A DNA stretch of 64,000 nt from Patulibacter minatonensis DSM 18081 (GTDB lineage Bacteria > Actinomycetota > Thermoleophilia > Solirubrobacterales > Solirubrobacteraceae). Shown piece by piece: positions 1-64,000 of the stretch. Each line of letters begins with the position of its first letter. Position 1 is the stretch's first letter. Position numbers and translations under genes: made by a program. The notes beneath the pieces were generated by a model that saw only the letters and a program-made list of their open reading frames with translations, had not been told where the DNA came from and did no database searches. Location of the stretch: assembly GCF_000519325.1 (NCBI RefSeq), contig NZ_KI912613.1, forward strand, positions 1,837,252 through 1,901,251, written 5' to 3'.

Positions 1-361
1 GCTCGAGTACGTCCGCGAACGCCAGGCGTTCGGCCAGTCGATCGGGCAGTTCCAGGCCTCGCGCTTCACGCTCGCCGAGCTCGCCACCGACGTCGAGCTG
101 GGCACGGTCTTCTGCGACCGGGCGGTCCTCGCACTGAACGACGGCGACCTGACGCCCGAGGACGCCGCCATGGCCAAGTGGTGGTGCACCGAGATGCAAG
201 GCCGTGTCGTCGACCGCTGCCTGCAGCTGCACGGCGGGTACGGCTACATGCTCGAGTACCCGATCGCCCGCTGGTACGCGGACTCCCGCATCTCCCGGAT
301 CTACGGAGGGACGACCGAGATCATGAAGGAGATCATCGGTCGCTCCGTCGTGGGTCGCTGA
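1..361 (+). CDS. acyl-CoA dehydrogenase, C-terminal part (cut by window edge)
   Basis: Only the last 119 residues are inside the window. The reading frame is open from base 2 and ends with TGA at 359-361. The visible part is the C-terminal helical domain of the FAD-dependent acyl-CoA dehydrogenase family. It begins with the segment YVRERQAFGQSI, continues with CLQLHGGYGY and ends with the family signature RIYGGTTEIMKEIIGR. Family members oxidise acyl-CoA to trans-2-enoyl-CoA with electron transfer to ETF; the substrate chain length cannot be judged from this part. The thiolase starts 30 bases downstream on the same strand, so this is probably a beta-oxidation operon. Confidence 0.93.
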   Translation, partial: LEYVRERQAFGQSIGQFQASRFTLAELATDVELGTVFCDRAVLALNDGDLTPEDAAMAKWWCTEMQGRVVDRCLQLHGGYGYMLEYPIARWYADSRISRIYGGTTEIMKEIIGRSVVGR

Positions 362-390
362 GCCCGTCCTCCCGAAGAAGCGAGAACACG

Positions 391-1560
391 ATGAGTCAGA
401 ACGGACGCGACGTCGTCGTCGTCGAGGCGACACGCACCGCGATCGGCCGCGGGCACCGCGAGAAGGGCGTCTTCCGGGACGTCCATCCCGCGGACCTCCT
501 GAGCACGGTCTATCGCGGCGTGATCGAGCGCTCCGGCGTTCCCGCCGAGCGGGTGGAGAACGTCATCGCCGGCTGCGTCCAGCAGTTCGGCGAGCAGGGC
601 GTGAACATCGCCCGTACGGCGTGGCTCCAGGAGGGCCTGCCGATCGGCGCGTCGGCGCAGACGATCGACCTGCAGTGCGGATCGGCGCAGCAGGCCGTCG
701 GCTTCGCCGCCAGCCAGATCGCCGGCGGCGTGCACGACGTCGTGATCGCGGCGGGCGTCGAGCACATGGGACGGATCACGTTCGCCGACACGGCGGCGAC
801 GCAGGAGCGCTTCGGACGGGCGTTCACCGAGCGGCTGCTGGACCGGCACCAGATCGTGAACCAGGGCCTGGCCGCCGAGATGATCACGGAGCGGTGGGGG
901 TTCTCCCGGACCGACCTCGACGACCTCGCCGTCCGTTCCCACGCGCTTGCGCACGCGGCCACCGAGTCCGGCGCGTTCCAGCGCGAGATCGTCGCGGTCG
1001 AGACACCCGACGGGCCCGTGCGCCGCGACCAGGGCATCCGGCCGGGCACCAGCCTCGAGACGCTGGGTGCGCTGAAGCCGGCCTTCAAGGACGGCGGCGC
1101 GATCACCGCCGGGAACGCGTCGCAGATCTCCGACGGGGCGGCGGCGGTGCTCCTGATGGCCCGCGAGACGGCCGACGAGCTGGGCCTCCGGCCGCGCGCG
1201 CTGATCGTGGACCAGACCTCGGTCGGCTGCGATCCCGTGACCATGCTCGAGGGCCCGATCCCCGCGACCGCCGCGATGCTGCGCCGGGGCGGGATCGCGA
1301 TCGAGGACATCGACCGGTTCGAGGTCAACGAGGCGTTCGCACCCGTCGTCGCGGCCTGGGCGCACGAGCACCGCCCGGACATGGACCGCGTGAACGTGCG
1401 CGGCGGCGCGATGGCACTCGGTCACCCGCTCGGCTCCAGCGGTGCGCGCCTGATCACGACCCTGCTGCACGTCCTCGAGGACGAGGACCGCGAGCTCGGC
1501 CTCGTGACCATGTGCTGCGCCGGCGGCCTGGGCACGGCGACGCTGCTCCAGCGGCTCTAG
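391..1560 (+). CDS. thiolase (acetyl-CoA C-acyltransferase family)
   Basis: A 389-residue protein of normal thiolase length. It catalyses thiolytic cleavage of 3-ketoacyl-CoA, or the reverse condensation. The nucleophilic Cys is near residue 96 in LQCGSAQQAV. The C-terminal half has NEAFAPV, then GGAMALGHPLGSSGARL with the catalytic His, and finally CCAGGLGTA with the second active-site Cys. The ATG at 391 fits the homologous N-terminus (DVVVVEATRTAIGR). The reading frame is open further upstream, but that extension is Arg-rich and overlaps the acyl-CoA dehydrogenase, so I rejected it. The gene lies between an acyl-CoA dehydrogenase and an aldehyde dehydrogenase, which fits fatty-acid or alcohol catabolism. 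Confidence 0.93.
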   Translation: MSQNGRDVVVVEATRTAIGRGHREKGVFRDVHPADLLSTVYRGVIERSGVPAERVENVIAGCVQQFGEQGVNIARTAWLQEGLPIGASAQTIDLQCGSAQQAVGFAASQIAGGVHDVVIAAGVEHMGRITFADTAATQERFGRAFTERLLDRHQIVNQGLAAEMITERWGFSRTDLDDLAVRSHALAHAATESGAFQREIVAVETPDGPVRRDQGIRPGTSLETLGALKPAFKDGGAITAGNASQISDGAAAVLLMARETADELGLRPRALIVDQTSVGCDPVTMLEGPIPATAAMLRRGGIAIEDIDRFEVNEAFAPVVAAWAHEHRPDMDRVNVRGGAMALGHPLGSSGARLITTLLHVLEDEDRELGLVTMCCAGGLGTATLLQRL

Positions 1561-1586
1561 ACGACGAGACGGACGAAGGACGACCG

Positions 1587-3008
1587 ATGAGCACCACCGA
1601 CCTCACCACCCCGGACCTCCTGATCGACGGCGCGGCCGTCGGCACCGACGACCGACTCGACGTCCTCAACCCGGCGACCGGCGCGGTCGTCGGGACGTCC
1701 CCCGTCTGCACGCGCGGGCAGCTCGACGACGCCTTCGCCGCAGCCGAACGAGCCGCGCCGCCCTGGCGCGGGTCGCTCGACGAACGCCGCGCCGCACTGG
1801 GGGCGGCCGCCGCCGCGCTCGCCGGCGCGGTCGACGAGATCGCGCCGCTGCTCGTCGCCGAGCAGGGCAAGCCGATGCGTGAGGCCCGCCTCGAGGTCAA
1901 GGCCGCCGCCTACTGGCTCGGGTACTACGCCGGGACGGACCTGGCTCGCGAGACCCTCCGCGACGACGCGAAGGCGTTCGTCGAGGTCCGTCGCCGGCCC
2001 GCCGGCGTCGTCGCGGCGATCACGCCGTGGAACTTCCCGCTGCTCCTGGCCTGCTGGAAGATCGGCCCCGCGCTGGCCGCGGGATGCACGATGGTGCTGA
2101 AGCCGTCGCCCTACACGCCGCTCTCGACGCTGCGCATGGGCGAGGTCCTCGACGGGGTGCTCCCGGACGGCGTGCTCAACGTCGTCGCCGGGCGCGACGA
2201 GCTCGGTGCCTGGATGACCGGGCACCCTGCCGTCCGGAAGATCACGTTCACGGGCTCGGTGGCGACCGGGAAGCGCGTGATGTCGGCCGCGGCCGACGAC
2301 CTCAAGCGCGTCACCCTCGAGCTGGGCGGCAACGACGCGGCGATCCTCCTCGACGACGTGGACCCGGGTGCCATCGCGAAGCAGCTGTTCTGGTCGGCGT
2401 TCCTGAACGCCGGGCAGCTCTGCTGCGCCGTCAAGCGCGTGTACGTCCCGTCGGGGCTGCGCGGCGAGCTGGTCGACGCCCTGACGGCGGAGGCCGAGCG
2501 CGTCGTCGTCGGGGACGGCGCCGTGCGCGAGACCACCATGGGGCCGCTGAACAACCGGCCCCAGCTCGACCACGTCCGTGCGGTCGTCGACGAGGCGGTG
2601 CGTGCCGGCGCGCGCTCCACGAACGCCGGCGCGGCGCTTCCCGACGGCGGTCACTTCTTCGCCCCGACGATCCTCGACGGCGCCGACGACGCGATGCGCG
2701 TCGTCGCGGACGAGCAGTTCGGGCCCGCGCTGCCCGTGATCGCCTACGACGACGTCGAGGACGCACTGGCCCGCGCGAACGCCGGGACGTTCGGCCTGAG
2801 CGGCTCGGTCTGGGGCCAGGACGAGGACCGCGCGGCCGACCTCGCCGAGCGCCTCGAATGCGGCACCGCCTGGGTCAACACGCACTACGCCAACGACCCC
2901 GGGCAGCCGTTCGGTGGCCTGAAGTGGAGTGGCGTCGGCGTGGAGAACGGCCGATGGGGCGTCGAGACCTTCACCGATCTCCAGGTCGTGCATCGGGCGC
3001 GCGGCTGA
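1587..3008 (+). CDS. NAD(P)-dependent aldehyde dehydrogenase
   Basis: A 473-residue ALDH-superfamily enzyme that oxidises an aldehyde to the acid. Visible signatures are the cofactor-domain motif ITPWNFPLLL, the FTGSVATGKRV segment, the general-base Glu in VTLELGGNDAAILL, and the nucleophilic Cys in NAGQLCCAVKRVYV. The C-terminal segment PFGGLKWSGVGVENG is also typical. The ATG at 1587 follows the thiolase stop by 26 bases with a GGA-rich stretch before it, so co-transcription is likely. The true substrate is unknown. In context it could oxidise fatty aldehydes made by the nearby GMC oxidoreductases, but that is inference. Confidence 0.92.
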   Translation: MSTTDLTTPDLLIDGAAVGTDDRLDVLNPATGAVVGTSPVCTRGQLDDAFAAAERAAPPWRGSLDERRAALGAAAAALAGAVDEIAPLLVAEQGKPMREARLEVKAAAYWLGYYAGTDLARETLRDDAKAFVEVRRRPAGVVAAITPWNFPLLLACWKIGPALAAGCTMVLKPSPYTPLSTLRMGEVLDGVLPDGVLNVVAGRDELGAWMTGHPAVRKITFTGSVATGKRVMSAAADDLKRVTLELGGNDAAILLDDVDPGAIAKQLFWSAFLNAGQLCCAVKRVYVPSGLRGELVDALTAEAERVVVGDGAVRETTMGPLNNRPQLDHVRAVVDEAVRAGARSTNAGAALPDGGHFFAPTILDGADDAMRVVADEQFGPALPVIAYDDVEDALARANAGTFGLSGSVWGQDEDRAADLAERLECGTAWVNTHYANDPGQPFGGLKWSGVGVENGRWGVETFTDLQVVHRARG

Positions 3009-3181
3009 CCCGACCCCCGGCGCCGCCCTGGGGCCGGCATCGGAGAGCGGCGGAAGCGCGAGACTCATCGATCTCGAGCCGCGTGTCATACGTGAACGAT
3101 CACTCCTTAATTCCAGCCGGCTTGGACACTAGGGTCCGGCTAGGACGGTCCCGATGTCGATGACGGGCCCAGATCACGGCA

Positions 3182-3249
3182 TTGAGATAAGAACCGATCG
3201 GTAACTAAAAGCTTGATTCGGTGCTCCGGCGTTGGTACGTTCGGACGTG
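3182..3249 (+). promoter_or_regulatory. promoter of the 7Fe ferredoxin gene with an upstream palindromic operator
   Basis: TTGATT at 3213-3218 and TACGTT at 3236-3241 are spaced by 17 bases and read toward the ferredoxin. The ATG lies 8 bases after the -10 box, so the transcript is probably leaderless. Just upstream, 3191-3205 reads GAACCGATCGGTAAC, whose core ACCGATCGGT is a perfect palindrome. A near-identical 15-mer lies inside the GMC oxidoreductase promoter at 8647-8661. A TetR-type repressor site is a reasonable guess. Confidence 0.6.
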
Positions 3250-3507
3250 ATGGCCTACGTGATCACCGCGCCGTGCATCGGCACCAAGGACGCCAGCTGC
3301 ACCGAGGTCTGTCCCGTCGACTGCATCCACCCGACGCCGGACGAGCCCGGGTACGAGGAGGCCGAGCAGCTGTTCATCGATCCCGACGAGTGCATCGACT
3401 GCGACGCCTGCGTCGAGGCCTGCCCGGTCGACGCCGTGTTCGGTGAGGACCAGGTCCCCGACGAGGCGACGGCGTTCGTCGCGAAGAACGCGGCGTTCTT
3501 CGCCTGA
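3250..3507 (+). CDS. fdxA: 7Fe ferredoxin (3Fe-4S/4Fe-4S, FdxA type)
   Basis: An 85-residue soluble electron carrier. The cysteine pattern is that of the FdxA family: an N-terminal PC...C...C cluster in PCIGTKDASCTEVCPVDC, followed by DECIDCDACVEACPVDAVF. The usual order in this family is one 3Fe-4S and one 4Fe-4S cluster. I chose ATG 3250 (MAYVITAPC) because it matches the family N-terminus and sits directly behind a -10 box. A GTG 18 bases upstream would only add six residues. The gene is followed after 32 bases by an ABC ATPase. The redox partner is not evident. Confidence 0.93.
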   Translation: MAYVITAPCIGTKDASCTEVCPVDCIHPTPDEPGYEEAEQLFIDPDECIDCDACVEACPVDAVFGEDQVPDEATAFVAKNAAFFA

Positions 3508-3539
3508 CGGCGAGCACCGCCCCGAGAGACGAGCCCGAG

Positions 3540-4694
3540 ATGCCTTCGATCCCCCGCCGCGACGACGCCCGGCCCACCCGGGAAGCGGTGCCCGACGACA
3601 CCGGGCTCTTCGTCGATCCCGCGGACACCGTCGCCCGGCGCGACGACGCCGACGCCACCGGAGGCGCCGAGCGCGACGGGGTCGAGCACGTCGTCGGCGC
3701 TCCGCGTGCCGGCGCCGCCGATCTCGTGCCGTCGGTCCCCGATTCCCAGCCCGACGGCCCCCCGACGGAGACCGACGACTGGGACTTCGAGGACGAGCCC
3801 CGCGGTCAGGCGGCCGGCGCGGGCGTCGTCGAGGTCGTGGGCGAGCGCGCCGAGGACCAGGACGACGAGTACCGATGGCACACCGGGATCCGCCGGGAGA
3901 CCGGCCAGATCGACGCCGTCGAGTTCGTCGACACGCACAAGGCGTTCGGCCGGAGCAAGATCCTCCGGGGTCTCAACATGGGCCTGCCGGAGGGCATGAT
4001 CTCGATGATCCTCGGCCCGTCGGGCACCGGGAAGTCGGTCTGCATCAAGCACATGGTCGGACTGCTCTACCCGGACGACGGCGATGTCCTGGTGCACGGC
4101 GAATCGGTGCCGTACATGGGCCTCGACGAGCTGCTGCAGATGCGCCAGAAGTTCGGCGTGCTGTTCCAGGACGGAGCGCTCTTCGGCTCCATGGACATCT
4201 ACGACAACACGGCGTTCCCGCTGCGCCAGCACACCGACAAGTCCGAGGACGAGATCCGGGGCATCGTCGACCGTCGGCTCGAGGAGGTCGGCCTCGGCGC
4301 CGCCCGCGGGAAGTTCCCGAACGAGCTCTCCGGCGGCATGCGCAAGCGCGCCGGGTTCGCGCGGGCCCTCGTGCTGGACCCCACGATCGTCCTCTTCGAC
4401 GAGCCGGACTCCGGCCTCGACCCCGTCCGCACCGCCCTCCTCGGCGAGCTGATCAAGCAGATCCACGAGGAGACGATGGAGGACGCCGAGGACCAGGGCT
4501 GGGAGCACAAGCCCGCGTTCACCCTGATCACCCACGACATCATGACCGCGCGTCGCGTCTCGCAGTTCATCAACGTCGTGTGGAAGGGGCGCATCGTCGA
4601 GTCCGGTCCGGCGGAGGAGCTGTTCGAGTCGGAGAACGCGTTCGTCAACCAGTTCCTGGCCGGTGCGTCCCGCGGACCCCTGGGGATGAACTGA
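3540..4694 (+). CDS. Mce/Mla-type lipid ABC transporter ATPase with long acidic N-terminal extension
   Basis: A 384-residue protein. Residues from about 125 on are a complete ABC ATPase: a Walker A at about 159-166 (GPSGTGKS), the signature LSGGMRKRAGFARAL near 263, Walker B and D-loop IVLFDEPDSGLDP near 284, and an H-loop His in LITHDIMTARR. The KSVCIKHMVGLL and GVLFQDGALFGSMDIYDN segments are those of the MlaF/Mkl family, which powers phospholipid or sterol transport by MCE systems. The first ~120 residues are acidic, rich in Asp, Ala and Pro, and probably disordered. That is unusual for the family. No permease or MCE gene lies nearby, so the partners must be encoded elsewhere. Confidence 0.9.
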   Translation: MPSIPRRDDARPTREAVPDDTGLFVDPADTVARRDDADATGGAERDGVEHVVGAPRAGAADLVPSVPDSQPDGPPTETDDWDFEDEPRGQAAGAGVVEVVGERAEDQDDEYRWHTGIRRETGQIDAVEFVDTHKAFGRSKILRGLNMGLPEGMISMILGPSGTGKSVCIKHMVGLLYPDDGDVLVHGESVPYMGLDELLQMRQKFGVLFQDGALFGSMDIYDNTAFPLRQHTDKSEDEIRGIVDRRLEEVGLGAARGKFPNELSGGMRKRAGFARALVLDPTIVLFDEPDSGLDPVRTALLGELIKQIHEETMEDAEDQGWEHKPAFTLITHDIMTARRVSQFINVVWKGRIVESGPAEELFESENAFVNQFLAGASRGPLGMN

Positions 4695-5995
4695 GCACCG
4701 TCGGCCTCCCGCGGCGCGACGCGGCCTCCGACCGCCGGGCCACGGGCCGGCTCAGCGACCCCCTCGCGGCGCGGGCCCTGGCGGTCCGCCTCGGTGACTG
4801 CGCGCCCGTCGCGAGCGTCCGGGTCCCGCTCGAGGAGGCCATGGGCCGCGTCGTCGCGACCGACGTCGTCGCCCCGGGCGCCCTCCCGGCCTTCTCGACG
4901 TCGGCGATGGACGGGTACGCGGTCCGGGCCGTCGACACCGCGGGCGCCACGGCCGAGTTCCCGGTCGTGCTGAACCTCGTCGGTGAGGCACGCGCCGGGC
5001 GTGCGGCGATCCGCCGGCTCCACCGCGGTGACGCCCACCGGATCAGCACCGGGGCCCGGCTCCCGACGGGCGCCGACGCCGTCGTCCGCGTCGAGGACAC
5101 CGAGGAGGACGGCCGCACCGTCGCGGTCGCCGCAGAGGTGACGGTGCGCCGCGACGTCCGGCTCGCCGGAGAGGACGTCCGGACCGACGACCTCGTGCTG
5201 CCCGCCGGGACGGTCGTGCACGCGGGCGCCATCGCGCTCCTGGCGGGCCTCGGGATCTCCACCGTGGCGGTCCGGGCGGCGCCCACCGTCTCGCTCGTGG
5301 TCACCGGGGACGAGGTCGTCCGGCACGGTGCCCGCCGACCGTCGGCCGACGCGATCCACGACGTGCACGGCGTCGCGATCCCGGCGCTCGTCCGCGCCGC
5401 GGGCGGGGAGGTCGTCGAGGTCAAGCACGTCGGCGACGACCGTGCCTGGATCGCGGCGGCGCTGGCGCAGGCGCGCGGTGATGTCGTCGTGACCACCGGC
5501 GGGATCTCCGTCGGGCGGCACGACCACGTCCGGAGCGCGCTCCGCGACGTCGGCGCCGTCGAACGGGCGTCCGGCGTCGCGATGCGGCCCGGCGGACCGA
5601 CGTGGTTCGGGTCGCTCGCCCGCCACGACGACGGCGGTCCCGCCCGGCCGGTGTTCGGACTGCCCGGGAACCCCGCGGCGGCCATGATCGGCGCCGCGAT
5701 GTTCGTCGTTCCCGCGATCCGGGCGATGACGGGGCGGCCGCCGGGAGCGCCCCGGAGCGCGAGGCTGACCACCAGCACCATCCGACACCCGCGCCTCCAC
5801 GGGGTGCTCTGGGGCCGCCTGTCGTACGGCCAGGACGGGCTCCCCGCGCTGACCCCCGCCCCGACGCAGGGCTCCCACCGTCTCCGATGCCTGGCCGGCA
5901 GCGACGTCCTGATGGTCGTGCCGCACGGGCCGGAGCCCGTCTCCGCCGGCGACACGGCGTGGTTCCTGCCGCTGCCGGGCGCCGGCGACGCCTGA
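4691..5995 (+). CDS. moeA: molybdopterin molybdenumtransferase
   Basis: About 434 residues. MoeA inserts molybdenum into adenylylated molybdopterin in the cytoplasm. Visible signatures are FSTSAMDGYAVRA, STGARLPTGADAVVRVEDT, TTGGISVGRHDHV and FGLPGNPAAAMIG, covering the whole MoeA fold. The start is odd: between the upstream ABC gene and residue ~50 the frame has no ATG, GTG or TTG. A CTG at 4691 overlaps the TGA stop of the ABC gene (CTGA) and would give a full-length N-terminus. ATG 4841 is an alternative but would delete the conserved first segment (VPLEEAMGRV). Confidence 0.88.
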   Translation: MSTVGLPRRDAASDRRATGRLSDPLAARALAVRLGDCAPVASVRVPLEEAMGRVVATDVVAPGALPAFSTSAMDGYAVRAVDTAGATAEFPVVLNLVGEARAGRAAIRRLHRGDAHRISTGARLPTGADAVVRVEDTEEDGRTVAVAAEVTVRRDVRLAGEDVRTDDLVLPAGTVVHAGAIALLAGLGISTVAVRAAPTVSLVVTGDEVVRHGARRPSADAIHDVHGVAIPALVRAAGGEVVEVKHVGDDRAWIAAALAQARGDVVVTTGGISVGRHDHVRSALRDVGAVERASGVAMRPGGPTWFGSLARHDDGGPARPVFGLPGNPAAAMIGAAMFVVPAIRAMTGRPPGAPRSARLTTSTIRHPRLHGVLWGRLSYGQDGLPALTPAPTQGSHRLRCLAGSDVLMVVPHGPEPVSAGDTAWFLPLPGAGDA

Positions 5996-6092
5996 ACGGA
6001 CACCGCGCGGAGCCTCCCGCCCCCGCGGGAGCCGGACGGAAGCGTCTTCCACCACCACGATCGAGCTGGCACGCCCAGCCGGAAAGCAGCAG

Positions 6093-6863
6093 ATGACCCA
6101 GATCCAGGACAAGGCCGCCCTCGTCACCGGCGGGGCCTCGGGCCTCGGCGCCGCGACCGTCCGCCGGTTCCACGACGCGGGAGCGTTCGTGACGATCGCC
6201 GACGTGCAGGAGGACAAGGGGGAGGCCCTGGCCTCCGAGCTCGGTTCGCGCGTCCGCTTCGTCCGCACCGACGTGACCGACGAGGCGTCGGTCGAGGCCG
6301 CGGTCGCCGCCGCCCGCCAAGAGGTCCCGCTCGTCGCGACGGTCTCGTGCGCGGGCACCGGGCACCCGCAGCAGACGTACCACCACAAGAAGGGCGTCCA
6401 CCCGATCGACCCCTTCGAGCGCGTGATGCGGATCAACCTCTTCGGGACGTTCAACGCCCTGCGATTCTCGGCCGCCGCGATGGCCGAGAACGAGCCCGAC
6501 GAGGACGGTGGGCGCGGCGTGCTCATCAACACGGCGTCCGTCGCCGCGTTCGAGGGCCAGATCGGCCAGGTCTCCTACTCGGCGTCGAAGGGCGCGATCG
6601 TCGGGATGACGCTTCCCGTCGCCCGGGACCTCGCCCGCTACGGGATCCGCTGCGTGACGATCGCCCCCGGCCTCTTCGACACCCCGCTCCTGGCCAGCCT
6701 CCCGGAGGAGGCCCGCACCTCGCTCGGTGGGCAGGTGCCGTTCCCGTCGCGCCTGGGCAAGCCCGCGGAGTACGCGCAGCTCGCCCAGCAGATCGTCGAG
6801 AACCCGGTGCTCAACGGCGAGACGATCCGGCTCGACGGCGCCATCCGCATGGGGCCCAGCTGA
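6093..6863 (+). CDS. HSD10-like short-chain dehydrogenase (3-hydroxyacyl-CoA dehydrogenase type II)
   Basis: A 256-residue classical SDR. The NAD-binding motif is ALVTGGASGLG near residues 9-19, with a NAG-equivalent in SCAGTG, and the catalytic Tyr and Lys in VSYSASKGAIVGM near residue 161. The C-terminal segment LFDTPLLASLPEEARTSL is diagnostic for the HSD17B10 subgroup, which oxidises L-3-hydroxyacyl-CoA and some alcohols or steroids. The gene follows moeA by 97 bases. With the upstream acyl-CoA dehydrogenase and thiolase it supplies another beta-oxidation step. Confidence 0.92.
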   Translation: MTQIQDKAALVTGGASGLGAATVRRFHDAGAFVTIADVQEDKGEALASELGSRVRFVRTDVTDEASVEAAVAAARQEVPLVATVSCAGTGHPQQTYHHKKGVHPIDPFERVMRINLFGTFNALRFSAAAMAENEPDEDGGRGVLINTASVAAFEGQIGQVSYSASKGAIVGMTLPVARDLARYGIRCVTIAPGLFDTPLLASLPEEARTSLGGQVPFPSRLGKPAEYAQLAQQIVENPVLNGETIRLDGAIRMGPS

Positions 6864-6896
6864 GCGCTGCGCATCTGGTCGCCGGACGGACCTGAC

Positions 6897-6940
6897 GCGG
6901 CCGGCGGCCCGGGCCGGCGGCGGCGCACGTCGCCGGCCGC
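6897..6940. terminator. hairpin between convergent genes
   Basis: A perfect 10-bp inverted repeat, GCGGCCGGCG at 6897-6906 and CGCCGGCCGC at 6931-6940, lies between the converging SDR and GMC genes. It encloses a smaller GC palindrome. It probably serves as a bidirectional terminator. There is no clear T-tract. Confidence 0.5.
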
Positions 6941-6958
6941 AGGCCCCGGGGGCGTCGC

Positions 6959-8599
6959 TCAGGCGGCGGCCCGGATCAGGTCGACGCCCTTCTCGGCGAC
7001 GGCGACCGTCGGGATGTACGTGTTCGAGCTGGGGACGACCGGCATCACCGAGGCGTCGATGACCCGCAGACGCTGCGCGCCGATGACGCGCAGGCTCGGG
7101 TCGACGACGGCCTGCGGATCCTTCGCATCGCCCATCCGACACGTGCCGCAGTGGTGGTACGCGACGTTCGTGGCCGAGCGGACGTACTCCTCCCAGCCCT
7201 CGTCCGACGTCGGATCCACCGGGGGGTTGAAGTTCGCGTCGACCGTCCGCGCCATGTTCGGGTTCTGGAAGATCCCCGTCAGGAGCTTGCAGGCCTCGAC
7301 GAGGGTCCGGACGTCGCGCTCGTCCCCGAGCAACTGGTGGTCGATCGTCGGGCGGGACAGCGGATCGGCGTCGGTGATCCGGATCTGCCCGCGCGACTGC
7401 GGCTTGCAGAGCGTCGCCTGCAGCGCGACGGCCGCGCGGTTGGGCAGCTCGGCGGTGAGCGCCGATCGCGAGTCCGGGAGCAGCCGGTAGGCGAACGGCA
7501 GGAAGTGCAGCTGGAGGTCCGGCCGGCTCAGCGCCGGGTCGGTCTTCGCGAACGCCATCGCCTGGACGACCGGCGATGCGAGCGGCCCCCGGCGCTGGGC
7601 GAGGAGCTGGAAGACCGCCTTCAGGCCCTTCGCCGGCCGGCGGGTCGTGTTGAGCGACCAGCCCTCCATGATGAAGCGGCTGACGCTGAGGCCGGTGTGC
7701 TCCTGGAGGTTCTTCCCGAGCGCCTCGACCGCGACCTGCACGGGGACGCCGGCCGCCCGGAGGACGTCGGCGGGCCCGACCCCCGACTTCAAGAGCAGGT
7801 TCGTCGAGCCGACGGTCCCGGCCGACACGATCACCTCGCGCCCGGCACGGACGGTCACGGTGCGGTCGCCGGCGCCGAGCTCGACACCCGTGGCGATGCC
7901 GTCCTCGAGCAGGACGCGGTGGACCCGCGTCTTCGTGAGGACCATGAGGTTCGGGCGGCCCACGTGGGGCCTGATGTACCCGTCGTAGGCGTTGAAGCGC
8001 CGGCCGTCCTTCTGCGTGGCCTGGGTGAAGCCGAACCCGGACGGGTGCTCGCCGTTGAGGTCGGTGCGCGGGTAGCCGAGGTCCTCGCCGGCGCGGACGA
8101 ACGCCTCAGCCATCGGGTGCAGGTCCTTGATGTCGGAGACCGCCAGCGGCCCGCTGTTCCCCCGGTACGCGGAGTCGGCGCTCTCGTAGTTCTCGCAGCG
8201 GACGAACCGCGGGAGCAGGTCCGCGTAGGACCACTCGTCGCCGTGCCCGACGATGTCGGCCCACTCGTCGTAGTCCGACGGCAGGCCGCGGATGTTGACC
8301 TGTCCGTGGATCGAGCTGCCGCCGCCGAGACACTTGCCCGCCGACCACGTGAACTGCCGACCGCCGAGGGACGGGTCGGGGCCGGTCTCCCACTTCCAGT
8401 CCCAGGTGTCGTTGCCGACGAGCAGCGCGACGCCGGCGGGCATCCGGACCTTCGGGCTGTCGGAGTCCCGCCCCGCCTCGACCAGGAGGACCTTGACCGT
8501 CGGGTCCTCGCTCAACCGTCCTGCGACCACGCACCCGGCGGGACCGCCCCCCACGACCACGTAGTCGGGGTTCATGCGCACTGCGTCATCGAGCCTCAT
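6959..8599 (-). CDS. GMC-family FAD oxidoreductase (choline/alcohol dehydrogenase-like)
   Basis: A 546-residue GMC oxidoreductase. Such enzymes oxidise primary alcohols to aldehydes using FAD. The FAD dinucleotide motif is VVVGGGPAGCVVAGRLSED close to the N-terminus. The GMC signature GGGSSIHGQVNIRG follows, and the C-terminal catalytic His pair is in YHHCGTCRMGD near residue 480, then VVPSSNTYIPTVAVAEKG. I chose ATG 8599 because AGGAG lies 7 bases upstream; a second in-frame Met at 8575 is less well placed. Its promoter has a palindromic operator between -35 and -10. The substrate is unknown; long-chain alcohols are plausible from context. Confidence 0.9.
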   Translation of the reverse strand: MRLDDAVRMNPDYVVVGGGPAGCVVAGRLSEDPTVKVLLVEAGRDSDSPKVRMPAGVALLVGNDTWDWKWETGPDPSLGGRQFTWSAGKCLGGGSSIHGQVNIRGLPSDYDEWADIVGHGDEWSYADLLPRFVRCENYESADSAYRGNSGPLAVSDIKDLHPMAEAFVRAGEDLGYPRTDLNGEHPSGFGFTQATQKDGRRFNAYDGYIRPHVGRPNLMVLTKTRVHRVLLEDGIATGVELGAGDRTVTVRAGREVIVSAGTVGSTNLLLKSGVGPADVLRAAGVPVQVAVEALGKNLQEHTGLSVSRFIMEGWSLNTTRRPAKGLKAVFQLLAQRRGPLASPVVQAMAFAKTDPALSRPDLQLHFLPFAYRLLPDSRSALTAELPNRAAVALQATLCKPQSRGQIRITDADPLSRPTIDHQLLGDERDVRTLVEACKLLTGIFQNPNMARTVDANFNPPVDPTSDEGWEEYVRSATNVAYHHCGTCRMGDAKDPQAVVDPSLRVIGAQRLRVIDASVMPVVPSSNTYIPTVAVAEKGVDLIRAAA

Positions 8600-8973
8600 C
8601 GGCCACTCCTGTCGACCCGTCCTGCGACCCGGGTCTGGGATCTTACGAAACGATCGGTTACAGTCACTCGGGGGACATTCATAGCACCCAGACGACGAAA
8701 ACGGGCCATCTGTGGAATCACCGTTTTTCTTTCTCGCGCTCCGGACGGTGGAGTCCCCGACGTCATGCACGCCACCCGAGGGCCATGTGACGACCAGAGC
8801 GGACCAGCACCAGGGCGGTGAGCACGGGCGGGTCATCGCCGTCCACGGGGCGCGGTTCGCGGCCGCGCTGCTCGCCGGGCACGCGCCGGCGCGCGAGGGC
8901 CATTGACGAGCGGCCCGGTGGGAGCCACGCCCGGTTTGCCGGGATCGGGCGCGCGGGCCTCTACAGTGTCCTC
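8600..8973. other. divergent intergenic region
   Basis: 374 bases between the GMC gene (leftward) and a small membrane-protein gene (rightward). The left end holds the GMC ribosome binding site, promoter and operator (8639-8667). The right end holds the -10 box TACAGT at 8962-8967, six bases before the ATG of the next gene. The middle has a short A/T-rich patch near 8690-8735. I see no convincing gene in it. Confidence 0.6.
8639..8667 (-). promoter_or_regulatory. promoter of the GMC oxidoreductase with operator in the spacer
   Basis: On the minus strand the -10 box TAAGAT is at 8645-8640, and GTGACT (8667-8662) or TGACTG (8666-8661) is a candidate -35. The spacer (8647-8661, plus-strand GAAACGATCGGTTAC) matches the 15-mer at 3191-3205 in 13 of 15 positions. 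A palindrome placed between -35 and -10 is the usual position for a repressor operator. Confidence 0.6.
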
Positions 8974-9444
8974 ATGCCGTCGCTGCTGCTCCAGGCGGTG
9001 CTGACGGTCGCCGGCTCCGGCGTCGTCGTGTGTCTTCTGGCCACCGGGTGCGCCGCGCCCTGGCGGTCGCGTCTCCTCGTCCTCGGCGGCCTCGTGGTCG
9101 CCGTCCCGGTGCTCGCGGGTGCGCTGTACGTCGCCTTCGGTGAGGCCGTGCACGTCTGGGACGCTCACCCTGACGCCGCGCGCTCCACGATGATCGTGCT
9201 CCTCGTCATCCTCGCGGTCGCGTCGATCGGTGCGCACGCCGTCCGCGACGGTGCGGCGCGTGACCATCTGGCCGACGAGGGGCCGGACGATGCGGGCGGT
9301 GACGGCGGTGGCGGGCAGCGTCCTTCGGATCCGGACCTGCCGCAGCGGCCCCCATCCGCCGGGCCGCGCGTCCCGGACGCCCCGTGGGGCGAGTTCGACG
9401 ACCTGCGTCGCCAGTGGGAACGGACGCCGGTCGGGCGTCGCTGA
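8974..9444 (+). CDS. small three-helix membrane protein
   Basis: 156 residues that I do not recognise. There are three likely transmembrane segments: around residues 4-27 (LLLQAVLTVAGSGVVVCLL), about 35-56 (LLVLGGLVVAVPVLAGALYV) and about 70-90 (TMIVLLVILAVASIG). A hydrophilic tail rich in Asp, Gly and Pro follows, ending PWGEFDDLRRQWERTPVGRR. ATG 8974 lies six bases after TACAGT, so translation is probably leaderless. A longer upstream reading frame exists but is Arg-rich and unlikely. The gene ends 115 bases before a strong terminator and the left island boundary. Confidence 0.6.
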   Translation: MPSLLLQAVLTVAGSGVVVCLLATGCAAPWRSRLLVLGGLVVAVPVLAGALYVAFGEAVHVWDAHPDAARSTMIVLLVILAVASIGAHAVRDGAARDHLADEGPDDAGGDGGGGQRPSDPDLPQRPPSAGPRVPDAPWGEFDDLRRQWERTPVGRR

Positions 9445-9559
9445 GCCGGGGCACTCCTTGGACGGAAAGCCGGAACGCAGCGCGACGCCGGAGCCCGGGG
9501 GACGAGGTCGCACGCTGAACGCCGCGCATCGCGGCCGGTTCGTCCGGTCGACGAGACAG

Positions 9560-9587
9560 CGAGGGCCCCGCGGTGGCGGGGCCCTCG
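9560..9587. terminator. strong hairpin at the left island boundary
   Basis: A perfect 12-bp stem, CGAGGGCCCCGC (9560-9571) and GCGGGGCCCTCG (9576-9587), with a GGTG loop. It overlaps the start of the tRNA-derived direct repeat. Its layout (stem directly followed by TCCTAGGTGG and the tRNA 3' end) matches the hairpin at 24618-24645, so it is probably the terminator of the original tRNA-Ala locus and also serves the small membrane-protein gene. Confidence 0.75.
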
Positions 9588-9637
9588 TCCTAGGTGGAGC
9601 TCGTCGGGCTCGAACCGACGACCTCCTGGGTGCGATC
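9584..9637 (-). repeat. tRNA-Ala 3' fragment, left direct repeat (att-like)
   Basis: 54 bases identical in 53 positions to 24642-24695, the 3' part of the intact tRNA-Ala(CGC) gene plus its downstream flank. The fragment covers the acceptor 3' strand, T arm, variable loop and part of the anticodon arm in the same orientation. Identity stops abruptly after 9637. The single difference, at 9602, would break the pair between positions 7 and 66, as expected for a copy free to decay. Confidence 0.88.
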
Positions 9638-10077
9638 ATGTGGTCACGGGTTGGCTACCCGGTGTACGCGCGATAAGACTCGAAACGACGACCCGGCAGC
9701 CCAGCTCGCAGTCGGTTCGTAGGGTCGGCATGCCTGTGACGAGTTCGGTGTCAGAACCCAACGGCGGCTCTGACGGTCGCCTGGATGCTCCGAGCCCGCC
9801 ACCGTTGCAAAGGGCGAAGCGTCGCTACGCCACAGGGCCGGTGTCTCCGGTTGAAAGCGCGGGGGGAGCGTCCGAGCACTCAGGCACGAAGGCCCGGACA
9901 GGTACCTGGGCTTCGACTGTCGCATTCCTCGCGAGAGATGGAGAGGCGCGGTTCCGTCGCATTCCTTGCGGAAGATGAAGAGGCGCGGTTCCATCGACAC
10001 CTCACGAATGGGCCGACCCCCTCGTGCGATGAGCCCTGGATTCAAGATCCGCTGGGCATCGTTGTCCGTCTGGCCGC
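9638..10077. other. gene-poor left end of the island
   Basis: 440 bases between the tRNA fragment and the WS/DGAT stop. The frames are partly open but encode nothing I recognise on either strand, and I see no integrase remnant. The only structure is a two-copy tandem repeat at 9921-9994. Confidence 0.6.
9921..9994. repeat. two-copy 37-bp tandem repeat
   Basis: Unit one is 9921-9957 and unit two 9958-9994, with 32 of 37 positions identical. Each unit starts CGCATTCCT and contains GAGGCGCGGTTCC. It lies 84 bases beyond the stop of WS/DGAT. Function unknown; it may be a duplication scar. Confidence 0.7.
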
Positions 10078-11475
10078 TTACTCGCGCAGCGTGGCCCGGC
10101 TCCCGGTCGGGGCGAGGGCCAGGATCTCGTCGAACGCCTCGACGAGGCAGCGGCGGAACGTCTCCGGCTCGGCGATCGCGGCCGCGTCGTGGTTGATCGT
10201 CACGCAGCACGTCGAGCCGTGGCTCATGAGGACGATCATCGCCGCGACGCCGGGGAGCGGCCCGAAGCCGTAGAGCCGGAGCACCTGGGCTCCGGCGACG
10301 AAGACCTCGGCGTCGCGGATCCCGGGGATGTTGCTGGCCTGGACGTCGCTGGTGGACGTCATCTGCCGGACGGCGCGCGAGAGGACCGGGGTCGGCAGGC
10401 GGGCGAGCGCGGGGGAGAGCCCGTCGAGGGCCTCGATCGCGGGCTCCTTGCGGATCGCCCGGACGACCGACCGGATCGCGAGCATCCGCTCCGTGGGGTC
10501 GGCGATGCCGGTCGGGGCGCTCAGGCGCGCGGCCGCGAAGCGGTTGCCGCCCGACGTCTCCTCCGGTCGGCGGATGGAGATCGGGATCGAGAGGGGAAGT
10601 TCGTCGACGGGGCGCCCGAGCGCCTCGTGGTACCGGGCGAAGGCGCCGGAGACCGCGGCGAGGTAGGCGTCGTTCAGCGATGCGCCGGCCTGCTTGGCGG
10701 CCGCGGAGAGCCCGGGGAGCGGGACGTCGAGGGCGATGAACCGCCACGTGCCGCTGCGCTCGGCCAGCTCGGGCGACGGGGTCGCCGAGACGGGCCCGAG
10801 GACGCGCCGGAGCGACGCCACGTAGCCGACCGTCCGGGCGGGGTGCAGCGCCGCCCGGCCGGTGCCGCGGAGCAGACCGACCCCGCGGCCGACCAGGGCG
10901 AGCTCGCGGCGCACCGCCGACCGGAGCACGTTCGGGCGCCGCGGCTCCGGCGGGGCGGGCTGGGGCTTGCCCGCGTTGTGCTCGCGCTGCCGGGAGTGCA
11001 GGCCGGCGAACAGCTGCACGCCCGCCGCACCGTCGAGCGTGGCGTGGTGCATCTTCAGGAGGTACGCCGCCCGGCCGCCGCGGAGCCCGGTCAGGAGCAG
11101 GGCCTCCCAGGGCGGGCGCGCCGGCTCGAAGGCGGTCTGCGCGACGGTCGCGGCGCGGTCGAGGACGTCCTGCCACGTGCCGTCCGGCATCTCCGCGCGG
11201 AAGACGTGGTGGCGTAGGTCGAAGTCCCGGTCGTCGACCCAGGCCGGGTAGCCGAGCGGCCCGTCGACGACCCGCTGCCGGAACCGCGGCACCATCCGGC
11301 TGCCCCAGTCGTGGGCGGCCGAGAAGCGCTCCCACTCCGGGGCGCGGTCGAGCTCCTCGACGGCCATGATCGTGGAGCTGAGCGCGGGGTCGGCCTCGGC
11401 CTTCCACATCACCGCCTCGATGGCGTTGAACCCCGGGCTGCCCCAGTCCATCGGCGTGTCGGTGCGATCGGTCAT
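10078..11475 (-). CDS. WS/DGAT wax ester synthase / diacylglycerol acyltransferase (island copy)
   Basis: 465 residues, the normal length for bacterial WS/DGAT. These enzymes move an acyl group from acyl-CoA to a fatty alcohol (wax ester) or diacylglycerol (triacylglycerol). The catalytic motif HHxxxDG is present as MHHATLDGAAG near residue 142. Other family blocks are the N-terminal FNAIEAVMWKAEAD, SRMVPRFRQRV, SLNDAYLAAVSGAF and DVQASNIPGI, ending with CCVTINHDAAA. The start ATG 11475 has AGGGAG about 12 bases upstream. A clear paralogue lies on the chromosome at 59630-61039. Next to CYP153 and acyl-CoA synthetase it can store alkane-derived acyl groups as neutral lipid. Confidence 0.92.
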   Translation of the reverse strand: MTDRTDTPMDWGSPGFNAIEAVMWKAEADPALSSTIMAVEELDRAPEWERFSAAHDWGSRMVPRFRQRVVDGPLGYPAWVDDRDFDLRHHVFRAEMPDGTWQDVLDRAATVAQTAFEPARPPWEALLLTGLRGGRAAYLLKMHHATLDGAAGVQLFAGLHSRQREHNAGKPQPAPPEPRRPNVLRSAVRRELALVGRGVGLLRGTGRAALHPARTVGYVASLRRVLGPVSATPSPELAERSGTWRFIALDVPLPGLSAAAKQAGASLNDAYLAAVSGAFARYHEALGRPVDELPLSIPISIRRPEETSGGNRFAAARLSAPTGIADPTERMLAIRSVVRAIRKEPAIEALDGLSPALARLPTPVLSRAVRQMTSTSDVQASNIPGIRDAEVFVAGAQVLRLYGFGPLPGVAAMIVLMSHGSTCCVTINHDAAAIAEPETFRRCLVEAFDEILALAPTGSRATLRE

Positions 11476-11754
11476 GCGGGTCGGGCTCCCTCTAGTGAGG
11501 TTCGTCGTTCGGATCGCGAGCGTGTGGCTGTTCCGAACGGCGGGGTCCACGCGGGGCAGCTCGTCGAGCGCGATCGCCCTTCGACGAACATGGGACGGTT
11601 GACGCGTCCCACGTCGGTCTGCCGTCGCCTCGTGATCGGTGTCTCCGACGCAGTCGACGCCCGCAGCGTCGAGGGGTCCCCGGGGGAAGGGAGCACCGTG
11701 TCCGGCGCGCTGGCTTGATCGTTGCGCGCCGGTAGCGCGTCAGACGGCACGTGC

Positions 11755-12237
11755 TCAGTGTCCATCCGATCCTTCGATCAGGTGGTAGAGAGCGGTCGCG
11801 ACGCACGCTGGTTTCCGGGTGCCTTGAATCTCGAAGGTCAGCGCGAGACGGATCTGACCGACGTTGTCCTTGATCTGCGCGTCGCTGACGACGACGTGCA
11901 ACCGAATACGGCTGTTCACCGGGACTGGGGCAAGGAACCTGAGTCGGTCGATTCCGGAGTTCTGTGCCTTCTCGTAGCCCGAGAGGTCCAAGATGTCCGC
12001 GAGCATGGCGGGCGCGAGTGCGAGCGTCAGAAAGCCGTGCGCGATCGGGCCTTCGAACGCCGTCGACGCGGCTCGCTCGTCAATCCGTTGCCGGGTTCCG
12101 GTCGCTTCTGCGAATGCGTCGACCTTGGCCTGGGTGACCGACACCCATCGGCTTACACCGAGCTCCTTCCCGGTGTAGTCGATCAGCTCTCCGATGGAGA
12201 GCTGAGCCGGAACGGCGTGGTCGTTGGTTGTCGTCAT
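11755..12237 (-). CDS. MaoC-like hydratase-fold protein lacking the catalytic Asp/His
   Basis: 160 residues with the hot-dog fold of the Rv0130/NodN-type (R)-enoyl-CoA hydratases: WVSVTQAKVDAFAEATG, then GPIAHGFLTLALAP, RLRFLAPVPVNSRIR and KPACVATALY. Active members have D-x-Q-W-I-H-x-D-x-E-R-A after the ATG tripeptide. Here the segment reads ATGTRQRIDERAA: the Asp is Thr, and the His lies in a two- to three-residue gap. The usual Asp/His dyad is therefore missing and hydratase activity is doubtful. The start is ATG 12237. The gene is transcribed with the island's minus-strand lipid genes. Confidence 0.82.
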   Translation of the reverse strand: MTTTNDHAVPAQLSIGELIDYTGKELGVSRWVSVTQAKVDAFAEATGTRQRIDERAASTAFEGPIAHGFLTLALAPAMLADILDLSGYEKAQNSGIDRLRFLAPVPVNSRIRLHVVVSDAQIKDNVGQIRLALTFEIQGTRKPACVATALYHLIEGSDGH

Positions 12238-12488
12238 ATCGTGGGCCTCTTGGCGGGGGAGGGCTGGCGGATGGCCGGGTCTCGGGTGTTCCGGGCCACT
12301 CCCGTGTGGAAGGGCGAGCGGGGCTTGTGGCGCGCAGCGGTGAGCCCTGGGCCTGCGGCGTGTTCTTGGGGCTCGCTGCCTGCGACGCGGAAGAGCGCGG
12401 ACCACCAGAGCCCGCCGGCCGGGTGCGGTTCTCGAACGGGAACGCGTGTCCGCCACGCTCCGGGGGGCGACGTACGCGCCGTGGTCAT

Positions 12489-12587
12489 CTAGACGTACGT
12501 CAGCATCGAGTAGCCGAAATACCCGATGCCGCCCACCATCGCGACCATCATCATCACCAACGAGCCGTAGCTCTCCCGTTCACGCAC
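12489..12587 (-). CDS. 32-residue hydrophobic microprotein
   Basis: A GTG at 12587 opens a 33-codon frame ending at TAG 12489. It begins five bases after the TGA of the AMP-binding protein upstream, so translational coupling is likely. The product has a short charged N-terminus (VRERESYG) followed by one transmembrane stretch of about 20 residues (MMMVAMVGGIGYFGYSMLTY). I do not recognise it. The spacing and the clear membrane segment argue for a real peptide; without homologues it stays tentative. Confidence 0.45.
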   Translation of the reverse strand: MRERESYGSLVMMMVAMVGGIGYFGYSMLTYV

Positions 12588-12592
12588 GCCGC

Positions 12593-13576
12593 TCAGCCCC
12601 GCAGCTCGGTCGGGCCCGAGGGAGCATCTGCGGGGCGGAGTCTGATCCGTCCGATCTCGGCCGGCGAAATGTTCTCCCCGAGGAGCCGAAGGACGAGTGC
12701 GTGAACGATCTGCGCGTTTGCGCGGACGAGGGGAAGAAGCAGCCCGTAGCGGTCTCCCTGGCCGAGTGACATGACCTTGGCGACCAGAGCGGTGGTCAGG
12801 CACTCGTGGTGCCTGAGCGTCGAGCCCTCGGAATTGATGGTTGCCCACGAGGTGCCGGCCGGCGCTCGGAGTGATTGGGGAGCCACGCGTGCTGGATGGG
12901 GTTCGGCGCTCAGGCGCAATGCGTCGAAGCCCAGTATTGGTCCGTCGTCATCGGCCGGGACGTCGAAGCCGATGAGGTGAAGGTCAGCTGCGAATGACGA
13001 GCGATGTTCCAACAACACGCTCAGGTCGCTCGTGTCAGCGATGACCGTCGCAGCACCGGCGTCGGCGATGACGTCGACGAGCTCCTGGCTCGACAGACCC
13101 GGGTTGACGGGGCGGAAGATCGCACCGAGCTCGACGATTGCGTGCCACGCCTCGAGGACTTGCGGCCGCACGCCGGACACGACCATCACGACGTCACCAC
13201 GCCGGACCCCGAACGCCTGCAGGCCGAGGGCGAGGGACCGGGCGCGACGTCGCAGCTCGGCGCAGGGCCACGCCACGCCACGCGCTCCACGGCCCGCGTC
13301 GACATGGGGAGCGCCGCCGGCGAGCGACCGCAGGTGCTCGGGAAGCATGTCGGCGTCGACCAGCGAGAAGGCGACCGGGAGTGACCGTCCCGCCGCGTGC
13401 AGGAACGACGTGGTCACGTCGTTTCGGCCCGGCGAGATGGGAGGCAGATCGAGGTGCTCGACGTTCCAACCGCGACGCTGCCGTCGAGAGGGGTGGCGGG
13501 TGTTCCAGCGGCATTCCGCGCCGTCGGACGTGTGGGGCCGCGCTGCTTCAGCGTCGCACGGGCGGTTACAGCGCAT
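12593..13576 (-). CDS. degenerate, C-terminally truncated AMP-binding (acyl-CoA ligase-like) protein
   Basis: 327 residues. From about residue 95 it follows the N-terminal half of acyl-CoA ligases: PCAELRRRARSLALGLQAFG, RRGDVVMVVSGVRPQVLEAW, LGAIFRPVNPGLS and LLPLVRANAQIVHAL. The P-loop that should read like YTSGTTGxPKG is degraded to ATINSEGSTLRHHE. The protein stops soon after, so the rest of the adenylation core and the C-terminal lid are missing. It follows the intact acyl-CoA synthetase by 15 bases with AGGAG before ATG 13576. The first ~45 residues look unnatural, and a downstream start is possible. Probably a decaying gene; a non-catalytic role cannot be excluded. Confidence 0.6.
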   Translation of the reverse strand: MRCNRPCDAEAARPHTSDGAECRWNTRHPSRRQRRGWNVEHLDLPPISPGRNDVTTSFLHAAGRSLPVAFSLVDADMLPEHLRSLAGGAPHVDAGRGARGVAWPCAELRRRARSLALGLQAFGVRRGDVVMVVSGVRPQVLEAWHAIVELGAIFRPVNPGLSSQELVDVIADAGAATVIADTSDLSVLLEHRSSFAADLHLIGFDVPADDDGPILGFDALRLSAEPHPARVAPQSLRAPAGTSWATINSEGSTLRHHECLTTALVAKVMSLGQGDRYGLLLPLVRANAQIVHALVLRLLGENISPAEIGRIRLRPADAPSGPTELRG

Positions 13577-13591
13577 GAGTAGTCCTGCTCC

Positions 13592-15118
13592 TCACGCGGA
13601 GGTCGGCTGTCGCGGAACAACGATCTCGCGCTTGAGGATCTTGCCCGTCGGCCCCTTCGGGAGCGCGTCGACGATCCACACGTGGCGCGGGTACTTGTAC
13701 GCGGCGACCTGGCCCTTGACGTACTCCTGCAGCTCGTCGGGCGTCACCGACTGGCCGTCCTTCAGCCCGACGGCGGCGGCGATCTCCTCGCCGAGCTCCT
13801 CGTGCGGTACGCCGATCACGGCGGCCTCGGCGACGGCGGGATGCTCGTAGAGGACCTCCTCGATCTCGCGCGGGTAGACGTTGTAGCCGCCGCGGATGAT
13901 GAGGTCCTTCTTGCGGTCGACGATGAAGTAGAAGTCGTCCTCGTCGACCTTCGCCATGTCGCCCGTGGAGAACCAGCCGTCCTCGGAGATCGCCTTCGCC
14001 GTGGCCTCCGGGTTCTTCCAGTAGCCCTTCATGACGTTCGGGCCCTTGACCTGGAGCTCGCCGACCTCGCCGACGCCGACGACCTCGCCGTCGTCGTTCA
14101 CGAGCCGCAGCTGCACGTCGTCGACCGCGACGCCGATCGAGCCCGGCTTCAGCGGCAGGTCGACCCGGCTGAACGACGCGACCGGCGAGGTCTCCGACAG
14201 GCCATAGCCCTCGAGGATCGGGGCGTCGAACGCTTTCTCGATGCCGCGCAGCACCTCGATGGGCAATGCCGAGCCGCCGGACACGAACAGCCGCAGTGAA
14301 CTGGTGTCGAACTTGGTGCGTCCTGGGTGGTTCAGAACGGCACCGTGCATCGTCGGGACGCCCATGAAGATCGAGACGCTGTCGCGCTCGATGATGTCCA
14401 GGGCCATCGTCGGGTCAAACCTGGGCAGCAGCGTGATCTCCGAGCCTGAGGCGACCGAGACGTTCAGCGTGCAGGTCTGACCAAAGACGTGGAAGAACGG
14501 GAGGCCACCGAAGAACACGTCCTCTTTGGTGGGCTGAAACAGCCCGATCGAGGCGTCGACGTTGGAACCGATCGATCCGTGGGTGAGCTCCGCGCCCTTC
14601 GGCTGGCCGGTCGTCCCCGACGTGTAGAGCACCACCGCGGTGTCGTCCCTGTCCTTGTGCGCGACGCCCTCCACTGGCGTCGCCGCCGCGGTCCGCTTCG
14701 CGATGTCCTCCGGCTCGACGAGCAGCACCTGCGCGTCGATCTCCGCCTGCTCGGCCCCGCCCTCGGCGGACTCGGCGAAGCCGTGCCAGGCCAGGAGCAG
14801 CTTCGCGCCCGAGTCGTCCAGGTAGTAGGCGACCTCGCGCTTCGAGAGCAGCGGGTTCATCGGCACGACGACCGCCCCGAGCCGCAGCGCGCCGTAGTAC
14901 GCGAGCGGGAAGTGCGGCGTGTTGGGCAGCATGATCCCGACGCGGTCGCCGGGCTCCACGCCGAGGTCCTTCAGGAGGCCGGCGACCCGCTGGCTGCCGG
15001 CGTCCAGCGCGCCGTACGGGACGGCGGCGTCGTCGAGGCGGATCGCGATGCGCTCGAAGAACTTCGCGGCGGAGGTGGTCAGGAGCGTCGCGAGATTCGC
15101 GTTCGAGACAGCGGTCAT
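13592..15118 (-). CDS. long-chain fatty-acid CoA ligase
   Basis: 508 residues, a complete ANL-superfamily acyl-CoA synthetase that activates fatty acids with ATP and CoA. Motifs in order: the P-loop VVLYTSGTTGQPKGAELTH, LPFFHVFGQT, EGYGLSETSP, WFSTGDMAKVDEDDF, then the hinge and lid segment DRKKDLIIRGGYNVYPREIE, with the catalytic Lys in PKGPTGKILKRE. The start is ATG 15118. It lies 111 bases after the GMC oxidoreductase on the same strand. In the island it would turn fatty acids from alkane oxidation into acyl-CoA for beta-oxidation or for WS/DGAT. Confidence 0.94.
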   Translation of the reverse strand: MTAVSNANLATLLTTSAAKFFERIAIRLDDAAVPYGALDAGSQRVAGLLKDLGVEPGDRVGIMLPNTPHFPLAYYGALRLGAVVVPMNPLLSKREVAYYLDDSGAKLLLAWHGFAESAEGGAEQAEIDAQVLLVEPEDIAKRTAAATPVEGVAHKDRDDTAVVLYTSGTTGQPKGAELTHGSIGSNVDASIGLFQPTKEDVFFGGLPFFHVFGQTCTLNVSVASGSEITLLPRFDPTMALDIIERDSVSIFMGVPTMHGAVLNHPGRTKFDTSSLRLFVSGGSALPIEVLRGIEKAFDAPILEGYGLSETSPVASFSRVDLPLKPGSIGVAVDDVQLRLVNDDGEVVGVGEVGELQVKGPNVMKGYWKNPEATAKAISEDGWFSTGDMAKVDEDDFYFIVDRKKDLIIRGGYNVYPREIEEVLYEHPAVAEAAVIGVPHEELGEEIAAAVGLKDGQSVTPDELQEYVKGQVAAYKYPRHVWIVDALPKGPTGKILKREIVVPRQPTSA

Positions 15119-15124
15119 CGAGTT

Positions 15125-15168
15125 CTCAATCGTTGAGGGAGGGAACGAAACGGCTCTCGCGCGAGAGC
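15125..15168. promoter_or_regulatory. two palindromes in front of the acyl-CoA ligase gene
   Basis: CTCAATCGTTGAG at 15125-15137 is a perfect 5-bp dyad with a 3-base centre, seven bases before the ligase start. GCTCTCGCGCGAGAGC at 15153-15168 is a perfect 16-bp palindrome. Both lie in the GMC-ligase gap and could be regulator sites or RNA structure controlling the ligase relative to the upstream GMC gene. Confidence 0.45.
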
Positions 15169-15229
15169 GCGAGGCGCACGCGGGGGAGAGGGCGACCAGA
15201 CGTGCCGACGCTCTCCCGGGGGCCGCGGG

Positions 15230-17002
15230 CTACTGGGCCGCGGTGGACTTCGAGCGCCTGCGGGCGGCGGCCGCATCGGGCGCGGCCTGCTCCTCGACAG
15301 CACCCTCGAGGGTGAGCGAGATCGGCAGCGGCTCAGGTTCACCGCTCGCCGTCTTCCCGGAGAACGCCGTGCGGCCGCGGTGATGGACCTTCGCCGCGGG
15401 GTCCTTCGCCGGCACGTGGTCGATCGCACGCTCAGTCATCGCGGTGATCGTCAGCGACGGGTTGACGCCCACGTTGGCGGGAATCGCCGCCCCGTCGCAG
15501 ACCAGGAGGTTCTCGTAGCCAAAGACGCGGTGCTGCTCGTCGATCACGCCGTACGCGGGGGTCGAGCCGATCGGGGCGCCGCCGAGAATGTGCGCGGTCG
15601 TCGGGATCGACAGCAACGCCTCGGGCACCGCGGAACCCGGCGCCCCACCGGTCTTGCGCGCCAGCCACTCGGTGAAGGCGTTGGCGGCAGGGATGAACGT
15701 CGGGTTGGGGTTGTCGGGATCCTGACGGGTCTGCAGCTTCACCCGGCCGTTGCGGCGCCTGCGGGCCGTCAACTGCATCGAGTTGTCCAAGGACTGCATG
15801 ACGAGCACGACGATCGACCGCTCACCCCACCGCGGCTTCAACAGCAGCTCTGCGACCCACCCGGGGTGGCGCACCAGCTGGCCCAGCCACTTCAACGGGC
15901 GGGTGACGCGGTTGCCTCCTCCGGTCAGGACGGTGAAGAGGTTGCGGATCGCACCGCCGCCGGCCCCGTAGGTGACGGTCTCGATGTGCGTATGAGGGTC
16001 CGGGTAGATCGACGAGGTGATCGCGACGCGCTTGGCCAACGCCTCGGCGCGGCCTTCGGGGACCGTCACGACGAGGATCGCTTCGCTGTTGGTCCGCACC
16101 AAGTGGCCGAGGCGGTCAGAGACCTTCGGCAGGTCACCCTGCAACTTGCAGCGCGCGAGCAACTCATTGGTGCCCAGCGCGCCACCGGAAACCACGACGC
16201 CGCGGGCTCGCGTGGTCTGCCGGTCCCGACGGAGCCGGCTGCCGGTGCGCTCGTGCACGACATCCCAGCCGTCAGCACCATCGGTGCCGTTGACCGCCCG
16301 CAACGACACGACCTCACGGCCGGCTCGCACCGTCGCTCCGTCGCGCTGTGCGAACCACAGGTAGTTCTTGTCGAGGCTGTTCTTCGAGCCCTGCGGGCAC
16401 CCGAGCATGCAGCGCCCGATCCTCGAGCACCCCATCCGGGCAGGCCCTTCACCGCCGAAGTAGGGGTCGGCGACCTCTTCGCCGGGGGTGTCGAGATACG
16501 TACCGACGCGGGCCTTGCGATAGGTGTCCTCGACGCCGATCTCGCCGGCGTACTCCTTCAGCAGCTGGTCGGCCGGGTCGTCGTCGATGACGTCGGTGAC
16601 GCCGAGCATTCGCTGCGCGGTCTCGTAGTGCGGGGCGAGCTCCGCCTGCCAGTCGGCGATCGTGGACCACTGGCGGTCCTCGAAGAACGCGCGCGGCGGT
16701 ACGTAGAGCGTCATCGCGTAGACGAGCGAGCCGCCGCCGACGCCGGCGCCGGACATCACGAAGACGTCCTTGAAGAACGTCAGCTTGAACAGCCCGCGCA
16801 GCCCTGCGCGGGGCATGTACAGCCACTTCTTCAGGTCCCACGACGAGGTCGGCATCTCGTCCTCGTTGCGGAAGTGCTCGCCGCGCTCGAGGACCGTGAC
16901 GTCGTGGCCCTTCTCGGCCAGGCGCATCGCCGAGACGCTGCCCCCGAACCCGGAGCCGATGACCAGCCAGTCGGTGTCGTAGGAGGTGTCGACGGTCGTC
17001 AT
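15230..17002 (-). CDS. GMC/cholesterol-oxidase-type FAD oxidoreductase (probable fatty alcohol oxidase)
   Basis: 590 residues. The N-terminal FAD motif is DWLVIGSGFGGSVSAMRLAEKG. The segment MSGAGVGGGSLVYAMTLYVP and the Cys-rich MGCSRIGRCMLGCPQGSKNS are those of the cholesterol oxidase/ChoD-like GMC branch. The C-terminal half has AHILGGAPIG, then VCDGAAIPANVGVNPSLTIT. The last ~50 residues are a variable hydrophilic tail. ATG 17002 has AGGA upstream. It differs strongly from the other GMC enzyme at 6959-8599. Beside CYP153, oxidation of 1-alkanols to aldehydes is the likely role; this is inferred from context. Confidence 0.88.
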   Translation of the reverse strand: MTTVDTSYDTDWLVIGSGFGGSVSAMRLAEKGHDVTVLERGEHFRNEDEMPTSSWDLKKWLYMPRAGLRGLFKLTFFKDVFVMSGAGVGGGSLVYAMTLYVPPRAFFEDRQWSTIADWQAELAPHYETAQRMLGVTDVIDDDPADQLLKEYAGEIGVEDTYRKARVGTYLDTPGEEVADPYFGGEGPARMGCSRIGRCMLGCPQGSKNSLDKNYLWFAQRDGATVRAGREVVSLRAVNGTDGADGWDVVHERTGSRLRRDRQTTRARGVVVSGGALGTNELLARCKLQGDLPKVSDRLGHLVRTNSEAILVVTVPEGRAEALAKRVAITSSIYPDPHTHIETVTYGAGGGAIRNLFTVLTGGGNRVTRPLKWLGQLVRHPGWVAELLLKPRWGERSIVVLVMQSLDNSMQLTARRRRNGRVKLQTRQDPDNPNPTFIPAANAFTEWLARKTGGAPGSAVPEALLSIPTTAHILGGAPIGSTPAYGVIDEQHRVFGYENLLVCDGAAIPANVGVNPSLTITAMTERAIDHVPAKDPAAKVHHRGRTAFSGKTASGEPEPLPISLTLEGAVEEQAAPDAAAARRRSKSTAAQ

Positions 17003-17108
17003 GGGAATCCTGGTGTCCGCGATCGACTGAACGCGCTGCGACCGGTCAGGACCCGCCGGGACGTGCTCAGGGGCGCCGAATGGCTCCCGCAAGCAACCTA
17101 CCCATGAG

Positions 17109-17124
17109 CTTTACATCACGTCAA
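17109..17124. promoter_or_regulatory. candidate TetR operator upstream of the island GMC gene
   Basis: TTTACATCACGTCAA at 17110-17124 forms an imperfect dyad TT(T/G)AC-N5-GT(C/A)AA. The same dyad with the arms exchanged, TTGACATTGCGTAAA, occurs at 19905-19919 over the -35 of the ferredoxin-CYP153 promoter. A shared site would co-regulate both halves of the pathway. Confidence 0.5.
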
Positions 17125-17720
17125 GTGGATATGTCGGACGTTGAGGTCGTCCAGACCCAAGCGAGCTGTCGGAGCAGCGCGGACTCCGTGACGGTCGGGC
17201 GTGCCGTGTGTTCCGACAGGACGCGCTCCGTCATCCAGACGAGCGAGTAGGCGCGGGCGTGTGCCTGGTCGTCGGGGATGTCCGGGACGGAAGCGAGGAT
17301 GCGCTGCTCGACGCGAGGGAGGAATCCGTCGTGCAGGACCCGCCAAAACGCCGCGACCTCCTCGTCATACGTGGCGGCCTCCATCAGCGCCCGGACCGTC
17401 GACGCGTACCGCTGGTAGGTGCGCAGCAGCGCCGCGAGCGAGTGCTCGACGTCGTCGTCGACGAGGTCCAGCCATGGGTCCGCGCTCTGGATCAATGCCT
17501 GCCGGACGCCCTCGCCGAGCTCGAGGATCAGCGCGCGCTTGTCGCGGAAGTACGAGTAAAAGGTTGGCCGCGACACGCCGGCGCCACGGACGATCTGCTC
17601 AATGCTGATCTCGGCGAACGCCCGGCCCTCCTCGAGGAGGGCGACGGTCGCGTCGAGCAGGGCCTGCTCGGTCGCCCTCCGTGCGTCAGCGGTGGCGGAG
17701 CGGCGCGACAGGACGGACAC
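17121..17720 (-). CDS. TetR-family regulator (first island copy)
   Basis: 199 residues. The N-terminal helix-turn-helix is ISIEQIVRGAGVSRPTFYSYF, typical of TetR, followed by a helical ligand-binding domain. GTG 17720 (VSVLSRRS) aligns exactly with the start of the paralogue at 19876 (MATLSRRA) and lies six bases after a TACGAT box. A TTG at 17744 is possible but less likely. The two TetR proteins share the DNA-recognition segment almost fully (PTFY-YF-DKRAL), so overlapping operator sequences are plausible. It sits upstream of the GMC gene on the same strand and divergent from the PucR-type gene. Confidence 0.9.
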   Translation of the reverse strand: MSVLSRRSATADARRATEQALLDATVALLEEGRAFAEISIEQIVRGAGVSRPTFYSYFRDKRALILELGEGVRQALIQSADPWLDLVDDDVEHSLAALLRTYQRYASTVRALMEAATYDEEVAAFWRVLHDGFLPRVEQRILASVPDIPDDQAHARAYSLVWMTERVLSEHTARPTVTESALLRQLAWVWTTSTSDIST

Positions 17721-17756
17721 CGACTGATCGTATTTGACATGCAAACCTGTTTCGAC

Positions 17757-17786
17757 TTGACAGGATGGAAAGCGCTAGCGTACGTT
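17757..17786 (+). promoter_or_regulatory. promoter of the PucR-type regulator
   Basis: TTGACA at 17757-17762 and TACGTT at 17781-17786 with an 18-base spacer. A second TTGACA-like element (17734-17739) lies 23 bases upstream in direct repeat, between this promoter and the divergent TetR start. The arrangement suggests regulation of both genes from one short region. Confidence 0.55.
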
Positions 17787-17881
17787 CGAGGAGCTGGCGT
17801 TCGAGGCACGACTGCCGCCGGAACACGAGCCTCGCGTCCGTCGCCTTCGTGGCGCCCCGCCGGCCGAAGAGACGCCCTCTG

Positions 17882-19240
17882 ATGATCCAGCCCCTCCAGA
17901 CACGTAGCCCGTCGCTGCACGGTCCTCGTCACGGCCAACGCTCCACCCGTCCGGGTCCGCCCCCGCCGGGTGGACGAGCCGAGGGAGCGCCGTCGGGTCC
18001 GGTCAAGATCCCGACCGAGGCGTTGGTCGTGCTCCAGTCCATTGCAAGGCGCGACGGAGGCTGCGCCGAGGCGATGGCGATGCATCTACACCACCGCCTC
18101 CCCGAGCTGGAACGCCGGTCGGTCGCGGGCAGTGCCTTCGGTGAGACGCGCGCGTGCTGTCAGGCGCACCTCGAAGTCGTGGCCCGCATCGTCTGCGAAG
18201 GCGCGTCGACCACCGAGATCGCGGTCCCCGGCCCGGCCATCGAGCACGCGCGGTCCCTGATCCGGCGAGGCGTGTCCCTTGACGTCCTGCTGCGGACGTA
18301 TCACCTCGGGCAGGCGTTCCTGTCCGCGCGGGCCGCCGCGCTCTTTGAACAGCAGGCCTTCGACGACGCACTTCGCCTCCGGGCCACCGTCGCAGTCGAC
18401 GCGTTCCTCTTCGACTACATCGACCGTGTCAGTGAGGCGATAGCCGCCATCTACGGCGACGAGCGCAACAGCTGGCACCGGAGCCCCGAAGCAGTCCGCA
18501 GCGAGGCGCTGCAGGCGATCATGGAACGTCGCGGCGTCGACGAACGACGTCTCGGCCGGCACCTCGGCTATGACCTCACCGGTCACCACGGGGCCTTCGT
18601 CCTGGCCGCGGACGCCCAGGACTGCGGTTTTGAGACCTTGCGCGACGAGGCCCTACGGATCGTCGCGGCCGTCGGCGCGAACGCCTCGCTCGTCGTCCCG
18701 GGCGAGGGAACAACGGCCTGGGCATGGTTCCGCACCGTCGACGACGTCAACGACCTCGCCGCCCGTCTGCACGCCGAATGGCGGCCCGCGGAACACGTGC
18801 GCATCGCGTTCGCCGACCCGGCACCCGGGATCGACGGCTTCCGGACCTCGCACCTCGAGGCCCTCGAGACGCTCGAGTTCGTCGGCCGCTTCCCGGGAAT
18901 GCTCTCCGAGCGGGGCACCACGTCGTACCGATCTGTCGAGCTGGTCTCGCTGCTCACCCAGGACCTCGAACGCGCGACGCGGTTCATGCGCTCACGCCTC
19001 GGCCCGCTCTCAGGCCCGGACCCCCGGCTCTCTGACCTGCGCAGGACAGCCCTTAACTTCCTGCGACACAACCGAAGCCACGCACGAGCGGGAGAAGCGC
19101 TCTTCCTCCACAAGAACACGGTCTTCACTCGTGTCAAGCACACAGAAAAAGTGCTCGGGATCCGCTCAGACGCCTGGGGCATCGAGCTCGAGACCGCGCT
19201 CGTGCTCGCCTCGATCCTTGAGGCTGAACCCACCGACTGA
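17882..19240 (+). CDS. PucR/CdaR-type transcriptional regulator
   Basis: 452 residues from ATG 17882. The first ~40 residues are basic and Pro-rich. Residues ~45-190 form a helical domain (LVVLQSIARRDGGCAEAMA; SLIRRGVSLDVLLRTYHLGQ), the middle is a GGDEF-like non-catalytic region, and the C-terminus has the PucR helix-turn-helix RTALNFLRHNRSHARAGEAL followed by HKNTVFTRVKHTEKVLG. This group regulates catabolic operons, often as activators. Its position between the two divergent halves of the alkane module makes it the best candidate for the pathway regulator. An in-frame ATG at 17765 would add 39 doubtful residues. Confidence 0.85.
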   Translation: MIQPLQTRSPSLHGPRHGQRSTRPGPPPPGGRAEGAPSGPVKIPTEALVVLQSIARRDGGCAEAMAMHLHHRLPELERRSVAGSAFGETRACCQAHLEVVARIVCEGASTTEIAVPGPAIEHARSLIRRGVSLDVLLRTYHLGQAFLSARAAALFEQQAFDDALRLRATVAVDAFLFDYIDRVSEAIAAIYGDERNSWHRSPEAVRSEALQAIMERRGVDERRLGRHLGYDLTGHHGAFVLAADAQDCGFETLRDEALRIVAAVGANASLVVPGEGTTAWAWFRTVDDVNDLAARLHAEWRPAEHVRIAFADPAPGIDGFRTSHLEALETLEFVGRFPGMLSERGTTSYRSVELVSLLTQDLERATRFMRSRLGPLSGPDPRLSDLRRTALNFLRHNRSHARAGEALFLHKNTVFTRVKHTEKVLGIRSDAWGIELETALVLASILEAEPTD

Positions 19241-19291
19241 TCCGCGCGAGGTCTACCCGGAGGTAGTGGCCCCCGCCACGGGCGCCGGGAC

Positions 19292-19876
19292 TCAGGTCGC
19301 GGCCTGCCAGAGCCAGGTGACCTGATCGATGAGGGCCTGCTCGTCGAGCGTCGGCCGGGCGACGTGCTCGGTGAACGCGCGCTCGGTCATGTACACGAGG
19401 GCGTAGGCACGAGCGGCGACGCCCGCAGCAGGGAGGTCCGGATCGCCGGCAACGATGCGGCGCTCCGCACCGGGACGGAAGCGGTCATGGAAGGCCTGCC
19501 AGAACGCGGCGACTTCCGGGTCGTAGGTGGCGGCCTCGGTGATCGCCCCAACGCTCACACGATGTCGGGTGAACACGGCCAGCACCCCTGTGAGCGTGTC
19601 GCGGAGCGGAACGTCGGCGAAGCTCAGCCACGGCTCGGCGGCGTCGGAGAGATCTGCCTCCAGTGCAGCGCCGAGCTTGAGGACCAGAGCGCGCTTGTCG
19701 TTGAAGTAGGTGTAGAAGGTCGGCCGCGTGAACCCGGCCCGGCGCACGATCTGCTCGATCGAGATGTCCGCGTAGGCCGTGCCCTCCTCGAGCAGCGAGA
19801 CGGCCGCGCGGAGCAGTTCCGCTTCGGTGGCCTTGCGGGTCTCGGCAGTGCGAGCCCGCCGGGAGAGAGTCGCCAT
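19292..19876 (-). CDS. TetR-family regulator (second island copy)
   Basis: 194 residues with the DNA-binding segment ISIEQIVRRAGFTRPTFYTYF. It is clearly paralogous to the TetR protein at 17121-17720 through the whole length (EAATYDPEVAAFWQAFHDRF against EAATYDEEVAAFWRVLHDGF). ATG 19876 follows TAGACT by six bases, so the mRNA is likely leaderless. It is divergent from the ferredoxin-CYP153 operon and shares its control region, the usual layout for a local repressor. The ligand is unknown; an alkane, alcohol or acyl-CoA would fit. Confidence 0.92.
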   Translation of the reverse strand: MATLSRRARTAETRKATEAELLRAAVSLLEEGTAYADISIEQIVRRAGFTRPTFYTYFNDKRALVLKLGAALEADLSDAAEPWLSFADVPLRDTLTGVLAVFTRHRVSVGAITEAATYDPEVAAFWQAFHDRFRPGAERRIVAGDPDLPAAGVAARAYALVYMTERAFTEHVARPTLDEQALIDQVTWLWQAAT

Positions 19877-19882
19877 GACCCC

Positions 19883-19933
19883 AGTCTAGACATTACGATC
19901 AGGCTTGACATTGCGTAAAGTCGTGTGGGATGG
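19883..19933. promoter_or_regulatory. divergent TetR / ferredoxin-CYP153 control region
   Basis: Minus-strand -10 TAGACT at 19888-19883 serves tetR. Plus-strand TTGACA at 19905-19910 with a weak -10 near 19929 serves the ferredoxin operon. The dyad TTGACATTGCGTAAA (19905-19919) covers that -35, and GACATTACG at 19889-19897 repeats as GACATTGCG at 19907-19915. These are probable TetR binding sites. Confidence 0.6.
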
Positions 19934-20012
19934 TCGGTCCTCCGACAGACCCCGTCCGCGGCTCGGTTCGAGTCGCGGCGGACACCACCCTCACGGAAGA
20001 ACAGGAACACGC

Positions 20013-20333
20013 ATGGGAACGATCACGTTCGTGGAGCACGACGGAACTTCGCACGACGTGGACCTCGTCGACGGGGAGTCGCTCATGGAGCTGGCCACCA
20101 GCAACGGCGTGCCCGGTATCGACGGCGACTGCGGGGGCGAGGCGGCGTGCGGCACCTGCCACGTCATCGTCGACGACGCGTGGATCGCCACGACCGGGAC
20201 GCGCTCGGATGAGGAGACGCAGATGATCGAGATGTCCCCGGAGTGCGCCCCGAACTCGCGCCTCTCCTGCCAGCTGAAAGCACGTTCCGAACTCGACGGA
20301 CTCCGGGTACACCTCCCCGAGTTCCAGATGTAG
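20013..20333 (+). CDS. 2Fe-2S ferredoxin, adrenodoxin type
   Basis: 106 residues. Cysteines follow C40-x5-C46-x2-C49-x36-C86, the adrenodoxin/putidaredoxin pattern of ferredoxins serving bacterial P450s. The segment DGDCGGEAACGTCHVIVDD carries the first three ligands and SRLSCQL the last. It passes electrons from the ferredoxin reductase two genes downstream to the CYP153 enzyme immediately downstream. ATG 20013 fits the family N-terminus (GTITFVEHDG). The gap to CYP153 is 43 bases with an AGAGGAA ribosome binding site. Confidence 0.94.
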   Translation: MGTITFVEHDGTSHDVDLVDGESLMELATSNGVPGIDGDCGGEAACGTCHVIVDDAWIATTGTRSDEETQMIEMSPECAPNSRLSCQLKARSELDGLRVHLPEFQM

Positions 20334-20376
20334 TGCCGACTTCCCCCGCGATCGACGACAGGCAAGAGGAACAGCG

Positions 20377-21780
20377 ATGACACCCACCGAGAGCATGCTG
20401 GACAGGGCCAGGACCAGAGTGGTCGACAAGGTGCAATCGACCGTTCCTGCCGACCGACAGGTGCGAGCAGCGCACCTCGTCGAGAAGGCGAAGCGCCTGG
20501 CCGGCATGAGCACGCCGCTGGTCTTCACCGAGGAGCCGATCCCGGACCCGGTCGACGTTCCGCTGACCGACATCGACGTCAGCAACCCCTTCATGAACCG
20601 GCAGGGGAAGTGGAACTCGTACTTCGAGCGGCTGCGCGAAGAGGCCCCGGTCCACTACCTCGCCGACAGCCCGTTCGGTCCGTTCTGGTCCATCACGCGC
20701 TACGCGGACATCCAGGCCGTCGACTCGAACCCCGAGGTCTTCTCGGCGGAGCCCCACATCGTCCTCGGGCCCCCGCCGCTGGACATCGAGATGTTCATCG
20801 CGATGGACCCGCCCAAGCACGACGTCCAACGCAAAGCCGTGCAGGGCGTCGTCGCGCCCCGGAACCTCAAAGAGATGGAAGGGCTCATCCGCGAGCGCGT
20901 CCGGGAGGTGCTCGACGGCCTGCCGACCGACGAGCCGTTCGACTGGGTGCAGAAGGTCTCCATCGAGATCACGGGCCGGATGCTGGCAACGCTGCTGGAC
21001 TTCCCGTACGAGCAGCGACGCAAGCTCACCTACTGGTCCGACACGATCAGCTCGACCGCTGAGGGGACTGGCGGCACGACGCACCAGGACGACTTCTACG
21101 CCGCCACCGAGGAGCTGGCGAAGGGCTTCGTGGCGCTCTGGCACGACAAGGCCGCGCGGCGAGCCGCCGGTGAGGCGGACGGGTTCGACCTGATCACGCT
21201 GATGCAGACCTCCGAGGACACGAAGGACCTGATCAAGCGGCCGCTCGAGTTCCTCGGCAACCTGACGCTGCTCATCGTCGGCGGCAACGACACCACCCGC
21301 AATTCGATGTCCGGGGGCGTCCTTGCCCTCAACAAGTACCCGGACGAGTTCGAGAAGCTGAAGGCCGACCCGAAGCTGATCCCGAACATGGTCTCCGAGA
21401 TCATCCGGTGGCAGACCCCGCTGGCGTACATGCGCCGGGTCGCCAAGAAGGACGTCCACTTCGGCGGACAGTTCATCCGCAAGGGCGACGTGGTCGTCAT
21501 GTGGTACGCGTCGGGGAACCGCGACGAGAGCAAGTTCGAGAACGCCGACGCGCTCATCATCGACCGCAAGAACGCGCGCAACCACATCGCGTTCGGCTTC
21601 GGCGTGCACCGCTGCATGGGCAACCGTCTCGCCGAGATGCAGCTGCGCATCCTGTGGGAGGAGCTGCTCGCCCGGTTCGACCGGATCGACGTCGTTGGCG
21701 AGCCCGAATACGTGCAATCCAACTTCGTCAAGGGCTACGAGAAGATGATGGTCCAGCTGACACCCAAAACGGCCAGCTGA
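20377..21780 (+). CDS. CYP153-family cytochrome P450, n-alkane/fatty-acid terminal hydroxylase
   Basis: 467 residues. The heme-binding loop is FGFGVHRCMGNRLAEMQ with Cys near residue 413. The I-helix oxygen motif is GGNDTTRNSM near 303-311 and the ExxR is EIIR at about 341-344. Segments such as MFIAMDPPKHDVQRKAV, NMVSEIIRWQTPLAYMRR and SFVKGYEKMMV-like NFVKGYEKMMV closely follow the CYP153A enzymes of Acinetobacter and Alcanivorax as I recall them. CYP153 enzymes are soluble class I P450s that hydroxylate the terminal carbon of medium-chain alkanes. The flanking ferredoxin and reductase form the complete three-component system. Confidence 0.95.
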   Translation: MTPTESMLDRARTRVVDKVQSTVPADRQVRAAHLVEKAKRLAGMSTPLVFTEEPIPDPVDVPLTDIDVSNPFMNRQGKWNSYFERLREEAPVHYLADSPFGPFWSITRYADIQAVDSNPEVFSAEPHIVLGPPPLDIEMFIAMDPPKHDVQRKAVQGVVAPRNLKEMEGLIRERVREVLDGLPTDEPFDWVQKVSIEITGRMLATLLDFPYEQRRKLTYWSDTISSTAEGTGGTTHQDDFYAATEELAKGFVALWHDKAARRAAGEADGFDLITLMQTSEDTKDLIKRPLEFLGNLTLLIVGGNDTTRNSMSGGVLALNKYPDEFEKLKADPKLIPNMVSEIIRWQTPLAYMRRVAKKDVHFGGQFIRKGDVVVMWYASGNRDESKFENADALIIDRKNARNHIAFGFGVHRCMGNRLAEMQLRILWEELLARFDRIDVVGEPEYVQSNFVKGYEKMMVQLTPKTAS

Positions 21781-21811
21781 CCTCGGGCGACGACGGGGAT
21801 CGGGGAGAGCT

Positions 21812-23053
21812 ATGGGGACCCAGCGGGTGGTCATCGTCGGAGCCAGCCACGCAAGTGCGCAGCTGTGCGTCAGCCTGCGCCGTGACGGCTGGGACGGCGA
21901 GATTCTGTTGATCGGCGACGAGCCGTCGCTGCCCTATCACCGGCCGCCGCTGTCGAAGACGTTCCTCGCGGGAACGACGACGATCGAGGACCTCCACATC
22001 CGCAAGCCGGAGTTCTACGAGAAGGAGCAGGTGGCGTTCCGTCACGCCCGGGTCACCCGGATCAGCCGAGAAGCCAGGACCGTCACGCTGGACGACGGCG
22101 AAGAACTGGGCTACGACAAGCTCGTCCTCTGCCTGGGAGCCCGACCGCGTCCGCTGAGCATTCCCGGGATGGAGCTCGCCGGCGTTCACTACCTGCGGGA
22201 CGCGGCCGACATCACGGCCATTCGCGACAGCCTCGCGGGGGCCAGCCGCGCGGTCATCGTCGGCGCCGGCTACATCGGCCTGGAGGCGGCGGCGTCGTTG
22301 CGGAAGCTGGGCGTCGAGGTCACCGTGCTCGAGGTCGCTGAACGCGTCCTGCAGCGCGTCACCGCCCCAGCGGTCTCGGCCTTCTACGACCGCGTCCACC
22401 GGGAAGAAGGGGTCGACCTCCGACTTGGCGTCGGCGTCTTGGCGCTCGAGGGCGAAGATCAGGTCACCAGCGTCCGGCTCACCGACGACGACCACATCGC
22501 GGCCGACCTCGTCATCGTCGGTGTCGGAGTCCTCCCCAACGTCGAGCTGGCGCAGGACGCTGGGCTGGCTGTCGACAACGGCATCGTCGTCGACGCGCAC
22601 GGCCGCACCGACGATCCGGACATCTTCGCCGCCGGGGACTGCGCCAACCACTACGACGCCCGCTACGACCGCCGCCTGCGGTTGGAGTGCGTGTCCAACG
22701 CGGTCGAGCACGCGAAGAGCGTCGCCGGAGCGATCTGCGGCAAGGACAAGCCGATCTCCGCACTCCCGTGGTTCTGGTCCGACCAGTACGACCTGAAGCT
22801 CCAGATCGCCGGCCTCAGCACGGGCTACGACACCGTCGTGCTGCGCGGAGACCCCGCCGCCGGTCGTGCCTTCGCGTGCTTCTACTTCGCGGACGGGCGA
22901 TTGGTCGCCGCCGACTGCGTCAACAACGCGAAGGAGTTCATGTTCAGCAAGCGCGCCATCGCCGAGGGTCTGTCGCCGGATCGTTCGATGCTGGCCGACC
23001 CAGGAACGCCGCTGGCGTCGCTGCTTCAAGCGTCCACGAGCCCTACGGGCTGA
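21812..23053 (+). CDS. FAD-dependent NAD(P)H-ferredoxin reductase of the P450 system
   Basis: 413 residues, of the putidaredoxin-reductase/rubredoxin-reductase type. The N-terminal FAD motif is VVIVGASHASAQLCVSLR, the NAD-binding motif AVIVGAGYIGLEAAASLRKLG, and the second FAD contact is PDIFAAGDCANH. The C-terminal domain has WSDQYDLKLQIAGL, typical of ferredoxin reductases acting with 2Fe-2S ferredoxins. It completes the electron chain NAD(P)H to FAD to 2Fe-2S ferredoxin to CYP153. ATG 21812 has GGGGAGAG upstream. It lies 31 bases after the P450, so co-transcription is likely. Confidence 0.94.
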   Translation: MGTQRVVIVGASHASAQLCVSLRRDGWDGEILLIGDEPSLPYHRPPLSKTFLAGTTTIEDLHIRKPEFYEKEQVAFRHARVTRISREARTVTLDDGEELGYDKLVLCLGARPRPLSIPGMELAGVHYLRDAADITAIRDSLAGASRAVIVGAGYIGLEAAASLRKLGVEVTVLEVAERVLQRVTAPAVSAFYDRVHREEGVDLRLGVGVLALEGEDQVTSVRLTDDDHIAADLVIVGVGVLPNVELAQDAGLAVDNGIVVDAHGRTDDPDIFAAGDCANHYDARYDRRLRLECVSNAVEHAKSVAGAICGKDKPISALPWFWSDQYDLKLQIAGLSTGYDTVVLRGDPAAGRAFACFYFADGRLVAADCVNNAKEFMFSKRAIAEGLSPDRSMLADPGTPLASLLQASTSPTG

Positions 23054-23099
23054 TCGGGTCACGACGGACCCGCGAGCGCGCCAGCGGAGCTCACGGTAG

Positions 23100-23207
23100 A
23101 CGGCGAGCCTGCCGGAGCGGCTCACCGCAATCGCCGACGCCCCCGAGGGCGCTGCCTTCTTCGACCTCTGCGGGACCAGCCCGATGCTCAAGAACGACCT
23201 GACGTGA
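23100..23207 (+). pseudogene. possible remnant of a HAD-IB/acyltransferase gene N-terminus
   Basis: A 35-codon frame between the ferredoxin reductase and gpsA reads SLPERLTAIADAPEGAAFF and then DLCGTSPML, closing with TGA at 23205. It resembles the start of HAD-IB phosphatase-acyltransferase fusions, compare TAELVERIEAAPRG and AVFDYDGTL in the gene at 61158-62633. The catalytic DxDGT appears as DLCGT, an in-frame stop lies just upstream (23097), and the rest of the gene is absent. I read it as a deletion remnant; the similarity is short. Confidence 0.45.
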
Positions 23208-23210
23208 CTC

Positions 23211-24221
23211 ATGACCACACCGATCAACGTGGTCGTCCTGGGCGGAGGCTCTTGGGCGACCGCAGTCGCCTCTCTCGCCGCGACGAACACGCCGACCACA
23301 CTTTGGGCGCGGGACGCTGACGTCGCCCGCGACATCGACCACAACCACCGCAACACGCGGTTCCTCGAAGACCGACCGCTCACCGAAAACCTGCGGGCGA
23401 CCGACGACCTCGCGGCCGCGGTCTCGGATGCCGACGTTCTCGTCATGGGCGTCCCGTCGCAGGCGCTCCGCGAGGTCGCCGGGCTCGCAGCCCCGCATGT
23501 GCGCCCATGGGTGCCGGTGCTGTCGCTCTCGAAGGGCATCGAGGTCGGCACCCGCCTGCGCCCGACCCAGATCATCGGCTCCGTCCTCCCGGGACACCCG
23601 GTAGGGGTGCTCGCCGGCCCGAACCTCGCCCGAGAAATCCTCGACGGCAAGGCCGCCGCGTCCGTCGTCGCGACGCCCGACACCGAGGTTGCCAAGGCGT
23701 TGCAACCGTTGTTCTCCACGCCGCTGTTCCGGGTCTACCGCAATGCCGACGTCGTCGGGAGCGAGCTCGGTGGCGCGTTGAAGAACGTCATCGCGATCGC
23801 CAGCGGCATGGCCGACGGCCTGAGCGTCGGAGACAACACCCGAGCCATGGTGGTGACCCGTGGCCTGGCGGAGCTCACGCGGCTCGGTGTGGCACTTGGC
23901 GGCGACCCCCTGACGTTCACGGGTCTGACGGGTCTCGGCGACCTTCTCGCGACGTGCTCCAGCCAACTCTCCCGCAACCGGCGGGTCGGCGAAGAGCTCG
24001 GTCGCGGCAAGACGATCGAGGAGATCCTCGAGGGAATGAATCAGGTCGCTGAGGGCGTGAAGAGCGTGCGCACCGTCCTCGAGTTGGCCGCGATCCACGA
24101 CGTCTCGATGCCGATCGCGGAGGAGGTCGACGCCGTGGTCAACGAAGGACGGACGGCGCGGGATGCCTACCGCGGACTCCGCGCCGAGGTGGCGCAGAGC
24201 GAACGGCATGAGGTCGCCTAG
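23211..24221 (+). CDS. gpsA: NAD(P)-dependent glycerol-3-phosphate dehydrogenase (island copy)
   Basis: 336 residues, full GpsA length. The enzyme reduces dihydroxyacetone phosphate to sn-glycerol-3-phosphate for phospholipid and triacylglycerol synthesis. The Rossmann motif is [18 protein letters not shown]. The family blocks [35 protein letters not shown] with the preceding catalytic Lys (GGALKN), and [14 protein letters not shown] follow. ATG 23211 overlaps no gene but follows the HAD remnant by 3 bases. The chromosomal lipid operon near 61 kb has only an internally deleted gpsA, so this copy may supply G3P for WS/DGAT-based storage. Other gpsA copies may exist outside the window. Confidence 0.94.
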
Positions 24222-24617
24222 TATCGAACGTCGCCAGATCGAGAACGCCGATGGCACCGACCCGAGTGCTGCTTTCGCGGAGTCCGGTGCTCGGCGCGGA
24301 GTGTTCGGGCTGCGGCGACCATCTGGCGCTGAGCGCCGGCCCCGGCTGTTGCGCGGGATGCGAGAGAACCGGGCATCGGCCGTCTGCGGCTGAGGTCCCC
24401 ATGCCGACTACGGCGGAGGGTCGACTCCAGCGTAGAGCGCGTCGCGAACGATCTGACGGGGTCGGCGATCGAACTACCAAACGCCTGTGCGAGGGTCGCT
24501 GACGAAAGGTGCGGGGTCCTTCGAAACGTCCGATTGCGACGATGAGTGCTACGCCATCGCGCTACGCCGCCCGGGGTGTCGTGCCCGTTCGTGATGGGCG
24601 TCACCTGGCCGGGAATG
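24222..24617. other. right end of the island, no firm gene
   Basis: 396 bases between gpsA and the tRNA-side terminator. It holds one weak Cys-rich frame (24251-24502) described separately. No integrase, recombinase or insertion-sequence remnant is recognisable on either strand. Confidence 0.55.
24251..24502 (+). CDS. weak Cys-rich small ORF (zinc-ribbon-like)
   Basis: 83 codons. The N-terminal third has CSGCGDHL and then CCAGCERTG, two CxxC-type knuckles that could bind zinc; the rest is basic and low in hydrophobic residues. No ribosome binding site is clear. A TAGTAT box lies at 24220-24225, 25 bases before the ATG. It may be chance or the remnant of an element gene. Confidence 0.2.
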   Translation: MAPTRVLLSRSPVLGAECSGCGDHLALSAGPGCCAGCERTGHRPSAAEVPMPTTAEGRLQRRARRERSDGVGDRTTKRLCEGR

Positions 24618-24645
24618 CGAGAACCCGCCTGGTGGCGGGTTCTCG
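24618..24645. terminator. hairpin downstream of tRNA-Ala
   Basis: A perfect 12-bp stem, CGAGAACCCGCC (24618-24629) and GGCGGGTTCTCG (24634-24645), loop TGGT. It lies directly beyond the tRNA 3' end on the minus strand. It can also stop transcription from the island's plus-strand operon. It mirrors the hairpin at 9560-9587. Confidence 0.75.
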
Positions 24646-24695
24646 TCCTAGGTGGAGCTAGTCGGGCTCGAACCGACGACCTCCTGGGTGCGATC
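24642..24695 (-). repeat. right direct repeat within tRNA-Ala (att-like)
   Basis: 54 bases matching 9584-9637 with one difference. It starts in the terminator arm, covers the tRNA 3' end, T arm and variable loop, and ends in the anticodon stem. It marks the right island boundary. Confidence 0.88.
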
Positions 24696-24725
24696 CAGGC
24701 ACTCTTCCAGCTGAGCTATAGCCCC
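24653..24725 (-). tRNA. tRNA-Ala (anticodon CGC)
   Basis: 73 bases on the minus strand folding into a full cloverleaf. The acceptor stem is GGGGCTA with TAGCTCC (one G-T pair). The D arm is GCTC...GAGT. The anticodon stem CCTGG/CCAGG holds the loop ATCGCAC, giving anticodon CGC for alanine codon GCG. The T arm is GTCGG-TTCGAGC-CCGAC and the discriminator is A. The 3' CCA is not encoded. A TAGAAT box at 24741-24736 lies 10 bases upstream. The 3' part is shared with the left repeat, so the gene was reconstituted when the island inserted. Confidence 0.96.
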
Positions 24726-24891
24726 AGGACGCTGGATTCTAGCCCGGGGCGCGCCGGGCGTGTCGTGCGGTCCTCCGGGCCCGCGTCGCCGGGACAGACG
24801 GACGGACGGTGTCCAGCGTTCTGGCCGATCGCTCGATGTCGCACGGTGCCGCCCGGAATTGTTGGCCCCGGGGGGCTACGCTCGGCGGCGC

Positions 24892-26766
24892 GTGAGCTTC
24901 CGGACGCGACTCAACCTCTTCTTCGTCCTCCTGGTCGTCGCCCCGCTGTTCGCCGTCGGCGTCGTGCTGCTGCGGACGATCGACGGGGCGGCCCAGGGCA
25001 AGGTCGAATCGGCGCTCGCCTCGCAGGGGCGGGCGGTCGCGCGCGTGTCCGACATCTACCGGGACCAGGCGGCGGCGCTCAACGGCCGGATCGCCCGGGA
25101 CCGCGAGCTCGCCGCGGCGCTCGAGTCCGGCTCCTTCGCGCGCGTGGAGAAGCGGGCCGGGCAGCTGCTCTCCCCGAACACCGACGCCCGGCGGATGCGG
25201 ATCACGATCGCGCGGACCGGGAAGGTCGTCGACGTCGGCAGCCCGTCGGCGGTCCTGCCGCAGCGCAACGACCTCGTCGGATCGGGCTCGGCGCGGGAGA
25301 GGCTCGGCACGATCGAGACGTCGGTCATCGGGCCCAAGTCGCTCGCGTCGCGGCTCGAGGGGCTCACCGGCCGGATGATCCAGGTGCGGTCGGGGCGCAC
25401 CGGGCGCGTCATCGCGGGCGCGACGGACGGGCCGAGCGAGCTGCCGCCGCAGGACCGCGTGAAGACCGTCGACGGCGGCGACTGGACGGCGGTGATGCTC
25501 CGCGAGGCCGGGTTCGGCGGGCCGCAGGACGGCGTCGTGATCTTCAACCGCGGCGACGACAGCCGCGCGTCGACCGGCGAGCGGATCGCCCTGATCGGCA
25601 CGCTCGTGCTCTTCCTGGTGCTCGCCGGCATCGGTGCCCTGGCCGTGTCCCGCTCGCTGCAGCGGCAGGTCGGGATCCTCCTCGAGGGCTCCAAGCGGCT
25701 CGGTGAGGGCGACTTCCAGCACGAGATCCCGCGCGGCAACGGCGACGACGAGTTCGCGCTGCTGGCCGACGGCTTCAACGCGATGAGCCGGCAGCTGCGG
25801 CGCCGGCTCGACGAGCTGGAGGACGAGCGCGCCCGCCTGCGCTCAGCGATCCGCCGGATCGGCGAGACGTTCGCCGCCAACCTCGACCGCGAGGGCCTGC
25901 TGGAGATCGTCGCCCGCGCCGCCGCCGACGGGGTCCGCGCCGACGCCGCGCGCGCCCGGGTGGTCGTGGACGGTCGCGAGGAGGTCGCCGAGACCGGGGG
26001 CACCACGCGGTTCGACGCGCTCCTGCGCCGGGCCGCCGACCGCGCAGGGGAGGGCCGCGAGGTCCTCCTGTCCGACGGGAGCCAGCACGCCCTGGCCGTC
26101 GTGATGCACGCCGCCGACCTCGTCGGGACGGTCGTGGTCGCCCGCGACGACGTGCCGTTCACGAAGGCGGACGCCGAGATGGTCGGGTACCTCTCCGGTC
26201 AGGCCGCGGTGTCGCTCGAGAACGTCGGCCGGCACGAGGAGGCCGAGCGCGAGGCCCACACCGACCCGCTCACCGGCCTCGCGAACCGCCGGCGCTTCGA
26301 CGACCTCCTCGCGTCCGCGGTCGATGCGGCCGAGCGCGAGGGCCGCCCGCTGTCGCTCCTGGCGCTCGACCTCGACCACTTCAAGTCCGTCAACGACCAG
26401 TACGGGCACGGGGTCGGCGACGAGGTGCTGAAGGCCACGGCCCAGGCGCTGCGCGAGGCGGTCCGCGGTGGGGACGTCGCGGCGCGGCTCGGCGGCGAGG
26501 AGTTCGCGGTGGTCCTGCCGCACGCCGACGTCGAGGGCGCGCGGATCCTCGCGGAGCGGCTCCGGATCGCCGTCGGTGGCCTCGTCGTGCCGGCAGGCGA
26601 CGGTCGCGAGGTCCGCTTCACGACCTCGGTCGGGACCGCCACGGTGTCCGGGCCGACGATCGACGTGCCGCGTCTCGTCGCCTCCGCGGACGAGGCGCTG
26701 TACGCCGCCAAGCGCGGCGGGCGCAACAGAACGGTCAGTGCTGACGACTCGGCACAGCCCGGGTAG
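24892..26766 (+). CDS. membrane diguanylate cyclase (HAMP-GAF-GGDEF)
   Basis: 624 residues starting at GTG 24892, nine bases after TACGCT. Layout: transmembrane helix about 7-27, an extracytoplasmic sensor domain to about 230, a second helix about 231-251, a HAMP-like region, a GAF-like domain about 340-450, and a GGDEF domain from about 460. The active-site loop is intact as GGEEF at about 534-538. The inhibitory site RxxD (RGGD, 525-528) lies five residues before it, so c-di-GMP feedback is likely. It makes c-di-GMP from two GTP in response to an unknown external signal. No EAL domain is present. Confidence 0.93.
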   Translation: MSFRTRLNLFFVLLVVAPLFAVGVVLLRTIDGAAQGKVESALASQGRAVARVSDIYRDQAAALNGRIARDRELAAALESGSFARVEKRAGQLLSPNTDARRMRITIARTGKVVDVGSPSAVLPQRNDLVGSGSARERLGTIETSVIGPKSLASRLEGLTGRMIQVRSGRTGRVIAGATDGPSELPPQDRVKTVDGGDWTAVMLREAGFGGPQDGVVIFNRGDDSRASTGERIALIGTLVLFLVLAGIGALAVSRSLQRQVGILLEGSKRLGEGDFQHEIPRGNGDDEFALLADGFNAMSRQLRRRLDELEDERARLRSAIRRIGETFAANLDREGLLEIVARAAADGVRADAARARVVVDGREEVAETGGTTRFDALLRRAADRAGEGREVLLSDGSQHALAVVMHAADLVGTVVVARDDVPFTKADAEMVGYLSGQAAVSLENVGRHEEAEREAHTDPLTGLANRRRFDDLLASAVDAAEREGRPLSLLALDLDHFKSVNDQYGHGVGDEVLKATAQALREAVRGGDVAARLGGEEFAVVLPHADVEGARILAERLRIAVGGLVVPAGDGREVRFTTSVGTATVSGPTIDVPRLVASADEALYAAKRGGRNRTVSADDSAQPG

Positions 26767-26776
26767 GATCAGGGCG

Positions 26777-27670
26777 ATGGGTGTGCTTGATGACGCGATC
26801 CGCGAGCACCTCGAGCTGAAGCGCCGCCACGGGTCCGATCCCGTGGAGGTCTCCAGGCTCGAGCGTGAGGCGCTGGGCCCGGTCACCGCGGCGGAGCTCG
26901 AGGCCGAGGGCGAGCCCGACTGGGACGACGAGTCGTCGGCCGCCGTCTTCGACGACGAGTCCGCCGACGTGTCCGGGGCCTACGACGCCGCCGCCCTCGG
27001 TGGCGCGCCCGAGCCGCCGCCGACCGAGGCGTTCTCGATCCCGCAGGAGCAGGGACCGGTCGTCCCGCCGCCTCCCGCGAGCTTCGCGCAGGCCCCCGAG
27101 GCCGCGTCCGCCCCGCCGCCCCCGCCGCCGAGCTACGCCTCAGGCGTCGACGACACGTTCGACTTCACCGAGGGCGTCCAGGACGGCCAGGCCGCCGCAC
27201 CCGCGGCCAGCGTCCCGCCGCCCCCACCCGCCGGCGCCGTCCCGCCGCCCCCGCCCCCCGCGAGCTTCGCGCCGGCCGACGTGCCCGCGCCCCCCGCCAC
27301 CGCGTCCGTGCCGCCGCCCCCGCCGGCCGCGGCCGCGGTGCCATCGCCCCCGCCCGTCTCGTCGGAGCCCGCCGCTCCGCCGGCACCGCCCGCCCCGCCG
27401 GCAGCGGCCCCGCCCGCTCCGCCGGTCGTCGTCGCGCCCCCGGCGCCGCCCGCTCCGCCGGCACCCCCGGCGCCGCCCGCACCTCCCGCCGCGGGCACGC
27501 CCACCCAGGGCGTCCCGGCCGTGCCGCGCCGGCGCGTCGGCGGTGGCGACACCACGCAGGGCGAGCCCACGAACGATCCGCTGTCGGAGACGCCGGAGTT
27601 CCTCGAGGAGACGCCGGATCACGACCGGCTCTGGTTCGAGCAGAAGCCGCCGCGCGACTTCGACTTCTAA
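26777..27670 (+). CDS. Pro/Ala-rich low-complexity cytoplasmic protein
   Basis: 297 residues. The first ~35 residues are ordered and charged (LDDAIREHLELKRRHGSDP). The middle (about 75-240) is almost only Pro and Ala with runs such as PPPPPP. The last ~25 residues return to order: TPEFLEETPDHDRLWFEQKP and PRDFDF. No signal peptide or membrane helix. ATG 26777 lies seven bases behind TAGGAT, and the gene starts 10 bases after the cyclase stop. I do not know its function. The two ordered ends around a long flexible linker suggest a tether or scaffold. Confidence 0.75.
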   Translation: MGVLDDAIREHLELKRRHGSDPVEVSRLEREALGPVTAAELEAEGEPDWDDESSAAVFDDESADVSGAYDAAALGGAPEPPPTEAFSIPQEQGPVVPPPPASFAQAPEAASAPPPPPPSYASGVDDTFDFTEGVQDGQAAAPAASVPPPPPAGAVPPPPPPASFAPADVPAPPATASVPPPPPAAAAVPSPPPVSSEPAAPPAPPAPPAAAPPAPPVVVAPPAPPAPPAPPAPPAPPAAGTPTQGVPAVPRRRVGGGDTTQGEPTNDPLSETPEFLEETPDHDRLWFEQKPPRDFDF

Positions 27671-27682
27671 GACCCGGTGGCG

Positions 27683-27702
27683 CCGGCGCGCCCGAGCGCC
27701 GG
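27683..27702. terminator. hairpin after the Pro-rich protein gene
   Basis: CCGGCGC (27683-27689) and GCGCCGG (27696-27702) form a 7-bp stem 13 bases after the stop codon. No T-tract. Confidence 0.4.
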
Positions 27703-27804
27703 TCCGCCCGCCGGCCCGGGCCGCCGTACACGCGTCCGGCCGCGGGCGGCGCGGGCGGACGAGCGCCGTTCCGGGGGCCCGACCGCGCCATACTCCCTGC
27801 AGCG

Positions 27805-29181
27805 ATGAGTCCCGTGGACCGATCGGCCGGGGACGCCCCCGACAAGCGCGTGGCACTGGTGCTCCCGGGCGGCGGGGCCCGCGGCGCCTACGAGGTCGGT
27901 GCGCTCTCGGTGCTCCTGCCCGAGCTCGAACGCCGCGGCGAGCAGCCCACGATCTTCTGCGGCACGTCGGTCGGGGCGATCAACGCGGCCTACCTCGGGT
28001 CGGTCGCGCACCTGCCCGCGGAGGAGCAGGTCCGCCAGGGCCTCGAGCACTGGCACGCGATCAGCAAGAAGGACATCATCCGCAGCGTCGTCGGGCCCGG
28101 CCTGCCGCGCACGCTGTTCCGGCTGATCGGCGACATGCTCGAGGTCCCCGGGGTCCGTCTCGCCGGCCTGATGGACCCGACGCCGCTGCGCGCGACGCTC
28201 GACAAGATCGTCGACTGGGACGACCTCGCGAAGAACGGGCGCGACGGGGCCTACGACGCGGTCTGCCTCGTCGCCACGTCGCTGGCGCGGAGCGGGCCGG
28301 TCGCCTGGGTCCAGGGCCGGGCCGAGGTCCCCGAGACGAAGCGCAGCGCCGACCTCCGGTACGTCCGGGTCGACGAGCTCGACGCCCAGCACGTCCGGGC
28401 GTCCGCGGCGATCCCGCTGCTGTTCGCCCCGGTGCGCGTCGACCACCCCGACGAGCCCTCCGAGTACTACGTCGACGGCGCCACCCGCCTGAACACGCCG
28501 ATCGCGCCGGCGCTGGCGCTCGGCGCGGACCGCGTCGTCGTCATCGGCTTCGAACCCCTCGGCGACCGCACCCCGCGCAGCGCGAAGAAGCCGCTCGTCC
28601 CGCGGATCGCGGACGTCATCTCGAACATCGTCGACGGCCTGCTGGTCGACCAGGTCAACGACGACCTGCACCAGATGGTCACCCTGAACGAGATGATCGC
28701 GGCACCCGGCAGCCCCGCCGCGCGGGCGTCCCGGAAGTTCCGCAGCGAGCGCGGGAAGCCCGCCTACCGGAAGATCGAGTACGCGCTCGTGTCGCCCCGG
28801 CACCGCGGCGAGCTGGGCGAGCTGGCCGACGAGGTCTTCGACCGCCGCTACCGCGGGTGGCGCGGCCTGCTGAACCCGGACCTGCCGCTGTTCTCGCGCC
28901 TGCTGGGAGGCGGCCGGACGCCGGCCCGCGGCGAGCTCCTGTCGTTCCTGCTGTTCGACGACCTGTACTTCGACCTCCTGATCGAGGCCGGCAAGCGCGA
29001 CGCGAACGACTGGCTCGACCGGCACCCCGACTTCTGGTGCTCCGAGGCCGGGCACGACTTCGACTTCGACACCGGCCGGATCCCGCCGGAGGACACGACG
29101 AACCGTCGCCGGCGGAAGAGCGACCGCGAGGGCGACGGGGCGCAGGACGGCGGCCGCGGCGGCGCGACGGTCGCCGCCTGA
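27805..29181 (+). CDS. patatin-like phospholipase
   Basis: 458 residues. The patatin oxyanion loop is VLPGGGARGAYEVGAL near residue 18. The nucleophile elbow is CGTSVGAIN (GxSxG) near residue 58, and the catalytic Asp is in YYVDGATRLNTPIAP. It is therefore a Ser-Asp dyad acyl hydrolase acting on phospholipids or other acyl esters. The C-terminal ~200 residues are an extension found in actinobacterial members, ending in a charged tail. No signal peptide, so probably cytoplasmic or membrane-associated. A CATACT box is at 27789-27794, ten bases before ATG 27805. Confidence 0.9.
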   Translation: MSPVDRSAGDAPDKRVALVLPGGGARGAYEVGALSVLLPELERRGEQPTIFCGTSVGAINAAYLGSVAHLPAEEQVRQGLEHWHAISKKDIIRSVVGPGLPRTLFRLIGDMLEVPGVRLAGLMDPTPLRATLDKIVDWDDLAKNGRDGAYDAVCLVATSLARSGPVAWVQGRAEVPETKRSADLRYVRVDELDAQHVRASAAIPLLFAPVRVDHPDEPSEYYVDGATRLNTPIAPALALGADRVVVIGFEPLGDRTPRSAKKPLVPRIADVISNIVDGLLVDQVNDDLHQMVTLNEMIAAPGSPAARASRKFRSERGKPAYRKIEYALVSPRHRGELGELADEVFDRRYRGWRGLLNPDLPLFSRLLGGGRTPARGELLSFLLFDDLYFDLLIEAGKRDANDWLDRHPDFWCSEAGHDFDFDTGRIPPEDTTNRRRRKSDREGDGAQDGGRGGATVAA

Positions 29182-29328
29182 CGGACACCCGTCCGGTCGC
29201 GAAGGATCGCGACCGAACTGATACGCGGCGCTCACGACGTTGGCACCGGGCGCGCCGATCATGGGCGCACGGCTGCCTCCCCGGCGGCCCCGACACCGGC
29301 CCGACCCCCAGCGGCCCCGGGAGCACCC

Positions 29329-30162
29329 ATGGTGAACCGCCCTCGCTGGACGACCCTCAACCTCGCCGCCCTCAGTGCCGCGACCGCCGCCGCGCGGGTC
29401 CCGCGCACCGCGGACCTCGTCGGACGTGCCGCGGCCCACGACGGGCTGCTGCACGCGCTCGTCCTGCGCTTCCCGCTGCACGGACCGGCGGAGCGCCGGC
29501 TGCTCGACCGCGCCGTCGTGCTCGAGCGCGTCGGGGGTGCGTCGTGGCCCGAGGTCGCCGCCACCCTGCGCACCAGCGCCCGGGCCGCCGAGCTGCGGTA
29601 CGGCCGGGCGGAGCGCGCGTTCCTGATGGAGGAGGCGTTCCCGCTCCGGCGGACCCCGTCCGGCGGGCTGCGGCGCCCCGAGTTCGAGGTCCTCGACGGC
29701 CCGGACGCGCACCTGCGGACGCTCGACGGCCTGGCCCCCGTGTGGGCCCCGTCGCCGTCGGCGCTGCTCGAGATCGACGACGCGACGTGGCTGGCGGGGG
29801 AGCGGACGGCCCTCCTGCGCATGCGCACCGCGCTCGACGACCGCGACCTGCCGCCCGGTGCCGACCGCCTGGACGCCCGGCTCGCCTACGAGAGCCGTCG
29901 CCTGGCGTGCCTCTCCTGGGAGCTGCGCACGGCGGACGCGCACGGAACGCCCGACGTGGCGCTCGTGGACGAGATCGCCGAGGCCACGGCCGAGTGCGTG
30001 ATGCTGGTGGCGGTCATGGCCGGCGACCGGGACCGCCGCCCCGTCCCCGCGGACGCACCCGCGGCGCCGGGCCCGCGGATCGCGGAGCTCGCCTCCCGCG
30101 CGGTGCAGGCCCTCGAGGTCGTCGACGACGCCGAGCGGGTCGCTGGCACCTCGCTCCGCTGA
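29329..30162 (+). CDS. hypothetical helical protein with a sigma-like HTH segment
   Basis: 277 residues that I do not recognise. It is mostly alpha-helical and rich in Ala, Arg and Leu. A segment near residues 63-95 (LERVGGASWPEVAATLRTSA) looks like a sigma region-4 or GerE-type helix-turn-helix, but the similarity is weak. No membrane helix is obvious. Its length and codon use look like a real gene. It precedes the ECF sigma gene by 137 bases on the same strand, so a link with it is possible but unproven. Confidence 0.6.
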   Translation: MVNRPRWTTLNLAALSAATAAARVPRTADLVGRAAAHDGLLHALVLRFPLHGPAERRLLDRAVVLERVGGASWPEVAATLRTSARAAELRYGRAERAFLMEEAFPLRRTPSGGLRRPEFEVLDGPDAHLRTLDGLAPVWAPSPSALLEIDDATWLAGERTALLRMRTALDDRDLPPGADRLDARLAYESRRLACLSWELRTADAHGTPDVALVDEIAEATAECVMLVAVMAGDRDRRPVPADAPAAPGPRIAELASRAVQALEVVDDAERVAGTSLR

Positions 30163-30212
30163 CCCGCGCCGCGGCGACGGCCGGCCCCGACCGCGCGCAC
30201 CCCGGGATCTCA

Positions 30213-30270
30213 CGTTCGGGCGGTCCCGGCCGTCCCACGGGTGACGTGCCGCACGACGACCGCCCGAACG
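30213..30270. promoter_or_regulatory. 13-bp perfect inverted repeat before the sigma factor gene
   Basis: CGTTCGGGCGGTC at 30213-30225 and GACCGCCCGAACG at 30258-30270 are exact complements separated by 32 bases. It could be a terminator for the upstream gene, an attenuator or a dimer operator. It lies 30 bases before GTG 30300; if the upstream GTG 30246 is the true start, the right arm is inside the coding region. Confidence 0.5.
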
Positions 30271-30299
30271 ACCGCTCCGTCCGCGAAGGTGGGGGACGC

Positions 30300-30797
30300 G
30301 TGCGCGCCTCCCCGCCCCCTGATCCGCCCGCGCCGCCCCCGTTCGACGTCGTCGTCGAGCGGCACGGCCCCGGCGTCCTGCGGTTCTGCGTCGCCCGTCT
30401 TGGTCCCGACCGCGGCGAGGAGTGCTTCCAGGAGACGCTGCTCGCGGCGCTGCGCGCGTACGACGGGCTCCGCGACCCGGGCGCCGCCGGCGGCTGGCTG
30501 TTCCAGATCGCGCAGCGCAAGATCGTCGACGCCGCGCGGAGCGTCGCGCGGGCGCCCACGCCGGCCGGCGACGCGCTCGAGGCCCACGCGGACCCGTGGC
30601 ACGACCCCGAGCCCGGCAGCGGGATCTGGGCGACGGTCGCACGACTGCCGCCGAAGCAGCGCGAGGCGGTCGGGCTGCGGTACCTCGCGGACCTCTCGCA
30701 CGCCGACGTCGCCGCGGTCATGGGCACGTCGGTCGATGCCGCCCGCCGCAACGTCTTCGAGGGCCTCAGGCGCCTGCGCGACGAGGTCGGGCGATGA
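30300..30797 (+). CDS. ECF-type sigma factor
   Basis: 165 residues from GTG 30300. Region 2 is visible as VERHGPGVLRFCVARLGPDR, ECFQETLLAALRAYDGLRD and GWLFQIAQRKIVDAAR. Region 4 is LPPKQREAVGLRYLADLSHADVA followed by VDAARRNVFEGLRRLRDEV. ECF sigma factors direct RNA polymerase to a small regulon. No anti-sigma gene is adjacent; instead MGMT follows after 49 bases. GTG 30246 is an alternative start that would add 18 residues. Confidence 0.88.
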   Translation: MRASPPPDPPAPPPFDVVVERHGPGVLRFCVARLGPDRGEECFQETLLAALRAYDGLRDPGAAGGWLFQIAQRKIVDAARSVARAPTPAGDALEAHADPWHDPEPGSGIWATVARLPPKQREAVGLRYLADLSHADVAAVMGTSVDAARRNVFEGLRRLRDEVGR

Positions 30798-30846
30798 CCA
30801 CGCCGTCACGCTCTCACGAACCGCCCACCCCGACCGTCCTACGAGC

Positions 30847-31518
30847 ATGAGCACCGACGACTCCCGCACCACCCACGGCCCCGACGACCCCCGTGCTGCA
30901 CCCGGCCCCGACGACCGGCTCGAGGACGCGTTGCGCGGCACGCCCGCGGCGGACGACGCGTTCCGGGAGGCCCGGGAGCGGTTCGCGGCGCGAGCGGTCG
31001 ACGAGGGCGCGGTCGGCGTCGCGTACGAGGACCACGACACCCCCGTCGGCGTCGTCCGGATCGGGGCGACGCCGGAGGGCGTCGTCCGACTCGTCCTGCC
31101 CGCGGAGGACGCCGACGACGCGCTCGCCCGCCTGGCCGCGTCCGTGTCGCCGCGGATCCTCCGCGCGCGGACCCCGGTCCTCGCCGGGGCCCGACGCGAG
31201 CTCGACGAGTACTTCGCCGGCCGGCGGCGCGGGTTCGACGTCGCCCTGGACTGGCGGCTCGTCACGGCGTTCCGGCGCGAGGTGCTGCGCGCGACGGCCC
31301 TGATCCCGTTCGGTGAGACGTCCAGCTACCGGGGCGTCGCGACCGCCGCCGGCAGCCCGAACGCCGTCCGCGCCGCGGGCACCGCGCTGGCGACCAACCC
31401 GCTGCCGATCATCGTCCCGTGCCACCGGGTCGTCCGGTCCGACGGCGCGCTCGGCAACTACCTGGGCGGCGTCGAGATGAAGGCCCGCCTGCTCGAGCTG
31501 GAGGGCGCGGCGGCCTGA
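30847..31518 (+). CDS. methylated-DNA-protein cysteine methyltransferase (MGMT)
   Basis: 223 residues. It repairs O6-alkylguanine by stoichiometric transfer of the alkyl group to its own Cys. The active site is IIVPCHRVVRSDG, preceded by PFGETSSYRGVATAAGSP and NAVRAAGTALATNPLP; GNYLGGVEMKARLLELEG follows. The N-terminal ~40 residues are a hydrophilic extension. It directly follows an ECF sigma factor, which may control it, so DNA alkylation stress may be the signal. It converges with the LLM-type gene across a hairpin. Confidence 0.93.
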   Translation: MSTDDSRTTHGPDDPRAAPGPDDRLEDALRGTPAADDAFREARERFAARAVDEGAVGVAYEDHDTPVGVVRIGATPEGVVRLVLPAEDADDALARLAASVSPRILRARTPVLAGARRELDEYFAGRRRGFDVALDWRLVTAFRREVLRATALIPFGETSSYRGVATAAGSPNAVRAAGTALATNPLPIIVPCHRVVRSDGALGNYLGGVEMKARLLELEGAAA

Positions 31519-31522
31519 GGAG

Positions 31523-31540
31523 CGCGGGCCGGGGCCCGCG
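31523..31540. terminator. hairpin between convergent genes
   Basis: CGCGGGCC (31523-31530) and GGCCCGCG (31533-31540) form an 8-bp stem in the 25-base gap between MGMT and the LLM-type gene. Confidence 0.55.
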
Positions 31541-31543
31541 GCG

Positions 31544-32530
31544 TCAGTCGCAGAGCGCCGGCAGCACGGTCGACCCGTAGGCGGCGATCGTGCCCATCGG
31601 GTCGGCGCTGCCGATCAGCTGCAGGCAGACGGCGTCCGCGCCCAGCTCCTCGATCTCGCGGATCCGCTCCGCGTGCTCGTCGAGGTCGGCGGAGGCGATG
31701 AACCCCTCGTGGGCGAACTCCTCGTCGGTCATCACGGCGTCGGCGCGCCGCTGCATCTCGTGCTGGTCGGAGATGTCGTCGACGTAGAGCTCGGGCAGCT
31801 GGGTGGGCTTCCACTTCCGCGCGCCCTCGATCACGGCGTCCTGCGACGACGCCCACGCGATCCCGGACTGGAGGACGATCGTCCCGGGCTCCTTGCCGAG
31901 GTCGGAGCACGCCGCCCGGTAGGCGTCGATCACCGCGGGCGCCTCGTCCGGGTCGCCGAGGGTCCAGAGCCCGTCGCCGCGCTCGGCGGCGATCCGGGCG
32001 GCCTTCGGACCGAAGGCGGAGACGATCATCCGGGGCCGCTGCTCGGGCAGCGTGAAGAGCTTGGCCTCGTGCAGGCGGAACCAGCCGCCGTCCATCGTCA
32101 CGGTCTCGCCGTCCCACAGCCGGTTGATCGCCTCGAGGCCCGCGTCGAAGCGGGCCTGCTGGACCTCCAGCGACGGCCAGTCCAGTCCGAACGGCGACTC
32201 GTTGACGGACTCGCCGGAGCCCACCCCGAGGGTGACGCGTCCCGGGTACAGCGCCTCGAGCGCGGCGAACGCCTGCGCGACCACACCCGGGTGGTAGTGG
32301 TGCTGTACCGGCGTCACACCGGTGGCCAGAGGGAGCGTCGTCGCCGCGCCGATCGCCGCGAGCGTCACCCACGCCTGCGAGCCCTGGCCGCCCGGGAACC
32401 ACGGACCGAAGTGGTCGGAGAGCCCCAGCGCGTCGAAGCCCACGTCCTCGGCGGCCTGCGCCTGCGCGACCAGCTCCGGAGGCGTGAACTCCTCGGTCGA
32501 TCCGGCGAACCAGTACTCGGTGCTCGACAT
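31544..32530 (-). CDS. F420-dependent LLM-class oxidoreductase (G6PD-like)
   Basis: 328 residues of the luciferase-like monooxygenase fold. Segments TEYWFAGSTEEFTPPELVAQ, LGLSDHFGPWFPGGQ, GVTPVQHHYHPGVVAQAF and GSGESVNESPFG are those of the F420-dependent glucose-6-phosphate dehydrogenase-like group. Such enzymes transfer hydride to F420 from a sugar phosphate or another alcohol; the true substrate is not certain. The start ATG 32530 has TGGAG ten bases upstream. Together with the Ddn-like protein at 42638 it indicates that the organism uses F420. Confidence 0.88.
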   Translation of the reverse strand: MSSTEYWFAGSTEEFTPPELVAQAQAAEDVGFDALGLSDHFGPWFPGGQGSQAWVTLAAIGAATTLPLATGVTPVQHHYHPGVVAQAFAALEALYPGRVTLGVGSGESVNESPFGLDWPSLEVQQARFDAGLEAINRLWDGETVTMDGGWFRLHEAKLFTLPEQRPRMIVSAFGPKAARIAAERGDGLWTLGDPDEAPAVIDAYRAACSDLGKEPGTIVLQSGIAWASSQDAVIEGARKWKPTQLPELYVDDISDQHEMQRRADAVMTDEEFAHEGFIASADLDEHAERIREIEELGADAVCLQLIGSADPMGTIAAYGSTVLPALCD

Positions 32531-32645
32531 GCAGCAATGCTCCAGGGGTCGGGGATGGGACGGGACCACACTGGTGGGTACCCCGACGTACGGATCCGTA
32601 CCGGCCCGGTGTTGCGCGAATTCGCAGAGGGACGGGTGCGGGCGG

Positions 32646-33821
32646 TCAGGGCCGCGGCACGACCGCGTCGGGCCCGACCTCCGCGACATTCGACAGGCCG
32701 CACATCGCCAGCGACAGGTCGAGGTCGGCGAGCAGCGAGCGGACGACCTGCTCGACGCCCGCCTGGCCCTCGAGCGCCAGGCCCCAGACCCACGGCCGGG
32801 CGACGAGGACCGCCCTCGCACCGAGGGCCAGCGCCTTCAGGACGTCAGAGCCCGTGCGGACGCCGGAGTCGACGAGCACCGGCACGGTCTCCGGGACCGC
32901 GGCGACGACCGCCGGCAGCTGGTCGAGCGCGGCGACGGAGCCGTCGACCTGGCGGCCGCCGTGGTTGGAGACGACGATCCCGTCGATCCCGAGCTCGACC
33001 GCGCGGCGGGCGTCGTCGGGGTGGAGGATGCCCTTCACGAGCAGCGGCAGCGACGTCTCGGACCGCAGGGCGGCGAGGTCGTCCCAGCTCATCCCGGGGT
33101 TCGGGAACGTCATCGCCCACATGCCGATCGCGGCCTGCGGGTCCTCCTCGGGCGTCTTCTCGAGCTTCGCCCGGAACGCCGGATCCGAGGTGTAGTTCGC
33201 GATCCCCTCGCCGAGCAGGAACGGCAGGTACGCGTTCTGCAGGTCCCGGGGCCGCCAGGGCATCGTCAGCGTGTCCAGCGTGACGACGATCGCCTCGTTG
33301 CCGGCCGCCTCCGCCCGGGCGACGAGGCTGCGGCGGACCTCGGGGTCGTTCGGCGGGTAGAGCTGGAACCACCGCGGGGCGTCGGGCGTGGCGCCTGCGA
33401 CGTCCTCGATCGTGGTCGACGCCGCGTTGCTGAGCACGTGGGTCACGCCGGTCGCGTTCGCGGCGCGGGCGACCGCGAGCTCGCCGTCGGGGTGGACGAT
33501 CGACAGCACCCCGACCGGGCCGAGGAGGACCGGGGCGTTGAGCGTCGTGCCGAGGACGGTCGTCGAGAGGTCGCGCGTCCCGACCTCGCCGAGCATCCGC
33601 GGGACGAGCCGCACGCGGTCGAACGCGGCCCGGTTGGCGGCCATCGTCCGCTCCTCGCCCGCACCGCCGGCGACGTACCCGTAGGCGGCGTCGGAGAGCT
33701 CGGCCTCCGCCCGCGCCTGCATCCCGTCGAACGACGTCGGCACGACCGGCTTCTCGCCCCCGAGCCCCTTCCCGTAGATCTCGAACTGGTAGACGCTGAG
33801 CGGCAGGCCGGGGGTCGACAT
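32646..33821 (-). CDS. FMN-dependent alpha-hydroxy acid dehydrogenase/oxidase
   Basis: 391 residues. The catalytic His signature is VVSNHGGRQVDGSVAALDQL, with phosphate and FMN contacts in VDSGVRTGSDVLKALALGA and ARPWVWGLALEG. The N-terminal block YGYVAGGAGEERTMAANRAAF is also typical. The family oxidises L-lactate, glycolate and related acids; the subgroup here resembles lactate 2-monooxygenase-like proteins. ATG 33821 lies six bases after a TACGCT box on the minus strand, a leaderless arrangement. The next gene starts 80 bases away in the opposite direction. Confidence 0.9.
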   Translation of the reverse strand: MSTPGLPLSVYQFEIYGKGLGGEKPVVPTSFDGMQARAEAELSDAAYGYVAGGAGEERTMAANRAAFDRVRLVPRMLGEVGTRDLSTTVLGTTLNAPVLLGPVGVLSIVHPDGELAVARAANATGVTHVLSNAASTTIEDVAGATPDAPRWFQLYPPNDPEVRRSLVARAEAAGNEAIVVTLDTLTMPWRPRDLQNAYLPFLLGEGIANYTSDPAFRAKLEKTPEEDPQAAIGMWAMTFPNPGMSWDDLAALRSETSLPLLVKGILHPDDARRAVELGIDGIVVSNHGGRQVDGSVAALDQLPAVVAAVPETVPVLVDSGVRTGSDVLKALALGARAVLVARPWVWGLALEGQAGVEQVVRSLLADLDLSLAMCGLSNVAEVGPDAVVPRP

Positions 33822-33901
33822 GGCGCCAGCGTAGTGCGCGCGGGCGGGAGCATCCGGGACGGCCCCGCTAGCGTTCCCTCCTCCATGGAGGCCACCGCCC
33901 G

Positions 33902-35020
33902 ATGACCCGCACCACCCGCCGCCGGTACGCGGCCCTCGACCTGCTGCTCGAGAAGGGCCTCCTGCCCGACCCGGTGCTCCGGATCGGCACGCGGTTCGGC
34001 ACCGCCAAGCGCCTGCGCCGGGAGGAGCGGGACGGCGTCGCCGCGCAGGACCGCCGGCTCGCGGAGATCGTCGAGCGCATGTCGACGGGCAACGTCGCCG
34101 AGCTGCCCGAGAAGGCCAACGAGCAGCACTACGAGCTGCCCGCCGCGTTCCTCGGGCTGTTCCTCGGGTCGCGCCGCAAGTACTCCGGCTGCCTGTGGGC
34201 CGACGGGGTGCAGACGCTCGACCAGGCCGAGGAGGCGATGCTCGACCTGACCGTGACGCGCGCCGGCATCGAGGACGGCATGGACGTCCTCGACCTCGGC
34301 TGCGGCTGGGGCTCGGTGTCGCTGTACGTCGCGCAGCGGTTCCCGAACGTCACCGTCACGTCGGTGTCGAACTCGCACGCGCAGCGCGAGTACATCGAGG
34401 CGAAGGCCCGTGAGCTCGGGGTCGCCGACCGCGTGCACGTGCAGACGACCGACGTCAACGTGCTCGAGCTGCCGGAGAACGCGTTCGACCGCGTGATCTC
34501 CGTCGAGATGTTCGAGCACCTGCGCAACTGGAAGGAGCTCCTGCGGCGGATCTCCGGATGGCTGCGCCCCGAGGGCCGGCTGTTCGTGCACGTGTTCTCG
34601 CACCGCCGCCTGGCGTACCGCTTCACCGACACGTGGGCGTCGGAGCGCTTCTTCACCGAGGGCACGATGCCGTCGCACGACCTGCTCGAGCGCTTCCAGG
34701 ACGACATGGCGCTGCAGGACCGCTGGGCCGTGTCGGGCACCCACTACGCCCGGACGCTGCAGGAGTGGCTGAAGCGCCTGGACGCCAACCGCGACGAGGC
34801 GCTGGCGCTGCTGGAGCCCGACCACGGCCGCCGCGGCGCGCGCCGCCTGTTCGGCACCTGGCGCCTGTTCCTGCTCTCGACCGACGAGGTCTGGGGCCAT
34901 CAGCGCGGCAACGAGTGGATCGTCTCCCACTACCTGCTGGCGCCCCGCGTGTCGCAGGACGGGTGGTCGGCGGAGGACGACGCCGCGCGGGCGAAGGACG
35001 CCGCGACCGCCGGGGCGTGA
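33902..35020 (+). CDS. cyclopropane-fatty-acid-synthase-like SAM methyltransferase
   Basis: 372 residues. The SAM-binding motif is VLDLGCGWGSVSLYVAQRF, and flanking blocks NEQHYELPAAFLGLFLG, KYSGCLW and VISVEMFEHLRNWKELL are those of the CFAS/coclaurine N-methyltransferase group. Members methylate unsaturated phospholipid acyl chains or small amines. GTHYARTLQEWLKRLD near the C-terminus fits the CFAS fold. GGAGG lies 11 bases before ATG 33902 inside a small palindrome. Whether the product is a cyclopropane, a methyl-branched fatty acid or an N-methylated amine cannot be told. Confidence 0.88.
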   Translation: MTRTTRRRYAALDLLLEKGLLPDPVLRIGTRFGTAKRLRREERDGVAAQDRRLAEIVERMSTGNVAELPEKANEQHYELPAAFLGLFLGSRRKYSGCLWADGVQTLDQAEEAMLDLTVTRAGIEDGMDVLDLGCGWGSVSLYVAQRFPNVTVTSVSNSHAQREYIEAKARELGVADRVHVQTTDVNVLELPENAFDRVISVEMFEHLRNWKELLRRISGWLRPEGRLFVHVFSHRRLAYRFTDTWASERFFTEGTMPSHDLLERFQDDMALQDRWAVSGTHYARTLQEWLKRLDANRDEALALLEPDHGRRGARRLFGTWRLFLLSTDEVWGHQRGNEWIVSHYLLAPRVSQDGWSAEDDAARAKDAATAGA

Positions 35021-35138
35021 CCGGGCCCCGGTCGCGGCGGGCCGCCCGGCGCGTGACGGTGCGGCCCCGGGCGCCCCGGATCGCCCGCGGCGCGCTCCAC
35101 CCCGCGACGCCGCGGGACCGATCGACTAGGGTCGGCTG

Positions 35139-35420
35139 ATGGTCGCGATCGTCCTCGTCGTGGTGATCGTCGCGGTGTCCGTGTTCGCGACCGTCCGGGC
35201 CGTGCAGTGGATGACCAAGTCCGGCCCGTACAACACCTACGGCCTCGCGACCGGTCGGCTGGAGCAGGACCGCGAGAACCTCCGGCAGGAGATCGAGGAC
35301 GAGCGCCGGCGCACGGCCGCGGAGTCCGAGGCGGAGTCCGCGGCGGCCGACCTCGACGAGCGGTGGATGTCGGGCGACGCGTTCGGTCCCCCCGACGACG
35401 GGCCGGGCAGGCGCCGCTGA
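35139..35420 (+). CDS. small single-helix membrane protein with coiled coil
   Basis: 93 residues. One transmembrane helix at about 2-21 (VAIVLVVVIVAVSVFATV), then a charged helix likely to form a coiled coil (LEQDRENLRQEIEDERRRTA), and a short acidic tail with DERWMSGDAFGPPDD. ATG 35139 lies six bases after TAGGGT, so the transcript is leaderless. Function unknown. Confidence 0.65.
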   Translation: MVAIVLVVVIVAVSVFATVRAVQWMTKSGPYNTYGLATGRLEQDRENLRQEIEDERRRTAAESEAESAAADLDERWMSGDAFGPPDDGPGRRR

Positions 35421-35530
35421 GCCCGGCTTCCGTGGCGTCCCCGGGGTGGGACGAGCGCGGGTCCGCCAGGTTCTGTGGATTCGGCCGTTCCGCCGAAGGA
35501 ATCGACCCGCGGAGGGCCTAGCCTGCACGC

Positions 35531-36658
35531 GTGTCCATCCCGCCGGTCCGCCTGATCGTCCCGCTCGCCGCCGCCGGTGCGCTCGCCGTCTCGGGCTGCG
35601 GCGCGGACCGATCACCGGCCGGCCCGGGCGCCGGCGCGACCGACGTGGCCGCGACCACGACGACGACCGGGAGCCCCGGCACGCCCGGCGGCAGGACCCG
35701 CATCACCCGCTGGCCCGCGCGCGAGCACCGGTCGGGCGCCACCGACGTCACGGTCCAGCTGTCCGCCGCGCCCGTCCCGGGGTCGCCGCGGCCGACGCTG
35801 AGCCCGAGGGTCGCCGGCACCTGGTCGACGCACGGGACGACCGAGGTCTTCACGCCGAAGGGCACGCTGACGCCGTGCTCGCGGTACGTCCTCCGCGTCC
35901 CGGCGTCCACCACCGGGGCCGGGCAGACCCCGCTCGGCCGGACCTCGACCGCGCACCTCGCGATCGCCTGCCCGACGATCCGCGGCGTCGAGCACGCGCT
36001 CGCGCACCTCCACTACCTGCCGGTCCGCGTCGTCGGCGGGGGCGTCACGCGCCTGCACCCCGGGAAGGTCACCCGCCACGAGGCCGCGCTGCAGCTCTTC
36101 CGGCCGACCGGTCGCCTCGCCCGCCGGTGGTCGTCGGCGCCGCGGCTCGGCGACACCACCGCGGACCCTGTCCTGCGCGGCGCCATCATGGCGTTCCAGC
36201 ACCGCCGCGGCCTGACGCCGGACGGGCAGAGCTCGCAGGCGCTGTGGCGCGCGCTGCTGCTCGCCGAGAGCCAGGGGCAGACCGCGACGCCCTACACCTG
36301 GGTGACGGTCCACGAGACCGGCAGCGAGTCGCTGACGGTCCACCGCGCCGGGCACGTCGTCCTGCGCACCCCCGCCAACACGGGCGCGCCCGGGGCGGAG
36401 ACCGCGCCCGGGACGTTCCCGATCTTCGAGCACGTCGCCGCGTCGGACATGCGCGGCACGAACCCGGACGGCTCGCACTACGACGACCCGGGCGTGCCGT
36501 GGGTGAACTACTTCAACGGCGGCGACGCCGTCCACGGGTTCGCCCGCGCGACCTACGGCAGCCGGCAGTCCGCCGGGTGCGTCGAGCTGCCGATCCCGAC
36601 GGCCGAGAAGGTCTTCGGGATGCTCGACATCGGCGACCTCGTGACCGTCGAGAGCTGA
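35531..36658 (+). CDS. L,D-transpeptidase lipoprotein with peptidoglycan-binding domain
   Basis: 375 residues from GTG 35531. The N-terminus is a lipoprotein signal with the lipobox AVSGC at about residues 18-22. A Big-type domain follows (AGTWSTHGTTEVFTPKGTL), then a peptidoglycan-binding segment (GAIMAFQHRRGLTPDGQSS) and the YkuD catalytic domain with HGFARATYGSRQSAGCVELP (His and Cys). It forms 3-3 cross-links in peptidoglycan outside the membrane. TAGCCT is six bases upstream of the start. A second L,D-transpeptidase lies at 54344. Confidence 0.92.
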   Translation: MSIPPVRLIVPLAAAGALAVSGCGADRSPAGPGAGATDVAATTTTTGSPGTPGGRTRITRWPAREHRSGATDVTVQLSAAPVPGSPRPTLSPRVAGTWSTHGTTEVFTPKGTLTPCSRYVLRVPASTTGAGQTPLGRTSTAHLAIACPTIRGVEHALAHLHYLPVRVVGGGVTRLHPGKVTRHEAALQLFRPTGRLARRWSSAPRLGDTTADPVLRGAIMAFQHRRGLTPDGQSSQALWRALLLAESQGQTATPYTWVTVHETGSESLTVHRAGHVVLRTPANTGAPGAETAPGTFPIFEHVAASDMRGTNPDGSHYDDPGVPWVNYFNGGDAVHGFARATYGSRQSAGCVELPIPTAEKVFGMLDIGDLVTVES

Positions 36659-36659
36659 C

Positions 36660-36953
36660 TCAGATCGACAGGTGCTCCCCGACCGTGAGCCGCGGGGCCC
36701 CGGCCAGGAGCGGCGCGAGCTCCTTCGGCTGCCCGTCGCCGGCCCGCCACTCGCGGTAGGCGGCGTCGGCCTCGAGGGACTCCCAGACCTCGACCGCGGC
36801 GACGCGCGTCGGGTCGGTGCGGTCCTGGATCACGACGACGGACTCGTTGCCCGCGAAGGCGCGGGTGTCGACGAGGACGCGGCCGAGGGCCTCGATCCCC
36901 TCCTCGACGACGTCGGGACGGAACTGGACTTCGAGGATCGCGGTGATCGACAT
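36660..36953 (-). CDS. antibiotic-biosynthesis-monooxygenase (ABM) domain protein
   Basis: 97 residues, a single dimeric alpha-beta barrel unit: TAILEVQFRPDVVEEGIEAL, VVVIQDRTDPTRVAAVEVWE and a C-terminal helix. ABM proteins include small quinol monooxygenases and heme-related enzymes; no specific function follows. I chose ATG 36953 because GAGAGAGG lies just upstream. It converges with the L,D-transpeptidase, with one base between the two stops. Confidence 0.8.
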   Translation of the reverse strand: MSITAILEVQFRPDVVEEGIEALGRVLVDTRAFAGNESVVVIQDRTDPTRVAAVEVWESLEADAAYREWRAGDGQPKELAPLLAGAPRLTVGEHLSI

Positions 36954-37083
36954 GGGGCCTCTCTCGGGGTCGGTGGTGCTCGGCGCGACTCTCGCACGTC
37001 GGGACCGACCGCCCGTCGCAGGGGGCGATGCCGACGTCCCGTCGCCACCGCGTCGTGCGCGCACCGGGACGCCCCGGGCCGGG

Positions 37084-37473
37084 CTACCCGCCGAGCTCCT
37101 GCTTGATCAGCTCGAACTGCTCGTTCATCGCGACCGACACCGCCTGCGCCGCCTTCTGCGGGCGGACCATCACGGTGAACTCGTCGATCAGGCCGTCGTC
37201 GTCGAGGTGCAGGAAGTCGCAGCCGTGGATCTCGCGCTCGCCGATCCGGGCGCGGAAGACGAGGGCGACCTCCCGGCCGTCCGCGCCGTGGAGCTCCTGC
37301 TCGTAGCGGAAGTCCTCGAACACCCGGAACGCCCCGCGCAGGATGGCGGCGACGAGCTCGCGGCCCTCGTAGGGCTGGAACACGACGGGACTCCGGAACG
37401 TGACGCCGGGCGCGAGCAGCGCCGGGAACGCGTCCGGGTCGTGGGCTTCGACGGCTGCGCGGAAGGAGGTCAT
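37084..37473 (-). CDS. SnoaL/NTF2-like protein
   Basis: 129 residues with the cone-shaped NTF2 fold pattern: FRAAVEAHDPDAFPALLAPG, VTFRSPVVFQPYEGRELVAA, EVALVFRARIGEREIHGCDF and the final strand LIDEFTVMVRPQKAA. Family members are polyketide cyclases, isomerases or ligand-binding proteins. ATG 37473 has GGCCTCAC before it and a TAGATT box 15 bases upstream. Function unknown. Confidence 0.8.
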   Translation of the reverse strand: MTSFRAAVEAHDPDAFPALLAPGVTFRSPVVFQPYEGRELVAAILRGAFRVFEDFRYEQELHGADGREVALVFRARIGEREIHGCDFLHLDDDGLIDEFTVMVRPQKAAQAVSVAMNEQFELIKQELGG

Positions 37474-37511
37474 GTGAGGCCTGACGGCAATCTAGCCGCC
37501 GGACCCGGTGC

Positions 37512-39533
37512 TCAGCGTCGGACGCGGATGTTCACCCCGAGGCGCTGCACCTCGCGGGGGCTGCCGGCGTCGGCGCGCACCCGGACGCGGAACCGCTGAC
37601 CACCGCGCAGGGAGGGCACGCGGGCGACGACCCGGCCGGCCCCCTGCGTCCGGACGCGCACGACGGGTCCGGGGGTGAGGAGCGGCCTGCGGGCCGACCC
37701 GCCGCGGTGCTGGATGGTCACGAGGAGATCGGCCTTCCCGGTGCTCCGCAACGCGAGCCGGCCGCGCGAGAGCGCGATGCCGGAGACGCGCACCGGGCCA
37801 CGGGCGACGGGCGCCGCAGCCTTCGCGGTGGCGGAGCCGGTCGCGACCCGGACCGTGGTGGACGTCGCTGTGGCGTTCCCCCACCGGTCCGTGACCGTGG
37901 CCGACACCGTCCGCTTCCCGGTGGTCCTGAACGCGTGCTTGACGGTCGCCCCGGTGCCGATCGTGCCGTCGCCGAAGTCCCAGCGCACGGTCCCGAGCGC
38001 GGAGAACTGATCCGTCGCCTTCAGGACGAACGTCCCCGTTGCACCGGGCTTCAGCGTCTTCGGCGCCGAGACACCGGTGATGTCGGGGCCGCTGAAGTCG
38101 TCGACGACGATGCTCTTCCGGTCGGTCGCGTCCCGTACGCCGAACACGGAGTCGGCGCGGTCGTCGATCGCCAGCGAGTCGAGCTTCGCGGCGTCCGGAA
38201 CGGTGAAGACCTGGGAGAACGAGTCGTCCCAGGGGTACCAGTCGATGGCCTGCACGCGGTTGTCGACGCCCGTCTGGTCGTCCCAGCTCGGGATGGTCTG
38301 GAACCCGATGGTGACGACGCCCTGACCGCGGTTGGCGGCGGTGACCACCTGCACGACCGAGCGGTCCGGCGGCGTGATCGCCCGGGGGGCGGTCCACGAC
38401 CGACCGTCGGCCGACGTCCGGACCTCGATGGTGGAGTTCGTTCGGTAGTCGCCGGGAACGACCCTCCCCGGCCGGTGTGCCAAGAGGTGCCCGTCGCCGA
38501 GGGACGCGATGGCGTACTGCCGGTTGATCGGGGTGTCGAGCGACGTCTCGTCGCCCAGCTCCTCGGTGTTCGGCGGCAGGACCCGGACCTTCGTGCCGCC
38601 TGCGCCGTCGCTGGTGCCGTCGGCGCGCCACCCGTACGCGACGACGTTTCCGTCGTCTTCGAGGAGGAGCGTCGCCCCCTCGTCGCCGGCGACGGGCTGG
38701 ATCCGGCCCCATCGACCGGTGGGGTCCATCCGCCGGAACTCCAGGCGCCCCGATCCGACGATCCTCGTGCCGCCGCGGATGAAGGTGGAGACCGCCTGCG
38801 TCTCGAACTCCAGGAGGACGTGGCCGTCGGCGCTGAGCTGCGGGCGGAAGACGCGCGCACCGTTCTGGTTGACGCCGTCGGCGTTCTCGAATCCGCCGGT
38901 GTTGATGGTGGCGAGCGACGTCGGCGCCGACCACGCGCCCCCGGACAGCGGTCGCGAGGACGTCAGCAGCTGCACGTCGCTCTGGCCCGGGATCCGCTCG
39001 CGCCAGAACGCCACGAGGCGGTCCTGATGATCGATGAGGAGCTGCGTGGAGGCCTGCGGGGCGTCGGCGTCGGGGCCGACCGGGGCCCACGCCGTCCACC
39101 TCCCGCCGGCGGTGCGGGTGCTGACGCGGGTGGTGCCCGACTCGTCCTGGTTCCACGCCGCGGCGGAGCCGCTGCGGCCGTGGACGACCGAGGTCGTCGC
39201 CAGGCGCACAGGAGCGAACGGCGTGCGGGTCGCGTCCCACGCGCCGCCCCGGCGCTCGACGACCCCCGCGGGAGCCCGCCGACCGTCCAGTCCCGGAGGG
39301 TTGACCCTCGCGCCGTACGAGCCGAGGTCGTAGCCGAAGCCGTACGCGTAGGACAACGTCCCCGATGGGCTGACGCTGAGTGCGCCGCCGGGAGCGCTGG
39401 CCTCGTTGTCGGCGATCGGCTGCCACGCCGCGCCGGAGACCGCCGGGACGGCGAGGGTGAGGACGCCGACGGTGAACACGGCGAGCGAGGCACGGCGAGC
39501 GCGCCGGACGGGACGGGACGGGGACTGCTGCAC
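37512..39533 (-). CDS. secreted protein with a PKD domain
   Basis: 673 residues from GTG 39533, which has CGGAG eight bases upstream. A twin-Arg-containing basic N-region leads into a signal peptide (ASLAVFTVGVLTLAVPAVSG) with cleavage near AAW. The long middle part looks like repeated beta-propeller or sialidase-type blades (RSWTAPRAITP, SGGAWSAPTSLATI, GRWTAWAPVGP). A PKD domain near residues 510-590 contains ALGTVRWDFGDGTIGTGATV. The last 100 residues form a beta domain ending LGVNIRVRR. Probably an extracellular binding or adhesion protein. No catalytic motif seen. Confidence 0.8.
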   Translation of the reverse strand: MQQSPSRPVRRARRASLAVFTVGVLTLAVPAVSGAAWQPIADNEASAPGGALSVSPSGTLSYAYGFGYDLGSYGARVNPPGLDGRRAPAGVVERRGGAWDATRTPFAPVRLATTSVVHGRSGSAAAWNQDESGTTRVSTRTAGGRWTAWAPVGPDADAPQASTQLLIDHQDRLVAFWRERIPGQSDVQLLTSSRPLSGGAWSAPTSLATINTGGFENADGVNQNGARVFRPQLSADGHVLLEFETQAVSTFIRGGTRIVGSGRLEFRRMDPTGRWGRIQPVAGDEGATLLLEDDGNVVAYGWRADGTSDGAGGTKVRVLPPNTEELGDETSLDTPINRQYAIASLGDGHLLAHRPGRVVPGDYRTNSTIEVRTSADGRSWTAPRAITPPDRSVVQVVTAANRGQGVVTIGFQTIPSWDDQTGVDNRVQAIDWYPWDDSFSQVFTVPDAAKLDSLAIDDRADSVFGVRDATDRKSIVVDDFSGPDITGVSAPKTLKPGATGTFVLKATDQFSALGTVRWDFGDGTIGTGATVKHAFRTTGKRTVSATVTDRWGNATATSTTVRVATGSATAKAAAPVARGPVRVSGIALSRGRLALRSTGKADLLVTIQHRGGSARRPLLTPGPVVRVRTQGAGRVVARVPSLRGGQRFRVRVRADAGSPREVQRLGVNIRVRR

Positions 39534-39659
39534 GGGACGACTCCGGGTGGGGTGCTCGAGGGCATCCTGGCTCCCCCGCCTGTCAGGACTGCCGCACGAC
39601 CGGATCATTCGGGTATCGACCCGGCCGGAGCGCCGTGCCGCACGGGCGTCCTTCCTGCC

Positions 39660-42410
39660 TCACCCCGTGTTGCGCATCCCCGCCGCGATGCCGCCGATCG
39701 TTGAGAGCAGCGGGCCGTGCGCGTCCTCGTCGCCCTCGCGGGAGCGCCGCAGGAGCGCGACCTGGATGTGGGAGAGCGGATCGATCCACGGGTTGCGGTG
39801 GGCGAGCCGGCGCTGCAGGGCGGGCGTCGCGTCGAGGAGGTTCTCCGTGCCGCGGATCTCGAGGACGACCCGCTGGACGCGGTCGTGCTCCTCGCGGATC
39901 GGCGCCCAGAGCTCGCGGACGTCCTCGTCGACGAGCTCGAGGTAGCGCTCCGCCACGCCGAGGTCGCTCTTGAACAGCGACATCTCGAGCATCGAGACGA
40001 TCGTGCGGAAGAACGGCCACCGCTGCACCATCTCGCGCTGCAGCTCCCGGTCGCCCTGCTCCAAGGCGGTCCCCGTGCCGTACCAGGCGGGCAGCAGGAT
40101 CCGGTTCTGCATCCACGCGAAGACCCACGGGATCGCGCGCAGGCCGTCGACGCCGGGGGTGCCGCCGCGCTTGGCCGGGCGCGAGCCGATGTTCATCTCC
40201 GACAGCTCCGCCAGGGGCGCGGCCTGGTGCAGCAGGCGCGGGAAGCGCTCGTCCTCGAAGACCAGGGCGCGGTACGTCTCGCGGGAGATCCGGGTCAGCT
40301 CGTCGAGGTGCTCGCGGTACCCGGGCTCGGGCTCGGCGGGTGGAGTCAGGGTCGCCAGCACGACGGCCGAGACCGTCTGCTCGAGCGACCGCACCGCGAG
40401 CTCGGGGTGCGGGTAGCGCTGCGAGAGGACCTCGCCCTGCTCGGTGATCGCGATGCGACCGCGGACGGAGCCGGGCGGCTGCGACAGGATCGCGCGGTGG
40501 TGCGGACCGCCGCCGCGCGACGTGGAGCCGCCGCGACCGTGGAAGAACCGCACCGCGATGTCCTGACGGTCGGCCTGCGCGACCAGCCGCTCCTGGGCGC
40601 CGTAGAGCCCCCACTGCGACGCGATGAAGCCGCCGTCCTTCGCGGAGTCGGAGTACCCGAGCATGATCTCCTGCGCGCCGCCGCACGCCTGGACGTGGGC
40701 CGCGTAGGCGGCGGTCGCGTAGAGGTCGCCCATCGTGTCCTCGGCGCCCGCGAGGTCCTGCACCGTCTCGAACAGCGGCACGATCGGCACGGCCGGGGTG
40801 TCGTGGCCGTCCGCGGCGACGAGGCCGTCCGGGGCGGTGTGCCGGAGCAGGAACTGCGTGCACAGGACGTCGGAGGGCTGGCGGGCCATCGCGATGATCA
40901 GCCGGCCGATCGCGTGCGGGCCGTGCTCCTGCACCGCCCGGCCGACGGCGGCGATCCCGTCGATCGTCGCCTGCGCCTCCTCGTCGGCCGCGCCCGTGCC
41001 GCTCCCGCCGAGTCCCGGCGGTCCCTCGAGCGCCTCGATCAGCAGCCGCTGGCGCCCGATCTCGTCGGCGTCGCCGTACCCGTCGATCAGCGTGGCGGTG
41101 GCCTGCTGCAGCGGGCCCGCGGACTGGCGCACGTCGAGGGCGGCGAGCAGGAACCCGAACGTGCGGGCCTGCGCGAGCAGCCGGGCGATCCGGCCGTGCG
41201 CGACGAGCGTCGAGCTGCACGACGCGCGCAGCAGCTCGAGGTCGCGGATCAGGTCCTCGACGCCGTCGTAGCCGCCCTCCCCGCCGTGGGCCGCGCGGTC
41301 CAGCCGTGCCGCGACGAACGTCAGCTTCTTCCGGAACGGCTCGTTCGCGCTCGCGCCCTCGAACGTGACGCGCGGCAGCTCGCGCTCGTCCTTCTCGATC
41401 GACGTCTTCAGCTCGTGCGTGACGAAGACGCGGTCGTCGGCCTGCGAGAAGTGGACGGCGAGCCGGTCGACGCGCTCCCCGAGCAGGCGCAGCGCGGTCC
41501 GCCGGTGGCGCTGCAGCGACGCGGTGATCGTGTCGGGACCGACGTTGGGGTTGCCGTCCATGTCGCCGCCGGCCCAGCTGCCGAACCGGATCGGCGCGCG
41601 GCCGGACGTGACGACCCGCCGCGCGCCGACGGTGCCGTCCGGCGGGCCGACGACGGCGGTCGTCGCCCCGGCCTGCTGCGCGGCGTGGCCCCCACCATCG
41701 GGCGGCCACGCGACGCCGAGGGTGCGCGACAGCTCCTGCAGCAGATCCGGGACCGCGTCGTAGAGCACCGACTCGACGTGCAGCAGCGTGCGGCGGACCT
41801 CGTCGTCCGGCCGCGGGCGGCGCGCGCGGACGTCGTCGGTCTGCCACCACACGGTCAGCGTCTCGCGGAGCTCCTCCTCGAACGCCCGCCGGCGCGACGG
41901 CCCCAGGCGCGGGTCGTCCAGCGTCTCCATCAGGCCCCACACGCGCTGCTGGTGGTCGAAGACCGACCGGCGCGTCGCCTCGGTCGGGTGCGCGGTCATC
42001 ACGAGCGCGACGTCGAGGTCGGCGAGCGCCCGGGCGCGGGTGTCCTTCGACAGGCCTGCGGTCGTCGCGGCGGCCGCGGCGAGCGACTCGCGCTGCGGGC
42101 CCTGGTCGTCGGCGTCGTGCTCGCGCCGGCGGCGCAGCCGCTCGAGCTCCTCGACGATGTTCGACAGCTGCAGCTGCATCGTGCACGCCCGGACGACCGG
42201 TCCGAGCTGCGAGGACGAGAGCCGCCGGATCGCGTCGACGAGCTCCTCGCCGTCCGTCGCCAGGGGGTCGGCGCGCAGGGCGGCGGCGCGGTCGCGGAGC
42301 CAGAAGACGCGCTCGCGGAACGCCCGCCCCTCCTGCTCGACGAGGACGCTCCCGAGCAGGCGCTCGAGCAGTGCGGTGTCGCGGTCCAGGGTGCTCACGG
42401 CGTCGGGCAT
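39660..42410 (-). CDS. ppc: phosphoenolpyruvate carboxylase
   Basis: 916 residues, normal length. It carboxylates PEP to oxaloacetate, refilling the citric acid cycle. Signatures are VALVMTAHPTEATRRSVF with the catalytic His, EIMLGYSDSAKDGGFIASQW, and RFFHGRGGSTSRGGGPHH. The C-terminus ends GIAAGMRNTG, as in canonical enzymes. The start ATG 42410 is supported by the family N-terminus (LLGSVLVEQEGRAF). It stands alone between the PKD protein and a divergent Ddn-like gene. Confidence 0.96.
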   Translation of the reverse strand: MPDAVSTLDRDTALLERLLGSVLVEQEGRAFRERVFWLRDRAAALRADPLATDGEELVDAIRRLSSSQLGPVVRACTMQLQLSNIVEELERLRRRREHDADDQGPQRESLAAAAATTAGLSKDTRARALADLDVALVMTAHPTEATRRSVFDHQQRVWGLMETLDDPRLGPSRRRAFEEELRETLTVWWQTDDVRARRPRPDDEVRRTLLHVESVLYDAVPDLLQELSRTLGVAWPPDGGGHAAQQAGATTAVVGPPDGTVGARRVVTSGRAPIRFGSWAGGDMDGNPNVGPDTITASLQRHRRTALRLLGERVDRLAVHFSQADDRVFVTHELKTSIEKDERELPRVTFEGASANEPFRKKLTFVAARLDRAAHGGEGGYDGVEDLIRDLELLRASCSSTLVAHGRIARLLAQARTFGFLLAALDVRQSAGPLQQATATLIDGYGDADEIGRQRLLIEALEGPPGLGGSGTGAADEEAQATIDGIAAVGRAVQEHGPHAIGRLIIAMARQPSDVLCTQFLLRHTAPDGLVAADGHDTPAVPIVPLFETVQDLAGAEDTMGDLYATAAYAAHVQACGGAQEIMLGYSDSAKDGGFIASQWGLYGAQERLVAQADRQDIAVRFFHGRGGSTSRGGGPHHRAILSQPPGSVRGRIAITEQGEVLSQRYPHPELAVRSLEQTVSAVVLATLTPPAEPEPGYREHLDELTRISRETYRALVFEDERFPRLLHQAAPLAELSEMNIGSRPAKRGGTPGVDGLRAIPWVFAWMQNRILLPAWYGTGTALEQGDRELQREMVQRWPFFRTIVSMLEMSLFKSDLGVAERYLELVDEDVRELWAPIREEHDRVQRVVLEIRGTENLLDATPALQRRLAHRNPWIDPLSHIQVALLRRSREGDEDAHGPLLSTIGGIAAGMRNTG

Positions 42411-42637
42411 GCTGCGTCGATCGTGGCACGGTGGTCCCGCCGCCCGGTTGGACCTACGGCGCGGACCCGCCGGACAGGTGTCGACGTTCGGCGGGACGCG
42501 GTCCGGGACCGGACGGCGACTCCTGCGCGCGGCGACGGACCCGTCGGGTCGCGGCCGGTCGTCCCGCGCCGGACCACGACGGTGTGCGATCCGCCCGCCG
42601 ACTCTTGCCCGCGCAACCTCCTGGGTAGCGTCAGGAC

Positions 42638-43057
42638 ATGCTCTTCGGTGCCGAACACGTCAAGCGCTACCGCGAGACCGGTGGCAAGGAAGGCCACGAC
42701 TGGGAGGGGACGACGACGCTCATCCTCACCACGACGGGGCGCAAGAGCGGCGAGGAGCGCCCCACGCCGCTGATCTACCGCGAGGCCGGCGAGGGCGTCT
42801 ACGCGATCGTCGCCTCCAACGGCGGCGGCGAGGAGCCCGCGTGGTTCCTGAACATCGCCGAGAAGCCCGAGGTCACGGTCCAGGTCTGGGACGACGAGTT
42901 CGTCGCCCACGCCCGGGTCGCCGACGCCTCGGAGAAGCCGGGCCTCTGGAAGGCCCTGACGGAGACCTGGCCCGCGTACGACGAGTACCAGGCGAAGGCG
43001 ACGCGGGAGATCCCGGTCGTCCTGCTCGAGCGGAACTTCGCGGGCACGAGCGACTGA
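42638..43057 (+). CDS. F420H2-dependent nitroreductase/quinone reductase (Ddn family)
   Basis: 139 residues. TTLILTTTGRKSGEERPTPL and YAIVASNGGGEEPAWFLNI are diagnostic for the split-barrel Ddn family, which uses reduced F420 to reduce quinones or nitro compounds; ERNFAGTSD closes the protein. ATG 42638 lies six bases after TAGCGT, so it is leaderless. Confidence 0.92.
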   Translation: MLFGAEHVKRYRETGGKEGHDWEGTTTLILTTTGRKSGEERPTPLIYREAGEGVYAIVASNGGGEEPAWFLNIAEKPEVTVQVWDDEFVAHARVADASEKPGLWKALTETWPAYDEYQAKATREIPVVLLERNFAGTSD

Positions 43058-43162
43058 GGGCACGGGGGGCGGGACGGGCGGCGCCGCACTCCGGCGCCCG
43101 CCCGATCCCGCCGCGGACGACGTCCGCCGCGGGCGAGACGCGCGGCGGACGGGCGGTCGGGC

Positions 43163-43182
43163 GGGCCGGCGATCGCCGGCCC
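43163..43182. terminator. hairpin between convergent genes
   Basis: GGGCCGGC (43163-43170) and GCCGGCCC (43175-43182) around GATC give a perfect 20-bp palindrome, six bases before the stop of the leftward membrane-protein gene. Confidence 0.6.
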
Positions 43183-43188
43183 GGGGGC

Positions 43189-43713
43189 TCAGCGGGCCAG
43201 CACCGCCGCGCGGGCCGCGGAGCCCTGCGAGAGCTGGATGCGCGCCAGGATCGACAGCGTGCGGGTGACGACCATCGCCAGCGCCATCAGGACGAGCGCG
43301 TCGGTGAGGGCGTCGGCGGTGACCTGGTGCGCCATCATCCACGTGCCCAGGCCGTCGTGGAACCAGTGGTCGGCGCCGTAGGAGAAGGCGATGCGTGCCC
43401 CGACGACCGTGATCCAGAGGGCGGCGTAGCCGGCGCCCGCGACCGTGCCCGGGGTGCCGTCGGCACGCTGCTCGACGCGGAGCAGGCCGCCGGCCAGGGC
43501 ACCGAGCGCGACGCCCGCGGCGACGCCGGCGACGACGAGCGTCAGGCCGTCGCCGTGACCCGGCACCGCGTGGAGCGTGGTCGCCCCGACGCCGCCCGCG
43601 ACCAGCAGCGGGCGGAGCAGCCGGCGGCGGCTGAACTCGCGGCGACCGAGGTCGCTGAGCAGCACCATCGCGAGGACGCCGACGTTGATGAGGAGGATGG
43701 TGGAGAAGGACAT
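43189..43713 (-). CDS. multi-pass membrane protein of unknown function
   Basis: 174 residues with about four transmembrane segments: FSTILLINVGVLAMVLLSDL, LLVAGGVGATTL, LTLVVAGVAAGVALGALAGG and ALTDALVLMALAMVVTRTL, plus a conserved-looking RIAFSYGADHWF segment. The start is ATG 43713. It is divergent from a sensor kinase 180 bases away, so it may be a target of that two-component system. I do not recognise the family with certainty. Confidence 0.75.
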   Translation of the reverse strand: MSFSTILLINVGVLAMVLLSDLGRREFSRRRLLRPLLVAGGVGATTLHAVPGHGDGLTLVVAGVAAGVALGALAGGLLRVEQRADGTPGTVAGAGYAALWITVVGARIAFSYGADHWFHDGLGTWMMAHQVTADALTDALVLMALAMVVTRTLSILARIQLSQGSAARAAVLAR

Positions 43714-43892
43714 GGTGGGCTCCGAGGGAGGGGGTCGTTCGGTGCGATCCAAGGTATGTCCGGGCGCCGGATCTGCCATCGGCCTCCGGGTTGAACCGCG
43801 GGTGGAACCGGCCGGGCCCCGGAGCGCGTCTCCACCCGGATCTCCACCCCCGGGTGGAGGCGGTCGGCCGCCCCGGGTTCTACGGTGGGCGC

Positions 43893-45209
43893 GTGTCCTC
43901 GCCGTCCGATCCGCCGCCCGCTCCGCACCGTGCCGGCGAGGAGGCGGACGCGACCCTCGACGGTCCGGGTGCGGCCGCCGACCGTCGCGGCCCGTGGTGG
44001 GGACGGTCGGCGGACACCCGGCCCTCGGACCAGCAGCTCGTCCCCAGGTCGGTGCAGCGGATCGGGGCGATCGTGGTCGCGGTCTTCGTCGCCCGCGCCG
44101 ACCCGGCCCCGGGGTTCGACGGCCGCGGGCCGGTCGTCCTGTTCGCGCTCGTCCTCGGGGTCGCCGCGTTCCTCGCGCTGCCGCGTACGCGTGCCGACGG
44201 TCCCCCGTGGCTCGAGCCGGTCGCCCTGTGGACGACCGCGGTGGCCGGCGCCGTGCTCTGCTGGGCGTCGCCCGACTCCCCCGGGAGCGCCCTGGCGTTC
44301 GCCGCGATGCTCGCCACCGGCACGCGGTGGCCGGCGGGCCGGGCGGTCCCGCTGGTGGCGGTCGCCGTCGCGGTCTCGGCGCTCGCGGCGGTCGTCTACG
44401 AGGGGTCCACCGAGGGTGCGGCGGCGTACGGCGCGGGCTTCGTCGCCACCTGGCTGGGCGGCCTGAACCGCCGCCAGTTCCTGCGCCGCGTGGAGGAGAC
44501 CGAGCTCCTGCTCGCGCAGACGCAGCGCTCGCGGGAGGAGCAGGTCCGCGCCGCCGCGCTGGCCGAGCGGACGCGGATCGCCCGCGACGTCCACGACGTC
44601 CTCGCGCACTCGATGGCCGGCCTGACGATCCAGCTCGACGCCGCGAGGCTCCTGCTCGAGCGCGCCGACCCCGAGGGCCGGCCGCTCCAGCACGTGGCCC
44701 GCGCGCACGGCCTGGCACGCGACGGGCTGCGCGAGGCGCGGGAGGCCGTCGGCGCGCTGCGCGGCGACGCGGTCCCGCTCCGCGACGGGCTCGACGAGCT
44801 CGTCGCCGACCGCCTGCGGACGGGGACGCCGGCGACGCTGGAGGTCGAGGGCGACGTCGCCGCGCTGGCCCCCGACGCCGCCTGGGCGCTCCTGCGGATC
44901 GCCCGCGAGGCCGCGACGAACGCCACGAAGCACGCGGCCGGGCACGCGCTCGTGGTGCGGCTGGTCGTCGACGCGGGGGACGCGACGCTGGAGGTCACGG
45001 ACCATCCGGCGCCGACCGCGACGGGGACGACCGGGGCGTCGCCGGGCGCGACGCCTCCGGGTGCGGGCGCGCTGTCGGCGACCGGCGGGGGCTACGGTCT
45101 GCGCGGGATGACGGAGCGCGCGGAGGCGATCGGCGGGACGGTGCAGGCGGGGCCGCACGGCGACGGCTGGCGCGTGCTGGCCAGGGTGCCGGCGGGGGCA
45201 TCGGCGTGA
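43893..45209 (+). CDS. NarL-type sensor histidine kinase
   Basis: 438 residues from GTG 43893, six bases after TACGGT. Four to five transmembrane helices between about 50 and 190 (VVLFALVLGVAAFLAL; LVAVAVAVSALAAVVY). The HisKA_3 dimerisation box is RTRIARDVHDVLAHSMAGL with the phosphorylated His. An HATPase domain follows (LLRIAREAATNATKHAAG; GGGYGLRGMTERAEAIGG). It phosphorylates the response regulator encoded directly downstream, whose GTG overlaps this stop by four bases. Confidence 0.93.
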   Translation: MSSPSDPPPAPHRAGEEADATLDGPGAAADRRGPWWGRSADTRPSDQQLVPRSVQRIGAIVVAVFVARADPAPGFDGRGPVVLFALVLGVAAFLALPRTRADGPPWLEPVALWTTAVAGAVLCWASPDSPGSALAFAAMLATGTRWPAGRAVPLVAVAVAVSALAAVVYEGSTEGAAAYGAGFVATWLGGLNRRQFLRRVEETELLLAQTQRSREEQVRAAALAERTRIARDVHDVLAHSMAGLTIQLDAARLLLERADPEGRPLQHVARAHGLARDGLREAREAVGALRGDAVPLRDGLDELVADRLRTGTPATLEVEGDVAALAPDAAWALLRIAREAATNATKHAAGHALVVRLVVDAGDATLEVTDHPAPTATGTTGASPGATPPGAGALSATGGGYGLRGMTERAEAIGGTVQAGPHGDGWRVLARVPAGASA

Positions 45210-45877
45210 GCCCCGCGGACGTCCGGGTCGTCGTCGCCGACGACCAGGCCGTCGTCCGCGAGGGCCTGGCGACGATCCTCGACCTGCTCGACGGGATCAC
45301 CGTCGTCGGGGTCGCCGCCGACGGCGCCGCGGCCGTCGAGCTCGCGGCCACCGCGACCCCCGACGTCGTCCTCATGGACCTCCGCATGCCCGTGCTCGAC
45401 GGCGTCGAGGGGACCCGGGCGATCCGCGCGGCGCATCCCGGCGTCGAGGTCGTCGTGCTCACGACCTACGCGGACGACGACTCGATCTTCGGCGCACTGC
45501 GCGCCGGCGCCCGGGGCTACCTGACGAAGGACGCCGGCAGCGCCGAGATCGCCCGCGCCGTCCACGCGGCGGCGGCCGGGCAGGCGTTGCTCGACCCCGC
45601 GGTGCAGGCGCGGGTGCTCGGCGCGGCGGGCGGGGCGGACCCCGCACCGGGCGCGGGCACGCCGCCACTCCCCGACGACCTGACCGCCCGCGAGGGGGAG
45701 GTGCTGCGCCTGATCGCGCGCGGGCTCACCAACCGGGAGATCGCGGCGGAGCTCGTCGTCAGCGAGGCGACGGTGAAGACGCACGTCAACCACGTCTTCG
45801 CGAAAACGGGGGCCCGTGACCGTGCCCAGGCCGTGCACTACGCCTACGAGCGCGGTCTGGCGGGCGGCCCGACCTAA
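45206..45877 (+). CDS. NarL/LuxR-family response regulator
   Basis: 223 residues. The receiver domain has the acidic pair in VVVADDQAVVREGL, the phospho-acceptor Asp in VVLMDLRMPVLDG, then VVVLTTYADDD and the conserved Lys in GYLTKDAG. The C-terminal GerE helix-turn-helix is LTAREGEVLRLIARGLTNRE followed by SEATVKTHVNHVF. GTG 45206 overlaps the kinase stop (GTGA), so the two are translationally coupled. Targets are unknown; the divergent membrane protein at 43189 is one candidate. Confidence 0.95.
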   Translation: MSPADVRVVVADDQAVVREGLATILDLLDGITVVGVAADGAAAVELAATATPDVVLMDLRMPVLDGVEGTRAIRAAHPGVEVVVLTTYADDDSIFGALRAGARGYLTKDAGSAEIARAVHAAAAGQALLDPAVQARVLGAAGGADPAPGAGTPPLPDDLTAREGEVLRLIARGLTNREIAAELVVSEATVKTHVNHVFAKTGARDRAQAVHYAYERGLAGGPT

Positions 45878-45900
45878 CGGATCGTCCGGCCGCGTACCAT
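45872..45900 (+). promoter_or_regulatory. CGNR gene promoter with candidate operator half-site
   Basis: ACCTAACGGAT at 45872-45882 overlaps the response regulator stop codon. The same 11 bases occur on the minus strand at 47934-47924 in the VOC/PPOX promoter. TACCAT at 45895-45900 is a -10 box seven bases before GTG 45908. Confidence 0.6.
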
Positions 45901-45907
45901 GAGAGGG

Positions 45908-46495
45908 GTGACGATCGCCTACAGCGGGCCGCTCCGCGACGAGCGCCTCGCCATCGAGCTGCACAACACGGTCTACGCGGCGGGAGGCGCGGGTGTCGAC
46001 GCGCTCGACGACCCGGCGCAGACCGGCGCATGGCTCGCCGCGATCGCTGCCCGCGAGGAGCTCGCCGAGCTGCCCGACGGGCCGGAGCCGTCGGTCGGGG
46101 AGCTCCGCGGGCTCCGCACCGCCGTCCGCTCGCTCGTCGCGTCGGTGGCGGACGGCGCGGCCATCGACGCGGAGGCCGCGGCGGTCGTCAACGCCACCTG
46201 CGCCGCCGCGCCCGGCGTGCTCCGGCTCGAGCTCGGTCCCGACCGCCGGCCGGTGCGCGGCACGGCGTTCGGCGGGGCGACGCGCTCCGACGTCCTCCTC
46301 GCCGCGATCGCCGCGGACGCCGTGGACCTCCTCACCGGGCCGCTCCGGGACGAGGTGCGGGTCTGCGGCGCGCCGGGCTGCGTCCTCGCGTTCGTGAAGA
46401 CCCACCCGCGTCGGTCGTGGTGCTCCAACGGCTGCGGCAACCGCGCCCGGCAGGCCCGCCACTACCACCGGGTCCGGGGCGAGCAGGAGACCTGA
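45908..46495 (+). CDS. CGNR zinc-finger transcriptional regulator
   Basis: 195 residues. The N-terminal part is the ABATE stress-sensor-type domain (LAIELHNTVYAAGGAG; RGLRTAVRSLVASVADG). The C-terminal zinc finger is VCGAPGCVLAFVKTHPRRSW followed by CSNGCGNRARQARHYHR, with the name-giving CGNR. I chose GTG 45908 because it lies seven bases from the TACCAT box; ATG 45899 would put the -10 box over the start. It converges with the PPOX gene, and an 11-base motif shared between its own promoter and the VOC/PPOX promoter suggests that it controls both. Confidence 0.9.
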   Translation: MTIAYSGPLRDERLAIELHNTVYAAGGAGVDALDDPAQTGAWLAAIAAREELAELPDGPEPSVGELRGLRTAVRSLVASVADGAAIDAEAAAVVNATCAAAPGVLRLELGPDRRPVRGTAFGGATRSDVLLAAIAADAVDLLTGPLRDEVRVCGAPGCVLAFVKTHPRRSWCSNGCGNRARQARHYHRVRGEQET

Positions 46496-46503
46496 CGGCC
46501 CGT

Positions 46504-47403
46504 CTACGGGTTGAAGCGGGAGAGCTCTCGCGGGCCCCACCGCAGCGGGCTTGCGCCCGGTGCGTGCGTCACGCGCGTGAGGGCGACGTCGACCACGCGG
46601 CGTGCGCCGGGGATCGTCGCCGCGCGCTCGGGCGACCAGTCGATCGTGGCCGTGCCCTGCAGCTGCAGGAGGTCGCCGGTGGCCCAGTCGACGACGAGCA
46701 GCCCGACGCGCGGGTCGACGGTCAGGTTGCCGAGCGTCATGAACATCGAGTTGCCCTGGTAGTCCGGGAAGGACAGCGAGGTAGGGCCGGTCACGGTGAC
46801 GAACCCGGGGTTCCCGCCGCGGTGGGAAACGTCGACGCCGGCGTCGACGTTCGTGCTGGCGAGGAAGAGCGCGTCGGTGCCCTCGAGCAGCCGGCGGTCC
46901 TCGTCGGTCAGGACGTCGGTGTCCCGGCGCGGGCCCGGGGGTGTCGCGAGGTCCGCGTGATCGGGCTCGCGGGTCGAGATGTACTTCGGGCAGTTCGAGA
47001 AGACCTGTCCCGTGGTGACGAGGACGCGGTCGCTCTCGCGGCGGGCGGCGCCGTTGATCCGGACGCGGCGGCGGGTCGCGGGCTCGATCGCGATCAGGCC
47101 GACCTCGGCCGACGGGCGCCCGAGCGCCGCGGTGACCGGGTCGCCGGCAGGCGGCAGGCGGTCGAGGACGAGCGTCCGGTCGCCCGCGACCCGCACCACC
47201 CCGGGCGGGCCGCTCAGGAGCGACGCGACGGGGTGGCCGGTGTCGTCGGTCGTCGCGATCACCACGAACGGCTGGGCCTCGAGGAACGCCGCCGCGACGT
47301 CGGGGACGTCCTCGCGGATGCTCCGCGCGACGCGGGCGGCGACCTCGTCCTCGCCCGCCCGTCGCTGCACCTCGAGCTCGCCGGGGTGGAACGCGAAGGT
47401 CAT
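46504..47403 (-). CDS. pyridoxamine 5'-phosphate oxidase-like flavin protein
   Basis: 299 residues with two split-barrel halves: AQPFVVIATTDDTGHPVASL and then DALFLASTNVDAGVDVSHRG, GFVTVTGPTSLSFPDYQGN, SMFMTLGNLTVDPRVGLL. The segment VFSNCPKYISTR is common to a group of actinobacterial PPOX-like proteins that bind FMN or F420. ATG 47403 lies four bases after the stop of the VOC gene, so they form an operon. The reaction is not known. Confidence 0.87.
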   Translation of the reverse strand: MTFAFHPGELEVQRRAGEDEVAARVARSIREDVPDVAAAFLEAQPFVVIATTDDTGHPVASLLSGPPGVVRVAGDRTLVLDRLPPAGDPVTAALGRPSAEVGLIAIEPATRRRVRINGAARRESDRVLVTTGQVFSNCPKYISTREPDHADLATPPGPRRDTDVLTDEDRRLLEGTDALFLASTNVDAGVDVSHRGGNPGFVTVTGPTSLSFPDYQGNSMFMTLGNLTVDPRVGLLVVDWATGDLLQLQGTATIDWSPERAATIPGARRVVDVALTRVTHAPGASPLRWGPRELSRFNP

Positions 47404-47407
47404 GGGC

Positions 47408-47878
47408 TCAGAAGAAGCCGCAGGTGGGGACGGCGGCGTCGGGGGCCTGCGCCTCGGCGTCGGCGCCGCGCGGGGCGTAGATCTCGAGCCGGGTGCCGTC
47501 GGGGTCCTCGAAGAAGATGCCGCCGGAGGACACGCCCTCGCCGTGGGGGACGATCCCGTCGTGGTGGAGCTTCGCGCCGGCCGCGCGGACCCGCGCCTCG
47601 GCCGCGCGGACCCGCGCCTCGGCCTCGCGCACCTGCTCGATGTCCTGCACCTCGAACGACAGGTGGTGCAGCCCCGGGCCGTCGGCGGCGAACGTGCCGG
47701 TGCTCTGCTGCCACAGCGTCAGCGCCAGGCGGCCGTCGTCCGCGAGGAACGCGAAGCGCCGCTCCGGGTCGGACGACTCCTGCGCGACCTCGAAGCCGAA
47801 GACGTCGACGTAGAAGTCGCGGGAGCGGTCGAGGTCGGTGACGTTCAGGCCGACGTGGCCGGTGGGGAAGCTGCTCAT
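47408..47878 (-). CDS. VOC-family (glyoxalase/dioxygenase-like) protein
   Basis: 156 residues with two VOC modules: GHVGLNVTDLDRSRDFYVDV and LHHLSFEVQDIEQVREAEAR, closing with IFFEDPDGTRLEIYAP; metal ligands His and Glu are visible (GHVGLNV, LHHLSFEV, RLEIYAP). A tandem 21-bp duplication (47581-47601, 47602-47622) inserts seven extra residues, giving the repeated VRAAEAR. ATG 47878 is seven bases after TACCGT, so the transcript is leaderless. First gene of the VOC-PPOX operon under an operator-like inverted repeat. Confidence 0.9.
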   Translation of the reverse strand: MSSFPTGHVGLNVTDLDRSRDFYVDVFGFEVAQESSDPERRFAFLADDGRLALTLWQQSTGTFAADGPGLHHLSFEVQDIEQVREAEARVRAAEARVRAAGAKLHHDGIVPHGEGVSSGGIFFEDPDGTRLEIYAPRGADAEAQAPDAAVPTCGFF

Positions 47879-47885
47879 GGGCAGG

Positions 47886-47934
47886 ACGGTAGTCCCGCTG
47901 ACCTAACGTGTCAAGCGTCTTTTATCCGTTAGGT
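47886..47934 (-). promoter_or_regulatory. VOC-PPOX promoter flanked by a perfect operator repeat
   Basis: On the minus strand TTGACA (47914-47909) and TACCGT (47891-47886) are spaced by 17 bases, a near-consensus promoter. ACCTAACG (47901-47908) and CGTTAGGT (47927-47934) are perfect inverted half-sites on either side of the -35. One half extends to ACCTAACGGAT, identical to 45872-45882 before the CGNR gene. Confidence 0.75.
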
Positions 47935-47976
47935 GGAGCTCCGCGTTCCGGGCTCCAGCAGGCGGCGGCAGAACGA

Positions 47977-48004
47977 CGACGGCCCGGGGGAGCCCGGGCC
48001 GTCG
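47977..48004. terminator. hairpin downstream of the 48047-48613 gene
   Basis: CGACGGCCCGGG (47977-47988) and CCCGGGCCGTCG (47993-48004), loop GGAG, a perfect 12-bp stem about 43 bases after the stop of the leftward gene. Confidence 0.65.
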
Positions 48005-48046
48005 ATCACACCTGCGTGGGGAGCGGCGTGCGCGCCGCCCCGGGGG

Positions 48047-48613
48047 TTACTCGTCGTCGTCCGCGTCGGACGCCGACTCGAGCCAGCGCTCGAGCGCGTG
48101 GCCGCCGGCGGACGTGAGCTGCCCGTCCTGATCGACCCAGTCGCGGACGTGGAGCGCGAGCCCGAGGGCGTGCGCGTTGCGCGGCTGGGGGCCCATGCCC
48201 GTCTGGGTGGCGAGGGCGACCTCGCCCGGCTCGACCGTCCAGCGGCCGGAGTCCAGTGCGGCGAGCGCCTGGCCCTGCTCGGCGGTCGGCACGTCGAGCG
48301 GGGACGGGACGCCGTCGGCGATCGGGGCGTCCGTGACGTCGTCGGGCTGCAGGTCCGCGGCCATCGGGCCCGGCGCCGGGTCGTCGGCGCCGGTCGTCTC
48401 ACCCGGCATGCCGCCGGCGAACGTGCGGCGGAGCCACTCCCCGGCCTCGTCGGCCATCCCGCGGGCGCGGTCCGGGTCGAGCCCGTTCTGCCGAGCGAGG
48501 CGCTCGAGCTCGCCGAAGTCCGTCTGCGACAACCGCTCGGCGGACTTCGTGACCTCGGCCGCGATCGAGCGCAGCGTCTCCTCGAAGGACTTCGGACGGT
48601 CGTCGTCGCTCAT
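48047..48613 (-). CDS. hypothetical acidic protein
   Basis: 188 residues, acidic, no membrane helix. The N-terminal part (FEETLRSIAAEVTKSAERLS, DFGELERLARQNGLDPDRA) is helical. The C-terminal part has WTVEPGEVALATQTGMGPQP and NAHALGLALHVRDWVDQDG, ending in an Asp-rich tail. I do not recognise it. A strong terminator follows. Confidence 0.6.
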   Translation of the reverse strand: MSDDDRPKSFEETLRSIAAEVTKSAERLSQTDFGELERLARQNGLDPDRARGMADEAGEWLRRTFAGGMPGETTGADDPAPGPMAADLQPDDVTDAPIADGVPSPLDVPTAEQGQALAALDSGRWTVEPGEVALATQTGMGPQPRNAHALGLALHVRDWVDQDGQLTSAGGHALERWLESASDADDDE

Positions 48614-48767
48614 GGGTGGATGATGGCACCCCGACGTGTGGGCGGGATCAACTCGGCCCGTTTGCAGGCCGTTCTGCGGAGGACGTGCGGCCGCCCCGTC
48701 GACCGGCCGGTCCGCGGCCCAGGACGCCGTCCACCCGGAGCGGTCCGAACGACGTCGATCCGGAGGC

Positions 48768-49511
48768 TCAGGCCGGCTTGCGGCCCACGATGACGTCGTA
48801 GTCCACCGAGCCGCCGTCCATCAGCAGGCGGTGGCGGAAGGTCTCGGTGTGGACGACCTCGGTCGGGGCGTCCTCGCCGGACACGGCGTTCAGCGCGATC
48901 TGCGCGCCGCCCCACTCGGCCACGAGCGCGGTGGTGGCGGTCAGCGCGATGAACGAGCCCGGGGGCAGGAGGCCCCAGACGCCGATCAGGCGCTCGATCG
49001 GGATGTGCCCCGGGCCGAGCGCGGCGGCGCAGGTCAGCGCGTTCAGCTCGTGGCGGCGGATCGCGGCGCCGATCTGGTCGAACGCATCGGGCGTGCCGTC
49101 ATCGATGACGTACTCGGCGTACAGACCGGGGCGGTCGCGCTCGGCGGCGGTGCGGGCCTCCACCAGCGCGTCGCTGGCGACCGGGACGCGGAAGCCTGCG
49201 TCGCGCAGCCCCTCGCCGATCACGCCGTTGCCGGCGCCGACGTCGAGGACGCGGACGTCGCCCGTCTCGATCCCGGCCTTCCCGACGGCGTCGGCCAGGC
49301 GCGAGACGATGGTCGCAGGCGACGCGCACTCGAGCTGGCGCTGCACGACCTCCTCGTAGAGGCCGGGCACGTTGTAGACGAGGTCGTAGTCGTGCAGACG
49401 GATCCGCTGCTCGGTCCCGTCGGGCCGGCGCACGAGGAAGGTCTCCTCGTCCTGGTCGGCGCCCGCCGTCCGGTCGAGCTCGACGGTGTAGTCCAGCGCG
49501 GTCCTGGTCAT
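48768..49511 (-). CDS. SAM-dependent methyltransferase
   Basis: 247 residues. The SAM-binding motif I is VRVLDVGAGNGVIGEGLRDA near residue 90. Upstream helices carry LHDYDLVYNVPGLYEEVVQR. After the central sheet come LTCAAALGPGHIPIERLIG and the C-terminal strands VDYDVIVGRKPA. The methyl acceptor cannot be predicted. The gene stands alone, 135 bases from the divergent GH3 gene. Confidence 0.82.
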   Translation of the reverse strand: MTRTALDYTVELDRTAGADQDEETFLVRRPDGTEQRIRLHDYDLVYNVPGLYEEVVQRQLECASPATIVSRLADAVGKAGIETGDVRVLDVGAGNGVIGEGLRDAGFRVPVASDALVEARTAAERDRPGLYAEYVIDDGTPDAFDQIGAAIRRHELNALTCAAALGPGHIPIERLIGVWGLLPPGSFIALTATTALVAEWGGAQIALNAVSGEDAPTEVVHTETFRHRLLMDGGSVDYDVIVGRKPA

Positions 49512-49645
49512 GCGTCAAACCTCTCATCCTCGGCGATCCCGTGCGCCGCGGTCACAGCATCGGCGGGGTGACCGCACGCCGCGACCGCCCGATCCCACCG
49601 CCGATCCCGCGCGCCGGGACGGCCGGGGCACTAGCCTCCCAGGGC

Positions 49646-50875
49646 GTGTCGTCCGCACCCCCAGACGATCCGTTCGTGCGCCGCCGCATCCGCAGGCCAC
49701 CCGGCGAGGAGCTCGCCGCACGGCGACGGCGCGCCGTGCTCTTCGGCGTCGTCGGCTTCGTGCTGTTCGTGATCGTCCTCCGCGCCGTGGCGTGCGGGGG
49801 CGACGACGAGAAGGCGGCGAAGAAGGCGCCGGAGACCGCGACGCAGCGCCTCACCCGATCACTGAGCTCCACGCAGCTCGTCGGCCAGACGATCGTCTCC
49901 CCGTTCCGGAACGCGGGTCCGGGCGAGATCCCGCCCGCCATCCGCTCCGCCATCCGGGCGGGTCGGATCGGTGGCGTGATCCTGTTCTCCGAGAACGCGT
50001 CCACGGTCGCCGACGTCCGGCGGTTGACGGACCGGCTGCAGCGGATCACCCGGCCGGGCGCGCTGAACGGCGTCCCGCTGCTCGTGATGACCGACCAGGA
50101 GGGCGGGCAGGTCCGGCGGATCACCGACGCGCCGCCCCGGACCTCCGCGCGGGCGCAGGGCGCCGCCGGCGTCGGCGTGATCCAGCAGCAGGCCCGCGCG
50201 AGCGCGACCGCCCTCTGCCGCGCGGGCGTCAACGTCACCCTCGGCCCGGTCGTCGACAGCGGCACCGGCGTGCTCGCCACGCAGGAGCGGCTGTTCGCCG
50301 CGGACGCCCCGACCGTCGCCCGGTCGTCCCGCGCGTTCATCAACGGTGCGCACGAGTCGGGCATCGCCGTCACGGCCAAGCACTTCCCGGGGCTCGGCCG
50401 GGCGCAGGCGGACACCGACGAGACGCGGGTCCGGGTCGACGCGTCGCTCGACGTCCTGCGGTCCCAGGACGAGGTGCCGTTCCGGACGGCGATCGGGGCC
50501 GGCACGGATCTCGTGATGCTCTCCAGCGCGATCTACCCGGCGCTGTCGCCCGCGCCGGCGGTGCTCTCGCCGCCGGTGGTGCAGAACGAGCTGCGCGGTC
50601 GGCTGGGGTTCAAGGGCGTGACGATCAGCGACGACCTCGAGGCCGGGGCGTTCGCGGGCGCGTCGTCGCCCGCCCAGGTCGCGCGGGCCGCGTCGCAGGC
50701 CGGCGTCGACCTGCTGCTCTACGGCACGACGACCGACGCGGCGCTCGCGGCGTCGCGCGCTCTCACCGCCGACCTGCGCGACGGTCGGCTGCAGCTGAAC
50801 GCGCTGCGGACGTCGGTCGTCCGGTCGCTGGACCTGCGCGCGCGCCTCGCCCGCAGCTGCCGGCCGGCGGGCTGA
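49646..50875 (+). CDS. membrane-anchored glycoside hydrolase family 3 (beta-N-acetylhexosaminidase-like)
   Basis: 409 residues from GTG 49646, eight bases after TAGCCT. A transmembrane anchor lies at about 32-53 (AVLFGVVGFVLFVIVLRAV). The GH3 barrel follows: GRIGGVILFSENASTVADVR, LLVMTDQEGGQVRRI, the substrate-binding KHFPGLG, and the nucleophile Asp in VTISDDLEAGAF. NagZ-type enzymes remove GlcNAc from muropeptides; an extracytoplasmic anchored form may instead act on wall or environmental sugars. The next gene begins seven bases after the stop. Confidence 0.88.
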   Translation: MSSAPPDDPFVRRRIRRPPGEELAARRRRAVLFGVVGFVLFVIVLRAVACGGDDEKAAKKAPETATQRLTRSLSSTQLVGQTIVSPFRNAGPGEIPPAIRSAIRAGRIGGVILFSENASTVADVRRLTDRLQRITRPGALNGVPLLVMTDQEGGQVRRITDAPPRTSARAQGAAGVGVIQQQARASATALCRAGVNVTLGPVVDSGTGVLATQERLFAADAPTVARSSRAFINGAHESGIAVTAKHFPGLGRAQADTDETRVRVDASLDVLRSQDEVPFRTAIGAGTDLVMLSSAIYPALSPAPAVLSPPVVQNELRGRLGFKGVTISDDLEAGAFAGASSPAQVARAASQAGVDLLLYGTTTDAALAASRALTADLRDGRLQLNALRTSVVRSLDLRARLARSCRPAG

Positions 50876-50882
50876 GCCACCC

Positions 50883-51995
50883 GTGCCGACGGCGGACGAG
50901 CTCCTCGGCGCCGGCGTGGTCGACGACCTCGTGGGCTGCCTGGAGCGGGCGGCTCCCGGGGTGCGTGCCGACGCGGTGCGCCGCGCGGCGGGGGCCCTCG
51001 CGCCGCTCGCGTTCGGGCAGCGGGTGACGGCCGTCTCCGACGCCGTCCTGCAGGACCTCCCCGACGACGTCCCGGCGTTCGCGGCCGTGCTGCGCCGGGC
51101 GCTCGAGGACCCGTCGTTCTCCGGCTGGATGATCTGGGCGGTCGCCGACGCCGCGAGCCGCCGGGCGGTCGACGCGCACGAGGCGTCGGGCGGCGACGCC
51201 CTGACGACCGGCCTGGACCTGATGCGCGAGCTGACGCCGCGCCACTCCGCCGAGGCCGCGATCCGCCGGCTCCTCCAGGCGGACGCCGACCGCGCGCTGG
51301 CGCTCGTCACGGGCTGGACAGGCGATCCCGACGAGCACGTCCGCCGGCTGGCGAGCGAGGGGACGCGCCCGTTCCTGCCCTGGGCCCGTCGCGTGCCGGC
51401 GCTGCTCGGGCGTCCCGGCGCCACGGTCCCGATCCTCGACGCGCTGCACGACGATCCCTCCGCGTACGTGCGCCGGTCGGTCGCCAACCACCTCAACGAC
51501 CTCAGCCGCGTCGATCCCGCGCTCGCCGTCGCGACCGCCACGCGCTGGCGGGACGCCGACCCGGACGGCACCGCGTGGGTCGTCCGCCACGCGATGCGGA
51601 CCCTCGTGAAGGCCGGGGACCCGGGGGCGCTCACGCTGCACGGCTTCGCGGCGCCGGGCGACGAGCTCGTCGTCACCGGGCCGGACCCGGCGTCGGACGC
51701 GGTGCGGATGGGGGAGGACCTCGTCTTCGCGGTCCTGCTCGAGAACCGCGGAGACACCGAGCTGCGGCTGGCGATCGACTACGTGGTGCACCACCGCAAG
51801 GCGAACGGCGCGCTCGCCCCGAAGGTCTTCAAGCTGACGACCCGGACGCTCGCGCCCGGCGCGACGGAGACGCTCACCGGCCGCCGGCCGTTCCGCCCGA
51901 TCACGACCCGCACGTACCACGCGGGCGAGCACGCGCTGGAGCTCCAGGTCAACGGCCGCCGCTACGGGCGGGTCCCGTTCGACCTCGTGCTCTGA
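50883..51995 (+). CDS. AlkC-like DNA alkylation repair protein
   Basis: 370 residues from GTG 50883. Residues ~1-240 are a HEAT-like helical array (AEAAIRRLLQADADRALALV; HVRRLASEGTRPFLPWARRV; YVRRSVANHLNDLSRVDPAL; WVVRHAMRTLVKAGDPGALT). Residues ~255-370 form a beta-sandwich (FAVLLENRGDTELRLAIDYV; YHAGEHALELQVNGRRYGRV). This order, HEAT array plus C-terminal Ig-like domain, is that of the AlkC glycosylases, which excise 3-methyladenine-type lesions. The assignment rests on architecture and the WVVRHA-type segment; a non-enzymatic HEAT protein is possible. Confidence 0.75.
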   Translation: MPTADELLGAGVVDDLVGCLERAAPGVRADAVRRAAGALAPLAFGQRVTAVSDAVLQDLPDDVPAFAAVLRRALEDPSFSGWMIWAVADAASRRAVDAHEASGGDALTTGLDLMRELTPRHSAEAAIRRLLQADADRALALVTGWTGDPDEHVRRLASEGTRPFLPWARRVPALLGRPGATVPILDALHDDPSAYVRRSVANHLNDLSRVDPALAVATATRWRDADPDGTAWVVRHAMRTLVKAGDPGALTLHGFAAPGDELVVTGPDPASDAVRMGEDLVFAVLLENRGDTELRLAIDYVVHHRKANGALAPKVFKLTTRTLAPGATETLTGRRPFRPITTRTYHAGEHALELQVNGRRYGRVPFDLVL

Positions 51996-52229
51996 CGCGG
52001 GCGAGCTCCGCCGCCCGCTCCCCGGCTCGGGACGGGGAGCGGACGACGATGTCGAGCGCGGCGCCGGCCCCCGATGCACCGCGGAAGAGGAGATCGGGGG
52101 AGACCACCGTGGTGCGGGGCCGGAGCCGCTGCGATCGACGAAGGGCACCTACCCCGTACGTGCGCGCGCAATCATCGGCGGCGGGAATCCGTCCGCGTCG
52201 TGCGCGGTGCCGGCGCGGCGGGACGCCGG

Positions 52230-52541
52230 TCAGGTCACGGCCCGCAGCGCCGCGGTGACGGCGGCGGCGACCACGACGCACACGAGGATCGAGCTGCCCC
52301 GCAGCGCGACGACACCGCCCGCGGCGACGCCGACGGCCTCCACCCCGACGCCGAGGTGCCCGTCCTGCCCCGCCACGCCGGTGACGACGAGGGCCGCCAG
52401 CAGGGTGGGGGCGAGCAGGGCGATCACGCCGGTGGCCCGGTCCGGGAGCGCCCGCCCGCCGAGCGCCACGGGGCCGACGCCCTTGATGGCCGCGGTGACG
52501 ACGGCGCAGAGGACGATCAGGAGCCAGGGGTCGACGCTCAT
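52230..52541 (-). CDS. azlD: AzlD-family branched-chain amino acid exporter subunit
   Basis: 103 residues, three to four hydrophobic helices: LLIVLCAVVTAAIKGVGPVA, GVIALLAPTLLAALVVTGVA and ILVCVVVAAAVTAALRA. AzlD is the small partner of AzlC. ATG 52541 overlaps the azlC stop (ATGA), so the pair is translated together. Exported substrates are typically branched-chain amino acids or analogues. Confidence 0.88.
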   Translation of the reverse strand: MSVDPWLLIVLCAVVTAAIKGVGPVALGGRALPDRATGVIALLAPTLLAALVVTGVAGQDGHLGVGVEAVGVAAGGVVALRGSSILVCVVVAAAVTAALRAVT

Positions 52542-53326
52542 CGGGGCGCGTCTCCGCGGGTCCGCAGGCCGATCAGCGCCGCGAGGCTCGCGGCCAGGAC
52601 CGGGGCCCCGGGCGGGGTGATCGGGATCAGCGCCAGCGCGATCAGCGCGCCGCCGGCCGCGACGCCGCGCCCGCGACCGGAGCGCAGCTCGTGGATCAGC
52701 AGGACGAGGAAGAAGGTCGGGTAGACCGCGTCGAGGCCGAAGCGGTCGGTGTCGCCGAGCGCCCCGCCGGAGAGGGCGCCCAGCGCGGTGCCGAGCAACC
52801 ACGCCACGTACTGGATCGCCGTGGAGCCGAACAGGAACGACCGGTCGAACGTCCCGTCGGGCCGCGCGGCCATCGCCCACGACGCGTCGACGACCGCCTG
52901 CCCCTCGAGCCCGCGCCGCACCGGGCCGCCCGCCAGCGACGGGCCGAGCGCGATCCCCATCGGCAGGAACCGGGAGTTCACGAGCACCGCCGCGACGACG
53001 GCGGACCCCAGCCCACCGCCGGCCGCCACGATCGACACCGCGGCGAACTGCGCCGACCCCGCGAAGACGATCGCGGACATCACGATCGCCGCGACCGCCG
53101 GGAACCCCGTGTCGACCGCGAGCGCCCCGAGCGACACGCTGAGGAGGAACGACGCGGCCGCGAACGGCGCTCCGGCCCGGAGCCCCGTCCGGAACGTGGC
53201 CCGGTCGATCGTCGTCGCCGGTCGGGCGTGCTCCGGTGGGTGGGTGTCCGTGTCCTGGTGGATCAGCCGATCATCCTCGCGGCGGCGAGCCGCGTCGCGG
53301 GCCGGATGCCACGCGCTGGACCGCAC
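52538..53326 (-). CDS. azlC: AzlC-family branched-chain amino acid permease
   Basis: Up to 262 residues. The core (FRTGLRAGAPFAAASFLLSV; AIVMSAIVFAGSAQFAAVSI; VLVNSRFLPMGIALGPSLAG) is clear AzlC, with further helices to the end. The start is uncertain: GTG 53326 is the only canonical candidate but gives ~45 hydrophilic residues before the core. A CTG at 53266 with GAGGA upstream would give 242 residues, closer to the family. It is divergent from a secreted protein gene and coupled to azlD. Confidence 0.85.
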   Translation of the reverse strand: MRSSAWHPARDAARRREDDRLIHQDTDTHPPEHARPATTIDRATFRTGLRAGAPFAAASFLLSVSLGALAVDTGFPAVAAIVMSAIVFAGSAQFAAVSIVAAGGGLGSAVVAAVLVNSRFLPMGIALGPSLAGGPVRRGLEGQAVVDASWAMAARPDGTFDRSFLFGSTAIQYVAWLLGTALGALSGGALGDTDRFGLDAVYPTFFLVLLIHELRSGRGRGVAAGGALIALALIPITPPGAPVLAASLAALIGLRTRGDAPR

Positions 53327-53455
53327 GGGATCGCTCGAGCCCGGGTGTCCGCTCAGGAACTCCCACGCGGATCTCAGGGAAACCCCAGGCTCGGCGCCGA
53401 TGGTGGAAGCAGCCGCAGGGACGCCCCTGCGGCGGGAACGAGCACAGGAGCAACC

Positions 53456-54202
53456 ATGACCCCGCGCATCCGCAAGGCCGCTGCCGTCGCCACGTCCGTC
53501 GCCGTCCTCGGCGCCGCCGGCATCGGCGTCGCCAACGCTGCCGACAGCTCGACGTCCACGACGTCGACGTCGACCACCACCGCCGGCGGACCCGGCCGCG
53601 ACCACCGCGGCCCCGGCCCCCGCGCCGACGAGCTCGCGAAGGTCGCGAAGACCCTCGGCGTCACCGCCGCGAAGCTGCAGGCCGCCGACGAGGCCGCCCG
53701 TCCCGCCAAGGGCGACCGCCCGGCGAAGGGCACCGATCCGCGTGCCGCCGAGATCGCGAAGGCGCTCGGCGTCGACACCGCGAAGGTGCAGGCGATCCTC
53801 GACGCGAACCGGCCCACCCCGCCCAAGGCCGGCGACCGCCCGGCCGCGCCGAAGGCGGGCGACACGCCGCCCGCCCCGCAGGCCGGAGACACCCCGCCCG
53901 CGCCGAAGAGCGGCGACAAGCCCGACGGTGGACCGAAGAGCGGTCCGGGCCACGGCGGCCCCGGTGGTCCGGGCGGCGCCCGCCCCGACGACACGAAGCT
54001 CGTCGCGGCCCTCGCGAAGGGGCTCTCGATCGACGAGGCGAAGGTGAAGTCCGCCCTCGCCGACGTCGCCGCCGCCCACGAGAAGGACCGCGCCGCGAAG
54101 GACGCGGAGCGCTACGCGGCGATCGCCAAGACCCTGGGCCTCGACGCGAAGGACGTCCAGGCCGCGTACGAGGCCGCGCGCCCGGCGAAGCCGACGAAGT
54201 AG
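53456..54202 (+). CDS. secreted protein with repeated LG-AKVQA helical modules
   Basis: 248 residues. Signal peptide at 1-28 (AAAVATSVAVLGAAGIGVAN, cleavage near ANA-AD), then a Ser/Thr linker. Four related helical modules follow: LAKVAKTLGVTAAKLQAADE, IAKALGVDTAKVQAILDANR, LVAALAKGLSIDEAKVKSAL and IAKTLGLDAKDVQAAYEAAR. Pro/Gly-rich spacers with a repeated AGDTPPAP motif separate them. CAGGAG precedes ATG 53456, and a hairpin (CGCAGGG at 53414, CCCTGCG at 53425) lies in the leader. Function unknown; probably an exported, flexible wall protein. Confidence 0.75.
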   Translation: MTPRIRKAAAVATSVAVLGAAGIGVANAADSSTSTTSTSTTTAGGPGRDHRGPGPRADELAKVAKTLGVTAAKLQAADEAARPAKGDRPAKGTDPRAAEIAKALGVDTAKVQAILDANRPTPPKAGDRPAAPKAGDTPPAPQAGDTPPAPKSGDKPDGGPKSGPGHGGPGGPGGARPDDTKLVAALAKGLSIDEAKVKSALADVAAAHEKDRAAKDAERYAAIAKTLGLDAKDVQAAYEAARPAKPTK

Positions 54203-54236
54203 GACGCCGGTCCCGTCCGCCCCAGAGGCGCCGCGC

Positions 54237-54266
54237 CCGCCCGCCCGGACCGCACCGGGCGGGCGG
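54237..54266. terminator. hairpin after the secreted protein gene
   Basis: A 12-bp GC stem, 54237-54248 with 54255-54266, loop ACCGCA, 34 bases beyond the stop. Confidence 0.65.
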
Positions 54267-54343
54267 CGTCGCGGCCCGCGCCGGCGACGGACCATCCGTC
54301 CCACCGGCCCACGCCGGGCGCCGGGGCGTCTACCCTGCCGTCG

Positions 54344-55240
54344 GTGCCGACCCTGCCTCCACCCGCGGACGTGACGCCGCCGGTCCCCGTCGTGCGCGCC
54401 GCCGCCCCGGCGGCGACGCCCGAGCTCGGCGCCCTCCGCCGCGCCGCCGTCGAGCGCGCCCGCCGAACCTCTCCGGCCGGGACCGCGCTGCCGGACTTCG
54501 GGCTCCCCGCCGTCCCGCGGGCCGTGACGCCCGCCGCCGCGGCACTCGCCGTCACCACGCCCGCCGACCCGCTCGACGACCCCGTGGACCCGCCGTTCCC
54601 GATCACGACGCCGTCGCGGGACACCGGGTCGACGACCGCCCTCGTGGTCTCGGCGACCGACGCGCTCGCGCACGCCGGGTCCGGCCGGAAGGTCTGGCGC
54701 GTGCCGGTCCAGACGACCTGGTCCGCGCAGCCGATGATCCTGATGGTCCTCGAGTCGGTGGTGCGCGACGGGCGCCGGTGGCTGCGGGTGCGGCTGCCGA
54801 CCCGCCCCGCCGGGCAGTACGGCTGGATCCCGTACGACCACACGGTCGTCGGGCAGGCGCACTGGTGGATCAACGTCAACCGGGCGCGTCGCCTCGTCCG
54901 CGTCTACCACTACGGGCACCGGGTGCGGCGGTTCCGGGCGGTCGTCGGCGCGCCCAGGACCCCGACGCCCAAGGGTCTCGCGGCGATCTACGAGCGCAAC
55001 CGCCAGCCCGACCCGAAGCAGTTCCTCGGACCCTGGGCGGTGGCGCTGACGCTGACGTCGAAGGTGCTCCAGGAGTTCGACGGCGGGCCCGGCCGCATCG
55101 GCATCCACGGGCGCGCCGGGGCGAGCCTCGCCGACCCGATCGGCACCGCGCGCTCCCACGGATGCGTCCGGGTGGACAACGACGACATCACCTGGGTCGC
55201 GAAGCGCCTCCCGCAGGGCACGCCCGTCCTCGTCCGCTGA
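54344..55240 (+). CDS. L,D-transpeptidase (YkuD domain), second in window
   Basis: 298 residues from GTG 54344, seven bases after TACCCT. The N-terminal ~100 residues are Pro/Ala-rich without a clear signal peptide. An SH3-like strand region follows (WLRVRLPTRPAGQYGWIPYD), then the YkuD domain with WWINVNRARRLVRVYHYGHR, RIGIHGRAGASLADPIGTA and the catalytic RSHGCVRVDN. It would cross-link or trim peptidoglycan stems if exported. The lack of a visible signal means that either the start is further upstream or export is non-classical. Confidence 0.86.
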   Translation: MPTLPPPADVTPPVPVVRAAAPAATPELGALRRAAVERARRTSPAGTALPDFGLPAVPRAVTPAAAALAVTTPADPLDDPVDPPFPITTPSRDTGSTTALVVSATDALAHAGSGRKVWRVPVQTTWSAQPMILMVLESVVRDGRRWLRVRLPTRPAGQYGWIPYDHTVVGQAHWWINVNRARRLVRVYHYGHRVRRFRAVVGAPRTPTPKGLAAIYERNRQPDPKQFLGPWAVALTLTSKVLQEFDGGPGRIGIHGRAGASLADPIGTARSHGCVRVDNDDITWVAKRLPQGTPVLVR

Positions 55241-55342
55241 GCGGCCGGGCGGCCCCCCGGGGCCGGGCGGCTGCGGGTCGGTCGCCGACGTGCGGCGGGC
55301 CCGCCCCTTCCGCCCGGCCGCCCCGTGGGACAGACTGCGGTG

Positions 55343-56248
55343 ATGGCCCTCGACGCGCCCCACCGCGGACTCCTCGGCGACCCCGGCCGTCCGGCGGGGA
55401 TCGCGCTGCCGCCCGACGCGCTGCCGCTCGTGCTCGGCGGGCGGGTGCGCAAGCGCTGGCGGTACGTGGGGGCGTACGGGCCGGGCCTGTCGGTCTGCGT
55501 CGGACTGGTCCACATCGGCCTCCTGACCCAGTCGTTCTGGGCGGTCTGGGACCGGTCCGAGGGCCGGCTCCGCGAGCGCACGCGACCACGCCGCGGAGGC
55601 GTCCGCCTGACACCGGGGGAGGTCCGGGTCCGCGACGGCGAGGTCTCGATCGACCTGCGCCTCGGCGAGGACGCCGTCGACGCGGTCGAGACCGTCACCC
55701 CGTACGGCCCGGCCCACGCGTGGACGCTGAAGCGCGCGGGAGTCCCCGTCGAGGGCGTCGTCCGGATCCGCGAGCGCGAGCTGACCTTCGACGGGCTCGG
55801 CGTGGTCGACGACTCCGCCGGCTTCCCTCCGCGGCACACCTCCTGGCGCTGGTCCGCCGGGGTCGGGACGGACAAGCGGGGCCGCGCCGTCGGCTGGAAC
55901 CTCGTCGACGGCATCCACGACGACCCCGCCGCCAGCGAGCGCTCCGTCTGGGTCGACGGGCGCGCCGTGCACACCGGGCCGGTGCGGTTCGCCGACGACC
56001 TCTCGGGCGTCCGGTCGACGGACGCGACCGACGACGCGGCGCCGGCACCCGGGAGCGGCGCCCCCGGGGCGGAGGGTCGGGTCGACCTGGCGTTCCGCGG
56101 CGAGTCCACGCGGGCCCGGCGCGACAACCTCCTCGTGATCCGCTCGAGCTACGAGCAGCCGTTCGGGTCGTTCTCCGGCGTCCTCCCCGGCGGGGTGGAG
56201 CTGGTCGACGCCCACGGGGTGATGGAGCGCCACGACGCCGTGTGGTGA
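55343..56248 (+). CDS. DUF2804-family protein
   Basis: 301 residues from ATG 55343. Typical segments are KRWRYVGAYGPGLSVCVGLV, FGLVDDSAGF-like LGVVDDSAGFPPRHTSWRWS, GRAVGWNLVDGIHDDPAASE and QPFGSFSGVLPGGVELVDAHG with GVMERHDAVW at the end. The family is a beta-rich, AttH/carotenoid-hydratase-like lipocalin fold with unknown substrate. It is followed after 31 bases by an NmrA-type gene on the same strand. Confidence 0.8.
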   Translation: MALDAPHRGLLGDPGRPAGIALPPDALPLVLGGRVRKRWRYVGAYGPGLSVCVGLVHIGLLTQSFWAVWDRSEGRLRERTRPRRGGVRLTPGEVRVRDGEVSIDLRLGEDAVDAVETVTPYGPAHAWTLKRAGVPVEGVVRIRERELTFDGLGVVDDSAGFPPRHTSWRWSAGVGTDKRGRAVGWNLVDGIHDDPAASERSVWVDGRAVHTGPVRFADDLSGVRSTDATDDAAPAPGSGAPGAEGRVDLAFRGESTRARRDNLLVIRSSYEQPFGSFSGVLPGGVELVDAHGVMERHDAVW

Positions 56249-56279
56249 CCGCGCCCGCCCGTCTGTCAGCGTCCCCGGC

Positions 56280-57146
56280 ATGAGCCTCATCGCCGTGACC
56301 GGATCGACGGGCGCCCTCGGCGGGCGCGTGGCGCGCCGCCTGGCCGACCGCGGCGTGCCGCAGCGGCTCGTCGTCCGCGACGCCGCCCGGGCCCCGCGGC
56401 TGGACGGGGCCGAGGTCGCGGTGGCCGCCGGGTACCACGACCACGCCGGCATGACGACCGCGCTGCGGGGCGCGGAGACGCTCTTCCTCGTGTCGGGCCG
56501 GGAGGCCGCCGACCGCGTCGACGAGCACCGCAGCGCGATCGACGCCGCCGCCGAGGCAGGGGTGCGGCGGATCGTCTACACGTCGTTCCTCGGCGCCGCG
56601 GACGACGCGGTCTTCACGCTCGGCCGGCACCACGCACAGACCGAGGCGCTGGTGCGCGACCGCGGGCTCGCCTTCACGTTCCTGCGGGACTCGATGTATC
56701 TGGACTTCGTGCCGTTCTTCGCGTCGGCCGCCGGCGTGATCGCCGGGCCCGGCGGGGACGGGCGCGCCGCGTACGTCGCACGGGACGACGTCGCCGCGGT
56801 CGCCGCGGCGGTCCTCGCCGACCCCGACGCGCACGACGGGCGGACCTACGACGTCACCGGCGACGAGCGGCTCGGCCTCGCCGAGGCGGCCGCGGTCCTC
56901 ACCGAGGTCACCGGCCGCGCGGTGCGCTACGAGGAGGAGACCGAGGCGGAGGCGTACGCCTCGCGCGCACCGTCGGGCGCCCCGGACTTCGAGATCGAGG
57001 GCTGGGTGACCTCCTACCAGGCGATGGCCGCCGGGGAGCTCGACGTCGTCACCGACGTGGTGGAGACGATCACCGGCCGTCCGCCGCTCCGGCTCCGCGC
57101 GTTCCTCGAGCAGGACCGGGAGAGCTGGGCCCACCTGCGCGGCTGA
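56280..57146 (+). CDS. NmrA/QorB-type atypical SDR (NAD(P)H-quinone reductase-like)
   Basis: 288 residues. The Rossmann glycine motif is IAVTGSTGALGGRVARRLAD. RRIVYTSFLGAADDAVFTLG and FTFLRDSMYLDFVPFFASAA follow, typical of the QorB/YtfG group that reduces quinones or senses the NADP redox state. The classical Tyr-x-x-x-Lys is absent, as usual for this group. The gene probably forms a unit with the DUF2804 gene upstream. Confidence 0.87.
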   Translation: MSLIAVTGSTGALGGRVARRLADRGVPQRLVVRDAARAPRLDGAEVAVAAGYHDHAGMTTALRGAETLFLVSGREAADRVDEHRSAIDAAAEAGVRRIVYTSFLGAADDAVFTLGRHHAQTEALVRDRGLAFTFLRDSMYLDFVPFFASAAGVIAGPGGDGRAAYVARDDVAAVAAAVLADPDAHDGRTYDVTGDERLGLAEAAAVLTEVTGRAVRYEEETEAEAYASRAPSGAPDFEIEGWVTSYQAMAAGELDVVTDVVETITGRPPLRLRAFLEQDRESWAHLRG

Positions 57147-57191
57147 CCGTCGGGCCGGACGCCGGGCCCGACCCCGTCCCGCGGACGGGCC

Positions 57192-57488
57192 TCAGCGGCG
57201 GCGCGACGGCCGCCCGTCGACGCGCCGGCGGAGCTCCTCGTTCTCCTGCCGGAGCGCGAGCGCCCCGCGTCGGAGGGACTGCAGGGCCTCGCCGAGACCG
57301 CGTGCGGTCGCCATGTCGCGCTGCCGCTGGATGCGCAGCGCGGTGACCTCGCGACGCAGCGACTCGACCTCCTGACGCAGGGCCTGCACGGACGTGGCCT
57401 GGGGTGCGATGTCGGCGCGGTCGGGGACGACCGCGAGCGGGACCTCGCGCCGGCCGACGTGCTCCGTGGTGTCGATCAGAGGGGACAT
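57192..57488 (-). CDS. small coiled-coil protein
   Basis: 98 residues. After a short N-terminus the chain is one long charged heptad helix (VQALRQEVESLRREVTALRI; LRRGALALRQENEELRRRVD), ending RPSRRR. No membrane helix. It could be a small scaffold or DNA-associated protein; unknown function. Confidence 0.6.
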   Translation of the reverse strand: MSPLIDTTEHVGRREVPLAVVPDRADIAPQATSVQALRQEVESLRREVTALRIQRQRDMATARGLGEALQSLRRGALALRQENEELRRRVDGRPSRRR

Positions 57489-57522
57489 GAGGCGGGCAGC
57501 ATTCTCCCTCGCGCGGACGCTG

Positions 57523-57861
57523 TCAACCCTGATCGTCTCCGGCGTCCTCCGGGGCGTCGGTGCCGACCCCGAGCTCGTGCGCGCGATCCTGCGGCGACGC
57601 GACCCGGGTGGCCCCGGCGTCGTGCCCGCGGAGCACCGTCGCGATGTCGTGGAGGTTGCCGATGATGTCGAGCAGCTGGTCGGAGACGAACCCGACGTCC
57701 GCCCCGCCGGCGTCCATCGCCTGGACGAGGTCCTGGCGCGAGGCGTAGAGCTGCTGGATCACGTCCTCGGTGATCCAGTCCGCCAGGGTGTCCCGCGCCA
57801 CGGCCGGCGCCGGGCCGCGTCGCGGACGGCTCTCGGGCTCTTCGTGCGCGGGGTCGGCCAT
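57523..57861 (-). CDS. small hypothetical protein
   Basis: 112 residues with a central helical part (DWITEDVIQQLYASRQDLVQ; VSDQLLDIIGNLHDIATVLR) between disordered ends. ATG 57861 is seven bases after CATACT, supporting a real leaderless gene. I do not recognise it. Confidence 0.6.
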   Translation of the reverse strand: MADPAHEEPESRPRRGPAPAVARDTLADWITEDVIQQLYASRQDLVQAMDAGGADVGFVSDQLLDIIGNLHDIATVLRGHDAGATRVASPQDRAHELGVGTDAPEDAGDDQG

Positions 57862-57999
57862 CGACCCGAGTATGCCTGAGCGGTCGAACGCCGTAAGCCG
57901 GGGTGATCGGACGTCCAGTCGCGAGCGCGCGTTCCGTCCACCGGTCGGTCGTCCGCGACGGCGCGCGCCGCCGCGGACGACTGGAGCGGGGGTGGTCCG

Positions 58000-58803
58000 C
58001 TAGAGCGTCTTCCGCAGGTACGCCGAGACGTCGGCCAGGACCTCGTCCTGGTTCGTCTCGTTGAAGATCTCGTGGCGGGCGCCGGGGTACGACTTCTGCT
58101 CGAGGTTGCTCAGACCGAGGCCCTCCATCGCCGCCTTCGAGATCTCGTACGGCGCGAGGGGGTCCTCCTCGCCGTGCAGGTAGAGCGTCGGGACGTCGCC
58201 GATCGGGTCGGCGGCGGCGATGACCTCCACCGCGGTCTTCAGGGACAGCAGCGTCGGGCGGATCAGCGGACCGTGGTAGATCAGCGGATCGGCGGCGTAG
58301 GCCTCGCCGACGGCGTCGTCGCGCGAGAGCATGCCCGGATCGATCGGCACCTCGGGGATCGGGTCCATGTCGAGCAGCGCGAAGATGCCCGGGTTGCCGC
58401 CGACGACGGGGCCGGAGAGGACCCAGGCGTCGGCCGGCGTCAGCCCGCGCTGCATGGCGCGGGTCGTGATCAGCCCGCCCATCGAGTGGCCGAGCGCGAC
58501 GACGGGCACGCCGGAGAACTCCTCGCGCGCCGCGGCGAAGACCGTCGCGTAGTCGTCGACGAGGACCTCGAGGTCCTCGATCAGCCCGGGCGTCCCGTCG
58601 GACAGGCCGTGTGCCTGGTGGTCCGGCGCGACGACGACGTAGCCGTCGCCGTTCAGGTGCTTGGCGACGTGGTCGTAGCGGGCGGCGTGCTCGCCGATGC
58701 CGTGGGCCAGCACCACGAGGCCCCGGACGTCGCCGTCCGGGGTCCAGCGGTGCACCACGATCTTCCCGTTGGTGCCGGTGGTGTCGGTCGTCTCGTACGT
58801 CAT
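58000..58803 (-). CDS. monoacylglycerol-lipase-like alpha/beta hydrolase
   Basis: 267 residues. The N-terminal block VLAHGIGEHAARYDHVAKHL and the nucleophile elbow ALGHSMGGLITTR near residue 106 match bacterial monoglyceride lipases. Asp in YLHGEEDPLAPY and His in PGARHEIFNE complete the triad. It releases glycerol and fatty acid from monoacylglycerol. Its ATG overlaps the stop of the upstream hydrolase (ATGA). It is the last gene of the neutral-lipid operon. Confidence 0.9.
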   Translation of the reverse strand: MTYETTDTTGTNGKIVVHRWTPDGDVRGLVVLAHGIGEHAARYDHVAKHLNGDGYVVVAPDHQAHGLSDGTPGLIEDLEVLVDDYATVFAAAREEFSGVPVVALGHSMGGLITTRAMQRGLTPADAWVLSGPVVGGNPGIFALLDMDPIPEVPIDPGMLSRDDAVGEAYAADPLIYHGPLIRPTLLSLKTAVEVIAAADPIGDVPTLYLHGEEDPLAPYEISKAAMEGLGLSNLEQKSYPGARHEIFNETNQDEVLADVSAYLRKTL

Positions 58804-59633
58804 GTGGTGGCGGCCTTCCTCTTCTCGTCGACGCGGCGCGTCGTGGTCAGGATCGTGTGGGCGACGAGTGCGGGGTCGTCGAGCATCGGCACGTGCCCGC
58901 AGCCCGGCAGGCGCATGAGCTCGACGGGCCCGATGTTCTCGAGCAGCGGCCGGCCGTAGCGCCCGAAGGGCAGCACGCGGTCGCGGTCGGCCCAGCCGAT
59001 GGTGATCGGGTAGTCGGCGTCGGTCTCGCGCGGCGGCAGCGGCCGGTCGTGCACGATCCAGTCGAGGAACCCGTCGACGATCGAGCAGGCGCGGGCGTCC
59101 TCGAGCAGGTCGCGCGCGTCCTCGTACGACACGCGGTCGCCGCGCTCCGCGACGGTGCGCAGGCCCATGCGACGGGCCCAGGCCTGCTTCAGCAGGCGGT
59201 CCGAGAGGCCCGGGGTGCGGTGGGCCATCGCCACCGACTGCCGCATCATCTTGACGACGCGGTCGAGCTCGCGGCGCCCGTTCCAGCCGCCGGCCGGGGA
59301 GACCGCGACGACCGAGAGCGCCCGGCCGCGCCGGCCCAGCTCGAGCGACAGCCAGCCGCCGAGGGAGTTGCCGGCGATGTGCGCCTTCTCGATGCCCTGC
59401 TCGTCGAACTGGCGCTCCATGTCGTCGGCGATGGAGTGGATCGAGATCTCGTCGTCCGGTCCTGGGTGGACGCCGCCGGCGTGCCCGAGGAGCGACGGCG
59501 CGAAGACGTCGTGCTCCTCCTCGAGGGACGGCAGCAGGTGCCGCCAGACCCGCCAGGATCCCGTGAACCCGTGCAGGATCACGAGCGGCGACCCCTCGCC
59601 GCCGCGGTGGAACGGGGGGATCCCGTCGCTCAT
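58800..59633 (-). CDS. alpha/beta hydrolase of the neutral-lipid operon
   Basis: 277 residues. The oxyanion block is LVILHGFTGSWRVWRHLLPS, the nucleophile is in IAGNSLGGWLSLELGRRG, the acid in IGWADRDRVLPFG and the His in LPGCGHVPMLDDP. Start and stop both overlap neighbours by four bases (ATGA at 59630-59633 and 58800-58803). An esterase or lipase acting on acylglycerols or wax esters is the likely role; exact substrate unknown. Confidence 0.88.
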   Translation of the reverse strand: MSDGIPPFHRGGEGSPLVILHGFTGSWRVWRHLLPSLEEEHDVFAPSLLGHAGGVHPGPDDEISIHSIADDMERQFDEQGIEKAHIAGNSLGGWLSLELGRRGRALSVVAVSPAGGWNGRRELDRVVKMMRQSVAMAHRTPGLSDRLLKQAWARRMGLRTVAERGDRVSYEDARDLLEDARACSIVDGFLDWIVHDRPLPPRETDADYPITIGWADRDRVLPFGRYGRPLLENIGPVELMRLPGCGHVPMLDDPALVAHTILTTTRRVDEKRKAATT

Positions 59634-61039
59634 CGGCGGACCTCGGCCCGGGCGTCGGTGCCGCCGAGGGCCAGGACCTCGTCGAACGCCTCCGCGAGAC
59701 ATCGGCGGAGGGTCTCGGGCTCGGCGATCGCGGCCTCGTCGTGGTTGACCGTGACGCAGCAGGTCTCCCAGTGGCTGACGAGCACGATCATCGCCGCGCA
59801 CCCGGGCAACGGACCGAACGCGTAGAACCGCAGGGCCTTGGCCCCGGCGATGAAGACGTCCTCGTCCGGGATCCCGGGGATGTTGCTGACCTGGACGTCG
59901 CTGCCGGCGGCGACCTGGGCCACGAGGCGCGACAGGAGCGGGCCGGGCAGGCGGGCGAGCACGGGCGCGACGCTGTCGATCGCGTCCAGCGCGACCTCCT
60001 TGCGCAGCGCACCGACGACCGCGCCGACCGCGTGCATCCGCTCGGCCGGGTCCGCGATCGTCAGCGGCCCGGCGAGCCGGGCGCCCGCGAAACGCGACGC
60101 GGTGCTCGCATCGCCGGGCTTCGGGATCGCGATCGGCAGCGCGATCGGCAGCGACTCGATCGGCGTCCCCGTGGCCTCGTGGTACCGGTGGAAGCCGCCG
60201 AGGACGGCGGCGAGGTACGCGTCGTTCAGGGTGGCGTCGGCCGCCCGGGCGGCCGCCCGGAGTCCGGGAAGGGGCAGGTCGAGCGCGAAGAACCGCCAGT
60301 CGCCGCTGCGGTTGGCCAGGGCCGGCGACGGCGGGGCGGCGACCGGGCCGAGAACCCGCCGCAGGGACCGCACGTACCGGGCGCTCTCGAGGACGGTGCG
60401 GTCCGGGCGCAGCGCCTTGTGGCCCATGCCGGGGAGCCGCATGATCCCGCGCGTGAGGGTAGCGGTGTCGCGCCGGAACGCGGTCACCAGGGCGCTGGTG
60501 CGCGCCACGGGGAGCGGCAGCGGCTGCGGCTTGTCCCGGGTGGGCTCCCGCTTGCGCGAGTGCATCTTGCCGAACAGCTGCATCCCCGACCGGCCGTCGA
60601 GGATCGCGTGGTGCATCTTCAGGACGTACGCGGCGCGCCCGTCCTGCAGGCCCGTGATCAGGGTCGCCTCCCACGGCGCGCGGTCGCGGTCGAACGGGGC
60701 CTGGGCGATCGCCGCGACGCGGTCCATGACGTCCTGCCAGGTGCCCCCGTCGAGGTCGGAGCGGAACACGTGGTGGCGCAGCTCGAACCGGGCGTCGGTG
60801 ACCCACGCCGGATAGCCGAGCCGCCCGACGTCCACCCGCTGGCGGAACCGCGGGACCATCCGGCTGCCCCACTCGTGCGTGGACACGAAGCGCGTCCACT
60901 CCGGGGCCACGTCGAGCTCCTCGACCGCGATCACGGTCGAGTGCAGCAGCGGATCGGCCTCGGCCCGCCAGAGCACGGCCTCCATCGCGTTGAAGTCCGA
61001 GAGCCCCCAGTCCGGTGGCGTGTCGTTCGTGGTGCTCAT
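59630..61039 (-). CDS. WS/DGAT wax ester synthase / diacylglycerol acyltransferase (chromosomal copy)
   Basis: 469 residues. The catalytic motif is KMHHAILDGRSGMQ near residue 142. It is paralogous to the island enzyme over the whole length: FNAMEAVLWRAEADP, SRMVPRFRQRV, LNDAYLAAVLGGFHRYHEA, DVQVSNIPGIPDEDVFIAGA and CCVTVNHDEAA all have close counterparts. The ATG overlaps the stop of the gpsA remnant (ATGA). It makes triacylglycerol or wax ester and sits with two hydrolases and an acyltransferase fusion, forming a storage and turnover unit. Confidence 0.93.
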   Translation of the reverse strand: MSTTNDTPPDWGLSDFNAMEAVLWRAEADPLLHSTVIAVEELDVAPEWTRFVSTHEWGSRMVPRFRQRVDVGRLGYPAWVTDARFELRHHVFRSDLDGGTWQDVMDRVAAIAQAPFDRDRAPWEATLITGLQDGRAAYVLKMHHAILDGRSGMQLFGKMHSRKREPTRDKPQPLPLPVARTSALVTAFRRDTATLTRGIMRLPGMGHKALRPDRTVLESARYVRSLRRVLGPVAAPPSPALANRSGDWRFFALDLPLPGLRAAARAADATLNDAYLAAVLGGFHRYHEATGTPIESLPIALPIAIPKPGDASTASRFAGARLAGPLTIADPAERMHAVGAVVGALRKEVALDAIDSVAPVLARLPGPLLSRLVAQVAAGSDVQVSNIPGIPDEDVFIAGAKALRFYAFGPLPGCAAMIVLVSHWETCCVTVNHDEAAIAEPETLRRCLAEAFDEVLALGGTDARAEVRR

Positions 61040-61161
61040 GCGACGGCGTGCCTCTCGCTCTCGGGGGCGCTGCGGCCGAGGCCGCGGCAGGGATCCGCGG
61101 AGCCGGTCGTGGTGCCCCGGGAGCCCGCCCCGAGGACGGCGACGCGCCCGATCCGGTTCAC
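61036..61161 (-). pseudogene. gpsA: internally deleted gpsA remnant
   Basis: A 41-codon frame from GTG 61161, which overlaps the HAD-PlsC stop (GTGA), to a TGA that overlaps the WS/DGAT start (ATGA). The beginning VNRIGRVAVLGAGSRGTT is the GpsA nucleotide-binding start. The end CRGL...SERHAVA aligns with YRGL...SERHEVA, the end of the island GpsA. Roughly 295 codons between them are missing without breaking frame or coupling. It cannot be an active dehydrogenase. It may now serve only to couple translation. Confidence 0.75.
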
Positions 61162-62633
61162 GCGCGGTCCCCGACCGGCAGGCTCACGTGCGCGGAGGCG
61201 GGCCAGTGGTCGAGGGCGTCCTGCATCAGGTCGCGGACCTCGTCGCGGTGGTCGCCGACGGTCTCGGGACGCCAGCCGGCGGTGTCGACGGGCGGGAGGA
61301 CGATCGCCTCGACGATCCCGGGCCGGATGACCTGCGCACCGCGCCACTGCACCTGGTCGATGCCGCGGAAGACGATCGGGACGACCGGGACCTCGGCCTG
61401 CATCGCGATGTGGAACGGCCCCTTCTTGAACGGCGCCATCCGCGGCGTCGGGGTGCGCGTGCCCTCGGGGGAGACGACGACGGACGTCCCCTCCTTCAGC
61501 CGCTGCACCAGCGGCTGCATCTTCTTCTGCGCCGCCTCGCGGTCGTTGCGGTCGATCAACGCGATGCCGGCGAGCTGGAAGAGCTGGCCGAACATCGGGA
61601 CGTTCTTGGCCTCGGCCTTCGCCACCCCGGTGAAGTCCTGGCGCAGCAGCTTGGCGACGACGATCGTGTCGATCTTGCTGCTGTGGTTGAAGACGAACAG
61701 GCACGGGCGCGAGTCCCACAGGTGCTCGGCGCCCTTCAGCACCCGCACGTCGACGCCGGCGGCGGCGAGGCTGACGTCGGCCCCGACCCCGAAGGCGATG
61801 TCGAGGAACGACCGCCTCGAGCGACGCGCGAGGCCGATGCCGCCGGCGACGCCCATCGCGCCGGCGAAGCTGCCGTAGAACGCGGCGGTCCGGACGGCGT
61901 CCTTGATCGTCGCGCGCGGCGTCGGGTCGACGCAGTCGAGGACCGGCCAGCCCTCGCGGGCGGCGGCGCGCCGGAGGTCGTCGTCCGGGGCGATCGCGGC
62001 GGACGTCGCGCACGCCAGGAGCATCGGGACGTCCTCGCCGCCGTTGGAGTAGCCGAAGGTGTCGTCCATGTCGCAGCCGAGCTGCTTGGCCAGCCCGACG
62101 ATGCGCGCCGCCTTCTCGGGGCCCCACACCGGGTCGCCCTCGGTGCGGCCGGTCAGGAGCCCGTCCTCGCCGACCTGCACCGCGGTGCACAGCACGTGGT
62201 CGAACTCGAGCGCCTTGGCGATCGGGGTGGTCTGGAACGGCAGCGCCGACGACGCGAGGACGAGCGTGTGGCCCATCCGGCGGTGCGTCTCGAGGATCTC
62301 GTACGTCTCGCGGCGCAGGCGGCCCGCGGTCTCGTGCTTGAACAGCGACGCGCCGGTGGCGTAGAGCTCGGCCTCGGAGAGGCCCTCCCACCGAGCGAGC
62401 GACGAGTTCAGGAAGGCGATGAACGACTCGGCGTCCTTCAGGCCCTTGCGGGCGGCCTGGACGAGGGAGGCGATCTCGGCGGGCCCCATCTGCCGGTTCT
62501 TCAGGCGGTCGCGGTAGAAGTCCGCGGCGGAGAAGCCGTCGATCAGGGTGCCGTCGTAGTCGAAGACGGCCATGACGGAGGGCCCGCGCGGGGCGGCCTC
62601 GATGCGTTCGACGAGCTCAGCGGTGGTCGTCAC
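61158..62633 (-). CDS. HAD-IB phosphatase / 1-acylglycerol-3-phosphate acyltransferase fusion
   Basis: 491 residues in two domains. The first half is a SerB-like HAD hydrolase with the nucleophile in VMAVFDYDGTLIDGFSA. The second half is a PlsC acyltransferase with the HX4D motif in FVFNHSSKIDTIV near residue 315 and the substrate motif VSPEGTRTPTPRM near 388. Such fusions make phosphatidate and can dephosphorylate it toward diacylglycerol. That supplies WS/DGAT downstream. First gene of a five-frame overlapping operon. Confidence 0.92.
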   Translation of the reverse strand: MTTTAELVERIEAAPRGPSVMAVFDYDGTLIDGFSAADFYRDRLKNRQMGPAEIASLVQAARKGLKDAESFIAFLNSSLARWEGLSEAELYATGASLFKHETAGRLRRETYEILETHRRMGHTLVLASSALPFQTTPIAKALEFDHVLCTAVQVGEDGLLTGRTEGDPVWGPEKAARIVGLAKQLGCDMDDTFGYSNGGEDVPMLLACATSAAIAPDDDLRRAAAREGWPVLDCVDPTPRATIKDAVRTAAFYGSFAGAMGVAGGIGLARRSRRSFLDIAFGVGADVSLAAAGVDVRVLKGAEHLWDSRPCLFVFNHSSKIDTIVVAKLLRQDFTGVAKAEAKNVPMFGQLFQLAGIALIDRNDREAAQKKMQPLVQRLKEGTSVVVSPEGTRTPTPRMAPFKKGPFHIAMQAEVPVVPIVFRGIDQVQWRGAQVIRPGIVEAIVLPPVDTAGWRPETVGDHRDEVRDLMQDALDHWPASAHVSLPVGDRA

Positions 62634-63056
62634 GCGGCACCTTCTTGTGTCGGATCTTCGTCATCGGACGCTGCTCCCCGAGACCCTCGTCCGCCCGGTC
62701 CGTCCCTCCGCGAGGTCGGGGACGTCGGGCTCGATGGCGTCGGACACGGCGGTGCGGGTCCCCGACCGGGGGTCCCGGCACGGCCCCGTCGAGGTTAGGG
62801 CCTGGGCCGCGCGCGGCCATCCCCCTGCGGCGGCGATTCCATCCCCCGAAGGGGTCGGCAGCGTACGCCGGGGCTCGCGGGGCGCGTGCCGGAGATCCCC
62901 CGTCACCACTGAGGATCCGGCGTCCGAGGCACGTCGTTCACCGGACGATCACGGGTCCCGCGGGGCACGGCGGCGGCACCCCCGAACGGGTGGCCGACGC
63001 GGGCGGCGAACGGCCGCTGCGGGCGCAGGACGTCGCGCACGGGGTACGTTCCCGTC
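62634..63056. other. divergent intergenic region
   Basis: 423 bases between the lipid operon (leftward) and the HMG-CoA-lyase-like gene (rightward). The right end carries TACGTT at 63045-63050. I see no convincing gene; the short frames present are Arg/Pro-rich. The leftward operon promoter probably lies near 62640-62700 but no clear box is visible. Confidence 0.55.
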
Positions 63057-63950
63057 GTGAGCACCACGTTGCCCCCGTCCGTCGAACTCCGCGAGGTCGG
63101 GCCGCGTGACGGCCTGCAGGTCGAGGAGCCCAAGTCCGTCGAGGAGCGCATGGGTCTCGTGCGCGCCCTCGCCGCCGCCGGCTTCTCGGCGATCGAGGTC
63201 GGGTCGTTCGTGTCGCCCAAGGCCGTGCCGGCGATGGCGCAGAGCGCCGAGGTCGTCCAGGCGTGCAAGGAGCTCGGCGGCTTCCGGGTCGTCGGCGTCG
63301 CGCTGAACGGCCGCGGGGCGACCGACGCCGTCGCCGCCGGGGTCGACGAGATCACGGCCGGCGTCTCGGCGTCCGAGGGCTACAGCCAGAGCAACACGAA
63401 CATGTCGATCGAGCAGGCGCTCGTGCACGTCGAGAAGATGTGCGAGGTCGGGCGCGACGGCGGCGTGGCGGTCGATCTGATGATCTCCTGCGCCTTCGGC
63501 TCGCCGTACGAGGGCGAGATCGCGCCGTCCGAGGTCGCGAAGGTCGTGCAGCTCGCCCGCGACGCCGGCGCCACCACGATCTCCCTCGCCGACACCACCG
63601 GCATGGCGACCCCGCGCGGGATCGGCGAGCTCCTCGAGGAGGTCGGCACCGACGTCGGGATGCACTTCCACGAGACCCGCGGCACGGGCCTGGCGAACGT
63701 CTACGCTTCGCTGCTCGGCGGCGTCACGCGCTTCGACGCCTCCGTCGGCGGTCTCGGCGGCTCGCCGTTCGCGAAGGGCGCGGCCGGCAACGTCGCCACG
63801 GAGGGCGTCGTCAACCTGCTCGACGACCTCGGCGTCGACACCGGCGTCGACCTCGTCAGGCTGCTCGACGCCGCGACGCTGCTGCACGACCTCGTCGGCC
63901 ACGACCTGCCCAGCCCGGTCTTCAAGGCGGGACCGCGGATCGCGGCCTGA
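63057..63950 (+). CDS. HMG-CoA-lyase-like aldolase with Cys-to-Ser change
   Basis: 297 residues from GTG 63057, six bases after TACGTT. The DRE-TIM barrel motif is VELREVGPRDGLQVEE. GVSASEGYSQSNTNMSIEQA, ISLADTTGMATPRGIGELL and MHFHETRGTGLANVYAS with the metal-binding HxH follow. The signature that reads GGLGGCPYA in HMG-CoA lyases is GGLGGSPFAKGAAGNVATE here, with Ser at residue ~236 instead of the catalytic Cys. It may cleave a related acyl-CoA (leucine or isoprenoid catabolism) or have lowered activity. Confidence 0.88.
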   Translation: MSTTLPPSVELREVGPRDGLQVEEPKSVEERMGLVRALAAAGFSAIEVGSFVSPKAVPAMAQSAEVVQACKELGGFRVVGVALNGRGATDAVAAGVDEITAGVSASEGYSQSNTNMSIEQALVHVEKMCEVGRDGGVAVDLMISCAFGSPYEGEIAPSEVAKVVQLARDAGATTISLADTTGMATPRGIGELLEEVGTDVGMHFHETRGTGLANVYASLLGGVTRFDASVGGLGGSPFAKGAAGNVATEGVVNLLDDLGVDTGVDLVRLLDAATLLHDLVGHDLPSPVFKAGPRIAA

Positions 63951-64000
63951 TCCGGCCCGACCGCCCGGGGTCGTCCGCCGGGGCGGGACGACCGCCGGCC

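Follow-up and report, generated by a model that had tools for sequence, protein, structure and literature searches.

A 41-codon gpsA remnant overlaps the neighbouring acyltransferase and WS/DGAT genes in Patulibacter minatonensis

Results

Gene organization of the operon

The window, the whole 64,000-nucleotide stretch analysed here, is C1:1837252-1901251 of a single-contig genome of 5.52 Mb. Its minus strand carries a chain of five frames in which each successive pair overlaps by 4 nt, and the junctions in order are GTGA, ATGA, ATGA and ATGA. The chain begins with a fusion of a HAD phosphatase and a 1-acylglycerol-3-phosphate acyltransferase (61158..62633, 491 aa; Pfam HAD 3.8e-26, Acyltransferase 1.7e-29). 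It is followed by a frame of only 41 codons (61036..61161), translated as VNRIGRVAVLGAGSRGTTTGSADPCRGLGRSAPESERHAVA and a stop, and by a wax ester synthase/diacylglycerol acyltransferase, WS/DGAT (59630..61039, 469 aa; WS_DGAT_cat 8.2e-41). An alpha/beta hydrolase (58800..59633; Abhydrolase_6 1.5e-20) overlaps the WS/DGAT gene at ATGA, and a serine hydrolase resembling monoacylglycerol lipases (58000..58803; Hydrolase_4 8.7e-53) overlaps the alpha/beta hydrolase in the same manner. An earlier note on this DNA had described the short frame as a gpsA gene reduced in size and still coupled on both sides. What it observed held up in all particulars. Both overlaps are indeed intact: the GTGA at 61158..61161 joins the acyltransferase stop to the start of the short frame, and the ATGA at 61036..61039 joins its stop to the WS/DGAT start.

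The short frame derives from both termini of gpsA

Only one other genome of the genus, G085, was found to contain this operon, and its HAD-acyltransferase and WS/DGAT genes are 77% and 72% identical to those of the window. In G085 a GpsA start (VNRIEQVAVLGAGSWGTTIASIAATN...) comes directly after the acyltransferase gene and overlaps it in the same way; 140 codons of this gpsA are visible before the contig ends. A second contig opens inside a GpsA end (...EAYRGLRNTAPESERHPVA and stop), which overlaps the WS/DGAT gene at ATGA. With the same neighbours on both sides, the edges of the gap read GTGAACCGGATCG... at the start and ...PESERHPVA with the stop at the end, and the WS/DGAT begins with ATGAGCACCACC. 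We infer that the operon gpsA of G085 is intact, although this genome is a 75%-complete draft in which the gene is split over two contigs and about 133 middle codons are unseen. In the acyltransferase tree the window pairs with G085 with a support of 100.

The 41-codon frame aligns without gaps to this gene. Codons 1-21 (61099..61161; VNRIGRVAVLGAGSRGTTTGS) fall on GpsA codons 1-21, with 16 of 21 amino acids identical, and codons 22-41 with the stop (61036..61098; ADPCRGLGRSAPESERHAVA) fall on its last 20 codons and stop, with 14 identical columns out of 21, stop counted. The proposed retention of the GpsA N-terminus and the clean in-frame internal deletion are thereby supported, and the missing middle amounts to the claimed 295 codons (336 - 41). 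The similarity of the C-terminus to the tail of the island GpsA, reported as 9 of 17 residues, was reproduced against that gene, an intact accessory gpsA of 336 aa on the plus strand of the window (23211..24221; NAD_Gly3P_dh_N 1.1e-42, NAD_Gly3P_dh_C 5e-54). The earlier note had also allowed for a short ORF with no gpsA ancestor or for ends unlike GpsA; neither was found, as the relative carries gpsA at this place and both ends match it.

When the frame was compared with 20,000 codon-shuffled versions of itself, the anchored-end score against the G085 gpsA was 132, and the best shuffle reached 48. Against the island gpsA the score was 72, with a best shuffle of 45. The island gene was therefore rejected as the source of the short frame, as the G085 gene fits much better; it is also disfavoured by its pairing with a twin at C1:5018321 in a tree group of their own. 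A Pfam search with the 41-residue peptide returned no family at E<=10, so the evidence for ancestry is the positional orthologue and not a profile. The comparison firmly supports the 41-codon ORF as the joined termini of a gpsA gene, from which about 295 codons have been lost and to which nothing was visibly added. At a GC content of 73.5% short open frames are common, and the frame could in principle be a chance ORF or an assembly artefact without a gpsA ancestor. We give this almost no credence, since the shuffle test, the positional orthologue in G085 and strain-specific substitutions on both sides of the junction all contradict it. The sequence GGATCC at the junction was not accepted as a trace of engineering, because strain-specific substitutions surround it.

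Loss of GpsA function

W15 and A20 are invariant in all 17 intact operon-type GpsAs, and in the ten that share the tail, position 24 is always A and position 25 is Y or F. The stub carries W15R, A20G, A24P and Y25C, and G085 keeps W, A, A and a Y/F-type residue at these four positions. The changes at GpsA-invariant positions all lie within codons 15-25 (61087..61119), around the nominal junction at 61098/61099; the ones at codons 19-24 may be due in part to the imprecisely placed breakpoint, and the alignment is clearer at W15R and Y25C. Changes at such invariant or nearly invariant positions argue that the stub is not an assembly error. Judged from these residues, GpsA constraint no longer acts on the stub, which has drifted since GpsA function was lost. 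With 295 codons missing and no Pfam match, neither GpsA domain is present, and W15R and A20G alter the invariant GxGSWGT nucleotide-binding motif. The predicted peptide can have no dehydrogenase activity.

Whether the stub might encode a functional new small protein was considered from its substitution pattern. Its Nei-Gojobori dN/dS against G085 is 0.28, a value from a frame too short to reveal constraint, and those of the flanking genes are 0.35 and 0.37. A value near that of the flanking genes is expected if most of the divergence is older than the deletion. The low dN/dS and an open frame with start and stop would fit a new protein, but the 41 codons consist only of two GpsA ends, the peptide lacks a Pfam match, no relative has the stub and invariant residues are altered. 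We regard a new protein as very unlikely.

Other gpsA genes in the genome

Besides the stub, the genome has three gpsA genes. The copy at C1:1190012 is of a type found across the genus and was taken as the housekeeping gene. The other two (window 23211-24221 and C1:5018321-5019328) are accessory copies with 92% protein and 85.5% DNA identity; the pair was not found in the other members of the genus that were searched, and its similarity suggests duplication or spread within the genome. The claim that the enzyme had become dispensable in the operon is thus backed by redundancy. These copies are present, and they may have let the operon gpsA be deleted.

State of gpsA across the order

Eight further loci of the order have a full-length gpsA of 336 codons between the same two genes, and the tail motif RGL...E.H.VA is conserved in the operon gpsA of its more distant members. 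Among 17 acyltransferase loci of the order, these eight have the full gene, one has the split gene of G085, three lack a gpsA at this position, four have other layouts, and the window has the only stub. A second gpsA stub was sought at all 17 loci, which comprise every order-level acyltransferase homologue at E<=1e-100, and none was found besides the window. The status of gpsA changes at least six times on the acyltransferase tree; gpsA has therefore been gained or lost repeatedly.

In one locus (L008, genome G097; 2925-3743) the acyltransferase gene directly overlaps an alpha/beta hydrolase and WS/DGAT is on the opposite strand, so the gene order of the operon is not fixed. WS/DGAT and acyltransferase are convergent in L161, and a second locus of the window's own genome, at 5.02 Mb (L065), has WS/DGAT upstream of the acyltransferase. 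In the GpsA tree, the operon GpsA of G085 (L006 2970-3389 and L036 2911-3098) has a long branch of 0.63, which might mean that constraint had already relaxed when the window lineage underwent the deletion, or might just reflect the missing middle.

Junctions between the acyltransferase and WS/DGAT genes

Where the two genes are adjacent without gpsA, they overlap by 4 nt in 12 cases, by 1 nt in three and by 8-29 nt in ten, and in ten they are fused into a single protein of about 950 codons; gaps occur in three cases, all in Pseudomonadota, and one case is unclear. At loci with gpsA, the junction before WS/DGAT is a 4-nt overlap in seven, a 1-nt gap in one and a gap of 14-163 nt in ten. Start codons were chosen mechanically in these counts. 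By them, actinobacteria without gpsA at this position as a rule keep the acyltransferase and WS/DGAT closely linked.

In both alternative frames the stub tail is open through to the end of WS/DGAT, and only the in-frame product stops at the WS/DGAT start. An out-of-frame deletion would therefore send ribosomes across that start, and one of the two out-of-frame readings would yield a fusion with WS/DGAT. The Shine-Dalgarno-like energy upstream of WS/DGAT is -5.8 kcal/mol, which lies within the null range (null lower quartile -5.8); in G085 it is -2.9. In native gene pairs, reinitiation requires an overlap or a very short gap and falls steeply with distance; almost none is left at a gap of 38 nt, and the final 15 nt of upstream coding sequence are enough for it (PMC10666635). 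If the stub were untranslated, about 120 nt would separate the HAD-acyltransferase from WS/DGAT. From the frame analysis, the unremarkable Shine-Dalgarno energy, the distance dependence and this gap, a relay is the most likely mode. The stub has the spacing of a relay ORF, -4 nt to both neighbours (GTGA and ATGA). The anatomy of the locus and published work on termination-reinitiation suggest that the stub is probably translated and acts as such a relay.

Discussion

Our data indicate with high probability that the stub is the remnant of an operon gpsA, reduced by a single in-frame deletion after the split from G085 while the enzyme was redundant, and that it now probably serves as a relay only. 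The window lineage would first have split from G085. A single in-frame deletion within gpsA, about 885 nt long, would then have brought codon ~21 next to the last 20 codons; the deletion is evident from the comparison, except for its single-step nature and its exact breakpoint, which could shift by a few codons, and its dating and ancestral state are read from one close relative. The operon copy would have been redundant beside the housekeeping gpsA and the two accessory copies, though the causal role of these genes is our reading. In the present operon, a ribosome finishing the HAD-acyltransferase at GTGA would restart on the stub, and the same ribosome would end the stub at ATGA and restart on WS/DGAT. 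The ends that were kept contain the start, the stop and both 4-nt overlaps, so that a short relay is probably all that the stub now provides. We read the locus as ordinary operon decay with a neat outcome that preserves coupling.

The earlier note had gone further and suggested that selection kept WS/DGAT translated. Its basis, the gpsA ancestry, the in-frame deletion, the overlaps and the redundancy, stands; selection itself does not follow from it, as chance fits about equally well. If the frame was kept by selection, out-of-frame variants would have been lost, WS/DGAT would depend on reinitiation and the stub would have been recruited or maintained as a dedicated ribosome relay. This would agree with the two alternative frames that cross the WS/DGAT start without a stop, the apparent lack of a strong Shine-Dalgarno site before WS/DGAT and a frame that has remained open despite changed GpsA-invariant residues. 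It would also agree with the actinobacterial operons without gpsA, almost all of which overlap (1-29 nt) or fuse the two genes, and with the restriction of gaps without gpsA to Pseudomonadota. However, a single event has a prior of 1/3 of being in frame, which caps the likelihood ratio at 3, and the end overlaps survive any internal deletion by default. In neutral simulations the frame stayed open in about 69-93% of cases after 3-12 random substitutions (69-76% at 12 changes, and 44-58% at 29). Tight coupling is also not universal, as some gpsA-bearing members of the family have a gap of 27-73 nt before WS/DGAT. We therefore consider maintenance by selection rather doubtful.

The deletion may instead have left a passive scar, in frame by chance and neutral, with a decaying stub whose coupling lasts only because the ends have not yet been hit. 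We give this an even chance. The altered GpsA-invariant positions, which hint at no new function, and the ease with which neutral simulation produces an open frame are in line with it, and other lineages without any gpsA between the genes indicate that full loss is tolerated. The dN/dS of the stub, which is not above that of the flanking genes, speaks against a passive scar, although most of the divergence may predate the deletion. Given the prior of 1/3, the automatic retention of the overlaps and the 69-93% of open frames, chance accounts for the locus about equally well. It is possible, though unproven, that the in-frame outcome is owed to selection and not to chance.

The stub shares its place, its start and tail sequence and its overlaps with operon-type gpsA, the gene of NAD(P)-dependent glycerol-3-phosphate dehydrogenase (PF01210/PF07479), but lacks 295 of the 336 codons and has no catalytic part. 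In the Kennedy-pathway operon atf9-plsB-plsC of Rhodococcus and mycobacteria, PlsC is an acyltransferase-HAD fusion and, as in the window, the fusion gene adjoins WS/DGAT (PMC4850399); similar clusters appear in PMC10351704. The description of that operon mentions no gpsA between the genes, whereas the window includes two hydrolases as well as the gpsA stub. Mycobacterial interspersed repetitive units (MIRU) are short ORFs inserted at start codons and coupled with a spacing of -4 nt (review PMC12548453). Like the stub, a MIRU is a short ORF without a known product that overlaps the gene behind it by 4 nt and could relay ribosomes. MIRU are inserted mobile repeats, whereas the stub is a resident gene that shrank. 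Termination-reinitiation at ATGA and GTGA overlaps (PMC10666635, PMC6728339) has the geometry that the stub shows on both sides; the published cases considered here couple full genes, whereas the stub would couple as a remnant of 41 codons. Among the papers searched, none reported a gene remnant retained as a coupling ORF, and MIRU were the nearest natural precedent.

The locus presents a natural case of gene loss within a chain of overlapping genes, seen midway. Three states can be recognized: gpsA present in G085, the 41-codon stub in the window genome, and no gpsA, with overlap or fusion, in other actinobacteria. If the stub frame were found to control WS/DGAT output, this would provide direct evidence for an influence of translational coupling on which deletions persist in operons; for now the locus is a single event whose value is chiefly illustrative.

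At least five WS/DGAT-like genes of the same branch occur in the genome, and two paralogues (window 10075-11521 and G000:C1:2587077-2588459) have 87% DNA identity. HAD-acyltransferase-WS/DGAT polypeptides of about 950 codons occur in Geodermatophilus and some Pseudonocardia (L092, L101, L102, L104, L107, L110, L112, L118, L119 and L130), and the two that were scanned each contain HAD, Acyltransferase and WS_DGAT domains.
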